DNA from: Limnohabitans sp. Rim8
GTDB taxonomy: Bacteria; Pseudomonadota; Gammaproteobacteria; Burkholderiales; Burkholderiaceae_C
DNA length: 64,000 nucleotides
Reading direction: 5' to 3'
NCBI GenBank assembly: GCA_945897795.1
Contig: CAMDFT010000006.1
Coordinates: 1-64,000, forward strand
Shown here piece after piece: positions 1-64,000 of this stretch; the first letter of the stretch is position 1, and each line of letters begins with the position of its first letter. The translations under genes and the position numbers were made by a program. The notes under the pieces were generated by a model, which saw only the letters and a program-made list of their open reading frames with translations, did not search any database and had not been told where the DNA came from.

Positions 1-478
1 GCCAAATTGGATTGAGGATGCGCAAGATGTCTTCCATCGCAATTGTGTCGATCGGCATGTTACCTATCACCGGATTGGCAAAGCGCTCGATAGTGGATGT
101 CCATTGGGCAGCGTGCTTGGGATTGCGCCACTCCGGTCTCTTGGCTGCAATGCACTGCGCCGCGTAGTCTGCAAAAAACACCACTTGGGTGGTTTGTTCC
201 TGGACCTCACGCGATGTTCGCCACGCAGCTTTGGGCTCGACGCCTTTGTTGATCTGACAGCGCAGGTCAGTGGCACGAGCCCGGGCCTCCTTGAGCGTCA
301 CCGTGGGGTAGGCGCCCAGACTTATGTCCTGACGCTTGCCGCCACACACATAGCGCAACGCCCAGTACTTTCCCAGATTGGGCTTGACTTGAAGGTTCAG
401 ACCGGCCGTGGCGGCGTCCGTGTATCGGCCTGGGGTTGACAGGTTTTTGATGAAAGCATCGGTGAGCGTTGTAGGCAT
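1..478 (-). CDS. Phage/P4-type tyrosine integrase, N-terminal part (truncated by window edge)
   Basis: Minus-strand reading from ATG at 478: MPTTLTDAFIKNLSTPGRYTDAATAGLNLQVKPNLGKYWALRYVCGGKRQDISLGAYPTVTLKEARARATDLRCQINKGVEP..., the typical N-terminal Arm-DNA-binding domain (DUF4102) and start of the SAM-like domain; open at position 1. Confidence 0.9.
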   Translation of the reverse strand, partial: MPTTLTDAFIKNLSTPGRYTDAATAGLNLQVKPNLGKYWALRYVCGGKRQDISLGAYPTVTLKEARARATDLRCQINKGVEPKAAWRTSREVQEQTTQVVFFADYAAQCIAAKRPEWRNPKHAAQWTSTIERFANPVIGNMPIDTIAMEDILRILNPIW

Positions 479-751
479 GGCAGTCCTCGTCGAAATTCCC
501 CCACAGTTCCCCACACCAGAGGCGTGACTAGCCGTGAGAGGCGTTGGCAGGTACGGTAAAGCCCTGACCGCCAGCCGTCGAGCGACAGAGATACTTATTG
601 CCGATTTTTCGGGGTTGAGTCGATGCAGGCGTGCCGCCCTGAACACTCAAGACCGCTCAAGACCTGCCAAGGCTTTACTTGCAGGCCAGTAGACTCCTCC
701 TCCGCCAGTACAAAGACCTCAAACCTGCTCAGCAGGCCTTGAGGCAGCCTC

Positions 752-850
752 AGGCCCCGCACCACGCGGGGCTTTTTGCTTTGGGCTCCTGACTGCGGCC
801 TGCGGCGTTGACCCGGCAAAGTCGTCTCAAACCCCGTTTGTCTCAAAACC
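752..850. repeat. Imperfect direct repeat copy 1, includes a GC-rich hairpin (ggccccgcaccacgcggggctttttgc)
   Basis: Matches 1801-1899: aggccccgcaccacgcggggctttttgctt ... gtcgtctcaaaccccgt..gtctca. Confidence 0.8.
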
Positions 851-1147
851 TTATGACTTTTTCGGACTTGGTTCCAAGCCGTGAATTTGCGGGTGAAGGC
901 AAAACGGGCTTTGAACCAAGTCGAATGAAATTTCGTTGCTCAGAGTGCTTTGATGTCAAGTTGAAGATGAACAATTTGCGACCTTATGCCCTTCGCTCAA
1001 CGCAACACTTGAAAGCTGACGATAGACTGCTTGAGACCCTTAACCGTCACTCGGAAAATCCGACTGCATCTAAGAAAAAAGTGAAATGCAGTCATTAGAA
1101 ATCACCGATAACAGAGGCTGACGTCCTGAAAGCAGCGCGCTTGCAAT

Positions 1148-1168
1148 GTGTAAAGAAATTCTTTACAC
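1148..1168. promoter_or_regulatory. Perfect palindrome gtgtaaagaa-a-ttctttacac, probable HigA operator
   Basis: 10-bp arms with 1-nt spacer, ending 8 nt before the likely higB ATG at 1177. Confidence 0.7.
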
Positions 1169-1176
1169 TTCAATTT

Positions 1177-1452
1177 ATGATTGACTCGTTCAAGCACAAA
1201 GGACTTCAGGAGCTTTTTGAGAACGGCACCAGCTCTAAGTTGCAAAAGGCTCTGGCTGAGCGGGCGCTTCGCCGACTCGATGCCATTGACGTTGCCAAGA
1301 CGCCAGAGGCTTTAAATGTTCCTGGTTTTAATTTTCATGGACTTCAGAGCAAGCCAAAGCGCTACAGCGTGCATGTCAATGGGCCGTGGTGCATCACCTT
1401 TGAGTGGCAGGGTGAAAACGCAGTCAAGATTGATTTTGAGAATTACCACTAG
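1177..1452 (+). CDS. higB: HigB-type RelE/ParE family toxin
   Basis: MIDSFKHKGLQELFENGTSSKLQKALAERALRRLDAIDVAKTPEALNVPGFNFHGLQSKPKRYSVHVNGPWCITFEW...; followed 6 nt later by the higA ORF. Confidence 0.93.
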   Translation: MIDSFKHKGLQELFENGTSSKLQKALAERALRRLDAIDVAKTPEALNVPGFNFHGLQSKPKRYSVHVNGPWCITFEWQGENAVKIDFENYH

Positions 1453-1458
1453 GAGTGA

Positions 1459-1767
1459 ATGATGCGTAAACGTGTACCGACCCATCCCGGAGCCATCCTT
1501 CGGGAAGATGTGTTGCCCAGCTTGCCGGGTATGTCCGTTAGCGCCTTCGCCCGAAACTTGGGCGTTTCCCGCCAGACCTTGCACGCGGTGCTAGCCGAAC
1601 GTAGCGGCGTGTCGGCCGAGATGGCGCTGCGTCTGGGAACGCTGCTTGGTAATGGCGCGCAACTCTGGCTGGACTTGCAGACCAAGTTTGATCTGTGGCA
1701 AGCGGAGGCCAAGTTGCACGATGAACTGGGTCAGATGAAACGACTTGAGTCCTTGGCAATGGCTTGA
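1459..1767 (+). CDS. higA: HigA-type antitoxin, XRE HTH
   Basis: RKRVPTHPGAILREDVLPSLPGMSVSAFARNLGVSRQTLHAVLAERSGVSAEMALRLGTLLGNGAQLWLDLQTKFDLWQA, classic HigA signature. Confidence 0.94.
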   Translation: MMRKRVPTHPGAILREDVLPSLPGMSVSAFARNLGVSRQTLHAVLAERSGVSAEMALRLGTLLGNGAQLWLDLQTKFDLWQAEAKLHDELGQMKRLESLAMA

Positions 1768-1800
1768 TTTATCAAGGCAACCCGAAAGACTTTTTGCATG

Positions 1801-1899
1801 AGGCCCCGCACCACGCGGGGCTTTTTGCTTCTGTGCCCTGACTGCGCCCTTTGGCAGCGACCCGTAAAAGTCGTCTCAAACCCCGTGGGTCTCACAACG
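1801..1899. repeat. Imperfect direct repeat copy 2 with terminator-like hairpin downstream of higA
   Basis: GCCCCGC-accac-GCGGGGC followed by TTTTTG; matches 752-850. Confidence 0.8.
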
Positions 1900-1913
1900 T
1901 GACTTGTTTCAAG

Positions 1914-2336
1914 TTACGCATCCATCATGGTGATTGGGCTGCTTGATTTGATGAGTACATCCAGCAATGACATGGCGTCCTCTGCTGAGGCTGAGTAAGG
2001 ATCAAATTCTGGATGCGCCATCTTGACCATCGGATCATCTTTGTCCAGATGAACAAGTGCCATGGACCACTGCTCAAATTGTCGATGCTTAATTTCTTTC
2101 ATCGACAATAATTCCAGATTATGGTGCTGGCGGTCCCCCATGATCCGAGAGTAAAGACGGTTGACTTGACTTCTTTCACCCTCTAATGCCTGCAGCCATA
2201 AGCCTGCGCCTTGACACAAAATGCCGGTGATATTTGCCTTTTTGTTGTTGGTCTGGGATTTCACCAAGATCGATGTCGTGACCGTCGTAGTGATCGGTCC
2301 GACAGGCTGGCTGACATATAAAAGGCGTACCAACAT
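1914..2336 (-). CDS. BLUF-domain (blue light using FAD) photoreceptor
   Basis: MLVRLLYVSQ...SQTNNKKANITGILCQGAGLWLQALEGERSQVNRLYSRIMGDRQHHNLELLSMKEIKHRQFEQWSM; the Tyr, Asn, Gln and WSM positions of BLUF domains are present. Confidence 0.92.
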   Translation of the reverse strand: MLVRLLYVSQPVGPITTTVTTSILVKSQTNNKKANITGILCQGAGLWLQALEGERSQVNRLYSRIMGDRQHHNLELLSMKEIKHRQFEQWSMALVHLDKDDPMVKMAHPEFDPYSASAEDAMSLLDVLIKSSSPITMMDA

Positions 2337-2574
2337 GTGTGATTTCTTTCATGGTTTGGGAAAGCAATCTGCGGCGGTCTTTTTGATGATTGGCTGTCCC
2401 CAAATCCATCTTACTTGAACTGCTTGGATGCAAAGGCACAACGCCACTAGGCGGCATGCACTTGATGCATTTGACAAGCCATGAGCGGTCACCGACAAGC
2501 TTGAGCGGGGCTGATGCTTGTCTCAGTGGCGCCATGCTCCCTTTGGGACTTGCAGACCCAGCAGTTGAATCCCA

Positions 2575-3756
2575 TCAGGCGAGAACGGGCAGACCCGTGA
2601 AGTTGTGCGCGAACACTGCACGCCCTTCCCGAGTACCGGTCATGTAATTCAAATCTGCCAGTTGCATTCGGCGATCGAACGCGCTTTGCCCCGGAAATTG
2701 GTGGACCATCGTGCACAGGCCCGCCGAGAACCGCTGGACCAACCACATGCGTTCAAGGCAAGTGTCGGCGTAGCCGTCTAGCCAGCGTGGATCATGGCGT
2801 TTGTAGTGTTCCACCAGCGCGCGGCCAAGCACCTTGATGTCCGCCATCGCAGCATTCAAGCCCTTGGCCCCTGTGGGGGGAACGATGTGGGCGGCATCGC
2901 CAGCGAGGAACAGGCGGCCAAAGCGCATGGGTTCACAGATGAAGCTGCGCATGGCCGTGATGGCTTTTTGCGTGATGCGACCTTCATTGATGGGGGGCTG
3001 CCCATCGACATCGAGACGCTTGTGCAATGCTGCCCAGATGCGATCGTCGGACCAGTTGTCGGGGCTGTCGTCAGGGTCGCACTGCAAATACAAGCGGGTG
3101 ACCTCGGGCGAGCGGATGCTCATCATGGCGAAACCATCGGGATGGCAACCCCAAGTGATGTCTTGGATGGCCGGTGGTGCGTCAGCCAAAATGCCCAGCC
3201 ATCCAAAGGGGTAAACACGGTCATAAAGCCGCAGCTTGTCGTGAGGGATGGCGCTGCGGCTGATGCCCCTAAAGCCGTCACAGCCCGCCACGAAATCGCA
3301 TGACAATTCGAGTGGTTGGCCTTCGGACTCGAAATGGATGATGGGTCGGCTGTCTTTCAGGCCTTCGATGTGCGTCACGGGCGCGTCATAAAAAATCTGG
3401 GCACCTGCCTCCTCGCGAGCTTGCATCAGATCGGCCACCACCTCGTGCTGCGGATAGACCCAGGCGCTCCGCCCGCCCGATGCCTCGTGGAAGTCCAGCC
3501 TGTGAGAGCGGTTGTTAAAGCGAAAATCCAGCGCGTGTTGTTCAAGCGCCAGTCGGTCCATGCGTTCACCCAGGCCGACCTCGCGCATCATCTCCACAGT
3601 CCCCTGCTCGAGCACCCCGGCGCGAAGACGGGAGCGCACATGGTCTTTTTGCGATCGTTCAATGATGACCGACTCGATGCCCTCCAGGTGCAGCAGGTGA
3701 GAAAGCATCAAGCCCGCGGGGCCCGCGCCAATGATGCCAACTTGTGTCCGTATCAC
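2575..3756 (-). CDS. pobA: 4-hydroxybenzoate 3-monooxygenase
   Basis: [29 protein letters not shown]...[22 protein letters not shown]...[32 protein letters not shown]. Confidence 0.95.
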
Positions 3757-4135
3757 GGGCAGTCCTCCAAGGTGAACATCCCCATTTCGGTCGTCATTGG
3801 CGCGTGGTCAGGGCGATGAATTTTTTGTGAGTTGTGAGCGACAATGCGTGCCATCAGACGTTCTCCAGGACCTTGCGGTTTGCCAACAACTCTTCGTGGG
3901 TTTCGCTGAGCATCTCGGGTTCAGGGGGTGTTTGGTTGGCGTCGGTCATGGTCTGAATGGTCTGAGTATAGAAGTGGGGTCAATGCTTGAAAAATACACG
4001 TATTCTGTTGCCTGCTGCAAAGACCCTGCGTCAAAGCAAGACTTGACTGTCTATCGCATCCCCCTTGGCGGTTGATGAGCGCCTCAATGACCGACTGCGT
4101 GTTTTGCTGGCGCAAGCCACCTATTTGAATCTGAA

Positions 4136-4336
4136 ATGCAAAAAATGATGAGAACCTGTCTCCTGATCGTCGCCTTTTTGGCCATGCCTTTGCTGCAAGG
4201 CTGTACGGTGTTGGCCATAGCGGATGTGGCCGCGTCTACCGTGATTTATGGGGTCAAGACGGCCGTCAACGTGGTCGATGCCGTCACACCCGACATCATC
4301 AACCGGGACAAAGACAAAAACAAAAAGAAGGATTGA
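4136..4336 (+). CDS. Small predicted lipoprotein
   Basis: Signal peptide with lipobox: RTCLLIVAFLAMPLLQGCTVLAIADVAASTVIYGVKTAVNVVDAV. Confidence 0.75.
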   Translation: MQKMMRTCLLIVAFLAMPLLQGCTVLAIADVAASTVIYGVKTAVNVVDAVTPDIINRDKDKNKKKD

Positions 4337-4344
4337 GTGTGGGC

Positions 4345-4902
4345 TCAGCCCTGGCGGTGCTCGGCCAGGTCGTTCCAGACATCCTGGCGAGTGATCAGGC
4401 CATCGCGCACTTCCAGCCGGTCAATGAAGCGGATGCCTTCAAAAGGCTCACCCTGGAGCCAGGTGCCCTGCAAGGTGCCATGGCAAAACACCACGGTGAC
4501 ATCGCCCTGCCAACTCTCTTCAAACTGCTCGTAGTGCTTGCTGATGGCGCTGTAACGCTGCTGCGCCCAGCCGATCAACTCGGACAGGCTTCGCATCTGC
4601 ACCCCGCCGGGGAAACACATGGCAAAGTCCGGGTGCAAAAAGCTTTGCGCCAAGGCCATGTCGCGTTCTTGCATGGCTTGCAAAAAAGACTGCACCACGT
4701 CAGAGGCCACCGGGTGCGCGGCTCGGCCACCGCTGAACACCTTGCCGTCACGCCGGTAGGTGCTGACCTCGTTGACAAAGACCGTGGTGCCCGCCTCCGG
4801 TGTGTCGATCACGGACCGCACGGCCTGGGCCACTCGGTTGACCATGCGGTGCTGTGTGTCCGGTGCATAGCCCGGCAGCAAGGTGATCGAGACGACAGGC
4901 AT
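4345..4902 (-). CDS. Tautomerase-like (4-OT) N-terminal domain fused to SnoaL/NTF2-like domain
   Basis: MPVVSITLLPGYAPDTQHRMVNRVAQAVRSVIDTPEAGTTVFVNEV (tautomerase-like, Pro after Met) followed by SFLQAMQERDMALAQSFLHPDFAMCFPGG... (SnoaL-like). Confidence 0.8.
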   Translation of the reverse strand: MPVVSITLLPGYAPDTQHRMVNRVAQAVRSVIDTPEAGTTVFVNEVSTYRRDGKVFSGGRAAHPVASDVVQSFLQAMQERDMALAQSFLHPDFAMCFPGGVQMRSLSELIGWAQQRYSAISKHYEQFEESWQGDVTVVFCHGTLQGTWLQGEPFEGIRFIDRLEVRDGLITRQDVWNDLAEHRQG

Positions 4903-4911
4903 GGGTACGAA

Positions 4912-5517
4912 TCAGATTCCCAGCCAGCCGTTGGTGCGGGCAAAGTGCAGCGCTTGGGTGCGGCTGTTGACGCCCAAGCGGCGGAACAAGCGCCAGAAAT
5001 GCACCTTGACGGTGTGCTCACTGATTTCCAGTTTTTCGGCGATGTCGCGGTTGGACAGGCCTTGGTCCAGCATCAGGATCAGTTGCTTTTGGCGTTTGGA
5101 CAGTTTGGTCGGGCCCGCTGGCGTTGCCGCGTCTTCAATCGCCGCTTGCTCCTCGGTCACCAAAAGGCTGCGCAAGGCGGCAATGATCTGGGCGGGGCTG
5201 TCGGATTTTTCGATGAAGGCATCGGCGCCCGCCTCGAGGCAACGCGCTTCGTATTCGCTGGCGCTGGAGCTGGTCACGACCGCTAAAGGGATGTTGGGAA
5301 ACTTGGCTTTGAGCACCTGTACCCCGGACATGCCCAGGGTATCGGGCAGTTGAAGGTCAAGGCAAAACAGCTCTGGGGTACCGTTTTTTTCAACGGTAGA
5401 TTCCACGACATTCAGCTTGTGAATCGGGATGATCTTCAGGCCTGGTTTGACCCGGTGCAGCAACATGGTCAGTGCGTCACGCATCAAGGGGTGGTCATCA
5501 ATGACATAAACAGTCAT
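4912..5517 (-). CDS. NarL/FixJ (LuxR) family response regulator
   Basis: Receiver domain MTVYVIDDHPLMRDAL...FCLDLQLPD and LuxR HTH LSKRQKQLILMLDQGLSNRDIAEKLEISEHTVKVH. Confidence 0.93.
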   Translation of the reverse strand: MTVYVIDDHPLMRDALTMLLHRVKPGLKIIPIHKLNVVESTVEKNGTPELFCLDLQLPDTLGMSGVQVLKAKFPNIPLAVVTSSSASEYEARCLEAGADAFIEKSDSPAQIIAALRSLLVTEEQAAIEDAATPAGPTKLSKRQKQLILMLDQGLSNRDIAEKLEISEHTVKVHFWRLFRRLGVNSRTQALHFARTNGWLGI

Positions 5518-5601
5518 GTTTTAATCTCCGCGCTAATCTGAAAGTACAAGGATATCAGTTTAGAGATATTTTTGCTATCTTTTTTATTGAAAACAACAAA
5601 A

Positions 5602-6918
5602 TCATTTTTGGTTGGCATCGGTGTGGGCTTTCAACAACACCAAAATTTCGCTCAAAGAACCAGCAGTTTGGGGGGCGAATTCAAGAGTGGTCTTCAGCTC
5701 GGCCAGGGCGTCCGGTCCTTCTGATTGCAGCCGAGCGATGGTTTGCCCGGCTTCTTTGGGCGAGGCAAAGCCCAGGCTTTGCAACAAAATCTGGCCTTTG
5801 GAATCCACCAGCTTGAAATAAAACTGACCGTCTTTTTCGCGGTATTGCTTGAAGCTGGGCAGCGCGGTTTTGGCTTCTTTGGCCACCGGCGCAGCGCTGC
5901 CTAATGCCAAAGCGCGCAAGCCCACGGCATGGCGCAATTCGCGCATGAAAGGTGTGGCCAATTGGCGGGCTTTGTCGGCACCGGCCAGCAAAATTTTGTC
6001 CATCTGTGCGGGGTTGTCGATCAGGCTTTGGTAATGCTCGCGCATGGGCGCGATTTCGCGGTCGATGCGCTCGAACAGCATGTTCTTGGCATCACCCCAG
6101 CCGATGCCGTCGGCATAGGCGCGGGCCATGGCGGCGGTCTCGTTGGCGCTGGCAAAGGCCTGGTAAATCTGGAACAGCGCCGAGCCTTCGGTGGCCTTGG
6201 GCTCGCCGGGCGCTTTGGAATCGGTGACGATGCCGGCGATTTGCTTGCGCATTTGCGCGGCGGGTGCAAACAGCGGGATGGTGTTGTCGTAGCTCTTGCT
6301 CATTTTGCGGCCGTCCAGCCCCGGCAGCAGGGCCACCGATTCTTCGATCACGGCCTCCGGCAGCACGAAGTGCTCGCCATACAAATGGTTGAAGCTGGAC
6401 GCCATGTCGCGCGCCATCTCGATGTGCTGGATCTGGTCTCGGCCCACGGGCACTTTGTGCGCCTTGAACATCAAGATGTCAGCGCCCATGAGCACCGGGT
6501 ACATGAACAGGCCTGCGCTCACGTCGCTGTCGGGGTCGTGTCCTGCGGCGTTGTTTTTATCTACCGATGCTTTGTAGGCATGGGCACGGTTGAGCACGCC
6601 CTTGCCGGTCACGCAGGTCAGCAGCCAAGTGAGTTCGGGGATTTCAGGAATGTCGGACTGGCGGTAGAAGGTGACTTTGTCCGGGTCCAGGCCCGAGGCG
6701 ATCCAGCTGGCGGCGATCTCGAGTGTGGAGCGCTGGATGCGGCCGGGTTCGTCGCACTTGATGAGGGCGTGGTAGTCGGCCAAAAAGTAAAAACCATCGG
6801 TGCTCAGGTCGCGGCTGGCTTGCACGGTGGGGCGGATCGCGCCCACGTAGTTACCTAGGTGGGGGGTGCCGGTGGTGGTGATGCCGGTGAGAACGCGGGT
6901 GCGGGATGGGGAGGTCAT
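5602..6918 (-). CDS. trpS: Tryptophan--tRNA ligase with C-terminal extension
   Basis: RVLTGITTTGTPHLGNYVGAIRP...GRKMSKSYDNTIPLF (KMSKS motif). Confidence 0.95.
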   Translation of the reverse strand: MTSPSRTRVLTGITTTGTPHLGNYVGAIRPTVQASRDLSTDGFYFLADYHALIKCDEPGRIQRSTLEIAASWIASGLDPDKVTFYRQSDIPEIPELTWLLTCVTGKGVLNRAHAYKASVDKNNAAGHDPDSDVSAGLFMYPVLMGADILMFKAHKVPVGRDQIQHIEMARDMASSFNHLYGEHFVLPEAVIEESVALLPGLDGRKMSKSYDNTIPLFAPAAQMRKQIAGIVTDSKAPGEPKATEGSALFQIYQAFASANETAAMARAYADGIGWGDAKNMLFERIDREIAPMREHYQSLIDNPAQMDKILLAGADKARQLATPFMRELRHAVGLRALALGSAAPVAKEAKTALPSFKQYREKDGQFYFKLVDSKGQILLQSLGFASPKEAGQTIARLQSEGPDALAELKTTLEFAPQTAGSLSEILVLLKAHTDANQK

Positions 6919-6964
6919 AGGGTCAAAAACAAAAAACCAAAAAAGGAAATCAGCGCAAGCGAAA

Positions 6965-7627
6965 TCAGCGCAACAAAGCGGCCAGCGGGCTGAGGGTGAG
7001 TTTCAACAAGTCAAACGTCAGGCCCATCAGGGGCTGCATCCACCAGGTGCTGATGAGGCCGGTCAGGACCAACGCCATCACGATGAAAAAGCCCCAAGGC
7101 TCGACCCTAGACACCAGCACCGCCTGCCGCCAGGGCAGCACGCCCACCAGGATGCGCCCACCGTCGAGTGGTGGCAGCGGAAACAGGTTGAAGGCGAACA
7201 TGACCACATTGGTCAGCATGCCGGCCTTGCACATCTCGATGAAAAACCGTTCGTTGATGCCGTTGCCTGTCAGCACATAAAACAACACGCCCCAGATCAA
7301 TGCCTGCACCAAGTTGGCACCCGGCCCGGCCAGTGCCACCCAGACCATGTCGCGTTTGGGGTGGCGCAACTGGTCAAAGCGCACCGGTACCGGCTTGGCG
7401 TAGCCGAACAAAAACGCACCGCTGGTGCTGAAGTACAACAGCAGGGGCAGCAAGATGGTGCCCACCGGATCGATGTGCGGCAGAGGGTTGAGCGTGACGC
7501 GCCCCAGCATGGACGCGGTGTTGTCGCCCAGACGCAGCGCAGCGTAGCCGTGGGCGGCCTCGTGCAAGGTGATCGCGAAGATCACCGGCAGGGCGTAAAT
7601 CAAAACGGTTTGGATGAGGTCAGACAT
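6965..7627 (-). CDS. Site-2 protease (M50) family membrane metalloprotease
   Basis: HEAAHGYAALRLGD (HExxH), second motif NLFPLPPLDGGRILVG. Confidence 0.92.
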   Translation of the reverse strand: MSDLIQTVLIYALPVIFAITLHEAAHGYAALRLGDNTASMLGRVTLNPLPHIDPVGTILLPLLLYFSTSGAFLFGYAKPVPVRFDQLRHPKRDMVWVALAGPGANLVQALIWGVLFYVLTGNGINERFFIEMCKAGMLTNVVMFAFNLFPLPPLDGGRILVGVLPWRQAVLVSRVEPWGFFIVMALVLTGLISTWWMQPLMGLTFDLLKLTLSPLAALLR

Positions 7628-7729
7628 ATTCAGGCCCCATTGTCTCAGACCTGTCTTGACGGCGGCATAGGCCATGTGGCTGGCTTGCCGCCAGCGCTTG
7701 GCCAGGCCCCAAGGCCCGGCCGGGGCGGT

Positions 7730-8941
7730 TTACCCCTGCGCAGGCAAAAAGCGCTCGACCAGCAAGGACCAATAGGCCGAACCCACGGCCACGTTATGGT
7801 CGTTGAAGTCGTAGCCGGGGTTGTGCACCATGCAGGCGCCGTGGCCATCGCCCGTGCCATCGCCATTGCCTATCAGCAAGTAACAGCCGGGCACCTCTTC
7901 GAGCATGAAGGCAAAGTCTTCGCTGCCCGTCAGGGCGCGGCCTTGGCGCACCACTTTGTCAGCGCCCACCAGTTCTTCGGCCACATCGCGGGCGAAGTCG
8001 GTCTCGGCCAAGTGGTTGACCAAAACCGGGTAGCCACGCTGGTAGTCGATGTCGGCGGAAACCCCATAGCTCAGGGCTTGGGCATGGACCAGTTCGGTGA
8101 TGCGTTTTTCCAACAAGATGCGCACATCGCGGTCCAGCGAGCGCACGCTCAAGCGCAGCGTGGCGGTCTGCGGGATCACGTTGTTGGCCACGCCTGCATT
8201 GAACGCGCCCACGGTGATGATGGCCATTTGCTGGGGGTCGATGTTGCGGGCCACGATGCTTTGCAAGCCCATGACGATGGCCGAGCCCGCCACCACCGGG
8301 TCAGCGGCCACATGCGGCATGGCGCCGTGCCCACCTTTGCCGTGCAAGGTGATGGTCACGTTGTCAGACGACGCCATGGCCGAGCCGTCGCGCAAGACCA
8401 GGTGACCTTGCGGGTGGGTGGGCATGTTGTGCATGGCAAAGATGGCATCGCACGGAAACTGCTTGAACAGGCCGTCTTCCATCATCTTCTTGGCCCCACC
8501 CAAGCCTTCTTCGGCGGGTTGAAAAATCAGGTTGACAGTGCCCGAGAAAACCCCTTTTTGAGCGATGTGCTTGGCCGCCGCCAACAGCATGGCGGTGTGC
8601 CCGTCGTGACCGCAGGCGTGCATGATGCCCACGTTGCAGCTGGCATAAGCCAGGCCGGTGGCCTCGTCAATCGGCAGGGCGTCCATGTCGGCGCGGATAC
8701 CTATGGCGCGGTTGCCCGAGCCTTTTTTGATTTGACCGACCAGACCGGTGCCGCCCAGACCGCGTGTCACTTGGTAGCCCCAGGCGCTCAGCTGCTCGGC
8801 CACCAGGTCGCTGGTGCGGTACTCCTTGTAGCCCATCTCAGGGTGCTTGTGAATGTCGCGGCGCACCGCGATGAATTCATCCGCAAGGGCATCAAGAGCG
8901 TGCAGTTTGTCGTGCAGAAAAGCTTCGCTGGGTGCGTTCAT
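7730..8941 (-). CDS. M20 family amidohydrolase (hippurate hydrolase-like)
   Basis: RRDIHKHPEMGYKEYRTS...RADMDALPIDEATG...MHACGHDGHTAMLLAAAKHI...FQPAEEGLGGAKKM. Confidence 0.93.
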   Translation of the reverse strand: MNAPSEAFLHDKLHALDALADEFIAVRRDIHKHPEMGYKEYRTSDLVAEQLSAWGYQVTRGLGGTGLVGQIKKGSGNRAIGIRADMDALPIDEATGLAYASCNVGIMHACGHDGHTAMLLAAAKHIAQKGVFSGTVNLIFQPAEEGLGGAKKMMEDGLFKQFPCDAIFAMHNMPTHPQGHLVLRDGSAMASSDNVTITLHGKGGHGAMPHVAADPVVAGSAIVMGLQSIVARNIDPQQMAIITVGAFNAGVANNVIPQTATLRLSVRSLDRDVRILLEKRITELVHAQALSYGVSADIDYQRGYPVLVNHLAETDFARDVAEELVGADKVVRQGRALTGSEDFAFMLEEVPGCYLLIGNGDGTGDGHGACMVHNPGYDFNDHNVAVGSAYWSLLVERFLPAQG

Positions 8942-8957
8942 GGCAAGACCTCGTCGA

Positions 8958-9935
8958 TTACTGGACTTGCAGATTAATCGATTTAGCGATGGCGCGGTAG
9001 CGCTCGATGTCGCCAAGGTAAATGCGGGCCAACTCGGCCGGTGTGCGAGAAGGCAGCACCACGTTGCCGCTGGCTTCCAGGGCCTTGCGGGTTTCGGGCA
9101 CTTCAGCGGCGGCGTAGAAGGCCTTGTTCAGGGTGTTGACCACGGCATCCGGGGTGTTGCGGTGCACCTGCACACCGGCCCAGATGTCAAAGTCCATGGC
9201 TTCCAGCCCTTTCATGGCGGCCATGGCCGGGAATTGCTTGAACAGCGCATGCGGGGTTTTGGACGTCACGGCCAAGCCCTGGACCTTGCCGTCGATGAGG
9301 GTTTGCGGGATCGAGCCTGCCATGGGCAAAAAAGCCATGTCGATCTGCCCGCCCATCAAGTCGGACAGCAGGGGCGCAATGCCTTTGTAGGGCACATGCA
9401 GCATGTCCACTTTGGTGAGTTGAGAGAACTTTTCGCCAATCAGGTGGTACAGCGAGCCAGGGCCCACGCTGCCGTAGCTCAGCGGCTTGGCGGTGTTTTT
9501 GCGTGCCAGAGCCAGCAGTTCATCTACGGTCTTGACGTTGAGCGTATTGCGCACCGCCAGGACCGTGTTGGTGGTGGCAAATTGCGCGACCAGTTTGAAA
9601 TCTTCGGATTTGTACTTGACGCCCTGGATGGCCATGGGGGCCAGCACCAATTCCATGGGGCTGCCCAGACTCAGGGTGTAACCGTCTGCCGGGGCGTTGA
9701 CCAGTTTGCTCAAGCCGATCGAGCCTCCCGCGCCGCCAATGTTCTCGATGATCATGATTTGACCCAGTTTGGCGGCGGCATCGGGCTGCACCTTGCGGGC
9801 AAAAAAGTCAGAGGGGCCACCGGCCGGGTAGGGCACGATCAAGCTGATGGTTTTGGCGGGATAGGTTTGCGCCAGGGCAGGGCCGAAGGCGCTGGCGGCC
9901 ACGGCCAGGCCGGTGAGAAGGTGTTTGTAGTTCAT
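8958..9935 (-). CDS. Bug/TctC family tripartite tricarboxylate transporter substrate-binding protein
   Basis: Signal peptide plus YPAKTISLIVPYPAGGPSDFFARKVQPDAAAKLGQIMIIENIGGAGGSIG. Confidence 0.93.
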   Translation of the reverse strand: MNYKHLLTGLAVAASAFGPALAQTYPAKTISLIVPYPAGGPSDFFARKVQPDAAAKLGQIMIIENIGGAGGSIGLSKLVNAPADGYTLSLGSPMELVLAPMAIQGVKYKSEDFKLVAQFATTNTVLAVRNTLNVKTVDELLALARKNTAKPLSYGSVGPGSLYHLIGEKFSQLTKVDMLHVPYKGIAPLLSDLMGGQIDMAFLPMAGSIPQTLIDGKVQGLAVTSKTPHALFKQFPAMAAMKGLEAMDFDIWAGVQVHRNTPDAVVNTLNKAFYAAAEVPETRKALEASGNVVLPSRTPAELARIYLGDIERYRAIAKSINLQVQ

Positions 9936-10055
9936 GGTGTCTCCGTTAGGTTCAAGGGTTCTGCATGGTTGAAATGACCATGAACAAATCGTAAAAACTC
10001 CAGATCAATGTGTCCAATGACTTATTTTCCTGATAATCATTCGTAAAATGAATGC

Positions 10056-10979
10056 ATGAACCTCAGACACCTTGAACACTGGCTGGCGCTGGCCGATACC
10101 GGCTCCTTCAGCCGTGCGGCAGAAAAACTGCACATCACCCAGTCCGCCCTGAGCCGCAGCATCCAGGCGCTGGAGGAAGACCTGGGGGGTCTCTTGGTCG
10201 ACCGTGTGGGCAAAAAAAACGAGCTCACACCGCTGGGCCGCTCTGTGCTGGAGCGGGCGCGGCGCATCGTGCACGAGGCCCAGGAACTCAAAGAGGGTGC
10301 GGCCTTGATCAAGCAAGGCGGCTTGGGCAGTTTGCGGGTGGGCCTGGGCTCAGGCCCAGGGGCCATGCTGATGACCCCCTGGCTGCGTTACATGGCCGAA
10401 CACCATCCGACGGTGCAGGTGAGCGTGTCGCGCGGCCCGACCGAGCAGCAGCTGGTGCAGTTGCGTGAGCGCGAACTGGATGCGCTGGTGGTCGATGTGC
10501 GCCGGGTGGCGGTTGCGCCCGACCTGAACATGACGCATGTGGTCGAGATGCCCGCCGGTTTTGTGTGCCGCCAAGGCCACCCGGTCTTGCAGCGTTACCG
10601 CGGGTCGGTGCCATTTGAAGCGCTGCTGGATTACCCCTTGGCCTCCACACCTTTGTCGCAAGAGGTGGCCCGCTTGTTGGTGGACCACTATGGCCCCCGG
10701 GCCAACCCAGCGCAGCTGACCACTTTGCAGTGCGAGGAGATCGCCAGTTTGATGGACGTGGTCAGTCAAACCGACGCGATTTATCTGGGGATCGTGGGTG
10801 CGGCACGCCAGGGCTTGGCCGATGGGTCGCTGGTCGCTTTGGACATGGACCCGCCGTTTCTGGGGGGTGCGCGTCTGGCACTGATCACCTTGGCCGGCCG
10901 CAGCGAATTGCCGGTGATGTCGGTGTTCCGCGCATTTGTGGCTCAGCAGATGCCACAGGCTGCAAGCATTGAGTCTTGA
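10056..10979 (+). CDS. LysR family transcriptional regulator
   Basis: MNLRHLEHWLALADTGSFSRAAEKLHITQSALSRSIQALEEDLGGLLVDR; divergent from the Bug gene. Confidence 0.95.
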   Translation: MNLRHLEHWLALADTGSFSRAAEKLHITQSALSRSIQALEEDLGGLLVDRVGKKNELTPLGRSVLERARRIVHEAQELKEGAALIKQGGLGSLRVGLGSGPGAMLMTPWLRYMAEHHPTVQVSVSRGPTEQQLVQLRERELDALVVDVRRVAVAPDLNMTHVVEMPAGFVCRQGHPVLQRYRGSVPFEALLDYPLASTPLSQEVARLLVDHYGPRANPAQLTTLQCEEIASLMDVVSQTDAIYLGIVGAARQGLADGSLVALDMDPPFLGGARLALITLAGRSELPVMSVFRAFVAQQMPQAASIES

Positions 10980-11037
10980 GGTGGGCGCGGCGCACAGCCA
11001 TGGTGGGTGCGATAGGCGCGTACCGCACGCCTGTGGA

Positions 11038-11838
11038 TCAGGCCGTCACCACCCGCAGGCCCATCAGCACGGCGATCAGCACCAGCAGGATTTGCACCCC
11101 CCTTCGAAAACGTTCGGGCGATATTTTGTCGCTTTGCCGGTGCCCCAGCCAGATGCCCAGCAGCATAGCGGGGAGCCAGGCGGTGGACCAAAACACGGTG
11201 GGGCCGCTGATGTCGTGAAGCGAAGTGGGCACGATGGACAGATGCGCCATGAGGGCCAGGCACAGCAGGGCAAACAGGTCGGTGAACAGGAAAAACACCA
11301 CCAGACTGGCGCGCATCACCGCCGGGGCCAGCCGGGTTTGGTTGAACACCATGGCCACCGCAATGCCGCCAATGGCCGCCAGCCCGTTGAGCCAGCCACT
11401 GACCATGCTGGTGCCCCATTGCAGGGCTTTGCCGGGCGGGCCTTGGGGCCGCAGGCCCCGCAACTGCGCCAGGGCGATCACCCCGATGATCCCCGCAATC
11501 AGCAGGCGCAGGGTGTCGGCGGGCAGGCTTTGCTGGGTCAGCACACCCAGCGGGATGAACACCACATTGCCCAGCAACAGCACGCGCAGCCAGGACCAGT
11601 GCACATGGGGCAAGCAGGTTTTGAGCAGGCTGAGGCTGGCCAGAATTTCGAGCACAAAGAGAGCGGGCACCACTTGCGCAGGCGGCAGGAACACCGACAG
11701 GCAGCTCACGCACAGGGCCGAAAAGCCAAAGCCGGTCAGCCCCCGCACAAAACCTGCAAACAGCACCACCCCGCTGCTCAGCAGCAAGCTCATGGCGTTG
11801 GCGTTGTCTGGCAACAAAAAAAGAGACCCCATGTTCAT
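11038..11838 (-). CDS. TauE/SafE family sulfite exporter-like membrane protein
   Basis: SSGVVLFAGFVRGLTGFGFSALCVSCLSVFLPPAQVVPALFVLEILASLSLL...; start overlaps stop of the upstream VWA gene (ATGA). Confidence 0.9.
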   Translation of the reverse strand: MNMGSLFLLPDNANAMSLLLSSGVVLFAGFVRGLTGFGFSALCVSCLSVFLPPAQVVPALFVLEILASLSLLKTCLPHVHWSWLRVLLLGNVVFIPLGVLTQQSLPADTLRLLIAGIIGVIALAQLRGLRPQGPPGKALQWGTSMVSGWLNGLAAIGGIAVAMVFNQTRLAPAVMRASLVVFFLFTDLFALLCLALMAHLSIVPTSLHDISGPTVFWSTAWLPAMLLGIWLGHRQSDKISPERFRRGVQILLVLIAVLMGLRVVTA

Positions 11839-13592
11839 CTCCGTCGTGGGCGCAAGGCCCCCAAAACTTGGGTGAACACCCGCTGGCCTTGCAAGTCCGA
11901 CAAGTCCAGCATGTCGCTGTGGCGGTAATAGCCGCTCATGTCCAGGCCCACGCCCAAAGCGGTCAGCTCCACGCGGCCGCTGCGTTCGATGCGCTCGGTC
12001 ACGGCCAGCAAATGCTGCTCCAGGTAAAGCGGGTCGTTGGTTTGCGCCGTGGCGCTGTCGCTGGGGCAGCCGTCCGAGATGACCAGCAAGATGCGGCGAG
12101 AGGCGTTTTGTGCCAGCAAACGTTGCTCGGCCCACAGCAGGGCTTCGCCGTCCAGGCATTCGCGGTACAGCTCGGGTTTGAGCAGGGCGGCCATGTCGCG
12201 CCGCGCCAAGCGCCAGGCTTTTTCGGCGGGTTTGAAAATGATGTGGCAGCGCTCGTTCAGGCGGCCCGGTTCCGGCGGCTGTCCGGCGCGACGCCAGTCG
12301 CGCAGGGCGCGCCCGCCACTCCAGGCGCCGGTGGTAAAACCCAGCACCTCGCAGGGCACGCCCGCCAGGTCCAGGGCGCGGCTCATCACATCGACCAGCA
12401 AGGCGATCGACTCGCGCTGCGCCTTCATGCTGCCCGAGCAGTCGATCAAAAAGCACACCGCTGCATCGGGCACTGGGCGCTGGCGTTCGCGCACAAACAG
12501 CTGCCGCTGCAGGGGATTGGCCACCAGCTGCGACAGGCGGCTGCCGTCGATGCGGCCTTCGTCCTGGCCGTTCTCCAGGTCCTGCCAGCGCGGTGGACTC
12601 AGCAGCGCCTTGAGCTGGCGCACCAGCGGCTGCAAGGCCACGCCTTGCTGGGCAATGCGCTCGTCCAGCTGCAGGCGCAGGGCTTGCCGCTCGGCCGCAC
12701 GCACCAACTCTGCTGCCTGCACCGTGCGGTCATAGGCGGTGGTGAAGACCGTGTAACCGCGCAACACCTCTTCGGGGCTCCGGCTGCGACCGGGTGCCGC
12801 GATGGCCGCATCCTTGTCCTCGCCGCCTTCAAAGTCGATCCACAGCGACAGCCGCTCGCGGGAGGGCTGCACAGGGTTGATGCGTGTGGCGGGTGGCTGC
12901 ACCTGGCCGGCCACCGTGTGCTGGGCGACGCTGCGGGCAATGTTCAGGGCGTGCTCGCCATAGAGGGCCTGGTCATGGCGCGTCAGGCGCAGGCCGCGCA
13001 CATCGTGGCCAATGACTTCGGACAAAGCAAACCGGGTCGATTCGATCAGGTCCATCAGCGCTTCAGGCACGGCCTCGCCCACCACCCTTGAGCGGCAGAT
13101 CAGGGCCACGGTGAGCAGCGTGAGGCCTTGCACGGTTTCGGCCAGGTCCGACTGGCCCAGCGCCACGGCCCAGACCTCAAAGCGGTGGCGCAGGTTGTGC
13201 GCTGCACCGGGCAGGCCCAGCGCGCTGGCTTGCGACTCGACGCGGATTTGCTCCAGCATTTCCACGATCAAGCGTTCGAGCGGCATCAAGGTCTGGCGCT
13301 CGCACAGCGTGCGGTGCAAGGCTGCATCGGAATGGCGCAGGCGCAGGGCCGCGCCATCGCTGGCGGCGCGAAACGAGCGCCAATCGTCTTGGCCATGCAC
13401 CGGGTGCAGGTGGGGGGCAAAGTCCGGCAGGCGCTGGTTGTGGCGGTACAGGCGGCGCTGGCGGTAGTGCAAATCGGCCTCGGCGCTCAGGGCGCGGGCG
13501 CTGGCCGCGCACAAATCGTCTTGCGCGTGTTGCTGGCGCAGCAGGGCTTGTTCGCTGGGGCCATCGCTGACCGCGGCGCTGGCACCGCTCAT
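11835..13592 (-). CDS. CobT-like protein with C-terminal VWA domain
   Basis: CFLIDCSGSMKAQRESIALLVDVMSRALDLAGVPCEVLGFTTGAWSGGRALRDWRRAGQPPEPGRLNERCHIIFKPA (MIDAS DxSxS); pairs with CobS-like ATPase. Confidence 0.88.
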   Translation of the reverse strand: MSGASAAVSDGPSEQALLRQQHAQDDLCAASARALSAEADLHYRQRRLYRHNQRLPDFAPHLHPVHGQDDWRSFRAASDGAALRLRHSDAALHRTLCERQTLMPLERLIVEMLEQIRVESQASALGLPGAAHNLRHRFEVWAVALGQSDLAETVQGLTLLTVALICRSRVVGEAVPEALMDLIESTRFALSEVIGHDVRGLRLTRHDQALYGEHALNIARSVAQHTVAGQVQPPATRINPVQPSRERLSLWIDFEGGEDKDAAIAAPGRSRSPEEVLRGYTVFTTAYDRTVQAAELVRAAERQALRLQLDERIAQQGVALQPLVRQLKALLSPPRWQDLENGQDEGRIDGSRLSQLVANPLQRQLFVRERQRPVPDAAVCFLIDCSGSMKAQRESIALLVDVMSRALDLAGVPCEVLGFTTGAWSGGRALRDWRRAGQPPEPGRLNERCHIIFKPAEKAWRLARRDMAALLKPELYRECLDGEALLWAEQRLLAQNASRRILLVISDGCPSDSATAQTNDPLYLEQHLLAVTERIERSGRVELTALGVGLDMSGYYRHSDMLDLSDLQGQRVFTQVLGALRPRRR

Positions 13593-14548
13593 GGCGTGCC
13601 CAGCTCCTGGTCAAAGCAGCGCTGAAAGTATTCCCCCAGCACCGGGCGCTCGGACTCATCGCCTTTGTTGATGAAGCTCAGGTACAGCGCCAGTTGCAGG
13701 TCGCCAAAGATGTCCAGGTTCTCGGCCCAGCTGATCAGGCTGCGCGGCGACATGAGGGTGGACAGATCGCCCACCTTGAAGCCCTGGCGCGTGAGGTTGG
13801 CAAACTGCACCATGGCTTGCAGCTGTGCTTGGCGGGCGTCGTCGCGCATGCTGGGCACACGGGCGCGCACGATGGCCATCTCTTGCTCGGGCGGCAGGTG
13901 GTTGAGGGTGGCCACAATGTTCCAGCGGTCCATCTGGGCTTGGTTGAGCTGCTGGGCACCGTGGTAAAGGCCATTCAGGTTGCCCAGGCCCACCGTGTTG
14001 CTGGTGGCAAACAGGCGAAACTGCGGGTGCGGCTTGATCACCTGGTTTTGGTCGAGCAGGGTGAATTGACCATCGCGCTCCAGCAGGCGCTGGATCACAA
14101 ACATGATCTCGGGCCGACCCGCGTCGTATTCGTCAAAGATCAGCGCCACCGGCCGCTGCAGCGCCCAGGGCACGATGCCGGGCTGGAATTCGGTCACCTG
14201 CTGGCCATCACGCAACACCACCGCATCGCGCCCGACCAGGTCCAGGCGACTCAGGTGCCCGTCGAGGTTGATGCGCACGCAGGGCCAGTTCAGCCGGGCG
14301 GCCACTTGTTCAATGTGGGTGGATTTGCCCGTGCCGTGCAGGCCTTGCAGCATGACCCGGCGGTTGTGTTCAAACCCGGCCAGCAGGGCCAGCGTGACTT
14401 CGCGGTTGAAGCGGTAATCGGGGTCGATGTCGGGCACATGCTCGGAGCGCTCGCGAAAGGCGGTGACCTTTAGAGGGCTGTCGATGTCAAAAACGCTGCG
14501 CACATCCAGGCGTTGCAGATCAGGGTGCATATCTGGAGGGGTGTTCAT
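13589..14548 (-). CDS. CobS-like AAA+ ATPase (MoxR-type)
   Basis: Walker A GLHGTGKSTHIEQVAARLNWPCVRINLDGHLSRLDLVGRDAVVL, Walker B VALIFDEYDAGRPEIMFVIQRLLE. Confidence 0.92.
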   Translation of the reverse strand: MNTPPDMHPDLQRLDVRSVFDIDSPLKVTAFRERSEHVPDIDPDYRFNREVTLALLAGFEHNRRVMLQGLHGTGKSTHIEQVAARLNWPCVRINLDGHLSRLDLVGRDAVVLRDGQQVTEFQPGIVPWALQRPVALIFDEYDAGRPEIMFVIQRLLERDGQFTLLDQNQVIKPHPQFRLFATSNTVGLGNLNGLYHGAQQLNQAQMDRWNIVATLNHLPPEQEMAIVRARVPSMRDDARQAQLQAMVQFANLTRQGFKVGDLSTLMSPRSLISWAENLDIFGDLQLALYLSFINKGDESERPVLGEYFQRCFDQELGTP

Positions 14549-15363
14549 GGCATGGCCTCGGTTTCAATGGCGCTGATGGCTTGGGCTGCGCGTTGCAGCG
14601 CGGGCAAAAGTTGCAGGCAGCGCTCGGGCGTCAGGCGCAACACGGGGGCTTGCACCGCCACGCACAGGTTGGAGCTGCCCTGGGCCGAGGGCACCAAGAC
14701 TGCCACGCACATCAGGCCGGGCAAAAATTCTTCGTTGTCCAAGGCAAAGCCCTGGCGCTTGACCAGCTTGACCTCTTGCTCTAGTGCAGCCATATCGGTC
14801 AGGGTTTTGGGGGTGTAGGTGTCCAGCGGCGCATGGGCCAGCAGGCGCTGGCGTTGGGCGGGGCTCATTTGTGACAAAAACACCTTGCCACTGGCCGAGC
14901 AATGCACGGGCACCCGTGAGCCCGGGTGCAGGTAAAAGCGCAAGGGCGCCGAGGTCTCCACCCGGTCCAGGTAGATCACCTCGCTGCCGCTCAAGGCCGT
15001 CAGGTTGCAACTCTCGCCCACTTCGTTGACCAGATGGCGCAACACGGCGTGGCGTGCGCCGTGTGCGGTGTCGTTGATGAGCAGGTTTTCGGCCAGTTTG
15101 CGCAGTCGGTTGCCCGTGCCGTAAAGCCGGGCGTCGGCGGTGCGCTCCAGCAAATGTGCGCTTTCGAGTTGCTGCAGCATGCGGTGCAAGGTGGCCTTGG
15201 GCAGACCGGTTTCGTCGGCCAGGTTTTGCTGCGAAAAATAGCTGCTTTTGCTGGCGATCACCTCCAGCAGGGCAAACAGGCGCAGGGTGGGCGTGTCCCC
15301 GTTGATTTCTGCGGGGGTTGATGCGGAGGGTGATGCGGGCAGGGGGACGGAGGCGAGTGGCAT
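14545..15363 (-). CDS. IclR family transcriptional regulator
   Basis: LRLFALLEVIASKSSYFSQQNLADETGLPKATLHRMLQQLESAHLLER; effector domain ...VHCSASGKVFLSQMSPAQRQRLL. Confidence 0.94.
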   Translation of the reverse strand: MPLASVPLPASPSASTPAEINGDTPTLRLFALLEVIASKSSYFSQQNLADETGLPKATLHRMLQQLESAHLLERTADARLYGTGNRLRKLAENLLINDTAHGARHAVLRHLVNEVGESCNLTALSGSEVIYLDRVETSAPLRFYLHPGSRVPVHCSASGKVFLSQMSPAQRQRLLAHAPLDTYTPKTLTDMAALEQEVKLVKRQGFALDNEEFLPGLMCVAVLVPSAQGSSNLCVAVQAPVLRLTPERCLQLLPALQRAAQAISAIETEAMP

Positions 15364-15425
15364 CGCTGCATCATAGTGGAAAACCCGAAAAATGGAACAA
15401 ATCGGATCGATAAGTGAAATTTCGA

Positions 15426-15454
15426 TTGATTTGTGGGGGGCGGCTGTCTATAGT
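15426..15454 (+). promoter_or_regulatory. Candidate sigma70 promoter for xsc: TTGATT-N17-TATAGT
   Basis: -35 at 15426-15431, -10 at 15449-15454 with 17-bp spacing, in the IclR/xsc divergent region. Confidence 0.5.
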
Positions 15455-15526
15455 CACCTTCAGTTTCGGATTTCGGAACCGCTGGTTTCGATTCTTTGTG
15501 ATCCCCTATTTTTTCAGGAGCAGCCC

Positions 15527-17344
15527 ATGAGCACCCCCAAAACCGACAAGCGCACCGTGGCCAGCGGCGTGCAGAAAATGACGCCCTCCGAGGCCTTTGT
15601 GGAAACCATGGTCGCCAACGGCGTGACCGACATGTTCGGCATCATGGGCTCGGCCTTCATGGACGCCATGGATATTTTTGCCCCCGCAGGCATCCGATTG
15701 ATACCGGTGGTGCACGAGCAGGGCGGGGCGCACATGGCGGACGGCTATTCCCGTGTGAGTGGACGCCACGGCGTGGTCATTGGCCAAAACGGCCCGGGCA
15801 TCAGCAACTGCGTCACCGCCATTGCGGCGGCCTATTGGGCGCACAGCCCGGTGGTCATGATCACCCCCGAAACCGGCACCATGGGCATGGGCTTGGGCGG
15901 CTTCCAAGAAGCGCAGCAGCTGCCCATGTTTCAGGAATTCACCAAATACCAAGGCCATGTGAACAACCCCAAGCGCATGGCCGAGTTCACGGCGCGCTGC
16001 TTTGACCGCGCCATCTCGGAAATGGGTCCCACCCAGCTGAACATTCCGCGTGACTATTTTTATGGCGAAATCAACTGCGAAATTCCCCAGCCCATGCGCG
16101 TGGAACGCGGCGCGGGCGGCGAAAACAGCTTGAACGCCGCCGTGGAGCTGCTGGCCAACGCGAAGTTTCCGGTCATTTTGTCGGGCGGCGGTGTGGTCAT
16201 GGGCGATGCGGTCAAGGAGTGCGTGGCCCTGGCCGAGCGCCTGGGCTCCCCCGTGGCCAATGGCTATTTGCGCAACGACTCTTTCCCGGCCAGCCACCCG
16301 CTGTGGGCTGGCCCGTTGGGTTACCAAGGCTCCAAGGCGGCCATGAAGTTGATCGCGCAGGCCGATGTGGTGGTGGCCCTGGGCTCTCGCATGGGGCCAT
16401 TTGGCACCTTGCCCCAGCACGGCATGGACTACTGGCCCAAAGACGCCAAGATCATCCAGGTCGAAGCCGACCACACCAATTTGGGCCTGGTCAAAAAGAT
16501 CACCGTGGGCATCCACGGCGACGCCAAGGCGGTGGCCATTGAGCTGCTCAAGCGTCTGTCGGCCCGCACTCTGGCCTGTGACGCCAACAAGGCCGAGCGC
16601 GCCGCCAAAATCCAGGCCGAAAAAGACGCCTGGGAAAAAGAACTCGACGCCTGGACCCACGAAAAAGACCCCTTCAGCCTGGACATGGTGGAAGAGGCCA
16701 AGGGCGAGCGCACGCCCACGGGTGGCACCTACCTGTCGCCACGTCAGGTGCTGCGCGAGCTGGAAAAAGCCATGCCGCCCCGTGTCATGGTGTCCACCGA
16801 CATCGGCAACATCAACGCCGTGGCCAACAGCTACCTGCGTTTTGACGAACCCCGCAGCTTCTTCGCGCCCATGAGCTTTGGCAACTGCGGCTATTCGCTG
16901 CCCACCATGATCGGTGCCAAATGCGCCGCGCCCGACCGCCCGGCTGTGGCCTATGCCGGTGACGGCGCTTGGGGCATGAGCATGGTCGAGGTCATGACGG
17001 CCGTGCGCCACGACATTCCCGTGACGGCCGTGGTCTTTCACAACCGCCAGTGGGGCGCTGAGAAGAAAAACCAGGTCGACTTCTACAACCGCCGCTTTGT
17101 GGCGGGTGAACTCGAAAGCGAGAGCTTTGCGGGCATCGCCCAGGCCATGGGGGCTGAAGGGATTGTGGTGGACCGCCTCGAAGACGTGGGCCCGGCCCTC
17201 AAGAAAGCCATCGACCTGCAGATGAACCAGCGCAAGACCTGCGTGATCGAGATCATGTGCAACCGCGAGTTGGGCGACCCCTTCCGCCGCGACGCGCTGG
17301 CCAAGCCGATCCGCTTTTTGGACAAGTACAAGGACTACGTCTGA
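15527..17344 (+). CDS. xsc: Sulfoacetaldehyde acetyltransferase
   Basis: TPP-enzyme: MTPSEAFVETMVANGVTDMFGIMGSAFMDAMDIFAPAGIRLIPVVHEQGGAHMADGYSRVSGRHGVVIGQNGPGISNCVTAIAAAYWAHSPVVMITPETGTMGMGLGGFQEA, characteristic of Xsc. Confidence 0.95.
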   Translation: MSTPKTDKRTVASGVQKMTPSEAFVETMVANGVTDMFGIMGSAFMDAMDIFAPAGIRLIPVVHEQGGAHMADGYSRVSGRHGVVIGQNGPGISNCVTAIAAAYWAHSPVVMITPETGTMGMGLGGFQEAQQLPMFQEFTKYQGHVNNPKRMAEFTARCFDRAISEMGPTQLNIPRDYFYGEINCEIPQPMRVERGAGGENSLNAAVELLANAKFPVILSGGGVVMGDAVKECVALAERLGSPVANGYLRNDSFPASHPLWAGPLGYQGSKAAMKLIAQADVVVALGSRMGPFGTLPQHGMDYWPKDAKIIQVEADHTNLGLVKKITVGIHGDAKAVAIELLKRLSARTLACDANKAERAAKIQAEKDAWEKELDAWTHEKDPFSLDMVEEAKGERTPTGGTYLSPRQVLRELEKAMPPRVMVSTDIGNINAVANSYLRFDEPRSFFAPMSFGNCGYSLPTMIGAKCAAPDRPAVAYAGDGAWGMSMVEVMTAVRHDIPVTAVVFHNRQWGAEKKNQVDFYNRRFVAGELESESFAGIAQAMGAEGIVVDRLEDVGPALKKAIDLQMNQRKTCVIEIMCNRELGDPFRRDALAKPIRFLDKYKDYV

Positions 17345-17358
17345 GCACCCCTGGGCGC

Positions 17359-18618
17359 ATGACCATGCAAGACCATGTGCTCACGCTGAACGCGGGGTCT
17401 TCTTCGCTCAAGTTCGCCTTGTTTGCTGTGGCCGACGCTTTGGCACAAGGGCTCGATGCACCGGCGTATTCGGGCCATGCCCAAGGCTTGGGCCAAGCTG
17501 CTGCGCGGCTGGACATCCAGGGGCCAGAAGGTTTGCAGCACAGCGTACCGCTGGTGTCGGCGCAAAGCGCTGGCGACAAGCCTGAGTTCTCAGCCCACGC
17601 CACGGCCCTGGACAGCATCTTGCAGTGGCTCTCGGTGCACGCCCAAAATGCCAGGGTGGTGGCGGTGGGGCACCGCATCGTGCACGGCGGCCCCGAACTG
17701 GCCGGGCCTGTGCGGGTGGACGATGCGCTGATCGCCCAGCTGCAGGCCCTGACCCCCTTGGCGCCGCTGCACCAGCCGCACAACCTGGCCGGGGTGCTGG
17801 CGGCGCGGCAGGCCTTTGTCCAGGTGCCGCAGGTGGCCTGTCCGGACACGGCTTTTCACCGCAGCCAAAGCGAGCTGCACCAGCGCTACGCCTTGCCGCA
17901 AAGCTGCTTTGAACAAGGCATTCGCCGCTACGGTTTCCATGGTTTGTCGTATGAATCCATTGCGGCCCAGTTGCGTCAGGGGTGGCCCGAGCTGGCGCAG
18001 CCAGACGCCCGTGTGGTGGTGGCGCACCTGGGCAACGGGGCCTCGCTGTGCGCCCTGCGCGGTTTGCGCTCGGTGGCGACCACCATGGGGTTTTCGCCGC
18101 TCGATGGCTTGCCCATGGGAACGCGTTGCGGCCGGCTCGATGCGGCGGTGGTGCTGCACCTGCTGGCCCAGGGCCTGGGTGCCGAGGCCATCACCGATTT
18201 GCTCTACCGCCAGTCAGGCCTCTTGGGCCTGTCGGGCACCTCCAGCGATGTGCGCAGCCTGACGCAATCGGACAGCGCCGCAGCGCGCATGGCGCTGGCT
18301 TATTTTGCCGAACACACCCGGCGCGAAATCGCGGGCATGGCCGCCGCCTTGCAGGGCTTGGATGCGCTGGTTTTCACCGGCGGCATTGGCGAAAACGCCC
18401 AGGCCCTGCGTGGTGAAATTGTGCAGGGCCTGCAATGGATGGGCTGTGAACTGGACGAAACCCTTAACCGCGAGGGTGGCCGTCCCGGCCCGGGCGGCAC
18501 CCTGATCAGCACGCCCACCAGCCGCGTGCCGGTGGTTGTGCTGGCCACCAACGAAGAAGCCGTGATTGCCCGCCACACCTGGCGCGTGGCGTTCGCGCCA
18601 GGAGACACAAGATGCTGA
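17359..18618 (+). CDS. ackA: Acetate kinase
   Basis: VLTLNAGSSSLKFALF...GHRIVHGG...RRYGFHGLSYESIA...VVAHLGNGASLCALRGLRSVATTMGFSPLDGLPMGTRCG...FTGGIGENAQALR. Confidence 0.95.
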   Translation: MTMQDHVLTLNAGSSSLKFALFAVADALAQGLDAPAYSGHAQGLGQAAARLDIQGPEGLQHSVPLVSAQSAGDKPEFSAHATALDSILQWLSVHAQNARVVAVGHRIVHGGPELAGPVRVDDALIAQLQALTPLAPLHQPHNLAGVLAARQAFVQVPQVACPDTAFHRSQSELHQRYALPQSCFEQGIRRYGFHGLSYESIAAQLRQGWPELAQPDARVVVAHLGNGASLCALRGLRSVATTMGFSPLDGLPMGTRCGRLDAAVVLHLLAQGLGAEAITDLLYRQSGLLGLSGTSSDVRSLTQSDSAAARMALAYFAEHTRREIAGMAAALQGLDALVFTGGIGENAQALRGEIVQGLQWMGCELDETLNREGGRPGPGGTLISTPTSRVPVVVLATNEEAVIARHTWRVAFAPGDTRC

Positions 18619-21602
18619 AACTGTTTTCTAAGACCCCTGAACAGACGCCCCTGCAGGACCCCTTGTCCGAGCCCAACCCCACGGCGCAGACCACCGTCAA
18701 GTGCACCACCTGCTACATGTGCGCCTGCCGCTGCGGCATTCGGGTGCATTTGGTGGAAGGCGACAAAGGCCCCGAGGTGCGCTACATCGACGGCAACCCG
18801 GACCACCCGCTCAACCAGGGCGTGATCTGCGCCAAGGGCTCGGCCGGCATCATGAAGCAGTACTCGCCCGCCCGCCTGACGCAGCCGCTGCTGCGCAAAC
18901 CGGGCAGCGAACGTGGGGCGGGCGAGTTCGAACCGATTTCTTGGGAGCGCGCCTTTGACATCCTGAGCGAACGTCTGACGCATATCCGAAACACCGACCC
19001 CAAGAAGTTTGCGCTGTTCACCGGGCGCGACCAGATGCAGGCGCTCACCGGCTTGTTTGCCCGCCAGTTCGGCACGCCCAACTACGCGGCGCACGGCGGC
19101 TTTTGCTCGGTCAACATGGCCGCCGGCATGATCTACAGCGTGGGCGGCAGCTTTTGGGAGTTCGGCGGGCCGGACCTGGAGCGCTCCAAACTGTTTGTGA
19201 TGCTGGGCACCGCCGAAGACCACCACAGCAACCCCATGAAAACCGCGCTGTCCAAATTCAAGCGCGCAGGCGGTCGCTTCATCTCCATCAACCCGGTGCG
19301 CACCGGCTACTCGGCCATTGCCGACGAGTGGATTCCCATCAAGCCTGGCACCGACGGCGCGCTGCTCATGGCCTTGCTGCACGAGTTGGTCCGCACCGAC
19401 ACGCTGGACCATGCCTTTTTGAAGCGCTTCACCAACGCACCGCAACTGGTGGTGCTGGACGAAGGCGAGCGCGAAGGCCTGTTTGCCTTTGACCCCGACC
19501 CGGCCAAAGGCCCGCCCGGCGATGGCCGCAACCCACACAACAAACTGGTGTTTGACCGCACAAGCGGCCGAATCTTGAATGCCTACCCTGAAGGCATTGC
19601 CGACGGTTGCGACCCGGCGCTGGACGCCCCGCCCGAAGGCCACTACACCTTGGCCGATGGCACGCGGGTGTTGCCTGCCTTTGCCCTGTTGCGCCAGCGT
19701 GTGCTCAGCTGCACGCCCGAATGGGCGCAGGCCATCACCGGCATTGCGGCAGATCGCATTCGCCTGCTGGCGCAAGAGTTGGGCCACGCCGCCCTCACGC
19801 AGGCCTTTGAGTTGCCGATCCCCTGGACCGATGCTTGGGGCAAAAAACACCCCACCACCCAGGGGCGGCCGCTGGCTTTTCACGCCATGCGCGGGCTGGC
19901 GGCGCACTCCAATGGCTTTCAAACGGTGCGTTCGCTGGCGGTGCTCATGAGCCTGTTGGGCACCATCGATGCGCCCGGTGGCTTTCGGCACAAGGCGCCT
20001 TACCCGCGCCACATCGTGCCCAACTACCGCGCCTTCAACGACCCGGATATGGTCAAACCCAACACGCCGCTGAACGCCGCGCCGCTGGGCTTTCCGGCCA
20101 GTCCCGAAGAGCTGGCCATCCACCCCGATGGCACGCCGCTGCGCATCGACCATGCGTTTTCGTGGGAACACCCGCTGTCGGCCCACGGCATGATGCACAA
20201 CGTCATCACCAACGCGGTCAAGGGTGACCCCTATCGCATTGACACCTTGATGCTGTTCATGGCCAACATGGCCTGGAACAGCAGCATGAACACCATGGCC
20301 GTGCGCGAATCGCTCAACCGCAAGGACGCGCAGGGCGAATACATGATCCCGTTTTTGGTGGTGTGCGACGCCTTCCAAAGCGAGACCGTGGCCTTTGCCG
20401 ACCTGGTGCTGCCCGACACCACCTACCTGGAGCGGCACGACACCATGAGCATGCTGGACCGGCCCATCTCCGAGTTTGATGGCCCGGTGGACTCGGTGCG
20501 TGTCCCTGTGTTGCAGCCCCTGGGCGAATGCAAGCCGTTTCAGGAGGTGCTGGTGGAGCTGGCTTCGCGCCTGAAGTTTCCGGCCTTCACCACGGCTGAA
20601 GGTGGGCGCAAGTTCAAGGGCTACACCGACTTCATCGTGAACTTCGAGGCCCAGCCGGGCATCGGGTTTTTGATGGGCTGGCGCGGCGAAAACGGTGACC
20701 AGCACCTGCGCGGCGCGCCCAACCCCAAGCAGTGGGAGGCCTATGCGCAAAACAACTGCGTGTTCCAGTACACCCTGCCCGAGAACATGCACTACATGCG
20801 CAACTGGAACCGCGACTACCTGGACTTTGCCAAAGACAAAGGCTGGCGTCAGCGCAACGACCCGGTGCAGCTGGCCATTTATTCCGACACCCTGCAGTCC
20901 TTTCGCCTGGCCGCGCAAGGCAAAACAAAGGGGCGTCAGCCGCCCGAGCATCTGCGCGAACGCATCAACACCTATTTCGACCCCTTGCCGTTTTGGTATG
21001 CACCACTCGAAGACGCGGCCATTGACCTGAAGGCCTTTCCGCTCAACGCCATCACCCAGCGACCCATGGCCATGTACCACTCGTGGGACTCGCAAAACGC
21101 CTGGCTGCGGCAAATCCACAGCCACAACTACCTGCATGTGCACCCCAGCACCGCGCAAGCGGCGGGCGTGGCCGATGGCGGTTGGGCCTGGGTGGAAAGC
21201 CACTGGGGCCAGGTGCGCTGCATGCTGCGCTACAGCGAAGCCGTGGAGCCGGGCACCGTCTGGACCTGGAACGCGATTGGCAAAGGCGACGGCGCCTGGC
21301 ACCTGGCACCCGGTTCGGACGAGGCGCGCAAAGGCTTTTTGCTCAACCACCTGATCTCGGAAGAATTGCCGCTTCCCCAAGGCGCGGGTGCGCCAGCCGG
21401 TGCGAAGGTCAGCAACTCCGACCCCATCACCGGCCAGGCGGGCTGGTACGACGTGCGGGTGCGCATTCGACCGGCCGAGCCTGAAGAGGCGGCCCAGAGT
21501 TTTCCGCAGGTGGACACCATGCGGCCCGTGCCTGGTGTACAAGGCATTCGTGGGGGCGTGTCCCAAGTCATGCGCTTTTTTGCAGGGAAATCCAAACCAT
21601 GA
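18612..21602 (+). CDS. soeA: Molybdopterin oxidoreductase, SoeA-like sulfite dehydrogenase catalytic subunit (formate dehydrogenase-like superfamily)
   Basis: N-terminal Fe-S Cys motif CTTCYMCACRCGI; no twin-arginine signal seen; followed by Fe-S and DmsC-type membrane subunits; directly downstream of xsc-ackA. Confidence 0.82.
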   Translation: MLKLFSKTPEQTPLQDPLSEPNPTAQTTVKCTTCYMCACRCGIRVHLVEGDKGPEVRYIDGNPDHPLNQGVICAKGSAGIMKQYSPARLTQPLLRKPGSERGAGEFEPISWERAFDILSERLTHIRNTDPKKFALFTGRDQMQALTGLFARQFGTPNYAAHGGFCSVNMAAGMIYSVGGSFWEFGGPDLERSKLFVMLGTAEDHHSNPMKTALSKFKRAGGRFISINPVRTGYSAIADEWIPIKPGTDGALLMALLHELVRTDTLDHAFLKRFTNAPQLVVLDEGEREGLFAFDPDPAKGPPGDGRNPHNKLVFDRTSGRILNAYPEGIADGCDPALDAPPEGHYTLADGTRVLPAFALLRQRVLSCTPEWAQAITGIAADRIRLLAQELGHAALTQAFELPIPWTDAWGKKHPTTQGRPLAFHAMRGLAAHSNGFQTVRSLAVLMSLLGTIDAPGGFRHKAPYPRHIVPNYRAFNDPDMVKPNTPLNAAPLGFPASPEELAIHPDGTPLRIDHAFSWEHPLSAHGMMHNVITNAVKGDPYRIDTLMLFMANMAWNSSMNTMAVRESLNRKDAQGEYMIPFLVVCDAFQSETVAFADLVLPDTTYLERHDTMSMLDRPISEFDGPVDSVRVPVLQPLGECKPFQEVLVELASRLKFPAFTTAEGGRKFKGYTDFIVNFEAQPGIGFLMGWRGENGDQHLRGAPNPKQWEAYAQNNCVFQYTLPENMHYMRNWNRDYLDFAKDKGWRQRNDPVQLAIYSDTLQSFRLAAQGKTKGRQPPEHLRERINTYFDPLPFWYAPLEDAAIDLKAFPLNAITQRPMAMYHSWDSQNAWLRQIHSHNYLHVHPSTAQAAGVADGGWAWVESHWGQVRCMLRYSEAVEPGTVWTWNAIGKGDGAWHLAPGSDEARKGFLLNHLISEELPLPQGAGAPAGAKVSNSDPITGQAGWYDVRVRIRPAEPEEAAQSFPQVDTMRPVPGVQGIRGGVSQVMRFFAGKSKP

Positions 21603-22387
21603 TCCAGTGGCTCAAAGACCTTGTGCAAGGTCATGCACCTTCCCCTGTCAGCCCCCATCTGGTGGAGCCCGGTGGCGGTGGCACGGCGCAAGCCGTGGAC
21701 ACCGACACCCCCACACTGGCGCGCCAGCTGGCGCTGGTGATTGACCTCAACGTCTGCGTGGGCTGCCACGCCTGCGTGACGGCCTGCAAACAGTGGAACA
21801 CCTCGGGCATGGCCGGGCCGCTGAGCGATGTCAACCCCTATGCGGCCGAGCCCACCGGCACCTTTTTCAACCGGGTGCAGACCTACGAGGCGGGCAGCTT
21901 TCCGAACACCGACACGGTGCACTTTCCCAAAAGTTGCCTGCACTGCGAGGACCCGCCCTGCGTGCCGGTGTGCCCCACGGGCGCGAGCTACAAACGTGAG
22001 GCGGATGGCATTGTGTTGGTCGACGCCGACAAATGCATCGGCTGCAAATACTGCGCCTGGGCTTGCCCTTATGGTGCGCGTGAGTTTGACGAAGCCAGCG
22101 GCGTCATGACCAAGTGCACCTTGTGCGTGGACCGCATCCACAACCCCCTGCTGCCCGAAGCCGACCGCAAGCCCGCCTGCGTCCAAGCCTGCCCGACCAA
22201 CGCCCGCTTGTTTGGCGACGTGAAAGACCCGAACAGCGAAGTCAGCCTGGCCATTCGCGAACGCGGCGGTTATGCCCTGATGCCCGAGTGGAACACCCGG
22301 CCAGCCAACCAGTACCTGCCGCGCCGCGTCACCCCGGCAGCGGTGACGCCCCAGCCAAGCCCTGCGGGCAAAACTTCTCCACATTGA
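21599..22387 (+). CDS. soeB: 4Fe-4S ferredoxin-type electron transfer subunit, SoeB-like
   Basis: LNVCVGCHACVTACKQWNTSG, CLHCEDPPCVPVCPTGASYKR, CIGCKYCAWACPYGAREFD; ATGA overlap with soeA. Confidence 0.85.
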   Translation: MIQWLKDLVQGHAPSPVSPHLVEPGGGGTAQAVDTDTPTLARQLALVIDLNVCVGCHACVTACKQWNTSGMAGPLSDVNPYAAEPTGTFFNRVQTYEAGSFPNTDTVHFPKSCLHCEDPPCVPVCPTGASYKREADGIVLVDADKCIGCKYCAWACPYGAREFDEASGVMTKCTLCVDRIHNPLLPEADRKPACVQACPTNARLFGDVKDPNSEVSLAIRERGGYALMPEWNTRPANQYLPRRVTPAAVTPQPSPAGKTSPH

Positions 22388-22394
22388 GGTCTTC

Positions 22395-23321
22395 ATGCGT
22401 CCTGCCTGGTCCATCCTTTTGTTCACCACCCTGTCCGGCACGGCCCAGGGCTTGCTGCTGGCGCTGGCCGTGGCCAGCTGGCTGATGCCCCTGGACATGG
22501 GCTTTGCCCTCACGGCCATCGCCTTGGCCGAAGTGCTGCTGGTCGGCGGTCTGCTGGCCTCGTTCTTTCATCTGGGTCAAAAAACCCGTGCCTGGCGGGC
22601 GGCAGCCATGTGGCGCACCTCGTGGATGTCGCGCGAAGTCATCGTGCTGCCCCTGCTCATAGGGTTGGTGGCGCTGTGGTGGCTGGGCTTGTACTTGGGC
22701 GCGTCCACCCTTGCCTTGCAGACACTGTCTGCGGCGGTGGTGGTGGTCACGCTGGTGCTGTGGGTGTGCACCGCCATGATCTACGCGTGCCTGCGTTTTT
22801 TGCAGGAGTGGGCGCACCCGCTCACGGTGATCAACTTCACCCTGCTGGGCATGAGTTCGGGCAGCGTGCTGTTGTGTGCCCTGGCCAGTGTCATGGGGCA
22901 AACCGCGCTGCTGGCCTGGCTGCAGCCTTGGGTGTTGGCCAGCACCTTGCTGGCCTGGTTCATGCGCCGCCAGGCCCTTCGCCGCAATGCGCGCCTCTCG
23001 CCACAGTCGACCCTGCAATCGGCCACCGGTATCCACCGGCCGCAACTGGTGCAAAAATCCATGGGCATGTCGGCCGGGTCTTTCAACACCCGCGAGTTTT
23101 TTCACGGTGCCACAGCCCGCACCGTGCGCCGCATGCCCTGGGTGTTTCAGCTGCTGCTGTTTGCGCTGCCTTTGCTTTTGCTGGGCCTGCTCGGTACGCA
23201 GTCGGCGCTGGTCTGGCTGGGCGCCGTGCTGCTGCAGTTTGTCGGTCTCTTGGCCGAACGCTGGGTCTTCTTCGCCCAGGCCCGCCATCCGCAAAACCTG
23301 TATTACCAAACCGTGTCTTGA
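22395..23321 (+). CDS. soeC: DmsC-type membrane anchor subunit, SoeC-like
   Basis: Hydrophobic protein RPAWSILLFTTLSGTAQGLLLALAVASWL...FHLGQKTRAWRAAAMWRTSWMSREVI typical of the DMSO reductase anchor family. Confidence 0.85.
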   Translation: MRPAWSILLFTTLSGTAQGLLLALAVASWLMPLDMGFALTAIALAEVLLVGGLLASFFHLGQKTRAWRAAAMWRTSWMSREVIVLPLLIGLVALWWLGLYLGASTLALQTLSAAVVVVTLVLWVCTAMIYACLRFLQEWAHPLTVINFTLLGMSSGSVLLCALASVMGQTALLAWLQPWVLASTLLAWFMRRQALRRNARLSPQSTLQSATGIHRPQLVQKSMGMSAGSFNTREFFHGATARTVRRMPWVFQLLLFALPLLLLGLLGTQSALVWLGAVLLQFVGLLAERWVFFAQARHPQNLYYQTVS

Positions 23322-23395
23322 TGCGGTGCAGGTGTCCCGCAGGGCGGAACTTCAGCGCCGACCTGTGCGGGCATGGCAAAGACCCCGCCGGGCTT

Positions 23396-24814
23396 TCACT
23401 TCTCGTCTTGCCACCAGTACCACTTGTATAAAAAACTCTGGCCTAAGCGGCGGAAGGGGGCGAGGGCTTCGGAGCGGAACAGGTGCAAAAAGTGCGGGTA
23501 AGTCAGTTCGCTGTTGTAGATCGGCAGCTGAAAGACTTCTTGGCCTGCGTCTTTGCCGGCCACGCGCTCGGCCAGGCGTTTGCCCGCCCAGGTGGAAAAC
23601 GACACGCCATTGCCGCCATAACCCAGCGCGTACCAAACGCTTTGACTGGGGTCGGGTTGGGTGATGCGCGGCATCATGTCGTGACTCACATCCACCCAGC
23701 CCCACCACGAGTGCTCGATGGGGATGCCCGCCAGGGTCGGAAATTTGCGTGCAATGCCGTCGGTCAGCAGTTTCAGGTGTTTGGGCTCGGGCGCCTGCGC
23801 CCCGGTCACGGCGCTGCGGCTGCCGATTTGCAGGCGATTGTCAGGCAGCAGCCGGTAGTAAAAACGCAGGGTGCGCGTGTCGGTCAGGAAGACGCGGGTT
23901 TTCAGGCCCGCCGCTTCTATCTGGGCCTGGGTCAAGGGCTGCGTGACCATGTTGTTGGACAGGATGGGCAGCAGTTTGTTTTTGGTCAACGGGCTCAGGG
24001 CCTGCCCGGTGTAGCCGCCGGTGCACACGGCCACGCGTTTGGCGCGCACGGTGCCGCCCGGGGTGCGCAGGTGGTGCACACCGTTGATGGTTTCCCAGCC
24101 TTGCACGGGACTGGCGGTGTGCAGTTTCACGCCCAGGGCGCGGGCCTTGCGGATCAGGCCAAAGGTGAACTTGAGCGGATGCACGCCCACGCCTTCTTGC
24201 TCCCACATGGCGCCTGCAGCGTCGTGGTCGTTGAAGTGGTTTTGCCGCAATTCGTCCGCCGAGAGGATTTGGTTTTGGTAGCCAAAGATCTCGTTGCGCA
24301 CCCGGACCTGCTCTTTGAGATAGGCGACTTTTTCAGGGCGATGAGCCACATACAGGTGGCCACCGTCGGTGGCGTCGCAGTCGACCTCGAAGGCCAGGTT
24401 TTTGAAGTTCTCAAAGCCAGTGCGGATTTCGGTGTCCAGTTTTTTGGCCACGTCCAGGCCCCAGCGCTCGATCCATTGCGTCCGGGTAAGGCGACCGCTG
24501 GCGTTTTGGCCCTGGCCACCGCTGCGGCTGGAGCAGCCCCAGGCGCTCTGGTTGGCTTCGAGCACCACAGCCTGAATGCCCTGCTCTTGCGCCAGATACA
24601 AGGCAGTCGAGATGCCGGTCGAGCCCGCACCGATGACCACCACATCCACATCCATGTCCTGCTGCACCGGGCCATCGTCCGGCGGCGGCGTGCCGGCGCT
24701 GGCGACCCAGTAGCTGGGCGCGTAGACGCGGCCTGCACCGGGGGTGGCGTGCACCAGCGGGTCGTATTGGGGGTCGTATCGGGTGTCGCTGCTGGCGGGG
24801 GCGTGGGTCGTCAT
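23396..24814 (-). CDS. tauY: FAD-dependent oxidoreductase, probable taurine dehydrogenase large subunit
   Basis: DadA-like: DVDVVVIGAGSTGISTALYLAQEQGIQAVVLEANQSAWGCSSRSGGQGQ...; next to NTF2-like tauX candidate and tauR/xsc context. Confidence 0.82.
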   Translation of the reverse strand: MTTHAPASSDTRYDPQYDPLVHATPGAGRVYAPSYWVASAGTPPPDDGPVQQDMDVDVVVIGAGSTGISTALYLAQEQGIQAVVLEANQSAWGCSSRSGGQGQNASGRLTRTQWIERWGLDVAKKLDTEIRTGFENFKNLAFEVDCDATDGGHLYVAHRPEKVAYLKEQVRVRNEIFGYQNQILSADELRQNHFNDHDAAGAMWEQEGVGVHPLKFTFGLIRKARALGVKLHTASPVQGWETINGVHHLRTPGGTVRAKRVAVCTGGYTGQALSPLTKNKLLPILSNNMVTQPLTQAQIEAAGLKTRVFLTDTRTLRFYYRLLPDNRLQIGSRSAVTGAQAPEPKHLKLLTDGIARKFPTLAGIPIEHSWWGWVDVSHDMMPRITQPDPSQSVWYALGYGGNGVSFSTWAGKRLAERVAGKDAGQEVFQLPIYNSELTYPHFLHLFRSEALAPFRRLGQSFLYKWYWWQDEK

Positions 24815-24883
24815 GAGCGGGCTTTAGAAAAGGGGCAAGGTGGTTTCACTGGCAGCGCGGCGGGTGCCGGACGACGGGTGAAG

Positions 24884-25276
24884 TTATTTTGCGGCAGGCA
24901 GGTTGGGGCGGTTTTTACGGAAAGCGCTCTTGGAGAGGATCTTGCCGTCCTTGAAGGCAAAGATGTCCACACCGTCGGTTTCCACGCGCGTGCCGTCGGT
25001 GGCGGTGCCGACATAGGTCCATTCGGAAACCCCAAAGTCGCCCTGTACAAAATGCTTGCCCTTGGTCCACTGCGCATCGGGCACGGTGGCCCAAGCGCCT
25101 GGAAAGGCTTTGCGCAAGGCCTCGTGGCCCTGGTGGCGTGAGCCGCAGGCGTCCGGGCCACCCGCGGTCATGAACACGCCATCGGGGTGCATGAAACTCA
25201 ACAGGGCTTCCACGTCATGGCGGTTCCAAGCGTCGGAAAAGGCTTCGAGGGTGGCGATGGTGACAGGGGTTGACAA
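24884..25276 (-). CDS. tauX: NTF2/SnoaL-like small protein, probable taurine dehydrogenase small subunit
   Basis: TTG start at 25276 with GGAG upstream; LSTPVTIATLEAFSDAWNRHDVEALLSFMHPDGVFMTAGGPDACGSRHQGHEALRKAF. Confidence 0.72.
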   Translation of the reverse strand: MSTPVTIATLEAFSDAWNRHDVEALLSFMHPDGVFMTAGGPDACGSRHQGHEALRKAFPGAWATVPDAQWTKGKHFVQGDFGVSEWTYVGTATDGTRVETDGVDIFAFKDGKILSKSAFRKNRPNLPAAK

Positions 25277-25390
25277 GGTGGCTCTCCAGACGGTGATCAA
25301 TGGGCTTTGAGAATAGCCCATCGCGGCGTGCTGCATAGAGCCAGATCGGATAAATCCGGTGTGCCAGCAGGCTTGCTTATACTGAGTTAC

Positions 25391-26989
25391 ATGACCAGTC
25401 GTCACCGCACCAAAGATGTCCAGTGGGAGAGTTTGTTTGCCTTGCAGGACAAGCCCGCCATGCCCTTGCAGCAGCGCCTGCGACTGGCCGCTGTCGAGGC
25501 CATTTTGGAAGGTCGTTTGCCTCCCGGCGCCACTTTGCCCTCCTCGCGTGAATTGGCCAAAGCCCTGGGCCTGAGCCGCAACACCGTCACCTCGGCCTAT
25601 ATGCGCTTGATTGACGACGGCTTTTTGGAAGCGCATCCGCGCAGCGGTGTGTTTGTCAAAGTGCATGGTAATCCGCGTTCATCGGGTATGGCCAAGACCG
25701 ATTGGCGCGCCAAGCCCTTGCCCGAACCTGTGCGTCTGCCACAAAGCCCGCCCGAGCCTGAGACGCCCGCGATGGCCCCACTGACCTCACCAGACTGGTC
25801 TGCGCGCCTGATCCGCTCATTGAGCGACCGCCGTACCCTGGCCAAGCCCGACCAATGGCGGCAATACCCTTACCCCTTTGTTTACGGCACCTTTGATCCG
25901 CAGCTGTTTCCGACCGAAGCGTTTCGCGAGTGTTGCGTGCACAGCCTGGCACGCGTTCATTTGCCTCAGTGGACGCCTGACTTTGAGTTGGGCGATGTGC
26001 CCGAGTTGATTGAGCAGATTCGTCTGCGCCTTTTGCCCAAGCGTGGGGTGTTTGCACTGCCCGAAGAAATCCTGATCACCGTGGGGGCCCAGCACGCCTA
26101 TTACATGCTGGGCGAGGCCCTGTTCGATGCGCAATCCCGTGTGGGCCTCGAAGAGCCGGGGCACCCGCATGCGCGCAACAGCTTTGCCGCGCGCGAGCCT
26201 CAGTGGCAGCCGTTGGCGGTGGACGATCAGGGGCTGGTGGTCGACCACTTGCCGCCGCTGGACTATGTGTATGTGACGCCCTCGCACCAGAGCCCGACGA
26301 CGCGCACCTTGTCTCTGGGGCGGCGCAAGCGTTTGCTGGCCCTGGCCGAGCAGCGCGACTTTGTGGTGATCGAAGACGACTACGAGGCCGAAAATCTGTA
26401 TGTGGGCGAACCCGTGCCTGCGCTCAAAAGCCTGGACAAGGTCGGGCGTGTGATTTATGTGGGCTCAATTTCCAAGAGCCTGTCACCGTCTTTGCGCCTG
26501 GGTTACATCGTGGCGCCGCGTGCCCTGATTGCCGAGTTGCGGGTTTTGCGCCACGCCATGGTGCGTCACCCCAGTGCATTTTTGCAGCACGCCTTTGCCC
26601 ACTTTTTGTCGCTGGGACACCACGAGACGCATGCCCGGCGCGTGAACCAGGCCTTGCAGGCACGCATGCAGGCCTTGGGTGAAGCGCTGCGCCGCGAGCT
26701 GCCAGATTTCCAGTTCGAGTTTCCTACCGGCGGCGCCTCCGTGTGGGTGCGGGCCCCCGATTGGGTGGACACGGCCGAGCTGGCGCTCATGGCGCGTGAA
26801 CAAGGGGTGCTGATCGAAGCAGGTGAGGTGTTTTTCATGCAACCGCCCTATCCCTGTCCGTTTTTCCGTTTGCGCTTGTCTTCCATTGGTGTGGACCAAA
26901 TTGGCCCGGGCATCCGGGCCCTGGCCGTGGCGGTTCTAGCGCTGGCGCAGGCGCGAGGCGTACCCAGAGTCCTGGTCCATCTGCACTGA
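25391..26989 (+). CDS. tauR: MocR-type (GntR/aminotransferase) regulator, probable taurine regulator
   Basis: wHTH PLQQRLRLAAVEAILEGRLPPGATLPSSRELAKALGLSRNTVTSAYMRLIDDGFLEAHPRSGVFV plus PLP fold-type I domain (SISKSLSPSLRLGY); divergent from tauXY. Confidence 0.88.
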   Translation: MTSRHRTKDVQWESLFALQDKPAMPLQQRLRLAAVEAILEGRLPPGATLPSSRELAKALGLSRNTVTSAYMRLIDDGFLEAHPRSGVFVKVHGNPRSSGMAKTDWRAKPLPEPVRLPQSPPEPETPAMAPLTSPDWSARLIRSLSDRRTLAKPDQWRQYPYPFVYGTFDPQLFPTEAFRECCVHSLARVHLPQWTPDFELGDVPELIEQIRLRLLPKRGVFALPEEILITVGAQHAYYMLGEALFDAQSRVGLEEPGHPHARNSFAAREPQWQPLAVDDQGLVVDHLPPLDYVYVTPSHQSPTTRTLSLGRRKRLLALAEQRDFVVIEDDYEAENLYVGEPVPALKSLDKVGRVIYVGSISKSLSPSLRLGYIVAPRALIAELRVLRHAMVRHPSAFLQHAFAHFLSLGHHETHARRVNQALQARMQALGEALRRELPDFQFEFPTGGASVWVRAPDWVDTAELALMAREQGVLIEAGEVFFMQPPYPCPFFRLRLSSIGVDQIGPGIRALAVAVLALAQARGVPRVLVHLH

Positions 26990-27029
26990 TCTATCGCAAC
27001 TTCGCTCTTGTACAGACCTAAGGCAAGGC

Positions 27030-27854
27030 TTACATCTTGCCTTTCCAGGGCACCAGGCGGCGTTCGACGGCGCGCATGAGCAGGTCAAAGCTGTAGGCCA
27101 CGACGCCAATCACGATGATGCCCATGACCACGATGTCGGTGCGCAGAAAGTTCGAAGCGTTGAGCACCATCTGGCCCAGACCCACGTTGGCGGCCACCAT
27201 TTCTGCGGCCACCAGGGTGCTCCATCCAAAGCCGATCGCCACACGCATGCCGACCAAAATTTCAGGCAGTGCGGCAGGCAGAACAACGTGCCGAATCAAT
27301 TGTGTATAGCTTGCACCCATGGAGTAAGCGGCGTTCATTTGTTCTTGAGAGGCGCTGCGCATACCCGAGCGCGCGGCCATGGCCAGTGGGGCAAAACAGC
27401 TCAAAAAAATCAACAAGACCTTGGGCAACTCGTCAATGCCGAACCAAATGATGATCAGCGGCAAATAGGCCAGGGGCGGCAGGGGTCGATACAGTTCGAT
27501 AGGTGGGTCAAAAATGCCGCGCCAGAACCGCGACATGCCCATGGCAATGCCCACCGGAATGGCCACCAAGCTGGCCAGCAAAAAGGCACCAAACACGCGC
27601 AGCACGCTGGCCACAAGGTGCTCCCACAAGGGCTTGTCGTTGGCCGTGCCGGTGATGTATTCATAAAACTGTGTGAACACCGCCTGCGGTGAAGGCAGAA
27701 ACAGGGGTTTGATCCAGCCCATGGCCGTGGTCAGCGTCCACAAGCCCAGCAGCACCAGCATGGTGACCACGCTGATGACGAGGCTCGAGCCCTCGCCGGG
27801 GATTTTGAAGGCGCTGGTTTTCAAAGGCGCGGATGACTTGTTGGCCTCAGTCAT
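27030..27854 (-). CDS. tauC: Taurine ABC transporter permease
   Basis: SsuC/TauC-type permease: [73 protein letters not shown]. Confidence 0.9.
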
Positions 27855-28635
27855 GGGCGGTCTCCCGACGGTGAATGATGGACAAAACTTCTTCCCGCAT
27901 GCGGATGAATTCGGGCTCGGACTTGACCCGACGGGCATCGCCGTGGCTGAGAAACGCTCGCGAAAAAGGCAGGTCTTCAAAGGTGTGGGTGATGCGTCCG
28001 GGTCTGGGGCTCATGACGATCAATCGGGTGGCCAGAAACAGCGCTTCTTCGACCGAGTGGGTGATGAAGAAGACCATCTTGTGGGTTTGTGCCCAGGCCT
28101 TGAGCAAGATCTCTTGAACGGTCTCTCGGGTGAAGGCGTCCAGTGCACCCATGGGTTCGTCCATCAGCAGCACAGCCGGGTCGTTGGCCAAGGCGCGGGC
28201 AATGCCCACGCGTTGCTGCATGCCGCCCGACAATTCGTAGACGTCACGTTCGGCGTAATCTTCAAGGCCGACCAAGGCCAGTTTTTCCAAGGCAATGCGT
28301 ATGCGTTCGTCAAAGGGTACGCCACGAAGACGCAGACCCAAGGCCACGTTGTCTTGCACGTTGAGCCAGGGCATCAAAGCGTGTTTTTGAAAGACGACAC
28401 CCCGATCTGCTCCGGGCCCGACAACAGGGCGACCATCCAGGAGAATTTCGCCACTCGATGGGGGTAAAAATCCAGCCAAACAATTGAGCAAGGTGGTTTT
28501 GCCGCAGCCCGATGCACCCAGGGCCACCACAAATTCACCATCTCGCATTTGCAATTGCACGGGTGCCAGAGCCTGTAAGGTACCGCCCTGGATGGCGTAG
28601 TTGACGGTCAGGTCTTTGACTTCAAGTAATGGCAT
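27847..28635 (-). CDS. tauB: Taurine ABC transporter ATP-binding protein
   Basis: [67 protein letters not shown]. Confidence 0.93.
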
Positions 28636-28664
28636 TTAAGGCGCAGTCACAGTAAAAAAACAAT

Positions 28665-28690
28665 CCCCCTGCAGCCTGAGCCGCAGGGGG
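28665..28690 (-). terminator. Intrinsic terminator-like hairpin between tauA and tauBC
   Basis: On the minus strand: CCCCCTGC-ggctcaggct-GCAGGGGG followed by ATTGTTTTTTT. Confidence 0.75.
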
Positions 28691-28711
28691 CTAACGCAGG
28701 CGCTAGCAGCC

Positions 28712-29719
28712 TTACTGCATGGCTTTCTTGACGTAGGCGTCGGTCACAAAGACCGAGTAGTTCGGCTTGAGTTCCTGAATGCGCCCTTGCTCCTTGAGGA
28801 AGACGGCCGTGTTGGTCATGGCCTTGGCGGCACCACCACCGAGCCAGGTGGCCGAAATTTGCTCTTGAGCCGTGGGGAATTTGTACAGCGCCATGGCCGC
28901 TGGCACGTCGGCGGGATTGGCCTTGGTCCACTTGGCCACAGCTTTGACTTGTGGTGAGTCAACTGTCCATTGCGCCTTTTTGGAGCGATAAGCCTCATCA
29001 GCCTTGATCAGGGCCTTGACCAGCGCGACCATGAAGCCTTCGTTTTGCGCTGCCCATTTGGCATCGACCACCAGGCCATCAAAGGTGGGGTAGCCTTTTT
29101 GACCGATGCTGGCCGAAGAGGCAATCGATTTGCCGTTGCCCTTGATCTTGCTCAGGATGGGGTCCCAGATGAAGGCTGCATCGATGTCGCCACGCTCCCA
29201 GGCCGCTGCGATTTCTGGCGGCCGCAGGTTCATCACGTTGACTTTTTTGCTGTCCACGCCTTCGAGCTTCATGCCCACCATCAACTGATAGTGCGCCGTG
29301 GAGACAAAAGGCGTTGCCACTTTTTTACCGACCAAGTCCTTGATGCTGTTGATGCCCGAGCCATTGCGGGCGATCAGGGCCTCGGCATCGCCGATGTCGT
29401 CCAAAATCCAGAACAGCTTGAGGTCCTGGCCTTGGCTGGCCGCTGCAGTGAAGGGGCTGGAGCCCGCTTCACCAATTTGAACGCCGCCCGAAGCCATGGC
29501 CTTGATCACGTCACCACCACCGCCAAACATGCGCCAGTTGATTTTGTAGCCGGTGGCCTTTTCCAGCTCGCCCGACTCCATCACGGTGCGCAAGGGCACC
29601 AACATGTCTTGGTGGGCGAAGGTGACTTCCTTGGCCGCCTGCGCATGGGCCAGGCCGCAAAGCATCAGCGACAAGCCTAGGACGGGCGTGGCTGAAAGAA
29701 GGGATCTACGTGTTGTCAT
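28712..29719 (-). CDS. tauA: Taurine ABC transporter substrate-binding protein
   Basis: Signal peptide; KEVTFAHQDMLVPLRTVMESGELEKATGYKINWRMFGGGGDVIKAMASGGVQIGEAGSSPFTAAASQG. Confidence 0.92.
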   Translation of the reverse strand: MTTRRSLLSATPVLGLSLMLCGLAHAQAAKEVTFAHQDMLVPLRTVMESGELEKATGYKINWRMFGGGGDVIKAMASGGVQIGEAGSSPFTAAASQGQDLKLFWILDDIGDAEALIARNGSGINSIKDLVGKKVATPFVSTAHYQLMVGMKLEGVDSKKVNVMNLRPPEIAAAWERGDIDAAFIWDPILSKIKGNGKSIASSASIGQKGYPTFDGLVVDAKWAAQNEGFMVALVKALIKADEAYRSKKAQWTVDSPQVKAVAKWTKANPADVPAAMALYKFPTAQEQISATWLGGGAAKAMTNTAVFLKEQGRIQELKPNYSVFVTDAYVKKAMQ

Positions 29720-30063
29720 GCTTTGTCTCCTTGTGGGTTTTTCAAACGTTGTTTCGTCTGTGCAGACACCTTGGATGGTGTTTGCTGCGGTGAAGTTTGG
29801 GGCCGCTAACGGGCAGACACTAGAGCCAGTTGATGGCCATGATCAGGGCCAGTTTGAGCGCGCGTGGCCTGAGCATCGGGGATTTTTTGCGTCACAGTGT
29901 GTGCCATTTCACTCTAGAACATCAAGTTATAGGGGGGATTTACGCCTTGTGAGCCTGTCCATGTTCATCACCCGTGTCAGGGTTTTTCCGGGTTCGTCGA
30001 GCACCGCCTTCGTTGACGTTTTCTGCCGCCGCGTCTGCACCGTGTGCGCTGAGGCCCCCACAG

Positions 30064-30177
30064 ACTGGATCGCCACGTCGCAAGCTCCTCGCGATGACGC
30101 ACTGCTTGTCATTGCGAGCGAAGCGCGGTAATCCAGATGACGCACTGCTTGTCATTGCGAGCGAAGCGCGGCAATCC
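30064..30177. repeat. REP-like palindromic repeat cluster, with a 2x tandem 42-bp unit
   Basis: Two near-identical units gatgacgcactgcttgtcattgcgagcgaagcgcgg(t/c)aatcc at 30093-30134 and 30136-30177, preceded by an inverted related copy ggatcgccacgtcgcaagctcctcgcgatgac. Confidence 0.85.
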
Positions 30178-30237
30178 TTGACCGCATAACACGGGGGTGC
30201 TATTGCATCTGCGTCGGCTTGCAGGTGGGCTTGGAGT

Positions 30238-31272
30238 CTATGCGGGGCCCCACACCGCATCCATCCAGGAGGGCATGGCGTGTGCCCGCTGGGGCGAGCG
30301 CAGCGCAATCGTCAGCACGCGGGCTTGCGCGGGGGTGTGGCGGGCGCGTTGTACGCTGGCATGGCGGCCTGCGAACTGGATTTCAGACCAGCCGTGTTCG
30401 TGGGTGCGCACCCAGCCTTTGAGGCGCATGACCCAGGCTGGCGTTTGCTGCAGCTGTTCGCGCAGCCAGGCAGTGTGAAACACCTGCGCGGGGCTGCGGC
30501 TGTCGCTGGTGAACAGGCTGGCATGGTCTGCACTGTGGTTGTGGCCATGTCCATGATCGTGGTCGTGGTCGTGGTAGTGATCGTGATCGTGATCGTGGTC
30601 GTTCGCGCAGGGGTCGGTGCAAACGTGAGCAGGCGCGATGTGAGTGGCCGCTGCCGATGCAGGTTCCCAATCGGTTTGCAGCAGGGCCCATGGCAGTTGC
30701 CCATATTGGCTGTGCAGGCAGGGCACAGGTCCGACGGTGTCGTGCAGCCAGGTGGTGCACGCTTGAATCTCGTCAACGCTGCACAGATCGGTTTTGTTGA
30801 GCACCAGAAGATCAGCGGCGCGCAGTTGGCGCAGCAGGCTGTCGTGCAGCAAGGGGTCAGTGGCGTGCGCGCGCACAGCGGCGGCGTCCACCACCACCAG
30901 CACGCCATGCAGGCTAAGGCGTTTGTCGGCCAGCGCGATCTGGGCGATGGGCCAGGGGTCTGATACCCCGCTGGCCTCGATGACGATGGCGTCAAAGGGC
31001 TGAGGCGTGTCCAGCACCTGCAGCAAGGCTTGGCTCAGGTCGCCACCAATCTGGCAGCACACGCAGCCGTTGCTCAGGGCGATGGTGTCGCTGTTGCTTT
31101 CACTCAGCAGTTCGGCATCGATGTTGATGGCACCAAAATCATTGACCAGCACGGCGATGCGCTGGCTTTGTGCTTGTTGCAGCCAGTGCACCAGCAAACT
31201 GGTTTTGCCTGCGCCCAGAAAACCGCCGATCACTGTGAGGGGAATGGGGGGGGGTGTCGGGGTCTTGTGCAT
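30238..31272 (-). CDS. CobW/COG0523 family GTPase with His/Asp-rich metal-binding segment
   Basis: TVIGGFLGAGKTSLL, NGCVCCQIGGDL (GxCCxC-type metal motif), NKTD, and CANDHDHDHDHYHDHDHDHGHGHNHSADH. Confidence 0.93.
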   Translation of the reverse strand: MHKTPTPPPIPLTVIGGFLGAGKTSLLVHWLQQAQSQRIAVLVNDFGAINIDAELLSESNSDTIALSNGCVCCQIGGDLSQALLQVLDTPQPFDAIVIEASGVSDPWPIAQIALADKRLSLHGVLVVVDAAAVRAHATDPLLHDSLLRQLRAADLLVLNKTDLCSVDEIQACTTWLHDTVGPVPCLHSQYGQLPWALLQTDWEPASAAATHIAPAHVCTDPCANDHDHDHDHYHDHDHDHGHGHNHSADHASLFTSDSRSPAQVFHTAWLREQLQQTPAWVMRLKGWVRTHEHGWSEIQFAGRHASVQRARHTPAQARVLTIALRSPQRAHAMPSWMDAVWGPA

Positions 31273-31301
31273 GTTGGACGCAGCAGGGAGCAGGGCTTTG
31301 A

Positions 31302-32972
31302 TCAGGCCACTTGCGAAGGGAAAATTTGGCCTCCCAGTACGGTGCCCCAGACCCGGGCGTCTTTGAGCTTTTCGGCGCCCAGGGTCAGCGGGTTGTCCAG
31401 CAGCACGCAAAAGTCGGCGCGTTTGCCCACTTCGATGCTGCCGATTTCGTGGTCCATCTTCAGGGTCCAGGCTGCGCCCAGAGTGATGGCGTGCAGCGCT
31501 TGCGGCACCGTGAGGCGTTCTTTTTCCCCCAGCAGGCGGCCTTTGGGCGTGATGCGGTTGACGGCGCACCAGGCGGTGAACAGCGGGCCCAGCGGCGTGA
31601 CCGGGGCGTCCGAGTGGATGGCCAAGGGTACCCCGGCGGCCAGGGCGCTGGCGCAGGCATCGAGCCGGTGGGCGCGGTCGGGACCCATGGTCATTTCGTA
31701 ATGCTGGTCGCCCCAGTACCACAGGTGGTTGGCAAACAGGTTGACGCACAGGCCCAGGCTGGCCATGCGGCGGAACATCGGGGCATCGACCATTTGCGCG
31801 TGTTGCAGGGTGTGGCGGTGGTCGGTGCGCGGGGCACGGGCCAGCACGCGCTCCAACGCGTCAATCGCCGCCAGGCTGGCTTCATCGCCGTTGGTGTGGG
31901 TGTGGATGTGCAGGCCTGCGCGGTGGTAGATCTCGAAGTCAGCCTCGTACTGGCTGGGGGCGGTGACCCAGATGCCGTTGGGTTCACCGTTGAAGTGGCC
32001 GGGCCAGCGCATGCGCGCCGAAAAGCCCTGGATGGAGCCGTCCAGCATCATCTTGACCAAGCCATAATGCAGCTTGTCGGTGTTGCGCTTTTTCATGGCG
32101 TTGACGTGCTCGGCGCCTTGCGTGGCGCCGTGTGTGCCGTGAAATGCCTTGAAGGCGGGCAGGATGCGCACGCAGCATTCGTCTTGGGCCAGGGCCGATT
32201 CCAGCACCGCGCAATCGGCTTCGCTCAGGGTGTTGACCAGGTCGGTGGCGGTGGTCACGCCCTGCATCTTGGCCAGGCGCGCAAAGTTCATCATGCCGGT
32301 CTCGTTCATGGGCGACATGAGCCCGGCAGTGCCCACATGGCGCATGACCAGGTGCATGGCTGCTGGTTCCTGCAATTCGCCGTTGGGGTGGCCCTTGCGG
32401 GGGCCGTCCTTGAATTTGACGACGCCTTCGACTTCGATGTCTTCGTCGACTTCGGCGATGCGCAGCATGGTGCTGTTGACGTTCATCAGGTGGCCGTTGG
32501 CGTGCGCAATCACGATGGGGCGAGTGCTGCTGGCCCGGTCCAGGTGGTCCACCGTCATGCGTTCGCCACCAAAATAAATCGGATCGAAGCCCCAGGCCAA
32601 CAAGGGTTTGTCGGCAGATTCGCCGCCCTGCTGCATCTTGCGGTCAATCTCGATCAGGCGTTGCACCACAGCCTCCATGGAGCGCAGGCCTTTGACGGTC
32701 TGGCCCCAGGGATTCAGGCGGTCAAACCAGCCCAAGTACTCCAAGTCCCACATGCCGCCTTCTTTGAGGTGGCAGTGGCCTTCGATCAGACCCGGCATCA
32801 GCGTGCATTCGGCAAAGCGGGTGTCCAGCGTGTACGCGCCCCATTGGGCGAGTTCGTCCAAATGGCCTACGCCCAGAATGCGGCCATCGCGCACTGCCAC
32901 ATGCGTGGCTGTGGCCTGCATGGGGTTCATGGTGATGATCTCGCGGGCCACGTAAATGGTGGTGGTGCTCAT
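31302..32972 (-). CDS. Amidohydrolase family protein (YtcJ-like)
   Basis: TTIYVAREIITMNPMQATATHVAVRDGRILGVG...LMPGLIEGHCHL...HTHTNGDEAS...AIHSDAPVTPLGPLF. Confidence 0.9.
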   Translation of the reverse strand: MSTTTIYVAREIITMNPMQATATHVAVRDGRILGVGHLDELAQWGAYTLDTRFAECTLMPGLIEGHCHLKEGGMWDLEYLGWFDRLNPWGQTVKGLRSMEAVVQRLIEIDRKMQQGGESADKPLLAWGFDPIYFGGERMTVDHLDRASSTRPIVIAHANGHLMNVNSTMLRIAEVDEDIEVEGVVKFKDGPRKGHPNGELQEPAAMHLVMRHVGTAGLMSPMNETGMMNFARLAKMQGVTTATDLVNTLSEADCAVLESALAQDECCVRILPAFKAFHGTHGATQGAEHVNAMKKRNTDKLHYGLVKMMLDGSIQGFSARMRWPGHFNGEPNGIWVTAPSQYEADFEIYHRAGLHIHTHTNGDEASLAAIDALERVLARAPRTDHRHTLQHAQMVDAPMFRRMASLGLCVNLFANHLWYWGDQHYEMTMGPDRAHRLDACASALAAGVPLAIHSDAPVTPLGPLFTAWCAVNRITPKGRLLGEKERLTVPQALHAITLGAAWTLKMDHEIGSIEVGKRADFCVLLDNPLTLGAEKLKDARVWGTVLGGQIFPSQVA

Positions 32973-33003
32973 GGCAGTTCTCCTGAAAAGTGGGGCCAGC
33001 GCT

Positions 33004-34010
33004 TTAGCTGATCGTGGGCAAGGGGTAAAGAGCCTGGCCGCTGTCGGATACCCGGTGGCAGGCCACATGGTGACCGGGCAGCACTTCACGCAAGGGCGGG
33101 GGTGAGGCGCGGCACGCGTCTTCGGCAAAGGGGCAGCGGCTGGCAAAACGGCAGCCACTGGGCACATTGAGCGGGCTGGGTGGATCGCCTTGCAGGCGAA
33201 TGCGCAGTTTGCGTTTTTGGCCGCGAGCATCCATGGAAGGGGCGGCCGACCACAGAGCCAGTGTGTAGGGGTGCAGGGGGTGGGCAAACAGGTCTTCGCG
33301 GGGTGCGCGTTCGACGAATTGTCCCAGGTACATGACCGCGATGTCATCGCACATGTGGCGGATGACGCCCAGGTCGTGCGAGATGAACAGGTAAGTCAGA
33401 CCCAGCTCTTTTTGCAGCCTCTGCATCAGATTCAGGATCTGTGCCTGAATGGCCACATCGAGTGCCGACACGGGTTCATCACAAACCAGCAGTTCGGGTC
33501 TACCGGCCAGGGCGCGGGCCAGGGCGATGCGCTGGCGCTGGCCACCAGAGAATTGGTGTGGGAACAACTGCATTTGCTCGGGGCGCAGACCGGCTTGCAT
33601 GAACAGCGTGCGCGCCAGGTCGTCGCGCTCGATGGGCATGCCTACATCCATCAAATCCAGTGCATCCCGAATCGCCTGACCGGCTCGCACCCTGGGGTTG
33701 AGCGAGGCAAACGGGTCCTGAAACACCATCTGAAAGCGCTTGCGCTGCAGCCGCAGGGCTTCGCCTTGCAGTGTGCTGATGGGGGCATCGCCCAGCACCA
33801 CATGGCCTGCAGTCACCGGGGCCAGGCGCATCACGGCCAGGGCGGTGGTGCTTTTACCCGAGCCACTTTCGCCCACGATGCCAAAGGTACGGCCGCGCTC
33901 GATCTCGAAGCTCACGCCATCCACCGCCTTGAGCACGGTTTTGGGCTTGAGAAAACCGCCCTTGAGGGGGTAATGCACTTGCAGATCACACACCTGCAAC
34001 AAGGTGTCAC

Positions 34011-34014
<4 letters not shown>
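33004..34014 (-). CDS. Peptide-type ABC transporter ATP-binding protein (DppF/OppF)
   Basis: [55 protein letters not shown]. Confidence 0.93.
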
Positions 34015-35042
<1,028 letters not shown>

Positions 35043-35058
35043 GCGGGTGTCTTTGGGC

Positions 35059-35967
35059 TCAGCGCAAATGCATTTTGGGGTTCAGTGCATCGTTGAGGCC
35101 ATCGCCCACCAGACTGACCGACAACACCGTCAGGAAAATCGCAGCGCCAGGCAGCGTCACAGCCCACCAGCACTCCAGAATGTGGCGGCGGTTGGAGCCG
35201 ATCATCATGCCCCAGCTCATCACATTGGGGTCGGACAACCCCAGAAAGCTCAGGCCCGCTTCAAACAAGATGGCCACGCCCACCACCAAGGTGGCCGAGA
35301 CGATGAGTGGTGCCATGGCATTGGGCAGAATTTCGCGCCAGATCAGGCGCCAGTGGCCCGCGCCCATGGTGCGCGCCGCGTTGACGTATTCGAGCCCGCG
35401 CAGACGGATGAATTCGGCCCGTGTCAGGCGCGCTGTGCCGGTCCAGCTGACCATGCCGATGGCGCAGATGACCACGCCCAAGCTGGGCTGAAACAGCGTG
35501 ACGAGCACCATGGCAAACAGCAAGGCGGGCAGCACCTGGAAGAGTTCGGTCAGGCGCGAGAGCAAGACGTCAATCCACCCGCCGAAGTAGCCTGCCAGAG
35601 CACCCACAGAGATGCCAATCACCACCGTGATGGCGGCCGAGCTGACGCCCACCAGCAGCGTGGCGCGGCCACCGATCAGCATGCCCGCCACGATGTCGCG
35701 GCCCAGGTAGTCGCTGCCCAGCCAGTAGCGGGAGTCCACAAACGGTTCATGAAAAGGTGGCGCCACAATGCCAAACGGATCGACGGCATACCAAGCGGGG
35801 CCGACCAGCATGACGAGCATGATCAGGATGAGCGAGACCAGACCCAGCATGGCCGCCTTGTTGCCCCGGAACACGCGCCATGCTTCGCGCCAGGGCGACA
35901 AAGTGCTCACCGTTTTTTGCCCCGGTTGGTTAGGCACATCAGGTGTCAGGGTAGGAGCAGTCATCAT
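35059..35967 (-). CDS. Peptide-type ABC transporter permease (DppC-like)
   Basis: WYAVDPFGIVAPPFHEPFVDSRYWLGSDYLGRDIVAGMLIGGRATLLVGVSSAAITVVIG; ATGA overlap with dppB-like gene. Confidence 0.92.
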   Translation of the reverse strand: MMTAPTLTPDVPNQPGQKTVSTLSPWREAWRVFRGNKAAMLGLVSLILIMLVMLVGPAWYAVDPFGIVAPPFHEPFVDSRYWLGSDYLGRDIVAGMLIGGRATLLVGVSSAAITVVIGISVGALAGYFGGWIDVLLSRLTELFQVLPALLFAMVLVTLFQPSLGVVICAIGMVSWTGTARLTRAEFIRLRGLEYVNAARTMGAGHWRLIWREILPNAMAPLIVSATLVVGVAILFEAGLSFLGLSDPNVMSWGMMIGSNRRHILECWWAVTLPGAAIFLTVLSVSLVGDGLNDALNPKMHLR

Positions 35968-36941
35968 TTGCCACGCAATCGGGGGTCGATCCAGCGGTAG
36001 CTCAAATCGGTGAGCAGATTGGCTGTGATCACAAACAGAGACGAGAAAGTCAGCACGCCCAGCAAGGTCGGGTAGTCGCGTCCGAGGATGGCGTCCAATG
36101 CCAGCGTACCCAGACCAGGCCATGAAAAAACGGTTTCCACCAGCACTGCACCCGAAACCAGGTTGCCAAACTGCAAACCCGCTATGGTGACCAAAGGCAT
36201 CAGCGCATTGCGCAGGGCATGTTTAAAAACCACGACACCTTGGTGCAGGCCCTTGGCCTTGGCAGTTCGCACATAGTCCGAGCTCAGCACCTCCAGCATG
36301 CTGGCCCGGGCCAGACGGCTGTACTGGGCTAGATAGACCAGGGTCAGGGTGAGGGCGGGCAAGACGAGGTGGTGCAGCACATCCAGAGCGGCGGCCCATC
36401 CGGTGGCGCCGTAGTTGCGAACGTCGTACATGCCAGCGATGGGCATCACGGGCCAGACCTTGCCAAACAAGATCACCAGCAAAATACCCGTCCAAAACAC
36501 CGGCATGGCCAGTCCGGTGAGTGAAAAAACCGTCACCACTGCGCTGGAGAAGCTTTTGGGTTTGAGCGATGCAAACACCCCCAGTAAAGTGCCCACGACG
36601 ATGGCCACGAGCAGGGCTGTCAGCACCAGCAAGATGGTGGGGCCGATGCGCTCAGAGATCAAGCTGCTGACGGGTTTGTTGTAGGTGTAGGACATGCCCA
36701 GATCACCCCGCACGCTTTTGCCCAGATAGGTGATGAACTGCTCGGGCAAGGGCTTGTCCAGCCCATAGGCTTTCTTGATGCTGTCGATCACGGCCTGATC
36801 GCCACCGCCCATTTCGCCGGCAATGACGCTGGCCGGATCCCCGGGTGCGGCGTGAATGAGTGTGAAGTTGATGGCCAGCACCGCCACCATGAGACCGGCG
36901 GCCACAGCCAAGCGGCGCAATATCGTGAATAGGGTATTCAA
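35964..36941 (-). CDS. Peptide-type ABC transporter permease (DppB-like)
   Basis: AAPGDPASVIAGEMGG...YGLDKPLPEQFITYLGKSVRGDLGMSYTYNKPVSSLISERIGPTILL. Confidence 0.93.
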   Translation of the reverse strand: MNTLFTILRRLAVAAGLMVAVLAINFTLIHAAPGDPASVIAGEMGGGDQAVIDSIKKAYGLDKPLPEQFITYLGKSVRGDLGMSYTYNKPVSSLISERIGPTILLVLTALLVAIVVGTLLGVFASLKPKSFSSAVVTVFSLTGLAMPVFWTGILLVILFGKVWPVMPIAGMYDVRNYGATGWAAALDVLHHLVLPALTLTLVYLAQYSRLARASMLEVLSSDYVRTAKAKGLHQGVVVFKHALRNALMPLVTIAGLQFGNLVSGAVLVETVFSWPGLGTLALDAILGRDYPTLLGVLTFSSLFVITANLLTDLSYRWIDPRLRGK

Positions 36942-37029
36942 TGCGCTGCTTTCGGCGAGTGGCAGGGTGCAGAGGGTTCAAACAGGACCATGCACGCTGC
37001 CCTTGTCAATGGAAGATGGCCAGGGGCCA

Positions 37030-38619
37030 TCAGCCTTTGATGCTGGTGTCGGTGATGCCATCGACCAGACCCCAGATGCCAGCCGGGCGGTTTTGCACTT
37101 TGGCGTTGAAGGCCATGTTGAAGTTGAACTCCAACAAGAAGGCCACCGGGCACTCGTCCACGACGATCTTTTGCATTTGCGAGTACATGGCCTTGCGTTT
37201 GGCCATGACCGACTCTTTGCCTGCAGAGGCCAGCAGTTCGTCCACCTTGGGGTTGGTGTAGTTTTGCGTGTTGGACCAGATGATGCCCGGCTTGATGTTG
37301 GAGCTCAACCACGTGCGGTGCACGCCGATCACCGGGTCACCCCAGTTCCAGACCGAATCGACCGTCATGTCGAACTGGTGTGAAGAGATGCGACGCGCCC
37401 AAGTCGGAAAGTCGGGCGAGTTGCGCACATTGACCTCAATGCCGACCTTGCCCAAGGCGACCTTGGTGTATTCCTGAATCACTTTGCCCTCGGTTGCACC
37501 GGGGATGTAGTCCAAGTCCAGGGTGAGCCGTGTGCCGTTGGCACCGGGTTTGTAGCCCGCATCGTCAAGCAGCTTGGCCGCCTTTTGCAAATTCATGTCG
37601 TACTTTTCGACTTGAGGCTCGTAGTAGGGGCTGCCCGACGCAATCGGGCCAGTGGAGCGGCCATGCACCTTGCCCAGCAGGGTGTCGGTCAGGTACTTTT
37701 TGTCCAGCGCAAAGTTGATGGCCTGGCGCACCCGCTTGTCGCTGAGCTTGGGGCTCTTGGTGTTGAAGGCCAGCCAAATCAGCGGGCCAATGGCCGGAGC
37801 CATGCGGGTCACAGAGACGTTGGTATTTTTCTTGGCCCGTTCAATCAGCCCGGCATCGGTCAATTCGGAATGGACGTCGATTTCACCGCGTTCGAAGGCC
37901 AGCATCATGCTGGAGGAGTCCTTGAATTCGCGCACGATGATGCGGTCCAGCTTGGGTGCGCCTTTGAGGAAAAATTTGTCGAAGCGTTCCATCACGATGA
38001 ATTCACCCGGCTTGAATTCCACCAACTTGAAGGGGCCAGAGCCCACCGGGTTGGCGTTGCGGGGGTGGACCTTGACATCGGTGCCATCGCCAAAAATGTG
38101 CTTGGGGATGATGGGCGTGAGCGATGTGGACATGGCCAGCAGAAGCGCCGGATGGGGTTCGGACAGGCGCACCACAGCGGTGTGCGGGTCAGAAACGGTG
38201 ACCGCATTGACCGGGCCATACATGGTCTTGAAGGGGTGGTTGTCGCGGATGGTCTCGATGGAGAATTTCACGTCTTCTGCGGTGATGGGCTTGCCATCGT
38301 GAAAAACAGCATCTTTGCGCAAGTACAGGGTGACACTGCGGTTGTCGGGCGACAAATCCCAGCGCTCGGCCAAATAGGGCTGTGGCTTCCAGTTGGCATC
38401 CATGCGGATGGGTGAGGCAAACAACTGGGCAGAGGGCATCATGGTGGCGATACCGCTTTGCACGGCGGCATTCAGGTGCCGAGGTTTTTGTGTGGTGCCA
38501 ATCACCACCACACCGCCCTTGGCCGCTTGAGCCAACGCATGCAGCGGAATACCCATGAGGCTGGTGGCAGAGCCTGCAGCAGCCAGTTTAAGAAAATCTC
38601 GTTTGCCAAAGTTTTGCAT
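37030..38619 (-). CDS. Peptide-type ABC transporter substrate-binding protein (SBP family 5)
   Basis: Signal-like N-terminus; YLAERWDLSPDNRSVTLYLRKDAVFHDGKPITAEDVKFSIETIRDNHPF. Confidence 0.94.
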   Translation of the reverse strand: MQNFGKRDFLKLAAAGSATSLMGIPLHALAQAAKGGVVVIGTTQKPRHLNAAVQSGIATMMPSAQLFASPIRMDANWKPQPYLAERWDLSPDNRSVTLYLRKDAVFHDGKPITAEDVKFSIETIRDNHPFKTMYGPVNAVTVSDPHTAVVRLSEPHPALLLAMSTSLTPIIPKHIFGDGTDVKVHPRNANPVGSGPFKLVEFKPGEFIVMERFDKFFLKGAPKLDRIIVREFKDSSSMMLAFERGEIDVHSELTDAGLIERAKKNTNVSVTRMAPAIGPLIWLAFNTKSPKLSDKRVRQAINFALDKKYLTDTLLGKVHGRSTGPIASGSPYYEPQVEKYDMNLQKAAKLLDDAGYKPGANGTRLTLDLDYIPGATEGKVIQEYTKVALGKVGIEVNVRNSPDFPTWARRISSHQFDMTVDSVWNWGDPVIGVHRTWLSSNIKPGIIWSNTQNYTNPKVDELLASAGKESVMAKRKAMYSQMQKIVVDECPVAFLLEFNFNMAFNAKVQNRPAGIWGLVDGITDTSIKG

Positions 38620-38918
38620 GCATTGCTCCTGATCGGTTGGATGATTTTTGCTTCTCGAAGCGACAAGCTCATTCAATCAGAAAGATATCAAAATGCAAGT
38701 GGTTCAGAGAGATCCACAGTGGTGAAAAGCATAGGGCCAGCACTATGGTTTTCACCTAGAGGGCCAAGCCAAATCCGCGCACTCTTGGATGCCTATTGAG
38801 GCTGAACTGGGACGGCTTGTCGGGGCTGAAGCCACCGACCTGCGGGTGAATGTTTTGTAAATCGGGCTAAAAAAAAGGGCAGCCACTGGCTCCCCTTGTT
38901 GCAACTCCTGTGATGCGG

Positions 38919-39896
38919 TCACATCAACAGGTGTTCACCTGCGTTGTCACCGCCCAGGGTGACATAGTTCACCTTGCGGATGTCCATCAGTTTGGTGCCG
39001 CCGGAATAACTGATCGAGCTTTGCACGTCTTGCTCCATCTCGATGAGTGTGTTGGCCAGCTTGCCCTTGATCGGCTCCAAAATGCGCTTGCCTTCCACGT
39101 GCTTGTACTCGCCCTTGTTGAAGTCGCTGGCCGAGCCGTAGTATTCCTTGAACATCTCGCCATCGACCTCGACGGTCTTGCCGGGTGACTCTTCGTGGCC
39201 CGCAAAGAGCGAGCCGATCATGACCATGCTCGCGCCAAAGCGCACGCTCTTGGCGATGTCGCCGTGGCTGCGAATGCCGCCGTCGGCAATGATGGGCTTG
39301 GTCGCCACACGGGCGCACCACTTGAGCGCCGACAACTGCCAGCCGCCGGTGCCAAAACCGGTCTTGAGCTTGGTGATGCACACCTTGCCGGGGCCCACGC
39401 CCACTTTGGTGGCATCAGCGCCCCAGTTTTCCAGATCGATCACGGCTTCGGGCGTGGCCACGTTGCCGGCGATCACAAAGCTCGTGGGCAGCTTGCCTTT
39501 GATGTAACCGATCATGTCGCGCACGCTGTCGGCATGGCCGTGGGCGATGTCGATGGTGATGTACTCGGGCACCAGGTTTTCAGCCGCCAGTTGGTCCACC
39601 GTGGCACGGTCGGGGGCTTTGACGCCCAGCGAGATCGAGGCGTAAACACCTTTGCCATGCATGTCGCGCACGAACTGGACGTTGTCCAGGTCAAAGCGGT
39701 GCATGACGTAGAAGTAATCGTTTTGCGCCATCCACAGGCAGATCTTTTCGTCGATCACCGTTTTCATGTTGGCGGGCACCACCGGCAAGCGGAAGGTGCG
39801 GCTGCCTAGCGTGACGCTCGCGTCGCACTCGGAGCGGCTTTCCACGCGGCACTTGCGTGGCAAAAGCAGGATGTTGTCGTAGTCAAAAATTTCCAT
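38919..39896 (-). CDS. guaC: GMP reductase
   Basis: [68 protein letters not shown]...[18 protein letters not shown]. Confidence 0.94.
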
Positions 39897-39998
39897 GAGA
39901 AAACCAAGCTCCAAAAAAGGATTCGTTGAAAGAACGAGTGAGCGCTTGGCCTGGCCGGTTTCTTGGCCCCTGAAATGAACCCGTTGCAGGCTCAGGGC

Positions 39999-40032
39999 AA
40001 AAAAAACCGGGCGCAAGAATCTTGGGCCCGGT
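39999..40032 (-). terminator. Intrinsic terminator downstream of the MFS gene
   Basis: Minus strand: ACCGGGC-ccaagattcttgc-GCCCGGT followed by a T8 tract. Confidence 0.75.
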
Positions 40033-40111
40033 GGCTGATTCTACCCGTTTCAATTTGCCGGATTTTTCCTCAACCAGCCAGCCAGCCATTGGCCCGGCCG
40101 GCAGTCGATTT

Positions 40112-41353
40112 TCAGTCGGAAAGAGGCTGCTGCGGCTTGGTAGCCAGCATGAAGGACAGCGAGCCCAGTGCCGCCAGCAAGGCCAATAGGCTAAAGCCCA
40201 GCTGGTAATCGCCCGTCAGGTCGGCCAGCACCCCGGCAATCATGGGGCCAGCAATTTGGCCCAGCGCAATGATCGCCGCCGACAGCCCCAGGATCAGGCC
40301 AATGGCGTTGCGGCCGAAATAATCGGCGCGGATGGCCTGCATGAAAGGGCCGCGCAAGCCCCATGCGATGCCATGGAACACCCCGAACGCCACCAGCATG
40401 GCCATGCTGGTGGCATAGGTCAGGCACAGCATGCCAATGCCGTGGGCCAGCATGCACAGGGCGGCGACCTTTCTTTTGTCGAACCAGTCACCCATGGTGG
40501 CGCCCATCAGCACCCCGGCCAGTTGGCCAAAGGTCATGATCAGGATCACCCAGCTGGCGGTGGCCACCGAATAGCCCAAGCCTTCTTTCATGTGGGTGAT
40601 GGCATGCACATTCACGGCCGAAACCACCAGCAGGGCCAAGCCGTGGCCAATCGCCAGCATCCAGAAGGCGCGGGTACGCAAGGCTTGACCGACGGTGAAC
40701 TCGATCTGGGGAGGAGATGCTGTTTGGCCTTCGCGCTCGGTCGCCGCGCGCATGGCGGGGTCGATGCCGTCGATGTGCTCGCCATGGTCTTCGGGTCGTC
40801 TTCGGATCATGCCGGCCATCGGCAGGCCCGTCAGCAAAACCAGCACGCCCGATCCGGCCGCCGTGGCACGCCAGCCCCAATGCTGCATGGACCACGCCAT
40901 CAGCGGCACCACCAGCCCGCCCATGGCCAGGCCCAGGCTCATGATGGACAGGGCGCGGGCGCGGAATTTCTCGAACCACTGCACCAAGGCCACCGACAGG
41001 GGAAAGTAGCCACCCAAGCTGGCCCCAATGGCCATCAATACTGAGCTGACATAAAAGGTGGTCACGCTGTCGACCTGACTGAGCAAGAGCAAACCTGCGC
41101 TGAACAGCACCATGCCCAAGCGGATCATTTTCTGAGGGCCTACCCGGTCCATCACCCAGCCCAAAACCGGGCCGATGATGGCCGCCTCGACCGATTGCAG
41201 GGCGGCAGCACCGGACAAAGTGGTTTTGCTCCAACCCATCTCGTCGGACAGGACCGCGATGTACAGGCCCAGCGCTTGGGTAAGGAAGGCGGCCAGCAGG
41301 AACTGGATGCCACAGGCGGCACCGACCATGCGCCAGCCGTAAAACACCTTCAC
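40112..41353 (-). CDS. MFS transporter
   Basis: GWRMVGAACGIQFLLAAFLTQALGLYIAVLSDEMGWSKTTLSGAAALQSVEAAIIGPVLGWVMDRVGPQKMIRLG; GTG start. Confidence 0.9.
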   Translation of the reverse strand: MKVFYGWRMVGAACGIQFLLAAFLTQALGLYIAVLSDEMGWSKTTLSGAAALQSVEAAIIGPVLGWVMDRVGPQKMIRLGMVLFSAGLLLLSQVDSVTTFYVSSVLMAIGASLGGYFPLSVALVQWFEKFRARALSIMSLGLAMGGLVVPLMAWSMQHWGWRATAAGSGVLVLLTGLPMAGMIRRRPEDHGEHIDGIDPAMRAATEREGQTASPPQIEFTVGQALRTRAFWMLAIGHGLALLVVSAVNVHAITHMKEGLGYSVATASWVILIMTFGQLAGVLMGATMGDWFDKRKVAALCMLAHGIGMLCLTYATSMAMLVAFGVFHGIAWGLRGPFMQAIRADYFGRNAIGLILGLSAAIIALGQIAGPMIAGVLADLTGDYQLGFSLLALLAALGSLSFMLATKPQQPLSD

Positions 41354-42082
41354 AAAGAGCCTCCTGTGTGCAAACCATGCGCTGGTCTAAGGAGGGTTCT
41401 TTGAATGGGGACTGGCCAAACTGGCGGTGTCATGGGGTGTGCTTTTACATGGAGCATGGCTTGCCTACATGTTGGCACGCCAGATGGAAGTGGCATGTCC
41501 CGCATTGGACCGACTGCGCGCTCTAACTTGTTCGTAGGCAGCAACAGAGTAGATAAGTTTCTACGCTGAAGCCAGCAGCGTCGGAGCTGAACCTACCGAC
41601 CTGCTTTTAAGGTGATGGATCAATAGACACCACAGGGACTCTGAATACTGGCCATTGCAGACAGTGGATTGAATTAGTCTTGCTTGGGCTTGGGTCGCAA
41701 GTCAATTTTTAAGCGGGGCGCATCATTTTGGGTTGCGGCAGGCCAATGGGCATGTTCGACGTTGGCAGAGGCGACCATGCCCAGTTGTGGAGAGCCGCAA
41801 TCGAAGGAGCCTGTGGCGCTGGGCTTGTACATGTAGCACGCCAGGCGGCTCATGAGCTGCGAGATAAATTGGCGAAGCATGTGAAGGCCTTTGGGGATGA
41901 AAATCAGTCAATTAACGACACATACAGTATGGTGCTTTTAATCCCTGTTGGCTTTATGGAAAACCCTTGACTTTCATGGTGTTTCAGTCATTTTGAGCGG
42001 TCAATCCATGGCGATCCGGCAGAGGCTAGTGCATGCGCAGTGCAGGCCCGGACATGCGGTGCAGCTTCTACAATCCTTGAAT

Positions 42083-44509
42083 ATGCTGTCAGACACCTCC
42101 CAGAACACTTCTTCCCCCTTGCTCGCCCAGCTCAACGAAGAGCAGCTCCGAGCCGTGGCTTTGCCGTCAGAGCATGCGTTGATCCTGGCTGGGGCGGGCT
42201 CTGGCAAAACCCGGGTGCTGACCACGCGCATTGCCTGGTTGCTGCAGACTTCGCAGGTCTCGCCCGGTGGCATTTTGGCCGTCACTTTCACCAACAAAGC
42301 CGCCAAAGAGATGAAGCTGCGTTTGCAGTCCATGCTGCCGGTGAACGTGAATGCCATGTGGATTGGCACATTTCACGGCCTGTGCAACCGCTTTTTGCGG
42401 GCGCATTACCAGCTGGCGGGGCTGCCGCAGACTTTTCAAATCTTGGACACGCAAGACCAGCTGTCGGCGGTCAAGCGCTTGTGCAAGCAGTTCAATGTGG
42501 ACGAAGACCGCTTTCCGCCCAAGCAGGTGCAATATTTCATTTCGGGTTGCAAAGAAGACGGCCAACGCCCCGGTGATGTGCCGGTGCGCGACGACGAGAC
42601 CCGCCGCAAGGTGGAGCTGTACCAGCTGTACGAAGAGCAATGCCAGCGCGAGGGCGTGGTGGACTTTGGCGAGCTGATGCTGCGCGCGTATGAATTGCTG
42701 CGCGACAACGTGCATGTGCGCGAGCATTACCGCCGCCGCTTTCGCCATATTTTGGTGGACGAGTTTCAGGACACCAACAAGCTGCAATACGCCTGGCTCA
42801 AACAGTTGGCGGGTTTGCCGGGTGAGGGGGCTCATGACGGCGGTGGGTGCGCCATCTTGGCCGTGGGCGACGACGACCAGAGCATCTACGCCTTCCGGGG
42901 TGCGCGCGTAGGCAACATGGCCGACTTTGTGCGCGAGTTTCAGGTGCAGCACCAGATCAAGTTAGAGCAAAACTACCGCAGCTACAGCAATATCCTCGAC
43001 TCGGCCAACCACCTGATCAGCCACAACAAAACCCGGCTGGGCAAAACCCTCCGCACCGATCAGGGCGCGGGCGAACCCGTGCGGGTGGTGGAGTCGCCGT
43101 CTGACTTTGCCGAGGCGCAATGGCTGGTAGAAGAGCTGCGCCAGTTGGTCAAACAAGACGGTTTTGAGCGCAAGGAAGTGGCGCTGCTGTACCGCAGCAA
43201 CGCCCAAAGCCGGGTGCTCGAAACCGCGCTGTTCAACGCCGGGTTTCCGTACCGCGTGTACGGCGGTTTGCGCTTTTTTGAACGCGCCGAGATCAAGCAC
43301 GCGCTGGCCTATTTGCGCCTGATGGAGAACCCCAACGACGACACCAGCTTTTTGCGGGTGGTCAACTTTCCGCCGCGCGGCATCGGGGCGCGCAGCATCG
43401 AGCAATTGCAAGACGCAGCGCGTGCCGCAGGCTGTTCGCTGCACGATGCGGTGAGCGCCACCACCGGCAAGGCCGGGGCCAATCTGGCCGCCTTTGTGGC
43501 CATGGTCGATGTGCTGCGCGAACAGACCGAGGGCATGACCTTGCGCGAGATCATTGACTTGGTGCTGGACAAGACCGGACTGGTCAACCACTACCGCGCC
43601 GAAAAAGAAGGCGCCGACCGGGTGGAGAACTTGGAAGAACTGGTCAACGCTGCCGAGAGCTTTGTGACGCAAGAAGGCTTTGGCCGCAGCGCGGTGGCGA
43701 TGCCGCAAGGCTTGTCGCAAAGCCCGGCCAGCCAGGGCTTGAGCGCTGCGCCTGCATCAGACTTGGGCACGATCGATGAGTTCAGCGAAGACGGCGTGAT
43801 CATGAGCCCCTTGGCCGCCTTCCTCACCCACGCATCGCTGGAGGCGGGCGACAACCAAGCCCAAGCGGGCGAAGACGCGGTGCAGTTGATGACGGTGCAC
43901 GCCAGCAAGGGCTTGGAGTTTGACGCGGTGTTCATCACGGGCCTAGAGGAAGGTCTGTTCCCCCATGAAAATGCCATGAACGACTTTGACGGCTTGGAAG
44001 AAGAACGCCGACTCATGTACGTTGCCATCACCCGCGCCCGCAAGCGTTTGTATTTGAGCCATTCGCAAACCCGCATGTTGCACGGCCAGACCCGCTACAA
44101 CCTGAAAAGCCGCTTTCTGGAAGAGTTGCCCGAGGAGTGCCTGAAGTGGATCACGCCCAAAAGCGCCGGGTTTTCGAACCTGGGCAGCGCGGGCGGTGGG
44201 GGCGGTCATGGCACTGGGGCTTCGGGTGGCGGCTGGCCGCAAACCCCAGCCTTCAACCGCCATGCTCGTCCGGCCTGGGGCCAAAGCAGTCTGAGCACCG
44301 AAACCTACAAAAGCCCGCCCGTGCCGGTGCAAAAAGCCGAGCCCGAGCACGGCATTAGCGCAGGTAAAAATGTGTTTCACGCCAAGTTTGGTGAGGGTAA
44401 AGTACTGGCCGTTGAAGGCATGGGTGCCGATGCCCGCGCCCAGGTCAACTTTCCGCGTCATGGCATCAAATGGCTGGCGCTGAGCGTGGCCAAACTCACG
44501 GTGGTTTAA
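42083..44509 (+). CDS. uvrD: UvrD/Rep-family ATP-dependent DNA helicase
   Basis: LNEEQLRAVALPSEHALILAGAGSGKTRVLTTRIAWLL, AVTFTNKAAKEMKLRL, ILVDEFQDTNKLQYAWLK, LMTVHASKGLEFDAVFITGLEEGLFPHE. Confidence 0.94.
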   Translation: MLSDTSQNTSSPLLAQLNEEQLRAVALPSEHALILAGAGSGKTRVLTTRIAWLLQTSQVSPGGILAVTFTNKAAKEMKLRLQSMLPVNVNAMWIGTFHGLCNRFLRAHYQLAGLPQTFQILDTQDQLSAVKRLCKQFNVDEDRFPPKQVQYFISGCKEDGQRPGDVPVRDDETRRKVELYQLYEEQCQREGVVDFGELMLRAYELLRDNVHVREHYRRRFRHILVDEFQDTNKLQYAWLKQLAGLPGEGAHDGGGCAILAVGDDDQSIYAFRGARVGNMADFVREFQVQHQIKLEQNYRSYSNILDSANHLISHNKTRLGKTLRTDQGAGEPVRVVESPSDFAEAQWLVEELRQLVKQDGFERKEVALLYRSNAQSRVLETALFNAGFPYRVYGGLRFFERAEIKHALAYLRLMENPNDDTSFLRVVNFPPRGIGARSIEQLQDAARAAGCSLHDAVSATTGKAGANLAAFVAMVDVLREQTEGMTLREIIDLVLDKTGLVNHYRAEKEGADRVENLEELVNAAESFVTQEGFGRSAVAMPQGLSQSPASQGLSAAPASDLGTIDEFSEDGVIMSPLAAFLTHASLEAGDNQAQAGEDAVQLMTVHASKGLEFDAVFITGLEEGLFPHENAMNDFDGLEEERRLMYVAITRARKRLYLSHSQTRMLHGQTRYNLKSRFLEELPEECLKWITPKSAGFSNLGSAGGGGGHGTGASGGGWPQTPAFNRHARPAWGQSSLSTETYKSPPVPVQKAEPEHGISAGKNVFHAKFGEGKVLAVEGMGADARAQVNFPRHGIKWLALSVAKLTVV

Positions 44510-44535
44510 ACCCTATTCCTGTTCTGAAAGTCCCC

Positions 44536-45012
44536 ATGAAAATCACCCAAGACACCGTCGTCACCATGCAGTACAAAGTCACCAACGTCCAAGGCCAGTT
44601 GCTGGACAAGGCGAACGAGCCCACCTCGTATTTGCACGGCGGCTACGACAACACTTTTCCCAAAATTGAACAAGCGCTGGAAGGCCAAGAGGTGGGCTTC
44701 AGCACCACGCTCAAGCTGGCCCCGGCCGACGCCTTTGGTGAGCGAGACGAGAGCTTGGTTCAGACCATCCCCAAAAGTGAATTTCCACCGGGGGTGAAGG
44801 TGGGTGGGCAGCTGCGCGGGCGCTCTGCTGAGGGTCAGGAGCAGGTCTTCAATGTGGTGAAGATCAAGGGCGACAAGGTGATGTTGGACGCCAACCACCC
44901 CTGGGCAGGTCAACACCTGACGCTGACGCTCAAGGTGCTGGAGGTGCGCGCCGCCAGTGCCGATGAGGTGACGCACCGGCATGCGCACGGTGCGCACGGC
45001 CACCACCACTGA
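44536..45012 (+). CDS. FKBP-type peptidyl-prolyl isomerase, SlyD-like with His-rich tail
   Basis: TVVTMQYKVTNVQGQLLDKANEPTSYLHGGYDNTFPKIEQALEGQEVGFSTTLKLAPADAFGERDESLVQ...HRHAHGAHGHHH. Confidence 0.92.
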   Translation: MKITQDTVVTMQYKVTNVQGQLLDKANEPTSYLHGGYDNTFPKIEQALEGQEVGFSTTLKLAPADAFGERDESLVQTIPKSEFPPGVKVGGQLRGRSAEGQEQVFNVVKIKGDKVMLDANHPWAGQHLTLTLKVLEVRAASADEVTHRHAHGAHGHHH

Positions 45013-45050
45013 TCAGCCCCGGGCCCGTTGCCCCGCTTGTGCCGAGCGCC

Positions 45051-45845
45051 TCAGTTCAGAGGCTCGGGCGCCGCTTCGTCGAGCACGTCGGTGGCAAAGC
45101 AGTCGCGCACAGAAAACAGCATGGAGCTGAAGAACATGGCCGCCACCATCAGGGCCATGGGCATGAAGGTGGCCATCATCAACTGGGGGTTGCCCAGCAG
45201 GCTGGTGATCAACAAGGCCAGCACCCCCGAGGCCAGAAAAATTGCGGCCCAGGCCGCCACGTAAACCCCAAATGCCTTGAGGTTGCGCCAGCAGGCCATG
45301 AAGCTGAAAAACAGGCTTTTGACTGCAGGCATGCCGTACCAATGCACCAGGGCTGGCGCATGCCAGAACATCATTGAGAGCGGCACATAAAACAGCATCG
45401 AGACCCACAAGGCGGTCTGAAACGATTCGGCCGTGACCACTTCGGGTGTCATCGGCGCACCGCCAAAGTAGACCTTGGCAAAGGTGCCCCCATCGACCAC
45501 CGTCGATATGCCCATCACCAGCAAGAAAATGAGCGCGTACAGCCCGCCCAGCTGGAGCATGTTTTTGCGGTGCGGCCCCGCCTTGAACGCCACAAACAGC
45601 ACGCTGGGCATGGGAAATTTGCCATCAGAGGCCACTTGTGTGGCCGCCATCATGCCCAGTGTGAGCGCAGGCAGCACCACTAAGGCCAACGCGCCGCCGA
45701 TGAACGGGACCACCGAGACCAGCGACACGGTGATCATGAAGATGAAAAACAGCCCCGACATGGCCAGTGGCTGACGCCAGAAGGTGCGCATGCCTTGGCG
45801 GGCCCATTTCAGGCCGGCGCTGGCGGGAACAATTTGCAGGTTCAT
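45051..45845 (-). CDS. Membrane protein of unknown function (BPSS1780-like)
   Basis: MNLQIVPASAGLKWARQGMRTFWRQPLAMSGLFFIFMITVSLVSVVPFIGGALALVVLPALTLGMMAA; multiple TM segments. Confidence 0.8.
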   Translation of the reverse strand: MNLQIVPASAGLKWARQGMRTFWRQPLAMSGLFFIFMITVSLVSVVPFIGGALALVVLPALTLGMMAATQVASDGKFPMPSVLFVAFKAGPHRKNMLQLGGLYALIFLLVMGISTVVDGGTFAKVYFGGAPMTPEVVTAESFQTALWVSMLFYVPLSMMFWHAPALVHWYGMPAVKSLFFSFMACWRNLKAFGVYVAAWAAIFLASGVLALLITSLLGNPQLMMATFMPMALMVAAMFFSSMLFSVRDCFATDVLDEAAPEPLN

Positions 45846-45849
45846 GGTG

Positions 45850-46812
45850 TCAAAAGAGCTCGGAAGTGCAGACAGGGTGATGGACGCGGCCCAGCAGCAC
45901 GCGTTCGAAATGGGTCGGGTCGTGCGGCGTGAGCATGGCAGCTTCGCGGGGCAAATGGTAGTCCCACAGGCGCGAAATCCAAAAACGCAAAGCCCCCGCA
46001 CGCAAAAGGGCTGGCAACAATGTGCGCTCGGCCGCGCTCAAAGGGCGCGCCCGGTTGTAGGCCTGCACCAAGGCCCGGGCACGTTCTCTGACGTGGGAGC
46101 CTGTGGGCAAGTCGGTGCACCAGTCGTTCAGGCAAACCGCCAAGTCAAACAGCCAGGTGTCCACACCTGCAAAGTAAAAGTCAAAGAACCCCGTCAGCTG
46201 CTCGCCTTCGAACATGACGTTGTCGCGAAACAGGTCGGCATGCACGGGGCCCCGGGGCAGGGCGGCATAAGCTGCGCCCTGAGCGATGTGGTTTTGGTAG
46301 GCCAGTTCGCTGCGCAGCAGGCCCGACTGGGTTTGGTCCAAATAGGGCAGCACAACCGGCACGGTCTCGTTCCACCAGGGCAGACCGCGCAAATTGGGCT
46401 GGGTGCGGTGGTAGTCAGCACCGGCCAGGTGCATGCGCGCCAGCATGTCGCCCACGGCGGCGCAATGCACCACTTGGGGCCGTAGTTGGCTTTGTCCGGC
46501 CAGTTTGTTTACTACGGCAGCCGGTTTGCCGTTCACGGTGTGCAGCACATCGCCGTCGCGGTTGGCGGCCGGGTCGGGCACCGGGATGCCGCGCTCGGCC
46601 AGGTGCTTCATCAAGAACAGATAAAAGGGCAGTTGCTCGTGCGTCAGACGCTCGAACAAGGTCAGCACGTACTCACCCTGATCGGTCGACGCAAAGTAGT
46701 TGGTGTTCTCAATGCCGCCCTTGATGCCGCGCAAAGCGGTCAGCTGGCCCAGATTCAGGGCTTGCATCAGGTCGTTGGCCTGGGGTTCGGTGACTTCGGT
46801 GTATACCGCCAT
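45850..46812 (-). CDS. thrB: Homoserine kinase (ThrB, APH-fold type)
   Basis: MIAIMAVYTEVTEPQ-type N-terminus; GIKGGIENTNYFASTDQGEYVLTLFE, GPVHADLFRDNVMFEGEQLTGFFDFYFAGVDTWLFDLAVCLNDWC. Confidence 0.94.
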   Translation of the reverse strand: MAVYTEVTEPQANDLMQALNLGQLTALRGIKGGIENTNYFASTDQGEYVLTLFERLTHEQLPFYLFLMKHLAERGIPVPDPAANRDGDVLHTVNGKPAAVVNKLAGQSQLRPQVVHCAAVGDMLARMHLAGADYHRTQPNLRGLPWWNETVPVVLPYLDQTQSGLLRSELAYQNHIAQGAAYAALPRGPVHADLFRDNVMFEGEQLTGFFDFYFAGVDTWLFDLAVCLNDWCTDLPTGSHVRERARALVQAYNRARPLSAAERTLLPALLRAGALRFWISRLWDYHLPREAAMLTPHDPTHFERVLLGRVHHPVCTSELF

Positions 46813-46936
46813 GATTGCAATAGGTGGCCTGAAGTGAGGCCTGTAAAGGGGCAAAGGGGAGATTGTAGGCGGGGGAGACGGGCTGATTGCACAGTCCACA
46901 AGGAAGCCGTTGGTCAGCAACGGGCCTGTATGGGCG

Positions 46937-48133
46937 TCATGTCTGCGTTGAAAGTGCCAGTCCCTTGCGCCATTCCGCCAGCATCGTCGCCCCGATTTTC
47001 TTGAATGCGGTGTGTTGAGCCATGTGCTGACGGGCTTCTTCGCTGGCCAGCTGCATGCCTTGAGCCACTTGGGCCAGCAGGGTCTGGGCGTGCGCTGGCG
47101 TCATGTGGCAATGGGTGCGCGCAAAGTTGATCAGGGTTTTGGCGCTGGGCCAGCGTTTGGTACCGCCCAAGGTCAGGGCCAGGATGTCGGCAGGTTTGTA
47201 GGCGGTGGTGGTCACCAGATCGTAAATCGGGGCCAGCCGGACTGCACTTTCGGCGTTGTCGTAAAGCACACCAAAATTCTTCAAATGGGCATCGCCATTT
47301 TTCAAGGCGCATGACAAAGCCAGTGCTTTGAAAAAATTTTCCAAAGCTGGGCGGACGTTTTGGGGTGAAACAAAGTCCTGGATACGCCGCGTGATGTTTT
47401 CGTAAGAGCCGTCGTATTTCTGGAGGGCGGTTTTGCCGTTGAGCACACAAAAATCCTCAAAACCCAGGTATTCGCTGTCGGTCAAGTCAAAGCGCTTGAC
47501 CACCAAAAATTGTCCGCCTTGCGAGAGTTCGAACTCGGGCACTTCCAGCCCCGCATGCAGGGCCGCTCGCATGCTGAAATACTCGTTTTCTGCCAGGCGA
47601 GGGTGTTCGGGTGTCCAGGCCTTGACGATGTGTGTGGCACCCCGATGGGTCACTCGGCCGAGGTCTGCGCTGCGCACCAGCACTTTGGGCATGGCCCCAG
47701 AAATACCGGAATGGACGGCGTAGCGACTCAGCAGGCTTTCAAACAAGCCTTCTGCGCCATCGTGGGCCAGCAGGTCGTTCAGATTTTCGCTGGGTACATC
47801 GAGAGCGCTGTCACCCGGCAGGACAAAACGCAGACGGCCAATTTGGGAACGGCCAACGATTTTGAGCAAGGCCAGGGCATCGAAACGGGGGATGACTTTG
47901 CTGAACTCCAGGCGCAGTCGCTCAGCCAGAGCGCCTTCGGGCAGGTTCATGTCAAAGATGGGGTGCAGGGATTTGTTGGCCGATGCGTAGTGTTCGCGCA
48001 CCACGGGCATGCTGAGCGACACGGCCATTTCTGCCGGGCAGGCGGCTTCATAAACAAAGTGGCATTTGTCCGGTTCGGACTCGGGCTTGAAAACACTGCC
48101 CACTTTTTGAGATGCCACATGAACGTCAAGCAT
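46937..48133 (-). CDS. hipA: HipA-family serine/threonine kinase toxin
   Basis: NLPEGALAERLR, GAMPKVLVR, HIVKAW, NEYFSMRAALHAGLEVPEFEL, CALKNGDAHLKNFGVLYDN. Confidence 0.92.
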   Translation of the reverse strand: MLDVHVASQKVGSVFKPESEPDKCHFVYEAACPAEMAVSLSMPVVREHYASANKSLHPIFDMNLPEGALAERLRLEFSKVIPRFDALALLKIVGRSQIGRLRFVLPGDSALDVPSENLNDLLAHDGAEGLFESLLSRYAVHSGISGAMPKVLVRSADLGRVTHRGATHIVKAWTPEHPRLAENEYFSMRAALHAGLEVPEFELSQGGQFLVVKRFDLTDSEYLGFEDFCVLNGKTALQKYDGSYENITRRIQDFVSPQNVRPALENFFKALALSCALKNGDAHLKNFGVLYDNAESAVRLAPIYDLVTTTAYKPADILALTLGGTKRWPSAKTLINFARTHCHMTPAHAQTLLAQVAQGMQLASEEARQHMAQHTAFKKIGATMLAEWRKGLALSTQT

Positions 48134-48377
48134 CGCTTTGCTCTTTCATGAGTTGTTGCAAGGTGGGCCGGCGGGTTTTTTCTTGGGCCACCAGCTCCAG
48201 GCCCAGCGCGGCGCAGACAGAAAGCACTTTGCGGATGCCGATTTCAGACACGGTGCCGTTTTCTATGCCCGACACGGTGGCGCGGCTCATGCCCAAAGAA
48301 GCCGCGAGGCTGGCCTGGGTGATTTTTTTGCGTTTGCGCGTGTGGGCGATGGTTTGGCCGATGTTTTGGAGCGTCAT
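48126..48377 (-). CDS. hipB: HipB-family XRE antitoxin
   Basis: IAHTRKRKKITQASLAASLGMSRATVSGIENGTVSEIGIRKVLSVCAALGLEL; overlaps the hipA start by 8 nt. Confidence 0.93.
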   Translation of the reverse strand: MTLQNIGQTIAHTRKRKKITQASLAASLGMSRATVSGIENGTVSEIGIRKVLSVCAALGLELVAQEKTRRPTLQQLMKEQSDA

Positions 48378-48388
48378 TTTTGCATCCT

Positions 48389-48438
48389 ATGCAGTGCATT
48401 GGTAGTTTAAATCATTTTATGCATTGCATGCAGTGCAT
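48389..48438. promoter_or_regulatory. Three ATGCA-N-TGCAT palindromes upstream of hipB (probable HipB operators)
   Basis: atgcagtgcat at 48389-48399, atgcattgcat at 48419-48429, atgcagtgcat at 48428-48438. Confidence 0.75.
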
Positions 48439-48448
48439 TTTTGGGGGC

Positions 48449-48528
48449 GATGGTGTGTGGGGCCTGCGCCGAGGCTCAGAGGCGCTTCGCTTTGCCACAT
48501 CGCCTCAGCGCAGGCCCCCCACACCATC
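48449..48528. repeat. Long imperfect inverted repeat (27-bp arms, 26-nt loop)
   Basis: gatggtgtgtggggcctgcgccgaggc (48449-48475) versus gcctcagcgcaggccccccacaccatc (48502-48528), 25/27 paired. Confidence 0.85.
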
Positions 48529-48639
48529 TGAAGGTTCATCGGTGGTCACAGCGCTTCGCTTTGCCGCATCACCCTGACACAGGCCCAGCCCCCAATCCTT
48601 CTTGGTCACTTGGGTGTCAACCCGGTACACAATCGAGGG

Positions 48640-51510
48640 ATGAGCGAAAACAACCCTGACACCACCCCTGCCACGACATCCGGCAGCATCCCCGTCAAAC
48701 CCAGCTTATTGCTGGTCGACGGCTCCAGCTACCTGTACCGCGCCTTTCACGCCATGCCCGACCTGCGGGCCGTGCCAGGCGACCCGACGAGTGCCGCCAC
48801 GGGCGCCATTCGAGGCATGATCAACATGATGGAGCGGCTGCGCAAGGATGTGCCCGCCGTTTATGCGGCTTGCGTGTTCGACGCCAAAGGGCCGACTTTC
48901 CGCGACGAGCTGTACCCCGAGTACAAGGCCAACCGCAGCCCCATGCCCGATGATTTGCGCTCCCAGATAGAGCCGATCCACGAGCTGGTGCGCCTGATGG
49001 GCTGGACCGTGTTGGACGTGCCGGGTGTAGAGGCCGACGACGTGATTGCCACGCTGGCCCATGTGGCCGCGCAGCAGGGCATCCAAGTCACGGTGTCGAG
49101 CGGTGACAAGGATTTGAGTCAGTTGGTCAATGAGCACATCACCATCATCGACACCATGAACGGCAAGGTGCGCGATGTGGCGGGTGTCACGGCCGAGTTT
49201 GGCGTGCCGCCTTCGCTCATGATCGACTACCAAACCCTGGTCGGCGACACGGTGGACAACGTGCCTGGCGTGGCCAAAGTGGGCCCCAAGACTGCTGCCA
49301 AATGGCTGATGGAATACGGCTCGCTCGACAAGCTGATGGAAAACGCGCAAGACATCAAGGGCGTGGCGGGCGAGAACCTGCGTCAGGCGGTGGACTGGCT
49401 GCCCAAGGGCCGCGCCCTGGTGTCCATGAAAACCGATTGCGACCTGAATGGCTGGGTGCCCGATTTGCCGTCGCTGGCCAGCTTGCACCTGCACGCGCCC
49501 GACAAAGACAAGCTGCTCAATTTTTACCAAACCTATGGCTTTAAAGGGCTGGTGCAGTCGCTGGGTGGGGCTGTGCCCGCGCCCGCTCCAAAAGCCAAAA
49601 CCGCCAAGCCCAAAGACACGGGCATGGGTGACTTGTTCGGAGAGGCTTCAGCCAACGAACCAGCGTCCTTGCCCGAGTTGGACAGCGCGGCCAGCGCCGT
49701 GCAGGGCGACTTGAAATACGACACCGTGCTCGACTGGGCCGCGTTCGACACGTGGCTGGCCCGCATCGAGCAAGCGCCGCTCACGGCCGTCGACACCGAA
49801 ACCACGTCTCTGGACGCCATGCGTGCCGAGATCGTGGGCATTTCGCTGAGCATCACCCCCGGCGAGGCGGCCTACATTCCGCTGGCCCACAACGGCCCCG
49901 GTGCGCCCGAGCAGCTGCCGCTGGCCGAGGTGTTGGCCAAGCTCAAGCCTTGGCTCGAAAATCCGGCTAGCCACAAGCTGGGCCAGAACATCAAATACGA
50001 CCGCCATGTGTTCGCCAACCACGGCATCGAGGTGCAGGGATATGCACACGACACCATGCTGGAAAGTTACGTGCTTGAAGTGCACAAGCCGCATGGCCTC
50101 TCTAGCCTGGCTGAGCGGCATGTGGGCCGCCGGGGCGTGACTTACGAAGACCTGTGCGGCAAAGGTGCGCACCAGATCCCGTTTGCGCAGGTGGACGTGG
50201 ACAAGGCGGCGCACTATTCTTGCGAAGACTCGGACCAGTGCCTGGACGTGCATTTGGCGCTGTGGCCGCAGATTGAAGCGCATGCGGGGCTCAAATATGT
50301 GTACGACTTGGAAATCGCCACCAGCGAATCGCTGTACCGCATCGAGCGCAACGGCGTGCTGATCGACGCGCCAACCTTGGCCACGCAAAGCCAGGCGCTG
50401 GGCGAGCGCATCGTGCAGCTCGAAACCGAAGCCTACGAGATCGCGGGCCAGCCCTTCAACCTGGCCAGCCCCAAGCAGTTGGGCGAGATCTTTTTTGACA
50501 AGTTGGGCCTGCCTGTCGTCAAGAAAACCGCCACCGGAGCGCGCAGCACCGACGAAGAGGTGCTGGAGAAATTGGCCGAAGACTATCCGCTGCCCGCCCG
50601 CATCCTGGAGCACCGGAGTCTTTCCAAACTCAAAGGCACTTACACCGACAAGCTGGCGCAGCTGGCCTTGCCGCGCACCGGTCGCGTGCACACGCATTAC
50701 GCGCAGGCGGTGGCCGTCACGGGCCGTTTGTCGAGCAACGAGCCCAACCTGCAAAACATCCCGGTGCGCACTGCCGAAGGGCGCAAGGTGCGCGAAGCTT
50801 TTGTGGCCCCCGCGGGCTGCGTGATCGCGAGTGCCGACTACAGCCAGATTGAGCTGCGCATCATGGCGCACCTGAGCGACGACCCGGCCTTGCTCAAAGC
50901 CTTTCATGAAGGCCTGGACGTGCACAAGGCCACCGCTGCCGAGGTGTTTGGCGCCACGCCCGACACGGTGAGCAGCGAGCAACGGCGTTACGCCAAGACC
51001 ATCAACTTTGGCCTGATTTACGGCATGAGCGCGTTCGGTCTGGCCAAGGCGCTCTCCATCGACAACACCGCTGCCAAGAACTACATCACCCGCTACTTCG
51101 AGCGTTTCGCCGGGGTCAAACACTACATGGACGCCACCCGCGAGCAGGCCAAGGCGCTGGGTTATGTCGAAACCGTGTTTGGCCGCCGCCTGGTGCTGCC
51201 CGAGATCAACAGCCCCAACGGCCCACGCCGCGCCGGGGCAGAACGCGCCGCCATCAACGCACCCATGCAGGGCACGGCGGCCGACCTGATCAAACTGAGC
51301 ATGGTCGCGGTGCAAAAAGCGTTGGACGAACAAGGCAAGGCGTCGAAAGTCATCATGCAGGTGCACGATGAATTGGTGTTCGAGGTCCCAGAGTCAGAAG
51401 TGGAATGGGTGCGCACCGAGGTGCCGCGCATCATGGCCGCTGTGGCCGACCTGAAGGTGCCGCTGCTCGCCGAAGTGGGCTTTGGCCCTAACTGGGAACA
51501 GGCGCACTGA
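48640..51510 (+). CDS. polA: DNA polymerase I
   Basis: LLLVDGSSYLYRAFHAMPDLRAV (5' nuclease), TAVDTETTSLDAMRAEIVGISLS (3'-5' exo), SADYSQIELRIMAHLSDDPALLKAF and VMQVHDELVFEVPE-type polymerase motifs. Confidence 0.96.
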   Translation: MSENNPDTTPATTSGSIPVKPSLLLVDGSSYLYRAFHAMPDLRAVPGDPTSAATGAIRGMINMMERLRKDVPAVYAACVFDAKGPTFRDELYPEYKANRSPMPDDLRSQIEPIHELVRLMGWTVLDVPGVEADDVIATLAHVAAQQGIQVTVSSGDKDLSQLVNEHITIIDTMNGKVRDVAGVTAEFGVPPSLMIDYQTLVGDTVDNVPGVAKVGPKTAAKWLMEYGSLDKLMENAQDIKGVAGENLRQAVDWLPKGRALVSMKTDCDLNGWVPDLPSLASLHLHAPDKDKLLNFYQTYGFKGLVQSLGGAVPAPAPKAKTAKPKDTGMGDLFGEASANEPASLPELDSAASAVQGDLKYDTVLDWAAFDTWLARIEQAPLTAVDTETTSLDAMRAEIVGISLSITPGEAAYIPLAHNGPGAPEQLPLAEVLAKLKPWLENPASHKLGQNIKYDRHVFANHGIEVQGYAHDTMLESYVLEVHKPHGLSSLAERHVGRRGVTYEDLCGKGAHQIPFAQVDVDKAAHYSCEDSDQCLDVHLALWPQIEAHAGLKYVYDLEIATSESLYRIERNGVLIDAPTLATQSQALGERIVQLETEAYEIAGQPFNLASPKQLGEIFFDKLGLPVVKKTATGARSTDEEVLEKLAEDYPLPARILEHRSLSKLKGTYTDKLAQLALPRTGRVHTHYAQAVAVTGRLSSNEPNLQNIPVRTAEGRKVREAFVAPAGCVIASADYSQIELRIMAHLSDDPALLKAFHEGLDVHKATAAEVFGATPDTVSSEQRRYAKTINFGLIYGMSAFGLAKALSIDNTAAKNYITRYFERFAGVKHYMDATREQAKALGYVETVFGRRLVLPEINSPNGPRRAGAERAAINAPMQGTAADLIKLSMVAVQKALDEQGKASKVIMQVHDELVFEVPESEVEWVRTEVPRIMAAVADLKVPLLAEVGFGPNWEQAH

Positions 51511-51558
51511 GGCTGCTCGTTTAACGCTTGACATCGTTGGGCGAGCGACCAGGCACGC

Positions 51559-51602
51559 CAGCATCCGTCACTGCGAGGAGCTGGCGACGCGGCAGTCCAG
51601 GG
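51559..51602. repeat. REP-like repeat copy (forward)
   Basis: cagcatccgtcactgcgaggagctggcgacgcggcagtccaggg; 43/44 identical to 51756-51799. Confidence 0.85.
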
Positions 51603-51642
51603 GTGAGACGGGTTGGGTTGGCGGTGGTCGAATAACCTGTTG

Positions 51643-51676
51643 CGAATGGATGGCCACGCTTCGCTCGCCATGACAG
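51643..51676. repeat. REP-like repeat copy (inverted)
   Basis: gaatggatggccacgcttcgctcgccatgacag, reverse complement resembles gtcattgcgagcgaagcgcggcaatcc at 30.1 kb. Confidence 0.75.
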
Positions 51677-51716
51677 GGGGTGAAAGACACCGCTGTAGAA
51701 AGCAGCGAGCCCTCGG

Positions 51717-51751
51717 CAGTGAACAGTGAACAGTGAACAGTGAACAGTGAA
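51717..51751. repeat. Tandem heptanucleotide repeat (CAGTGAA)x5
   Basis: Five perfect consecutive units read directly. Confidence 0.95.
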
Positions 51752-51755
51752 CCCC

Positions 51756-51799
51756 CAGCATCCGTCACTGCGAGGAGCTTGCGACGCGGCAGTCCAGGG
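51756..51799. repeat. REP-like repeat copy (forward)
   Basis: cagcatccgtcactgcgaggagcttgcgacgcggcagtccaggg. Confidence 0.85.
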
Positions 51800-52438
51800 T
51801 CATGCAGACCAAGGCGCATGCTTGTGCATGATGGCCTGAAACAGATCTGAAGCTTCAAATTTGGCTAGCCAAGACGCCAATGCAGGCCACGGCTGTGCTG
51901 CAAACCAGGTCGGGTCGGTGTGGGCGTATTGCCGCACAAAGGGGGCCATGGCCGCATCGGCCAGGCCGAAGTGCTCGCCAGCCAAAAAAGGCTGTGCCCG
52001 CAGCCGCGCATCCAGCGAATGCAACCAAACTGCAGCCTCATCGCGGTCGGCCGCGCCGCTGTCCAAGCCGGACCGATTCGGGTATTTGTAGCGGTCCAGT
52101 TGCTGCTTGAAAGGCCCGTCGTTGTGCGCGATCAGGGCCAGCGCATCGGCCATGCCAGCATCTGACGCAGGCAGCCAGCCCAGCGGGTCGCGCTGGCGCA
52201 GGGCCCACAGCATGATGTCCAGGCTCTGCTCCAGTACGCGGCCATCCGCAGCCCCGCGCAGCCACAGCACCGGCACTGTGCCTTTGGGTGACAGGGACAA
52301 CATGTGAGCGGGTTTTTTTTTCAGTACCACTTCGCGGTGTTCGTAAACCATGCTGCTGACGTGCAGGGCCAGCCGGGCCCGCATGGCATAGGGGCAGCGG
52401 CGAAACGAATACAAAACAGGCTGGGCGGATTCGGACAT
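51800..52438 (-). CDS. Glutathione S-transferase family protein
   Basis: QPVLYSFRRCPYAMRARLALHVSSMVYEHREVVLKKKPAHMLSLSPKGTVPVLWL. Confidence 0.92.
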   Translation of the reverse strand: MSESAQPVLYSFRRCPYAMRARLALHVSSMVYEHREVVLKKKPAHMLSLSPKGTVPVLWLRGAADGRVLEQSLDIMLWALRQRDPLGWLPASDAGMADALALIAHNDGPFKQQLDRYKYPNRSGLDSGAADRDEAAVWLHSLDARLRAQPFLAGEHFGLADAAMAPFVRQYAHTDPTWFAAQPWPALASWLAKFEASDLFQAIMHKHAPWSA

Positions 52439-52580
52439 GGCGGCAGTGTAATTGCCTGATTCAAGCGCCCACGACACACCAGGGCGACCCGTCCCAGCCG
52501 CCCATTGCCACTTTTGTGCAAGCCCGGAGCAACTGTGCCAAGATAAAGGCCTTTTTATTGGACGACCGAGGAGACATCCC

Positions 52581-53477
52581 TTGAACCAGAACCTGATTGA
52601 AGACACGCAAGCCCTGCTGGGTGGGCGCCTGGGTGATGCCGGGGCCACCCGCCGCGTGGCACTGAAAGCCGCTTTGGGTGTGGGTTACGCCGCAGCCGCC
52701 ATGCCCATCATGGCGCAGACCGCCATCAAAACCCCCGTCACGGGTTTGGTGACTGGTGAAGTAACCATCGACGTGAATGGTTTCAAGATGCCCGTCTACC
52801 GCAGCGCACCGGCGGGCAAGACCGGTTTGCCGGTGGTGCTGGTGATCTCCGAGATTTTTGGCGTGCACGAGTACATCGCCGACGTCACCCGCCGCCTGGC
52901 CCAAGCCGGTTACTTGGCCATCGCTCCCGAGCTGTTTGTGCGTCAGGGTGACCCCAACGAATACGGTGAAATCGCCAAGCTGCAAGCTGAAATCATTTCT
53001 AAAGTGCCCGATGCGCAAGTCATGGGTGACCTGGACGCCTGCGTGGCCTGGGCTGCAGCCCATGGTGGCAACACCGACAAGCTGGCCATCACCGGCTTTT
53101 GCTGGGGCGGGCGAATCACCTGGTTGTATGCGGCGCACCAGCCCAAGCTCAAGGCCGGTGTGGCGTGGTACGGCCGACTGGTGGGCAATGCCACAGCGCA
53201 AACGCCCGTGCACCCGCTGGCCTTGGCGGGCAGCCTCAAGGCTCCGGTGCTGGGTTTGTACGGAGCAGCCGACACCGGCATCCCCCTTGACACGTTGGAT
53301 AAGATGAAAGAAGCCTTGGCGCAAGGGCCTGCAGCGGCCAAAGCCAGTGAGTTTGTGGTTTATCCTGAGGCTCCGCACGCGTTTCATGCCGATTACCGTG
53401 GCAGCTACCGCAAGGGGCCCGCCGAAGACGGCTGGCAACGTTTGCTGGCCTGGCTCAAACGCCAGGGTGTGGCCTGA
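52581..53477 (+). CDS. Dienelactone hydrolase family protein
   Basis: TTG start after GAGGAG; IDVNGFKMPVYRSAPAGKTGLPVVLVISEIFGVHEYIADVTRRLAQAGYLAIAPELFVRQGD, GFCWGGRITWLYAA. Confidence 0.9.
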   Translation: MNQNLIEDTQALLGGRLGDAGATRRVALKAALGVGYAAAAMPIMAQTAIKTPVTGLVTGEVTIDVNGFKMPVYRSAPAGKTGLPVVLVISEIFGVHEYIADVTRRLAQAGYLAIAPELFVRQGDPNEYGEIAKLQAEIISKVPDAQVMGDLDACVAWAAAHGGNTDKLAITGFCWGGRITWLYAAHQPKLKAGVAWYGRLVGNATAQTPVHPLALAGSLKAPVLGLYGAADTGIPLDTLDKMKEALAQGPAAAKASEFVVYPEAPHAFHADYRGSYRKGPAEDGWQRLLAWLKRQGVA

Positions 53478-53550
53478 GTTTTTAAATGGCAACAAGCGTC
53501 TTTCGGGGCGTGAGCGCTTAAAAAAACCGCCCTTAGGGGCGAGAACTTTG

Positions 53551-53573
53551 AAAACCGCCCTTTGGGGCGGTTT
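53551..53573 (+). terminator. Intrinsic terminator-like hairpin aaaaccgccctttggggcggttt
   Basis: Perfect stem AAACCGCC/GGCGGTTT region followed by T-rich gttttgg, downstream of the dienelactone hydrolase gene. Confidence 0.65.
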
Positions 53574-53606
53574 GTTTTGGAGTGCCAAGCACTTCATGGA
53601 TGCAAG

Positions 53607-54458
53607 ATGACTTTATTGGCGATTTTGGTGGGCACTTTGGTGGCAGGCATCGGCAGCGTCTGGCTGGCCGCGTGGCTGAGTTTTGGCGTGCTCAGCCGCT
53701 ACACCCAGCACATGCTCAGCCTGGCCGCCGGGGCCTTGTTGGCCACGGCGTTTTTGCACTTGCTGCCCGAGGCCTTTGAAAGTGAGGCCGGGGCCCACGC
53801 CTTGTTCATGACTTTGCTGATCGGCCTGGTGTTTTTCTTTTTGCTTGACAAGGCTGAGCTGTGGCACCACGGGCACGAACATGGCCATGATCACAACCAT
53901 CATGCCCATGGCCATCACGGCCACGTGCATGGTGAAGAGCAGGCCTCAGGCCATGGTCGCGAAGCGCACGGCCACCTACAGGCTCACCATGCCGAAGAGA
54001 AAGTGCGCGGCCAATGGGCCGTGCTCGCGGGCGACAGCGTGCATTGCTTTGGCGACGGCATCCTGATTGCCTCGGCCTTCATCGCCGACATGCGCCTGGG
54101 CGTGATCGCCGCGCTGGCCGTGTTGGCGCACGAGGTGCCTCACCACATGGGCGACTTGGCCGTGTTGCGCCAAGGCAGCAGCAGCCGCCAGGCGGCCATC
54201 GTCAAAGTGTCGATGGCCGGGGCCATTACCGCTTTGGGCGGGGCGGTGGGCTATGTGCTGGTCGACGCCCTGCACGACTGGCTGCCGTATTTCCTGGTGG
54301 TGGCCAGCAGCAGCTTTGTCTATGTGGCCTTGGCCGATTTGATCCCGCAGCTGCAAAAGCGCCTGTCCGCACGCGAGACCGCTTCGCAGATTCTGTGGCT
54401 AGGCGTGGGCATGGGCATGGTGGTGCTGGTCAGCGCTCTGGCAGGGCACCAGCACTGA
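53607..54458 (+). CDS. ZIP family metal transporter with His-rich loop
   Basis: HMLSLAAGALLATAFLHLLPEAFE, HHGHEHGHDHNHHAHGHHGHVHG, DSVHCFGDGILIASAFIAD, VLAHEVPHHMGDLAVL. Confidence 0.93.
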   Translation: MTLLAILVGTLVAGIGSVWLAAWLSFGVLSRYTQHMLSLAAGALLATAFLHLLPEAFESEAGAHALFMTLLIGLVFFFLLDKAELWHHGHEHGHDHNHHAHGHHGHVHGEEQASGHGREAHGHLQAHHAEEKVRGQWAVLAGDSVHCFGDGILIASAFIADMRLGVIAALAVLAHEVPHHMGDLAVLRQGSSSRQAAIVKVSMAGAITALGGAVGYVLVDALHDWLPYFLVVASSSFVYVALADLIPQLQKRLSARETASQILWLGVGMGMVVLVSALAGHQH

Positions 54459-54467
54459 GTTGCGCGT

Positions 54468-55325
54468 TCAGCCCTTGGCGCAGGGCAGGCCCGGCGTACG
54501 GCACCACTCGCTCCAGCTGCCGGCATACAGCGCAGTGGGGCCAAAACCGGCCAACTCCATCGCCATCAAATTGGGCACAGCCGTGACGCCAGATCCGCAG
54601 TGGTGCACCACGCTGCTGGCCGGGCGGCCGGCGAGCACCTGGCCCCATTCGGCTTTGAGCAACTCAGGGCTTTTGAATCGGCCGTCTTCGGTGAAGTTCT
54701 CGGTAAAAGGCCGGTTGAGAGCGCCTGGAATGTGGCCTGCTACCGGGTCCAGTGGCTCCACTTCGCCCCGATAACGGGCCCCGGCACGGGCGTCGACCAC
54801 GGTTTGAGTGGTTTGGCCCAAGGCGGCCGAGACGGCATCGGTCAGCACCAGTTGACGCAATGGTGTTTTCAATTCAAATGACGACGGCGCAGGAGGTGTG
54901 AAGGGACCCGAGTCGGTGGCCTCACCCGCGTCCTTCCAGGCCTGCAAGCCGCCGTCCAGCACGGCCACGGCCTCATGCCCCAACCATTTCAGCATCCACC
55001 ACAAACGACCGCAGTACATGCTTTTATTTCGGTCATAAACCACGATCTGCATGCCGTTGTGTACCCCCAGAGTGCCCAGCCACCGGGCCACGGCTTCGCG
55101 CTGGGGCAGGGGATGGCGACCGCCGTTCACGGCCTGCCCCACCTCGTGCGTGCTCAGGTTCTTGTCCAGGTCTGCAGGAAGGGCGCCCGCGATGCGTTCG
55201 TCTGAAAAAAAACCACCCGCCAGCTCGGGTTTCATCAGGTCAAAACTGCAGTCAAACACGGCGCAGGGGGAGCCTTGCGCCCGCAGGGTTTGCAATTGGG
55301 GGGAATTGATCAGCAAGTTGTACAT
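54468..55325 (-). CDS. Sulfurtransferase, two rhodanese domains
   Basis: CAVFDCSFDL..., active-site HHCGSGVTAVPNLMAMELAGFGPTALYAGSWSEWC. Confidence 0.92.
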   Translation of the reverse strand: MYNLLINSPQLQTLRAQGSPCAVFDCSFDLMKPELAGGFFSDERIAGALPADLDKNLSTHEVGQAVNGGRHPLPQREAVARWLGTLGVHNGMQIVVYDRNKSMYCGRLWWMLKWLGHEAVAVLDGGLQAWKDAGEATDSGPFTPPAPSSFELKTPLRQLVLTDAVSAALGQTTQTVVDARAGARYRGEVEPLDPVAGHIPGALNRPFTENFTEDGRFKSPELLKAEWGQVLAGRPASSVVHHCGSGVTAVPNLMAMELAGFGPTALYAGSWSEWCRTPGLPCAKG

Positions 55326-55341
55326 GGTGAGTCTCCAAGTT

Positions 55342-56229
55342 TCAGTGGTCTTCAGCGGGGGCGCTGGGCAGGGCACGGCTGCGCAGCACGGTGGAGGCGA
55401 TGCCGCTGGCCATGATGAGGGCCATGCCCAACCAGCCCATGAGCGGGATGTGGTCGCCAAACAGGACCAGGCCAAACAAGGCACCGAAGACGATGCCCGA
55501 ATACTGCAGGTTGGCTACCACCAGGGTCGAGCCCCGGCTGTAAGCGTTGGTCATGCACAACTGGCCCAGCGCGGCCAGCACGCCAATGGGCAGCAACCAC
55601 AGCACGCTGGGCCACACCCAGGGACTCATGCCCGTGACCAGCATCAGCGCGGCGCCGACCACGGCGGTGCCGACGGAGAAATAAAACACCGTGCGGGCTT
55701 CGGGTTCGTTCAGACGTCCCAAAGCGGCCACCTGCATGTAAGCCAAAGCCGCGATCAGGCCCGAGAGCAGGCCGACGATGCCGGCAAACAACTGGTCTTG
55801 ATCGATGGTAGGGCGCAGCAACAAGATGACACCCCCAAAACCTGCGATCACCGTCAGCACGATGGGCCCTTGCCGTGTCGCGTCTTGCAGTTTGCCCATG
55901 ACCAAAGTGCCGCCCACCAGAAATACCGCCACCCAGATGCTGCTCATGTAATTGAGTGTCATGGCGGTGGCCAGCGGCAGGTGGGCAATGGCATAAAACC
56001 AGGCGGCCAGTGAAGTGACACCCACCACCGAACGCCAGACATGCATCATGGGAATCGGCGTGCGCAAAGTCACCCCCTTGACCCGGCAGAGGGTGGCCAT
56101 GAACACCACACCAATCAGGCCGCGAAAAAAAACCAGCTCAGAGGTCTGGAAGTGGGTCGATGCAAATTTGACGCAAACTCCCATCATCGAAAAGAACAAG
56201 GCTGCCAGGATCATCCAGGAGGCTTGCAT
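55342..56229 (-). CDS. DMT/EamA family transporter
   Basis: MQASWMILAALFFSMMGVCVKFASTHFQTSELVFFRGLIGVVFMATLCRVKGV, repeated TM segments. Confidence 0.9.
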   Translation of the reverse strand: MQASWMILAALFFSMMGVCVKFASTHFQTSELVFFRGLIGVVFMATLCRVKGVTLRTPIPMMHVWRSVVGVTSLAAWFYAIAHLPLATAMTLNYMSSIWVAVFLVGGTLVMGKLQDATRQGPIVLTVIAGFGGVILLLRPTIDQDQLFAGIVGLLSGLIAALAYMQVAALGRLNEPEARTVFYFSVGTAVVGAALMLVTGMSPWVWPSVLWLLPIGVLAALGQLCMTNAYSRGSTLVVANLQYSGIVFGALFGLVLFGDHIPLMGWLGMALIMASGIASTVLRSRALPSAPAEDH

Positions 56230-56242
56230 CGTTGCCTTCGGT

Positions 56243-57370
56243 TCAGCGGGCGCTCATCTGGCGGCGGTACCACTCATGGAAGTGCTGCATGCCGTCTTCC
56301 ATGGGGCTTTGGTAGGGGCCCACTTCGTTGTCGCCGCGTGCCATCAGCGCTTTGCGCCCTGCGTCCATGCGCTCGGCAATTTCGTCGTCCTCGATGCAGG
56401 TTTCCATGTAAGCCGCCTGCTGGGCTTCGACGAATTCGCGTTCGAAGGCGACGATCTCTTCGGGGTAGTAGAACTCGACCATGTTGAGCGTCTTGGTCGG
56501 GCTGATGGGGTGCAAGGTCGACACTGTGAGCACATGTGGGTACCACTCGACCATGATGTGCGGGTAATACGTCAGCCAGATGGCGCCGCGCTCGGGCAGT
56601 TGGCCGTTGCGGTATTTCAGCAGCACCTCGTGCCATTTTTTGTAGGTGTCCGAGCCGGGTTTGCCAAAGCCGCCCGACACGCCCACGGTTTGCACCGAAT
56701 AGTGCTCCTTGAACTCCCAGCTCAGGTCATCGCAAGTGACGAACTGGCCCAGCCCCGGATGGAAGGGGCCGACGTGGTAGTCCTCCAGATACACCTCGAT
56801 GAAGGTCTTCCAGTTGTAGTTGCACTCGTGCAGCTCAACCCGGTCGAGGGCATAGCCATCAAAACTCAGCTGTGAGCGTGGTCCCATGTTTGCCAGATCA
56901 GCGGCGATGTCGCGGCCGTTGTCCTCGAACAGCAGGCCGTTCCATTCCTGCAACTTGTAGTTGTTCAGGTTCAGGCAAGGGTCTCGGTCAAAGTGCGGCG
57001 CGCCCAGCAATTGGCCGCTAGGCGAATACGTCCAGCGGTGGAGCGGGCAAACGATGTTGCCGCCTGCGCTGCCTTTTTGCTGGGTGTTCAGGTTGCCCCG
57101 GCCGCTCAGCATCACGGCTTGGCGGTGGCGGCAGACATTCGAGACCAGCTCGACCCCGCCTTGGGCGTTGCGCACCAAGGCACGGCCTTCGGCCTCGTGG
57201 GGCAGGGCGTAATAGTCCCCCGGTTGGGGTACTGACAACTGGTGGCCCACATAGCGAGGGCCTTGCCGGAAGAGCTTGTTCAATTCGCGCTGAAACAGCG
57301 CTTCTTCGAAATAAGTGGAAACTGGTAGTTGGCTTGCGGCCTGCTGCAGTTGAAGACTTAAATCAGACAT
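56243..57370 (-). CDS. Rieske-type aromatic ring-hydroxylating oxygenase, alpha subunit
   Basis: Rieske motif CRHRQAVMLSGRGNLNTQQKGSAGGNIVCPLHRWTYSPSG and mononuclear Fe site NWKTFIEVYLEDYHVGPFHPG. Confidence 0.92.
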   Translation of the reverse strand: MSDLSLQLQQAASQLPVSTYFEEALFQRELNKLFRQGPRYVGHQLSVPQPGDYYALPHEAEGRALVRNAQGGVELVSNVCRHRQAVMLSGRGNLNTQQKGSAGGNIVCPLHRWTYSPSGQLLGAPHFDRDPCLNLNNYKLQEWNGLLFEDNGRDIAADLANMGPRSQLSFDGYALDRVELHECNYNWKTFIEVYLEDYHVGPFHPGLGQFVTCDDLSWEFKEHYSVQTVGVSGGFGKPGSDTYKKWHEVLLKYRNGQLPERGAIWLTYYPHIMVEWYPHVLTVSTLHPISPTKTLNMVEFYYPEEIVAFEREFVEAQQAAYMETCIEDDEIAERMDAGRKALMARGDNEVGPYQSPMEDGMQHFHEWYRRQMSAR

Positions 57371-57653
57371 GGGTGACCTGACCTAGAGACTCCCCCTATG
57401 AAGGGGCAGGAACAAAGCGCTGAATTTATGGAAAACAGCGCAAAAAAATGACAGGAATTTCTGTCGCGGGGTTGTCATTCTAACCCCGTGGAATGCCGAT
57501 AGAGGTTGAAAAGGCCAATCCAATGGAAAGCCTGCGCTCGATGCTGAGCCAAAGCGAAGGGCGCAACAACCTGCTGTTGGTGGATTGGACGGACCAACCG
57601 TCAGCCAAGCCCAGTCTTAAAGCCTAAAATCGTTCTTTTTCCCGGAAGATCCC

Positions 57654-57908
57654 ATGCCCAAGGCCGTTCAACCTGACCTCGCCGATGCCGTTGCGGCGGA
57701 TGCGCCTGCCACTTACGAATCGGCTTTGTCAGAGCTGGAAACCTTGGTGGGGCAGCTCGAATCGGGGCAAATGCCTTTGGACCAGCTTTTGACGGGGTAC
57801 CAGCGCGGCGCTGTATTGCTCGCCTTTTGCCGTGACAAGCTCAAAGCCGTCGAAGACCAAATCCAGGTGTTGGACGGTGGACAACTCAAACCTTGGAGTG
57901 GCGCATGA
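57654..57908 (+). CDS. xseB: Exodeoxyribonuclease VII small subunit
   Basis: [54 protein letters not shown]. Confidence 0.94.
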
Positions 57909-58810
57909 GCCCGTTGGACCTCAAAGCATGGATGCAGCCGCACCTCGAGCGTGTTGAGCACGCCTTGTCAGAAGGCATTAAGGCCCAGTCGCCCGCCGCT
58001 TTGGGCGAGGCCATGCGCTATGCCGTGTTGGACGGCGGCAAGCGATTGCGGCCCTTGCTGGTGCTGGCCACAGCCGAGGCGGTGGGCGATGCTTCAAGCG
58101 GCTCGGCCGCGCTTCATGCTGCTTCCGCCATCGAATTGATCCACGCGTATTCGTTGGTGCACGACGACATGCCCTGCATGGACAACGATGTTTTGCGTCG
58201 CGGCAAACCCACAGTGCATGTGCAGTTTGGCGAGGCGCAAGCCCTGCTGGCGGGTGACGCTTTGCAGACCTTGGCTTTTGAAATGCTGACCCCCCAAGAT
58301 GCCAGCGTGAGCGCTGCGCAACAGGCGGCCTGCGTGGGCTTGCTGGCCCGGGCCTCGGGCTACCAAGGCATGGCCGGGGGCCAAGCGATTGACCTGGCCA
58401 GTGTGGGCCAGCGCTTGACGGAGGAGCAATTGCGCCAGATGCACCGCCTCAAAACTGGGGCGCTGCTTTTGTGCAGCGTGCAGATGGGCGCGGCCTGCGT
58501 GCCGGGAGCGTCGGCCCCAGTGCAAGCGGCGCTCCAGCGCTTTGGCGAGGCCCTGGGCCTGGCCTTTCAGGTGGTGGACGATGTGCTGGACGTGACCGCC
58601 GATTCGGCCACGCTGGGCAAAACGGCGGGCAAAGACGAAGCCGCTGACAAACCGACCTATGTGGCCCTGATGGGGCTGGATGCGGCCAAGGCCTATGCCG
58701 ATACGCTGGCCGCTGAGGCCATGCAGGCCTTGGCCGATACCGGATTGCCCGAGGCCCGTTTGGCCGCTTTGCGCGCCTTGACCGCCATGGTGGTAGAAAG
58801 AAACAACTGA
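57905..58810 (+). CDS. ispA: Polyprenyl (farnesyl) diphosphate synthase
   Basis: [67 protein letters not shown] overlap with xseB. Confidence 0.95.
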
Positions 58811-58811
58811 C

Positions 58812-60659
58812 ATGACCGATTTGCTCAAGAATATCGACCAACCTGCAGACTTGCGCCGCCTGCAGCGCACCGACTTGCCCCAATTGGCCGAAGAGTTGCG
58901 CCACTGCGTGCTCGACAACGTGTCCAAAACCGGTGGGCACCTGAGCTCCAATTTGGGCACGGTCGAGCTCACGGTGGCCTTGCACTATGTCTTCAACACC
59001 CCCGAAGACCGCATTGTCTGGGACGTGGGCCACCAGACCTATCCGCACAAAATCCTCACGGGTCGGCGCGACCGCATGCCCACGCTGCGTCAGTTTGGCG
59101 GCTTGTCAGGCTTTCCGCGCCGCGACGAGAGCGAGTACGACACCTTTGGCACCGCGCACTCGTCCACCAGCATTTCGGCCGCTTTGGGCATGGCCGTGGC
59201 CGCGCGCCAAAAAGGTGAGTCGCGCCACTCGATCGCGGTGATTGGCGACGGGGCCATGACCGCCGGCATGGCCTTTGAGGCGCTGAACAACGCAGGCGTG
59301 GAAGAGTGCAAGCTGCTGGTGATCCTGAACGACAACGACATGTCGATCAGCCCACCCGTGGGCGCGCTCAACCGCTATTTGGCCCAACTGATGAGCGGGC
59401 GTTTTTACTCGGCGGCCAAAGCGGGTGCCAAGAATGTGCTGAAAAACGCACCGCCCCTTTTTGAGCTGGCCAAGCGCCTGGAAGAAACCGCCAAAGGCAT
59501 GGTTGTGCCCGCCACTTTGTTCGAAAAATTCGGTTTCAACTACATCGGCCCGATCGACGGACACGACCTGGAATCGCTGATCCCGACGCTGGAAAACATC
59601 AAAAACCTGGACGGCCCGCAGTTTTTGCATGTGGTCACCAAAAAAGGCCAGGGCTATGAAAAGGCCGAAGCCGACCCGGTGGCCTACCACGGCCCCGGCA
59701 AGTTCGACCCGAATGTGGGCCTGGTGCCCGCCGCCACACCCGCCAAAACCACTTTCACCCAGGTGTTTGGCCAATGGCTGTGCGACATGGCTGAGAAAGA
59801 CATGCGCCTGGTCGGCATCACGCCCGCCATGCGCGAGGGCTCGGGCATGGTGGCTTTTCACCAGCGCTTTCCCAAGCGTTATTACGACGTGGGCATTGCC
59901 GAGCAGCATGCCGTGACCTTTGCCGCGGGCATGGCCTGCGAGGGCCTCAAGCCCGTGGTGGCGATTTATTCCACCTTTTTGCAACGCGGCTACGACCAGC
60001 TGATCCACGATGTGGCCTTGCAAAACCTGCCGGTGGTGTTTGCACTGGACCGCGCGGGTCTGGTGGGCGCCGACGGTGCCACCCACGCGGGGGCTTACGA
60101 CATTGCCTACATCCGCTGCATTCCCAACATGAGCCTGGCTTGCCCGGCCGATGAGCGCGAATGCCGCCAGCTGCTGAGCACCGCTTACGCCCAAAACCAC
60201 CCGGTGGCGGTGCGTTACCCCCGTGGCGCGGGCGTGGGCACCGATCCCGGGCGCGATTTGGACACCTTGCCCTTTGGCAAGGGCGAAGTGCGCCGCCAAG
60301 GCGAGAAGCTGGCCATTTTGGCCTTTGGCACCTTGTTGGCCTCGGCCTTGCAAGCGGCTGAAAAGCTCAATGCCACGGTGGTCAACATGCGCTGGGTCAA
60401 GCCGTTGGATGTGGACTTGTTGGCGCAAATTGCGCAAACCCATGAACGCCTGGTGACGGTGGAAGAGGGCTGCATCATGGGCGGTGCGGGCAGCGCGGTG
60501 GGCGAAGCCTTGCAGCAGCTGAACCTGCAGCGCTCGGTGTTGCAGCTGGGCTTGCCCGATGTGTTCATTGAGCATGGCGACCCGGCCAAATTGCTCGCCT
60601 TGCAAGGGCTGGATGCGGCGGGCATCGAGGCGGCTATTCGACAGCGTTGGGATCTTTGA
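58812..60659 (+). CDS. dxs: 1-deoxy-D-xylulose-5-phosphate synthase
   Basis: [68 protein letters not shown]. Confidence 0.96.
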
Positions 60660-60845
60660 CGAGTTTTCAGAGGGGCTTTGAAATATCTTCACGAAATTGT
60701 CGGTATTGCGATAACCCTTTCAATTTAATGATTTAAAAAAGGGTAAACCCCCACCTTCAGGGGCTGGTTCGCTTTCTACAATACGGCCTGCTAGGTCAAG
60801 CCACCCTGAAAATGGGTTTCAGTCATTTCACAAGGAGTTTTCCCT

Positions 60846-61925
60846 ATGGATCGTCGTTCCATTATCAAAAACACTGGCATTGCCGGTATTTTGGCCGCAG
60901 GTGCTGCACCTGCCGTTCACGCTCAGGCTGCTTTGCGCTGGCGTCTGACTTCCAGCTTCCCCAAGGCGCTGGACACCTTGTTTGGTGTGAACGATGTGTT
61001 CGCTGCCAAGGTCAAGGAAATGACCGGTGGCAAGTTCGAGATTACCACCCACGCCGCTGGTGAATTGGTGCCCGCTTTTGGCACCATCGATGCCACCAAG
61101 GACGGCACCGTGGAAATGTCCAACACCGCGCCTTATTACTACTTTGGCAAGGACGAAGTGTTTGCTTTGGGTTGTGCTATTCCATTCGGTCTGAACAGCC
61201 GTCAGATGACGGCCTGGATGCACCACGGCAACGGCATGAAGTTGATGCGCGAGCATTACAACAATTACAACATCGTCAACTTCGTGATGGGCAACACAGG
61301 CGCCCAAATGGGCGGTTGGTTCCGCAAGCCCATCAAGTCGCTGGCCGACTTCAAGGGCACCAAATTCCGCGTGGGCGGCTTCGCAGGCAAAGTGGTTGAG
61401 CGCATCGGTGGCGTGCCACAAAACATTCCTGGCGGCGAGATTTACCAAGCGTTGGAAAAAGGCACGATCGATGCGGCCGAGTGGGTGGGTCCTTACGATG
61501 ACCTGAAGCTGGGCTTCTACAAAGTGGCCAAGAACTACGCCTACCCAGGTTGGTGGGAAGGCGGTCCTCAGTTGGACCTGCACATCAACAAAAAAGCTTA
61601 CGAGAGTTTGTCCAGCGAGTACAAGGCGATCATCGAGGCGGCTTCCAGTTTTGCAGCAACCGACATGCAAGCCCGTTATGACGCACGCAATGCAGCAGCG
61701 CTCAAGACCTTGGTCGCTGGTGGTGCCAAGCTGTTCCCTTTCCCCAAGGATTTGATGGACGCGGCCTTCAAAGAGTCCATGGCCCTTTACGAAGAAATCG
61801 GCACAAAGAACCCAGGTTGGAAAAAAGTATACGGTGACTACTCGGCCTTCCGCAAGGAAGCCAACCAGTGGTTCCGTTTCACCGAAGCGCGCTTCGACAG
61901 CTACATGCAATCGGCCAAGCTGTAA
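60846..61925 (+). CDS. TRAP transporter substrate-binding protein (DctP family)
   Basis: Signal peptide; LRWRLTSSFPKALDTLFGVNDVFAAKVKEMTGGKFEITTHAAGELVPAFGTIDATKDGTVEMSNTAPYYYFGKDEVFALGCAIPFG. Confidence 0.94.
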   Translation: MDRRSIIKNTGIAGILAAGAAPAVHAQAALRWRLTSSFPKALDTLFGVNDVFAAKVKEMTGGKFEITTHAAGELVPAFGTIDATKDGTVEMSNTAPYYYFGKDEVFALGCAIPFGLNSRQMTAWMHHGNGMKLMREHYNNYNIVNFVMGNTGAQMGGWFRKPIKSLADFKGTKFRVGGFAGKVVERIGGVPQNIPGGEIYQALEKGTIDAAEWVGPYDDLKLGFYKVAKNYAYPGWWEGGPQLDLHINKKAYESLSSEYKAIIEAASSFAATDMQARYDARNAAALKTLVAGGAKLFPFPKDLMDAAFKESMALYEEIGTKNPGWKKVYGDYSAFRKEANQWFRFTEARFDSYMQSAKL

Positions 61926-61949
61926 TTCAGGCCCGCATGCATGCACCAC

Positions 61950-61971
61950 AAAAGGCCCTTCGGGGCCTTTT
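61950..61971 (+). terminator. Intrinsic terminator with TTCG tetraloop downstream of dctP-type gene
   Basis: AAAAGGCCC-TTCG-GGGCCTTTT then TGTTTTGG. Confidence 0.85.
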
Positions 61972-62020
61972 GTTTTGGCCGAGCCAGCTCGGTGCTTGGC
62001 TATAGGGCAAACTTCAAGCC

Positions 62021-63151
62021 ATGCAGCACATCGATCTCTCGTACCAATGGACCCAGCCGGGCCATGAAACGGCGCGCAATCGCCAAAGCCCTTTGCGCAA
62101 CCCCTTGATGGACCTTTTAGAAGCCGTGCGCCAAGCCGGCTCGATTGCGGCTGCGGCAAAAAGTCTGGGCTTGTCTTACCGCCATGTCTGGGGCGAACTC
62201 AAACGTTGGGAGCAATCCTTGGGCCAGCCCCTGATCGTGTGGGAAAAGGGGCAGGCCGCCCGCTTGAGCGGTTTCGCCGACAAACTGCTCTGGGCAGAGC
62301 GCCAAGCCCAAGCCCGCTTGGCCCCCCAAATCAGCGCCTTGCAGGCCGAGCTCGAAAAAACCTTTGCGGTGGCCTTTGACCCTTCGCACCAAGCGCTGGC
62401 CATCTATGCCAGTCATGACGATGCCTTGGTCATGCTGCGCGAAGAAGCCGCAGCCCAGTCTTTGCATCTGGACTTGCGTTTTTGTGGCAGCGTCGACGCC
62501 ATCCGCGCCCTGAACGAGGGGCGCTGCCATGTGGCAGGCTTTCATGCGCCGTGGCAACCCGATGCAGACTCTCTGGTTGCCCGCACTTACAAGCCCTTGC
62601 TCAAACCCGGGCAGCACAAGCTGATTGGGTTTGCCACGCGCGAGCAAGGCTTGATGGTTGCGCCAGGCAATCCCTTGCATTTGCACGGTTTGCTGGATGT
62701 ATTCAACGCTGGCGTGCGGTATGTGAATCGCGGCCCCGGCACCGGCACACGCTTGTTGTTGGACCAGTGCCTGCAGGTTCTGGGCCTGCAGGCATCGGAC
62801 CTGAAGGGTTATGCGCACGAAGAAAATTCGCACACTGCTGTAGCTGCCTGCATTGCAGCGGGTCAGGCTGACGCAGGTTTGGGCATCGCCAGTGCGGCTC
62901 AGGTGCACGGACTTGATTTTGTGCCTTTGTACCCGGAGCGTTATTGGTTGGTGTGCCTGGCCTCGGCCTTGGACAGCGAACCCGTGCGGCAATTGCGCGC
63001 TTTGCTCAGCGAGTCGGCTTGGCAGCAACGTTTGCAAGCGATGGCCGGATACACCACCACCGCCGATGCGGGTCAGGTGCAGTCCTTGCGCAGCATACTG
63101 CCTTGGTGGCAATTCAGAGCGGCGCGCGTCCCCCTTGGGGTTAACCCTTGA
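62021..63151 (+). CDS. ModE/LysR-like HTH fused to periplasmic-binding-protein-like (PBP_like) domain regulator
   Basis: NPLMDLLEAVRQAGSIAAAAKSLGLSYRHVWGELKRWEQSLGQPLIVWEKG (ModE-type HTH) and C-terminal VNRGPGTGTRLLLDQCL...GYAHEENSHTAVAACIAAGQADAGLGIASAAQ. Confidence 0.85.
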   Translation: MQHIDLSYQWTQPGHETARNRQSPLRNPLMDLLEAVRQAGSIAAAAKSLGLSYRHVWGELKRWEQSLGQPLIVWEKGQAARLSGFADKLLWAERQAQARLAPQISALQAELEKTFAVAFDPSHQALAIYASHDDALVMLREEAAAQSLHLDLRFCGSVDAIRALNEGRCHVAGFHAPWQPDADSLVARTYKPLLKPGQHKLIGFATREQGLMVAPGNPLHLHGLLDVFNAGVRYVNRGPGTGTRLLLDQCLQVLGLQASDLKGYAHEENSHTAVAACIAAGQADAGLGIASAAQVHGLDFVPLYPERYWLVCLASALDSEPVRQLRALLSESAWQQRLQAMAGYTTTADAGQVQSLRSILPWWQFRAARVPLGVNP

Positions 63152-63274
63152 TTTTTGCAGATGTGAAATGTGCTCATGGCGCCCGTCAAAAATATCAACC
63201 CAAGCATTTGGTGTGAATGCGCTGTGGCCGGTTAACGCAGACTTACAATCGCACCTGATTTTCTGGAGGACAAC

Positions 63275-63877
63275 ATGTCTTTTTTCTTGTTGATTTCGCG
63301 GGGCATAGACCGTTTGAATCAAAGCGTGGGACTTTTCACCACCTGGTTGATTCTGGCCACGACCTTGATCAGTGCGGGCAACGCCATTGTGCGCAAGGCT
63401 TTTGATTCGAGCTCTAACGCCTTGCTGGAAATCCAGTGGTACCTGTTCGCCGCTGTGTTTTTGTTGGGTGCCGGTTACGGCCTGCTCAAAAACTCGCATG
63501 TGCGCATCGATTTCATCTCGTCCATGCTGAGCCCGCGTACACGCAACTGGATTGACGTGGGCGGCATCTTGCTGGCCTTATTCCCTTTTTGTTTCATTTG
63601 CATTTACCTGTCCTGGCCGCTGTTCATGCAGGCGTACACCACCGGTGAAATGTCCTCCAACGCGGGCGGCCTGATCCGTTGGCCTGTGTATGCGCTGGTG
63701 CCTGCGGGCTTTGCATTGCTCATGCTGCAAGGTGTGTCGGAACTGATCAAACGCTTGGCCTTTTTGTGGGGGCAGGGCGAAGACGTTTTGTCTTCTGAAG
63801 AGGCCATGTCGGATGAGCAAAAAGAATTGATTGCACTGGAAAAACTGGCGCAAGAACAAGTTCAGGGGGCACGTTGA
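63275..63877 (+). CDS. TRAP transporter small permease (DctQ)
   Basis: STWLILATTLISAGNAIVRKAF-like region, LLEIQWYLFAAVFLLGAGYGLLKNSHVRIDFI. Confidence 0.92.
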   Translation: MSFFLLISRGIDRLNQSVGLFTTWLILATTLISAGNAIVRKAFDSSSNALLEIQWYLFAAVFLLGAGYGLLKNSHVRIDFISSMLSPRTRNWIDVGGILLALFPFCFICIYLSWPLFMQAYTTGEMSSNAGGLIRWPVYALVPAGFALLMLQGVSELIKRLAFLWGQGEDVLSSEEAMSDEQKELIALEKLAQEQVQGAR

Positions 63878-64000
63878 TGGAAGCGACTTTTCTGGCACAA
63901 AACTTTGTGCCCATCATGTTTGGCGGCCTGTTTGTGCTGCTGCTGACGGGTTTTCCAGTGGCCTTTGCCCTTGCCGCTTGTGGTCTGGGTTTTGGCTACA
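63877..64000 (+). CDS. TRAP transporter large permease (DctM), truncated by window edge
   Basis: MEATFLAQNFVPIMFGGLFVLLLTGFPVAFALAACGLGFGY, start overlaps dctQ stop (TGATG). Confidence 0.88.
   Translation, partial: MEATFLAQNFVPIMFGGLFVLLLTGFPVAFALAACGLGFGY

Follow-up and report, generated by a model that had tools for sequence, protein, structure and literature searches.

The window, by which we mean the whole 64,000-nucleotide stretch of Limnohabitans sp. Rim8 DNA under analysis, opens at the very start of contig C6, to the left of which the assembly (G000) holds nothing further. At this end, a tyrosine integrase gene cut by the contig start is followed by a short piece of tRNA 3' end, by a toxin-antitoxin pair lying between two imperfect direct repeats, and by a BLUF gene and pobA (Table 1). 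The HigB-like toxin gene stands directly before the HigA antitoxin gene, and on the strength of gene order, protein families and PDB relatives the pair can be assigned to the HigBA type II toxin-antitoxin systems. No intact tRNA was found within the window, and a search of positions 1-6000 returned no known RNA family at E up to 1.

Table 1. Features at the left end of the window, in window coordinates
Feature	Position	Strand	Remarks
Tyrosine integrase, N-terminal part, cut by contig start	2..478	-	Arm-DNA-bind_3, Phage_int_M
tRNA-Ser(CGA) 3' end ctcctcctccgccag	694..708	+	Putative attR, marking where an island ends on the right, and core of the end that follows
Type A left end of tRNA-Ser island	702..944	+	Core, hairpin, GTCTCAAA direct repeats, inverted repeat
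Terminator-like hairpin, left copy	752..774	+	
Inverted repeat GACTTGGTTCCAAGCC / GGCTTTGAACCAAGTC	865-922		Inside type A end
higBA module	1044..1795	+	Block recurs, similarly bordered, at unrelated sites (L086-L088)
21-bp palindrome GTGTAAAGAAATTCTTTACAC	1148..1168	.	Also kept ahead of higB in close relatives; probably the operator for HigA
higB, gene for a RelE-like toxin of 91 aa	1177..1452	+	PF05015, 1.8e-15; PDB relatives 4mct, 4px8
higA, antitoxin gene, 102 aa	1459..1767	+	TIGR02607, 94.9 bits (cut-off 47.7)
Probable older, truncated type A end	1796..1898	+	Hairpin to GTCTCA; without tRNA end and CCGCCA core
Native chromosomal flank	1899..3756	-	BLUF gene 1914-2336, pobA 2575-3756

An earlier note on this DNA had described an imperfect direct repeat of ~100 bp that brackets higBA and adjoins an integrase, and both the repeat and the adjoining integrase fragment proved real. 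A repeat search pairs 747-849 with 1796-1898 at 83% identity over 103 nt, and blastn pairs 752-849 with 1801-1898 at 85.9% over 99 nt and 104 bits, compared with a maximum of 30.7 bits among 50 dinucleotide shuffles of positions 1-6000. The longest exact tract shared by the copies is 30 nt, and both contain, as had been claimed, the same terminator-like hairpin (1800-1824 in the right copy) and the motif GTCTCAAA...GTCTCA. The length given in the note fits the right copy, which is confined to about 1796-1898; the left copy is much longer, extending over 694-944, and is 93% identical to C36:9603-9853 in the same genome. Nor do the repeats enclose exactly higBA and its promoter, since the interval also holds ~100 bp of conserved non-coding island-end DNA that closes the left copy (850-944) and ~100 bp of other DNA. 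A common terminator scattered genome-wide, which the note had named as the finding that would undo its idea, is ruled out: the 3.26 Mb genome (164 contigs) has three copies (window 694-944, window 1801-1898 and C36:9603-9853), beside one extra 21-nt match on C35.

The identity of the left copy becomes clear from contig C36, where an intact tRNA-Ser(CGA) gene (ARAGORN) is followed by the same 250 bp in alignment, and where the final bases of the tRNA, plus one base beyond, correspond to window 694-708. Among relatives, homology of the block starts at the CCGCCA core and extends to about 944. Despite being non-coding, the 702-944 block has long near-invariant stretches in an alignment of 11 usable copies (row L065 left out), and two GTCTCAAA repeats, the hairpin and the inverted repeat lie inside it. 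It recurs at 83-94% identity behind tRNA-Ser(CGA), tRNA-Ser(GCT) and other tRNA ends, and also behind integrase-type junctions (in the window and G046) and behind array right ends in G112, L091 and G124. Near-identical cargo (96-100%) follows the block at different tRNA-Ser genes, namely a cobalamin cluster in C36 and G053 (CGA) versus G123 (whose end matches the GCT type exactly), and a cluster resembling metal-efflux genes, found in G011, G017 and G018, with gene identities taken from ORFs; other copies are followed by unrelated cargo. Because the same cargo stands behind the block at different tRNA genes, 702-944 can be recognized, by sequence comparison, as the left end of a mobile island family, here called type A, that occupies tRNA-Ser 3' ends across species. 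Searches with 694-944 gave no plasmid or phage match in PLSDB and INPHARED, and matched two IMG/VR contigs, in which the block sits behind tRNA-Ser, beside defence genes. Separately, the cobalamin cluster of C36:867-9971 (L005) is 99.8% identical to that of G053:C14 (L048) over 9.1 kb, a stretch that ends just past tRNA-Ser and beyond which identity falls to 87%, the level of the flanks of the two species; this cluster appears to have been transferred recently between them.

The start codon of the integrase and the CCGCCA core of the tRNA-Ser end are separated by 223 bp. In most of its relatives within the genus, about 145-225 bp likewise separate the start codon from a tRNA-like 3' end (...TCCGCCA), so that the integrase stands beside a displaced tRNA 3' end in the window and in these relatives alike; the order integrase-CCGCCA-type A end is repeated in G046:C81. 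Also seen, at G101:C1, G007:C9, G014:C10 and G001:C4, were several tyrosine recombinases per genome that are short (190-240 aa) and in many cases lie close to one of 430-465 aa. The uninterrupted locus is preserved on a single contig of a relative (G014:C15) as serS-lipoprotein-tRNA-Ser(CGA)-hairpin-pobA. In G000 this locus is split, with the serS side and the intact tRNA on C36, the pobA side on C6, and the tRNA-targeting integrase at the break. C36 and C6 would thus flank one island cluster, a linkage drawn from synteny only, in a fragmented assembly of 164 contigs.

The right copy matches type A solely from the hairpin to GTCTCA, after which BLUF and pobA follow. This native flank is common to G023:C21 (90% over 5.9 kb) and G007, and in G023:C21 the same right copy is joined to the same native DNA, with the core and right end upstream retained. 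The right copy is therefore best described, from these alignments, as what is probably an older, truncated type A end fused to native BLUF-pobA DNA; its position would suit termination of higBA transcripts.

Taken together, these observations make it very probable that the region is the integration footprint of serially inserted and decayed tRNA-Ser islands, in which higBA remains between two type A ends. Of the possibilities raised by the earlier note, 'integration footprint' was the right one, the left copy being a tRNA-Ser 3' end plus an island-family left end beside a tRNA-targeting integrase. The best reading of the window region is that it represents the right side of a tandem island array in the tRNA-Ser(CGA) 3' end, a reading that draws together what is directly observed: the repeat, the tRNA end, the integrase, the uninterrupted site of a relative, ends with exchanged cargo, and the native right flank. 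In such a process, the tyrosine integrase would recombine the CCGCCA-containing att site of an island with the tRNA gene 3' end, and the incoming left end would supply a tRNA 3' end together with a terminator to replace the original one, as well as conserved DNA resembling integrase-binding sites, which presumably serves as arm sites for the integrase or Xis. The tRNA would thereby stay intact, the displaced tRNA end would mark the right junction, and repeated integration at displaced ends would line up islands end to end, separated by copies of a block of ~100-250 bp. At least two rounds of integration would have occurred in this genome, the last intact junction being 694-708. As for the order of insertion and decay, we infer that the element starting at 702-944 decayed to higBA alone, beside the older end at 1796-1898; the higBA element has no surviving right end at the locus, and its junctions at 944-1044 and 1795-1801 are known from this one assembly. 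Addiction may explain why higBA was retained. Parallels to serial insertion are found in G023:C21, with a 1.8-kb insert between two repeat copies, in G071:C2, with one hydrolase-like ORF between two copies, and in L091, G112 and G124, where a right end is joined to a type A end.

Other explanations of the repeat pair differ in how higBA arrived. That two hairpin-bearing copies flank higBA might suggest a local duplication of a terminator when the module was captured, akin to the earlier idea of a duplication that spread a terminator or recombination site. The left copy, though, is 97% identical to a G042 island end, and the right copy does not exceed 86% identity with any copy (84-86% to its nearest, the left copy included), which means that a single duplication did not give rise to the pair; each copy, moreover, has its own downstream flank, shared with other genomes. 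Copy identities and separately shared flanks contradict a local event, which we regard as highly improbable. The two type A ends might instead already have lain side by side when the module inserted between them non-homologously, in which case the repeats would be irrelevant to its arrival. The ~750-bp block (about 1044-1795) does recur at unrelated intergenic sites of Comamonadaceae/Burkholderiales MAGs, and in L086-L088 the same borders occur without type A ends. Against this, there is no transposase, and the borders of the module show no clear sign of terminal inverted repeats or of a duplicated target. Two of 19 close higBA relatives (L091, where higBA lies 3.3 kb from a right-end/type A junction, and L097) adjoin type A-like ends, which by an informal estimate looks above chance at one to three ends per genome. 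We consider such an insertion rather unlikely.

Serial insertion and decay must also be weighed against the possibility that higBA is itself a non-autonomous minimal island of ~1 kb, bounded by att-like sequences and mobilized in trans by a tRNA-Ser integrase, the right core having since been lost from the window. In its favour, higBA alone occupies, in L097, an 890-bp interval between two direct core-plus-terminator copies with a single difference in 70 positions, albeit on a short MAG contig ending 113 bp before the first copy. The single ORF of G071:C2, a second, 41% identical higBA inside a small G007:C17 array unit, and the similar 750-bp borders of higBA in unrelated places would agree with it, whereas the modules of L086-L088 lack these ends. 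In the window itself, the absence of the CCGCCA core from the right copy means that the pair is not usable as attL/attR, and this absence, together with the 86% identity, indicates that no single integration produced both copies. The 'mobile TA cassette' of the earlier note is thus weak at this locus, even if L097 suggests that a minimal higBA island may occur; for the window we think it somewhat doubtful.

These ends form part of a wider family. A 60-bp right end terminating in CCGCCA is followed directly by a second kind of left end (type B) in same-strand arrays, including a two-junction array behind tRNA-Ser(GCT) in G001 and about eight units within 30 kb in G007:C17; the right-end pattern gave no match in IMG/VR. 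The type B ends lead into a 110-aa HTH_17-like ORF (Pfam matches below cut-off) that we would guess to be Xis-like, and no PF00589 match was seen within the array units of G001 and G007. The G007:C17 units (20000-56405; L233/L234) run head to tail, most starting at CCGCCA, and carry, among other genes, a PIN-domain (VapC-like) gene, the second higBA, a MocR-like regulator and single hydrolases. Type A cargo comprises defence or restriction-modification genes in about 9 of ~17 independent loci, both viral-collection contigs included, in a sample without a control. Such genes were seen close behind type A ends at tRNA-Ser in L045 (G023:C31), L309 (G041:C7) and L311 (G124:C46), and in the same placement in L248 (G176:C2), L247 (G149:C16), L320 and L321; across the seven loci they include DISARM drmABC, an MTase plus Vsr, a BrxH/HmaA-like helicase, DrmMI/IIG and a PLD helicase. 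Tentatively, the window may be one stop of an integron-like, tRNA-anchored system of Burkholderiales, in which integrase-less and often small units with standard ends (type A, or type B plus the 110-aa HTH/Xis-like gene) would gather head to tail behind tRNA-Ser and be moved in trans, frequently with toxin-antitoxin or anti-phage cargo. Serial island insertion would explain the puzzling repeat around a toxin-antitoxin pair, and the 702-944 block offers a sequence handle for finding this island family across genera and families of the order, for locating defence cargo (DISARM genes, BREX/Hma-like helicases, restriction-modification), and for testing the movement of integrase-less array units.

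Among known systems, integron cassettes are similar in being small units, some with toxin-antitoxin genes, arranged head to tail between recombination sites. The sites of the window family differ in being tRNA-Ser ends (CCGCCA) with long ends; junctions show tRNA-Ser cores, and an unsystematic look at the sequences read noticed no attC-like core or integron integrase. The ICE SXT also carries a toxin-antitoxin pair inside an integrated element, reported to promote its maintenance (PMC2654960), but it is a different pair in a live ICE, while the HigBA of the window lies in a unit that has probably decayed. In Dehalococcoides, many islands stand in tandem behind the single ssrA gene, with direct repeats of the ssrA 3' end as their limits, and some are without an integration module (PMC3146451). 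These features are shared with the islands described here, which differ in that a tyrosine integrase adjoins rather than a serine recombinase module, the target is tRNA-Ser, and the conserved end of ~250 bp brings a replacement terminator. Also close is the tandem accretion of ICEs, IMEs and CIMEs at one att site (Pavlovic 2004, reviewed in PMC5704250). There, too, elements integrate site-specifically, one after another, at a gene end that has been displaced; direct repeats lie between the units, and decay leaves elements without integration genes. Like a CIME, 702-1898 holds only higBA, with no integration or transfer genes; unlike one with intact attL and attR, this unit no longer has an att core on its right, the right copy being without CCGCCA and the tRNA end. 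By analogy with these accounts (PMC5704250; PMC3146451), the window locus would work in the manner of tandem accretion, an already known kind of island growth.
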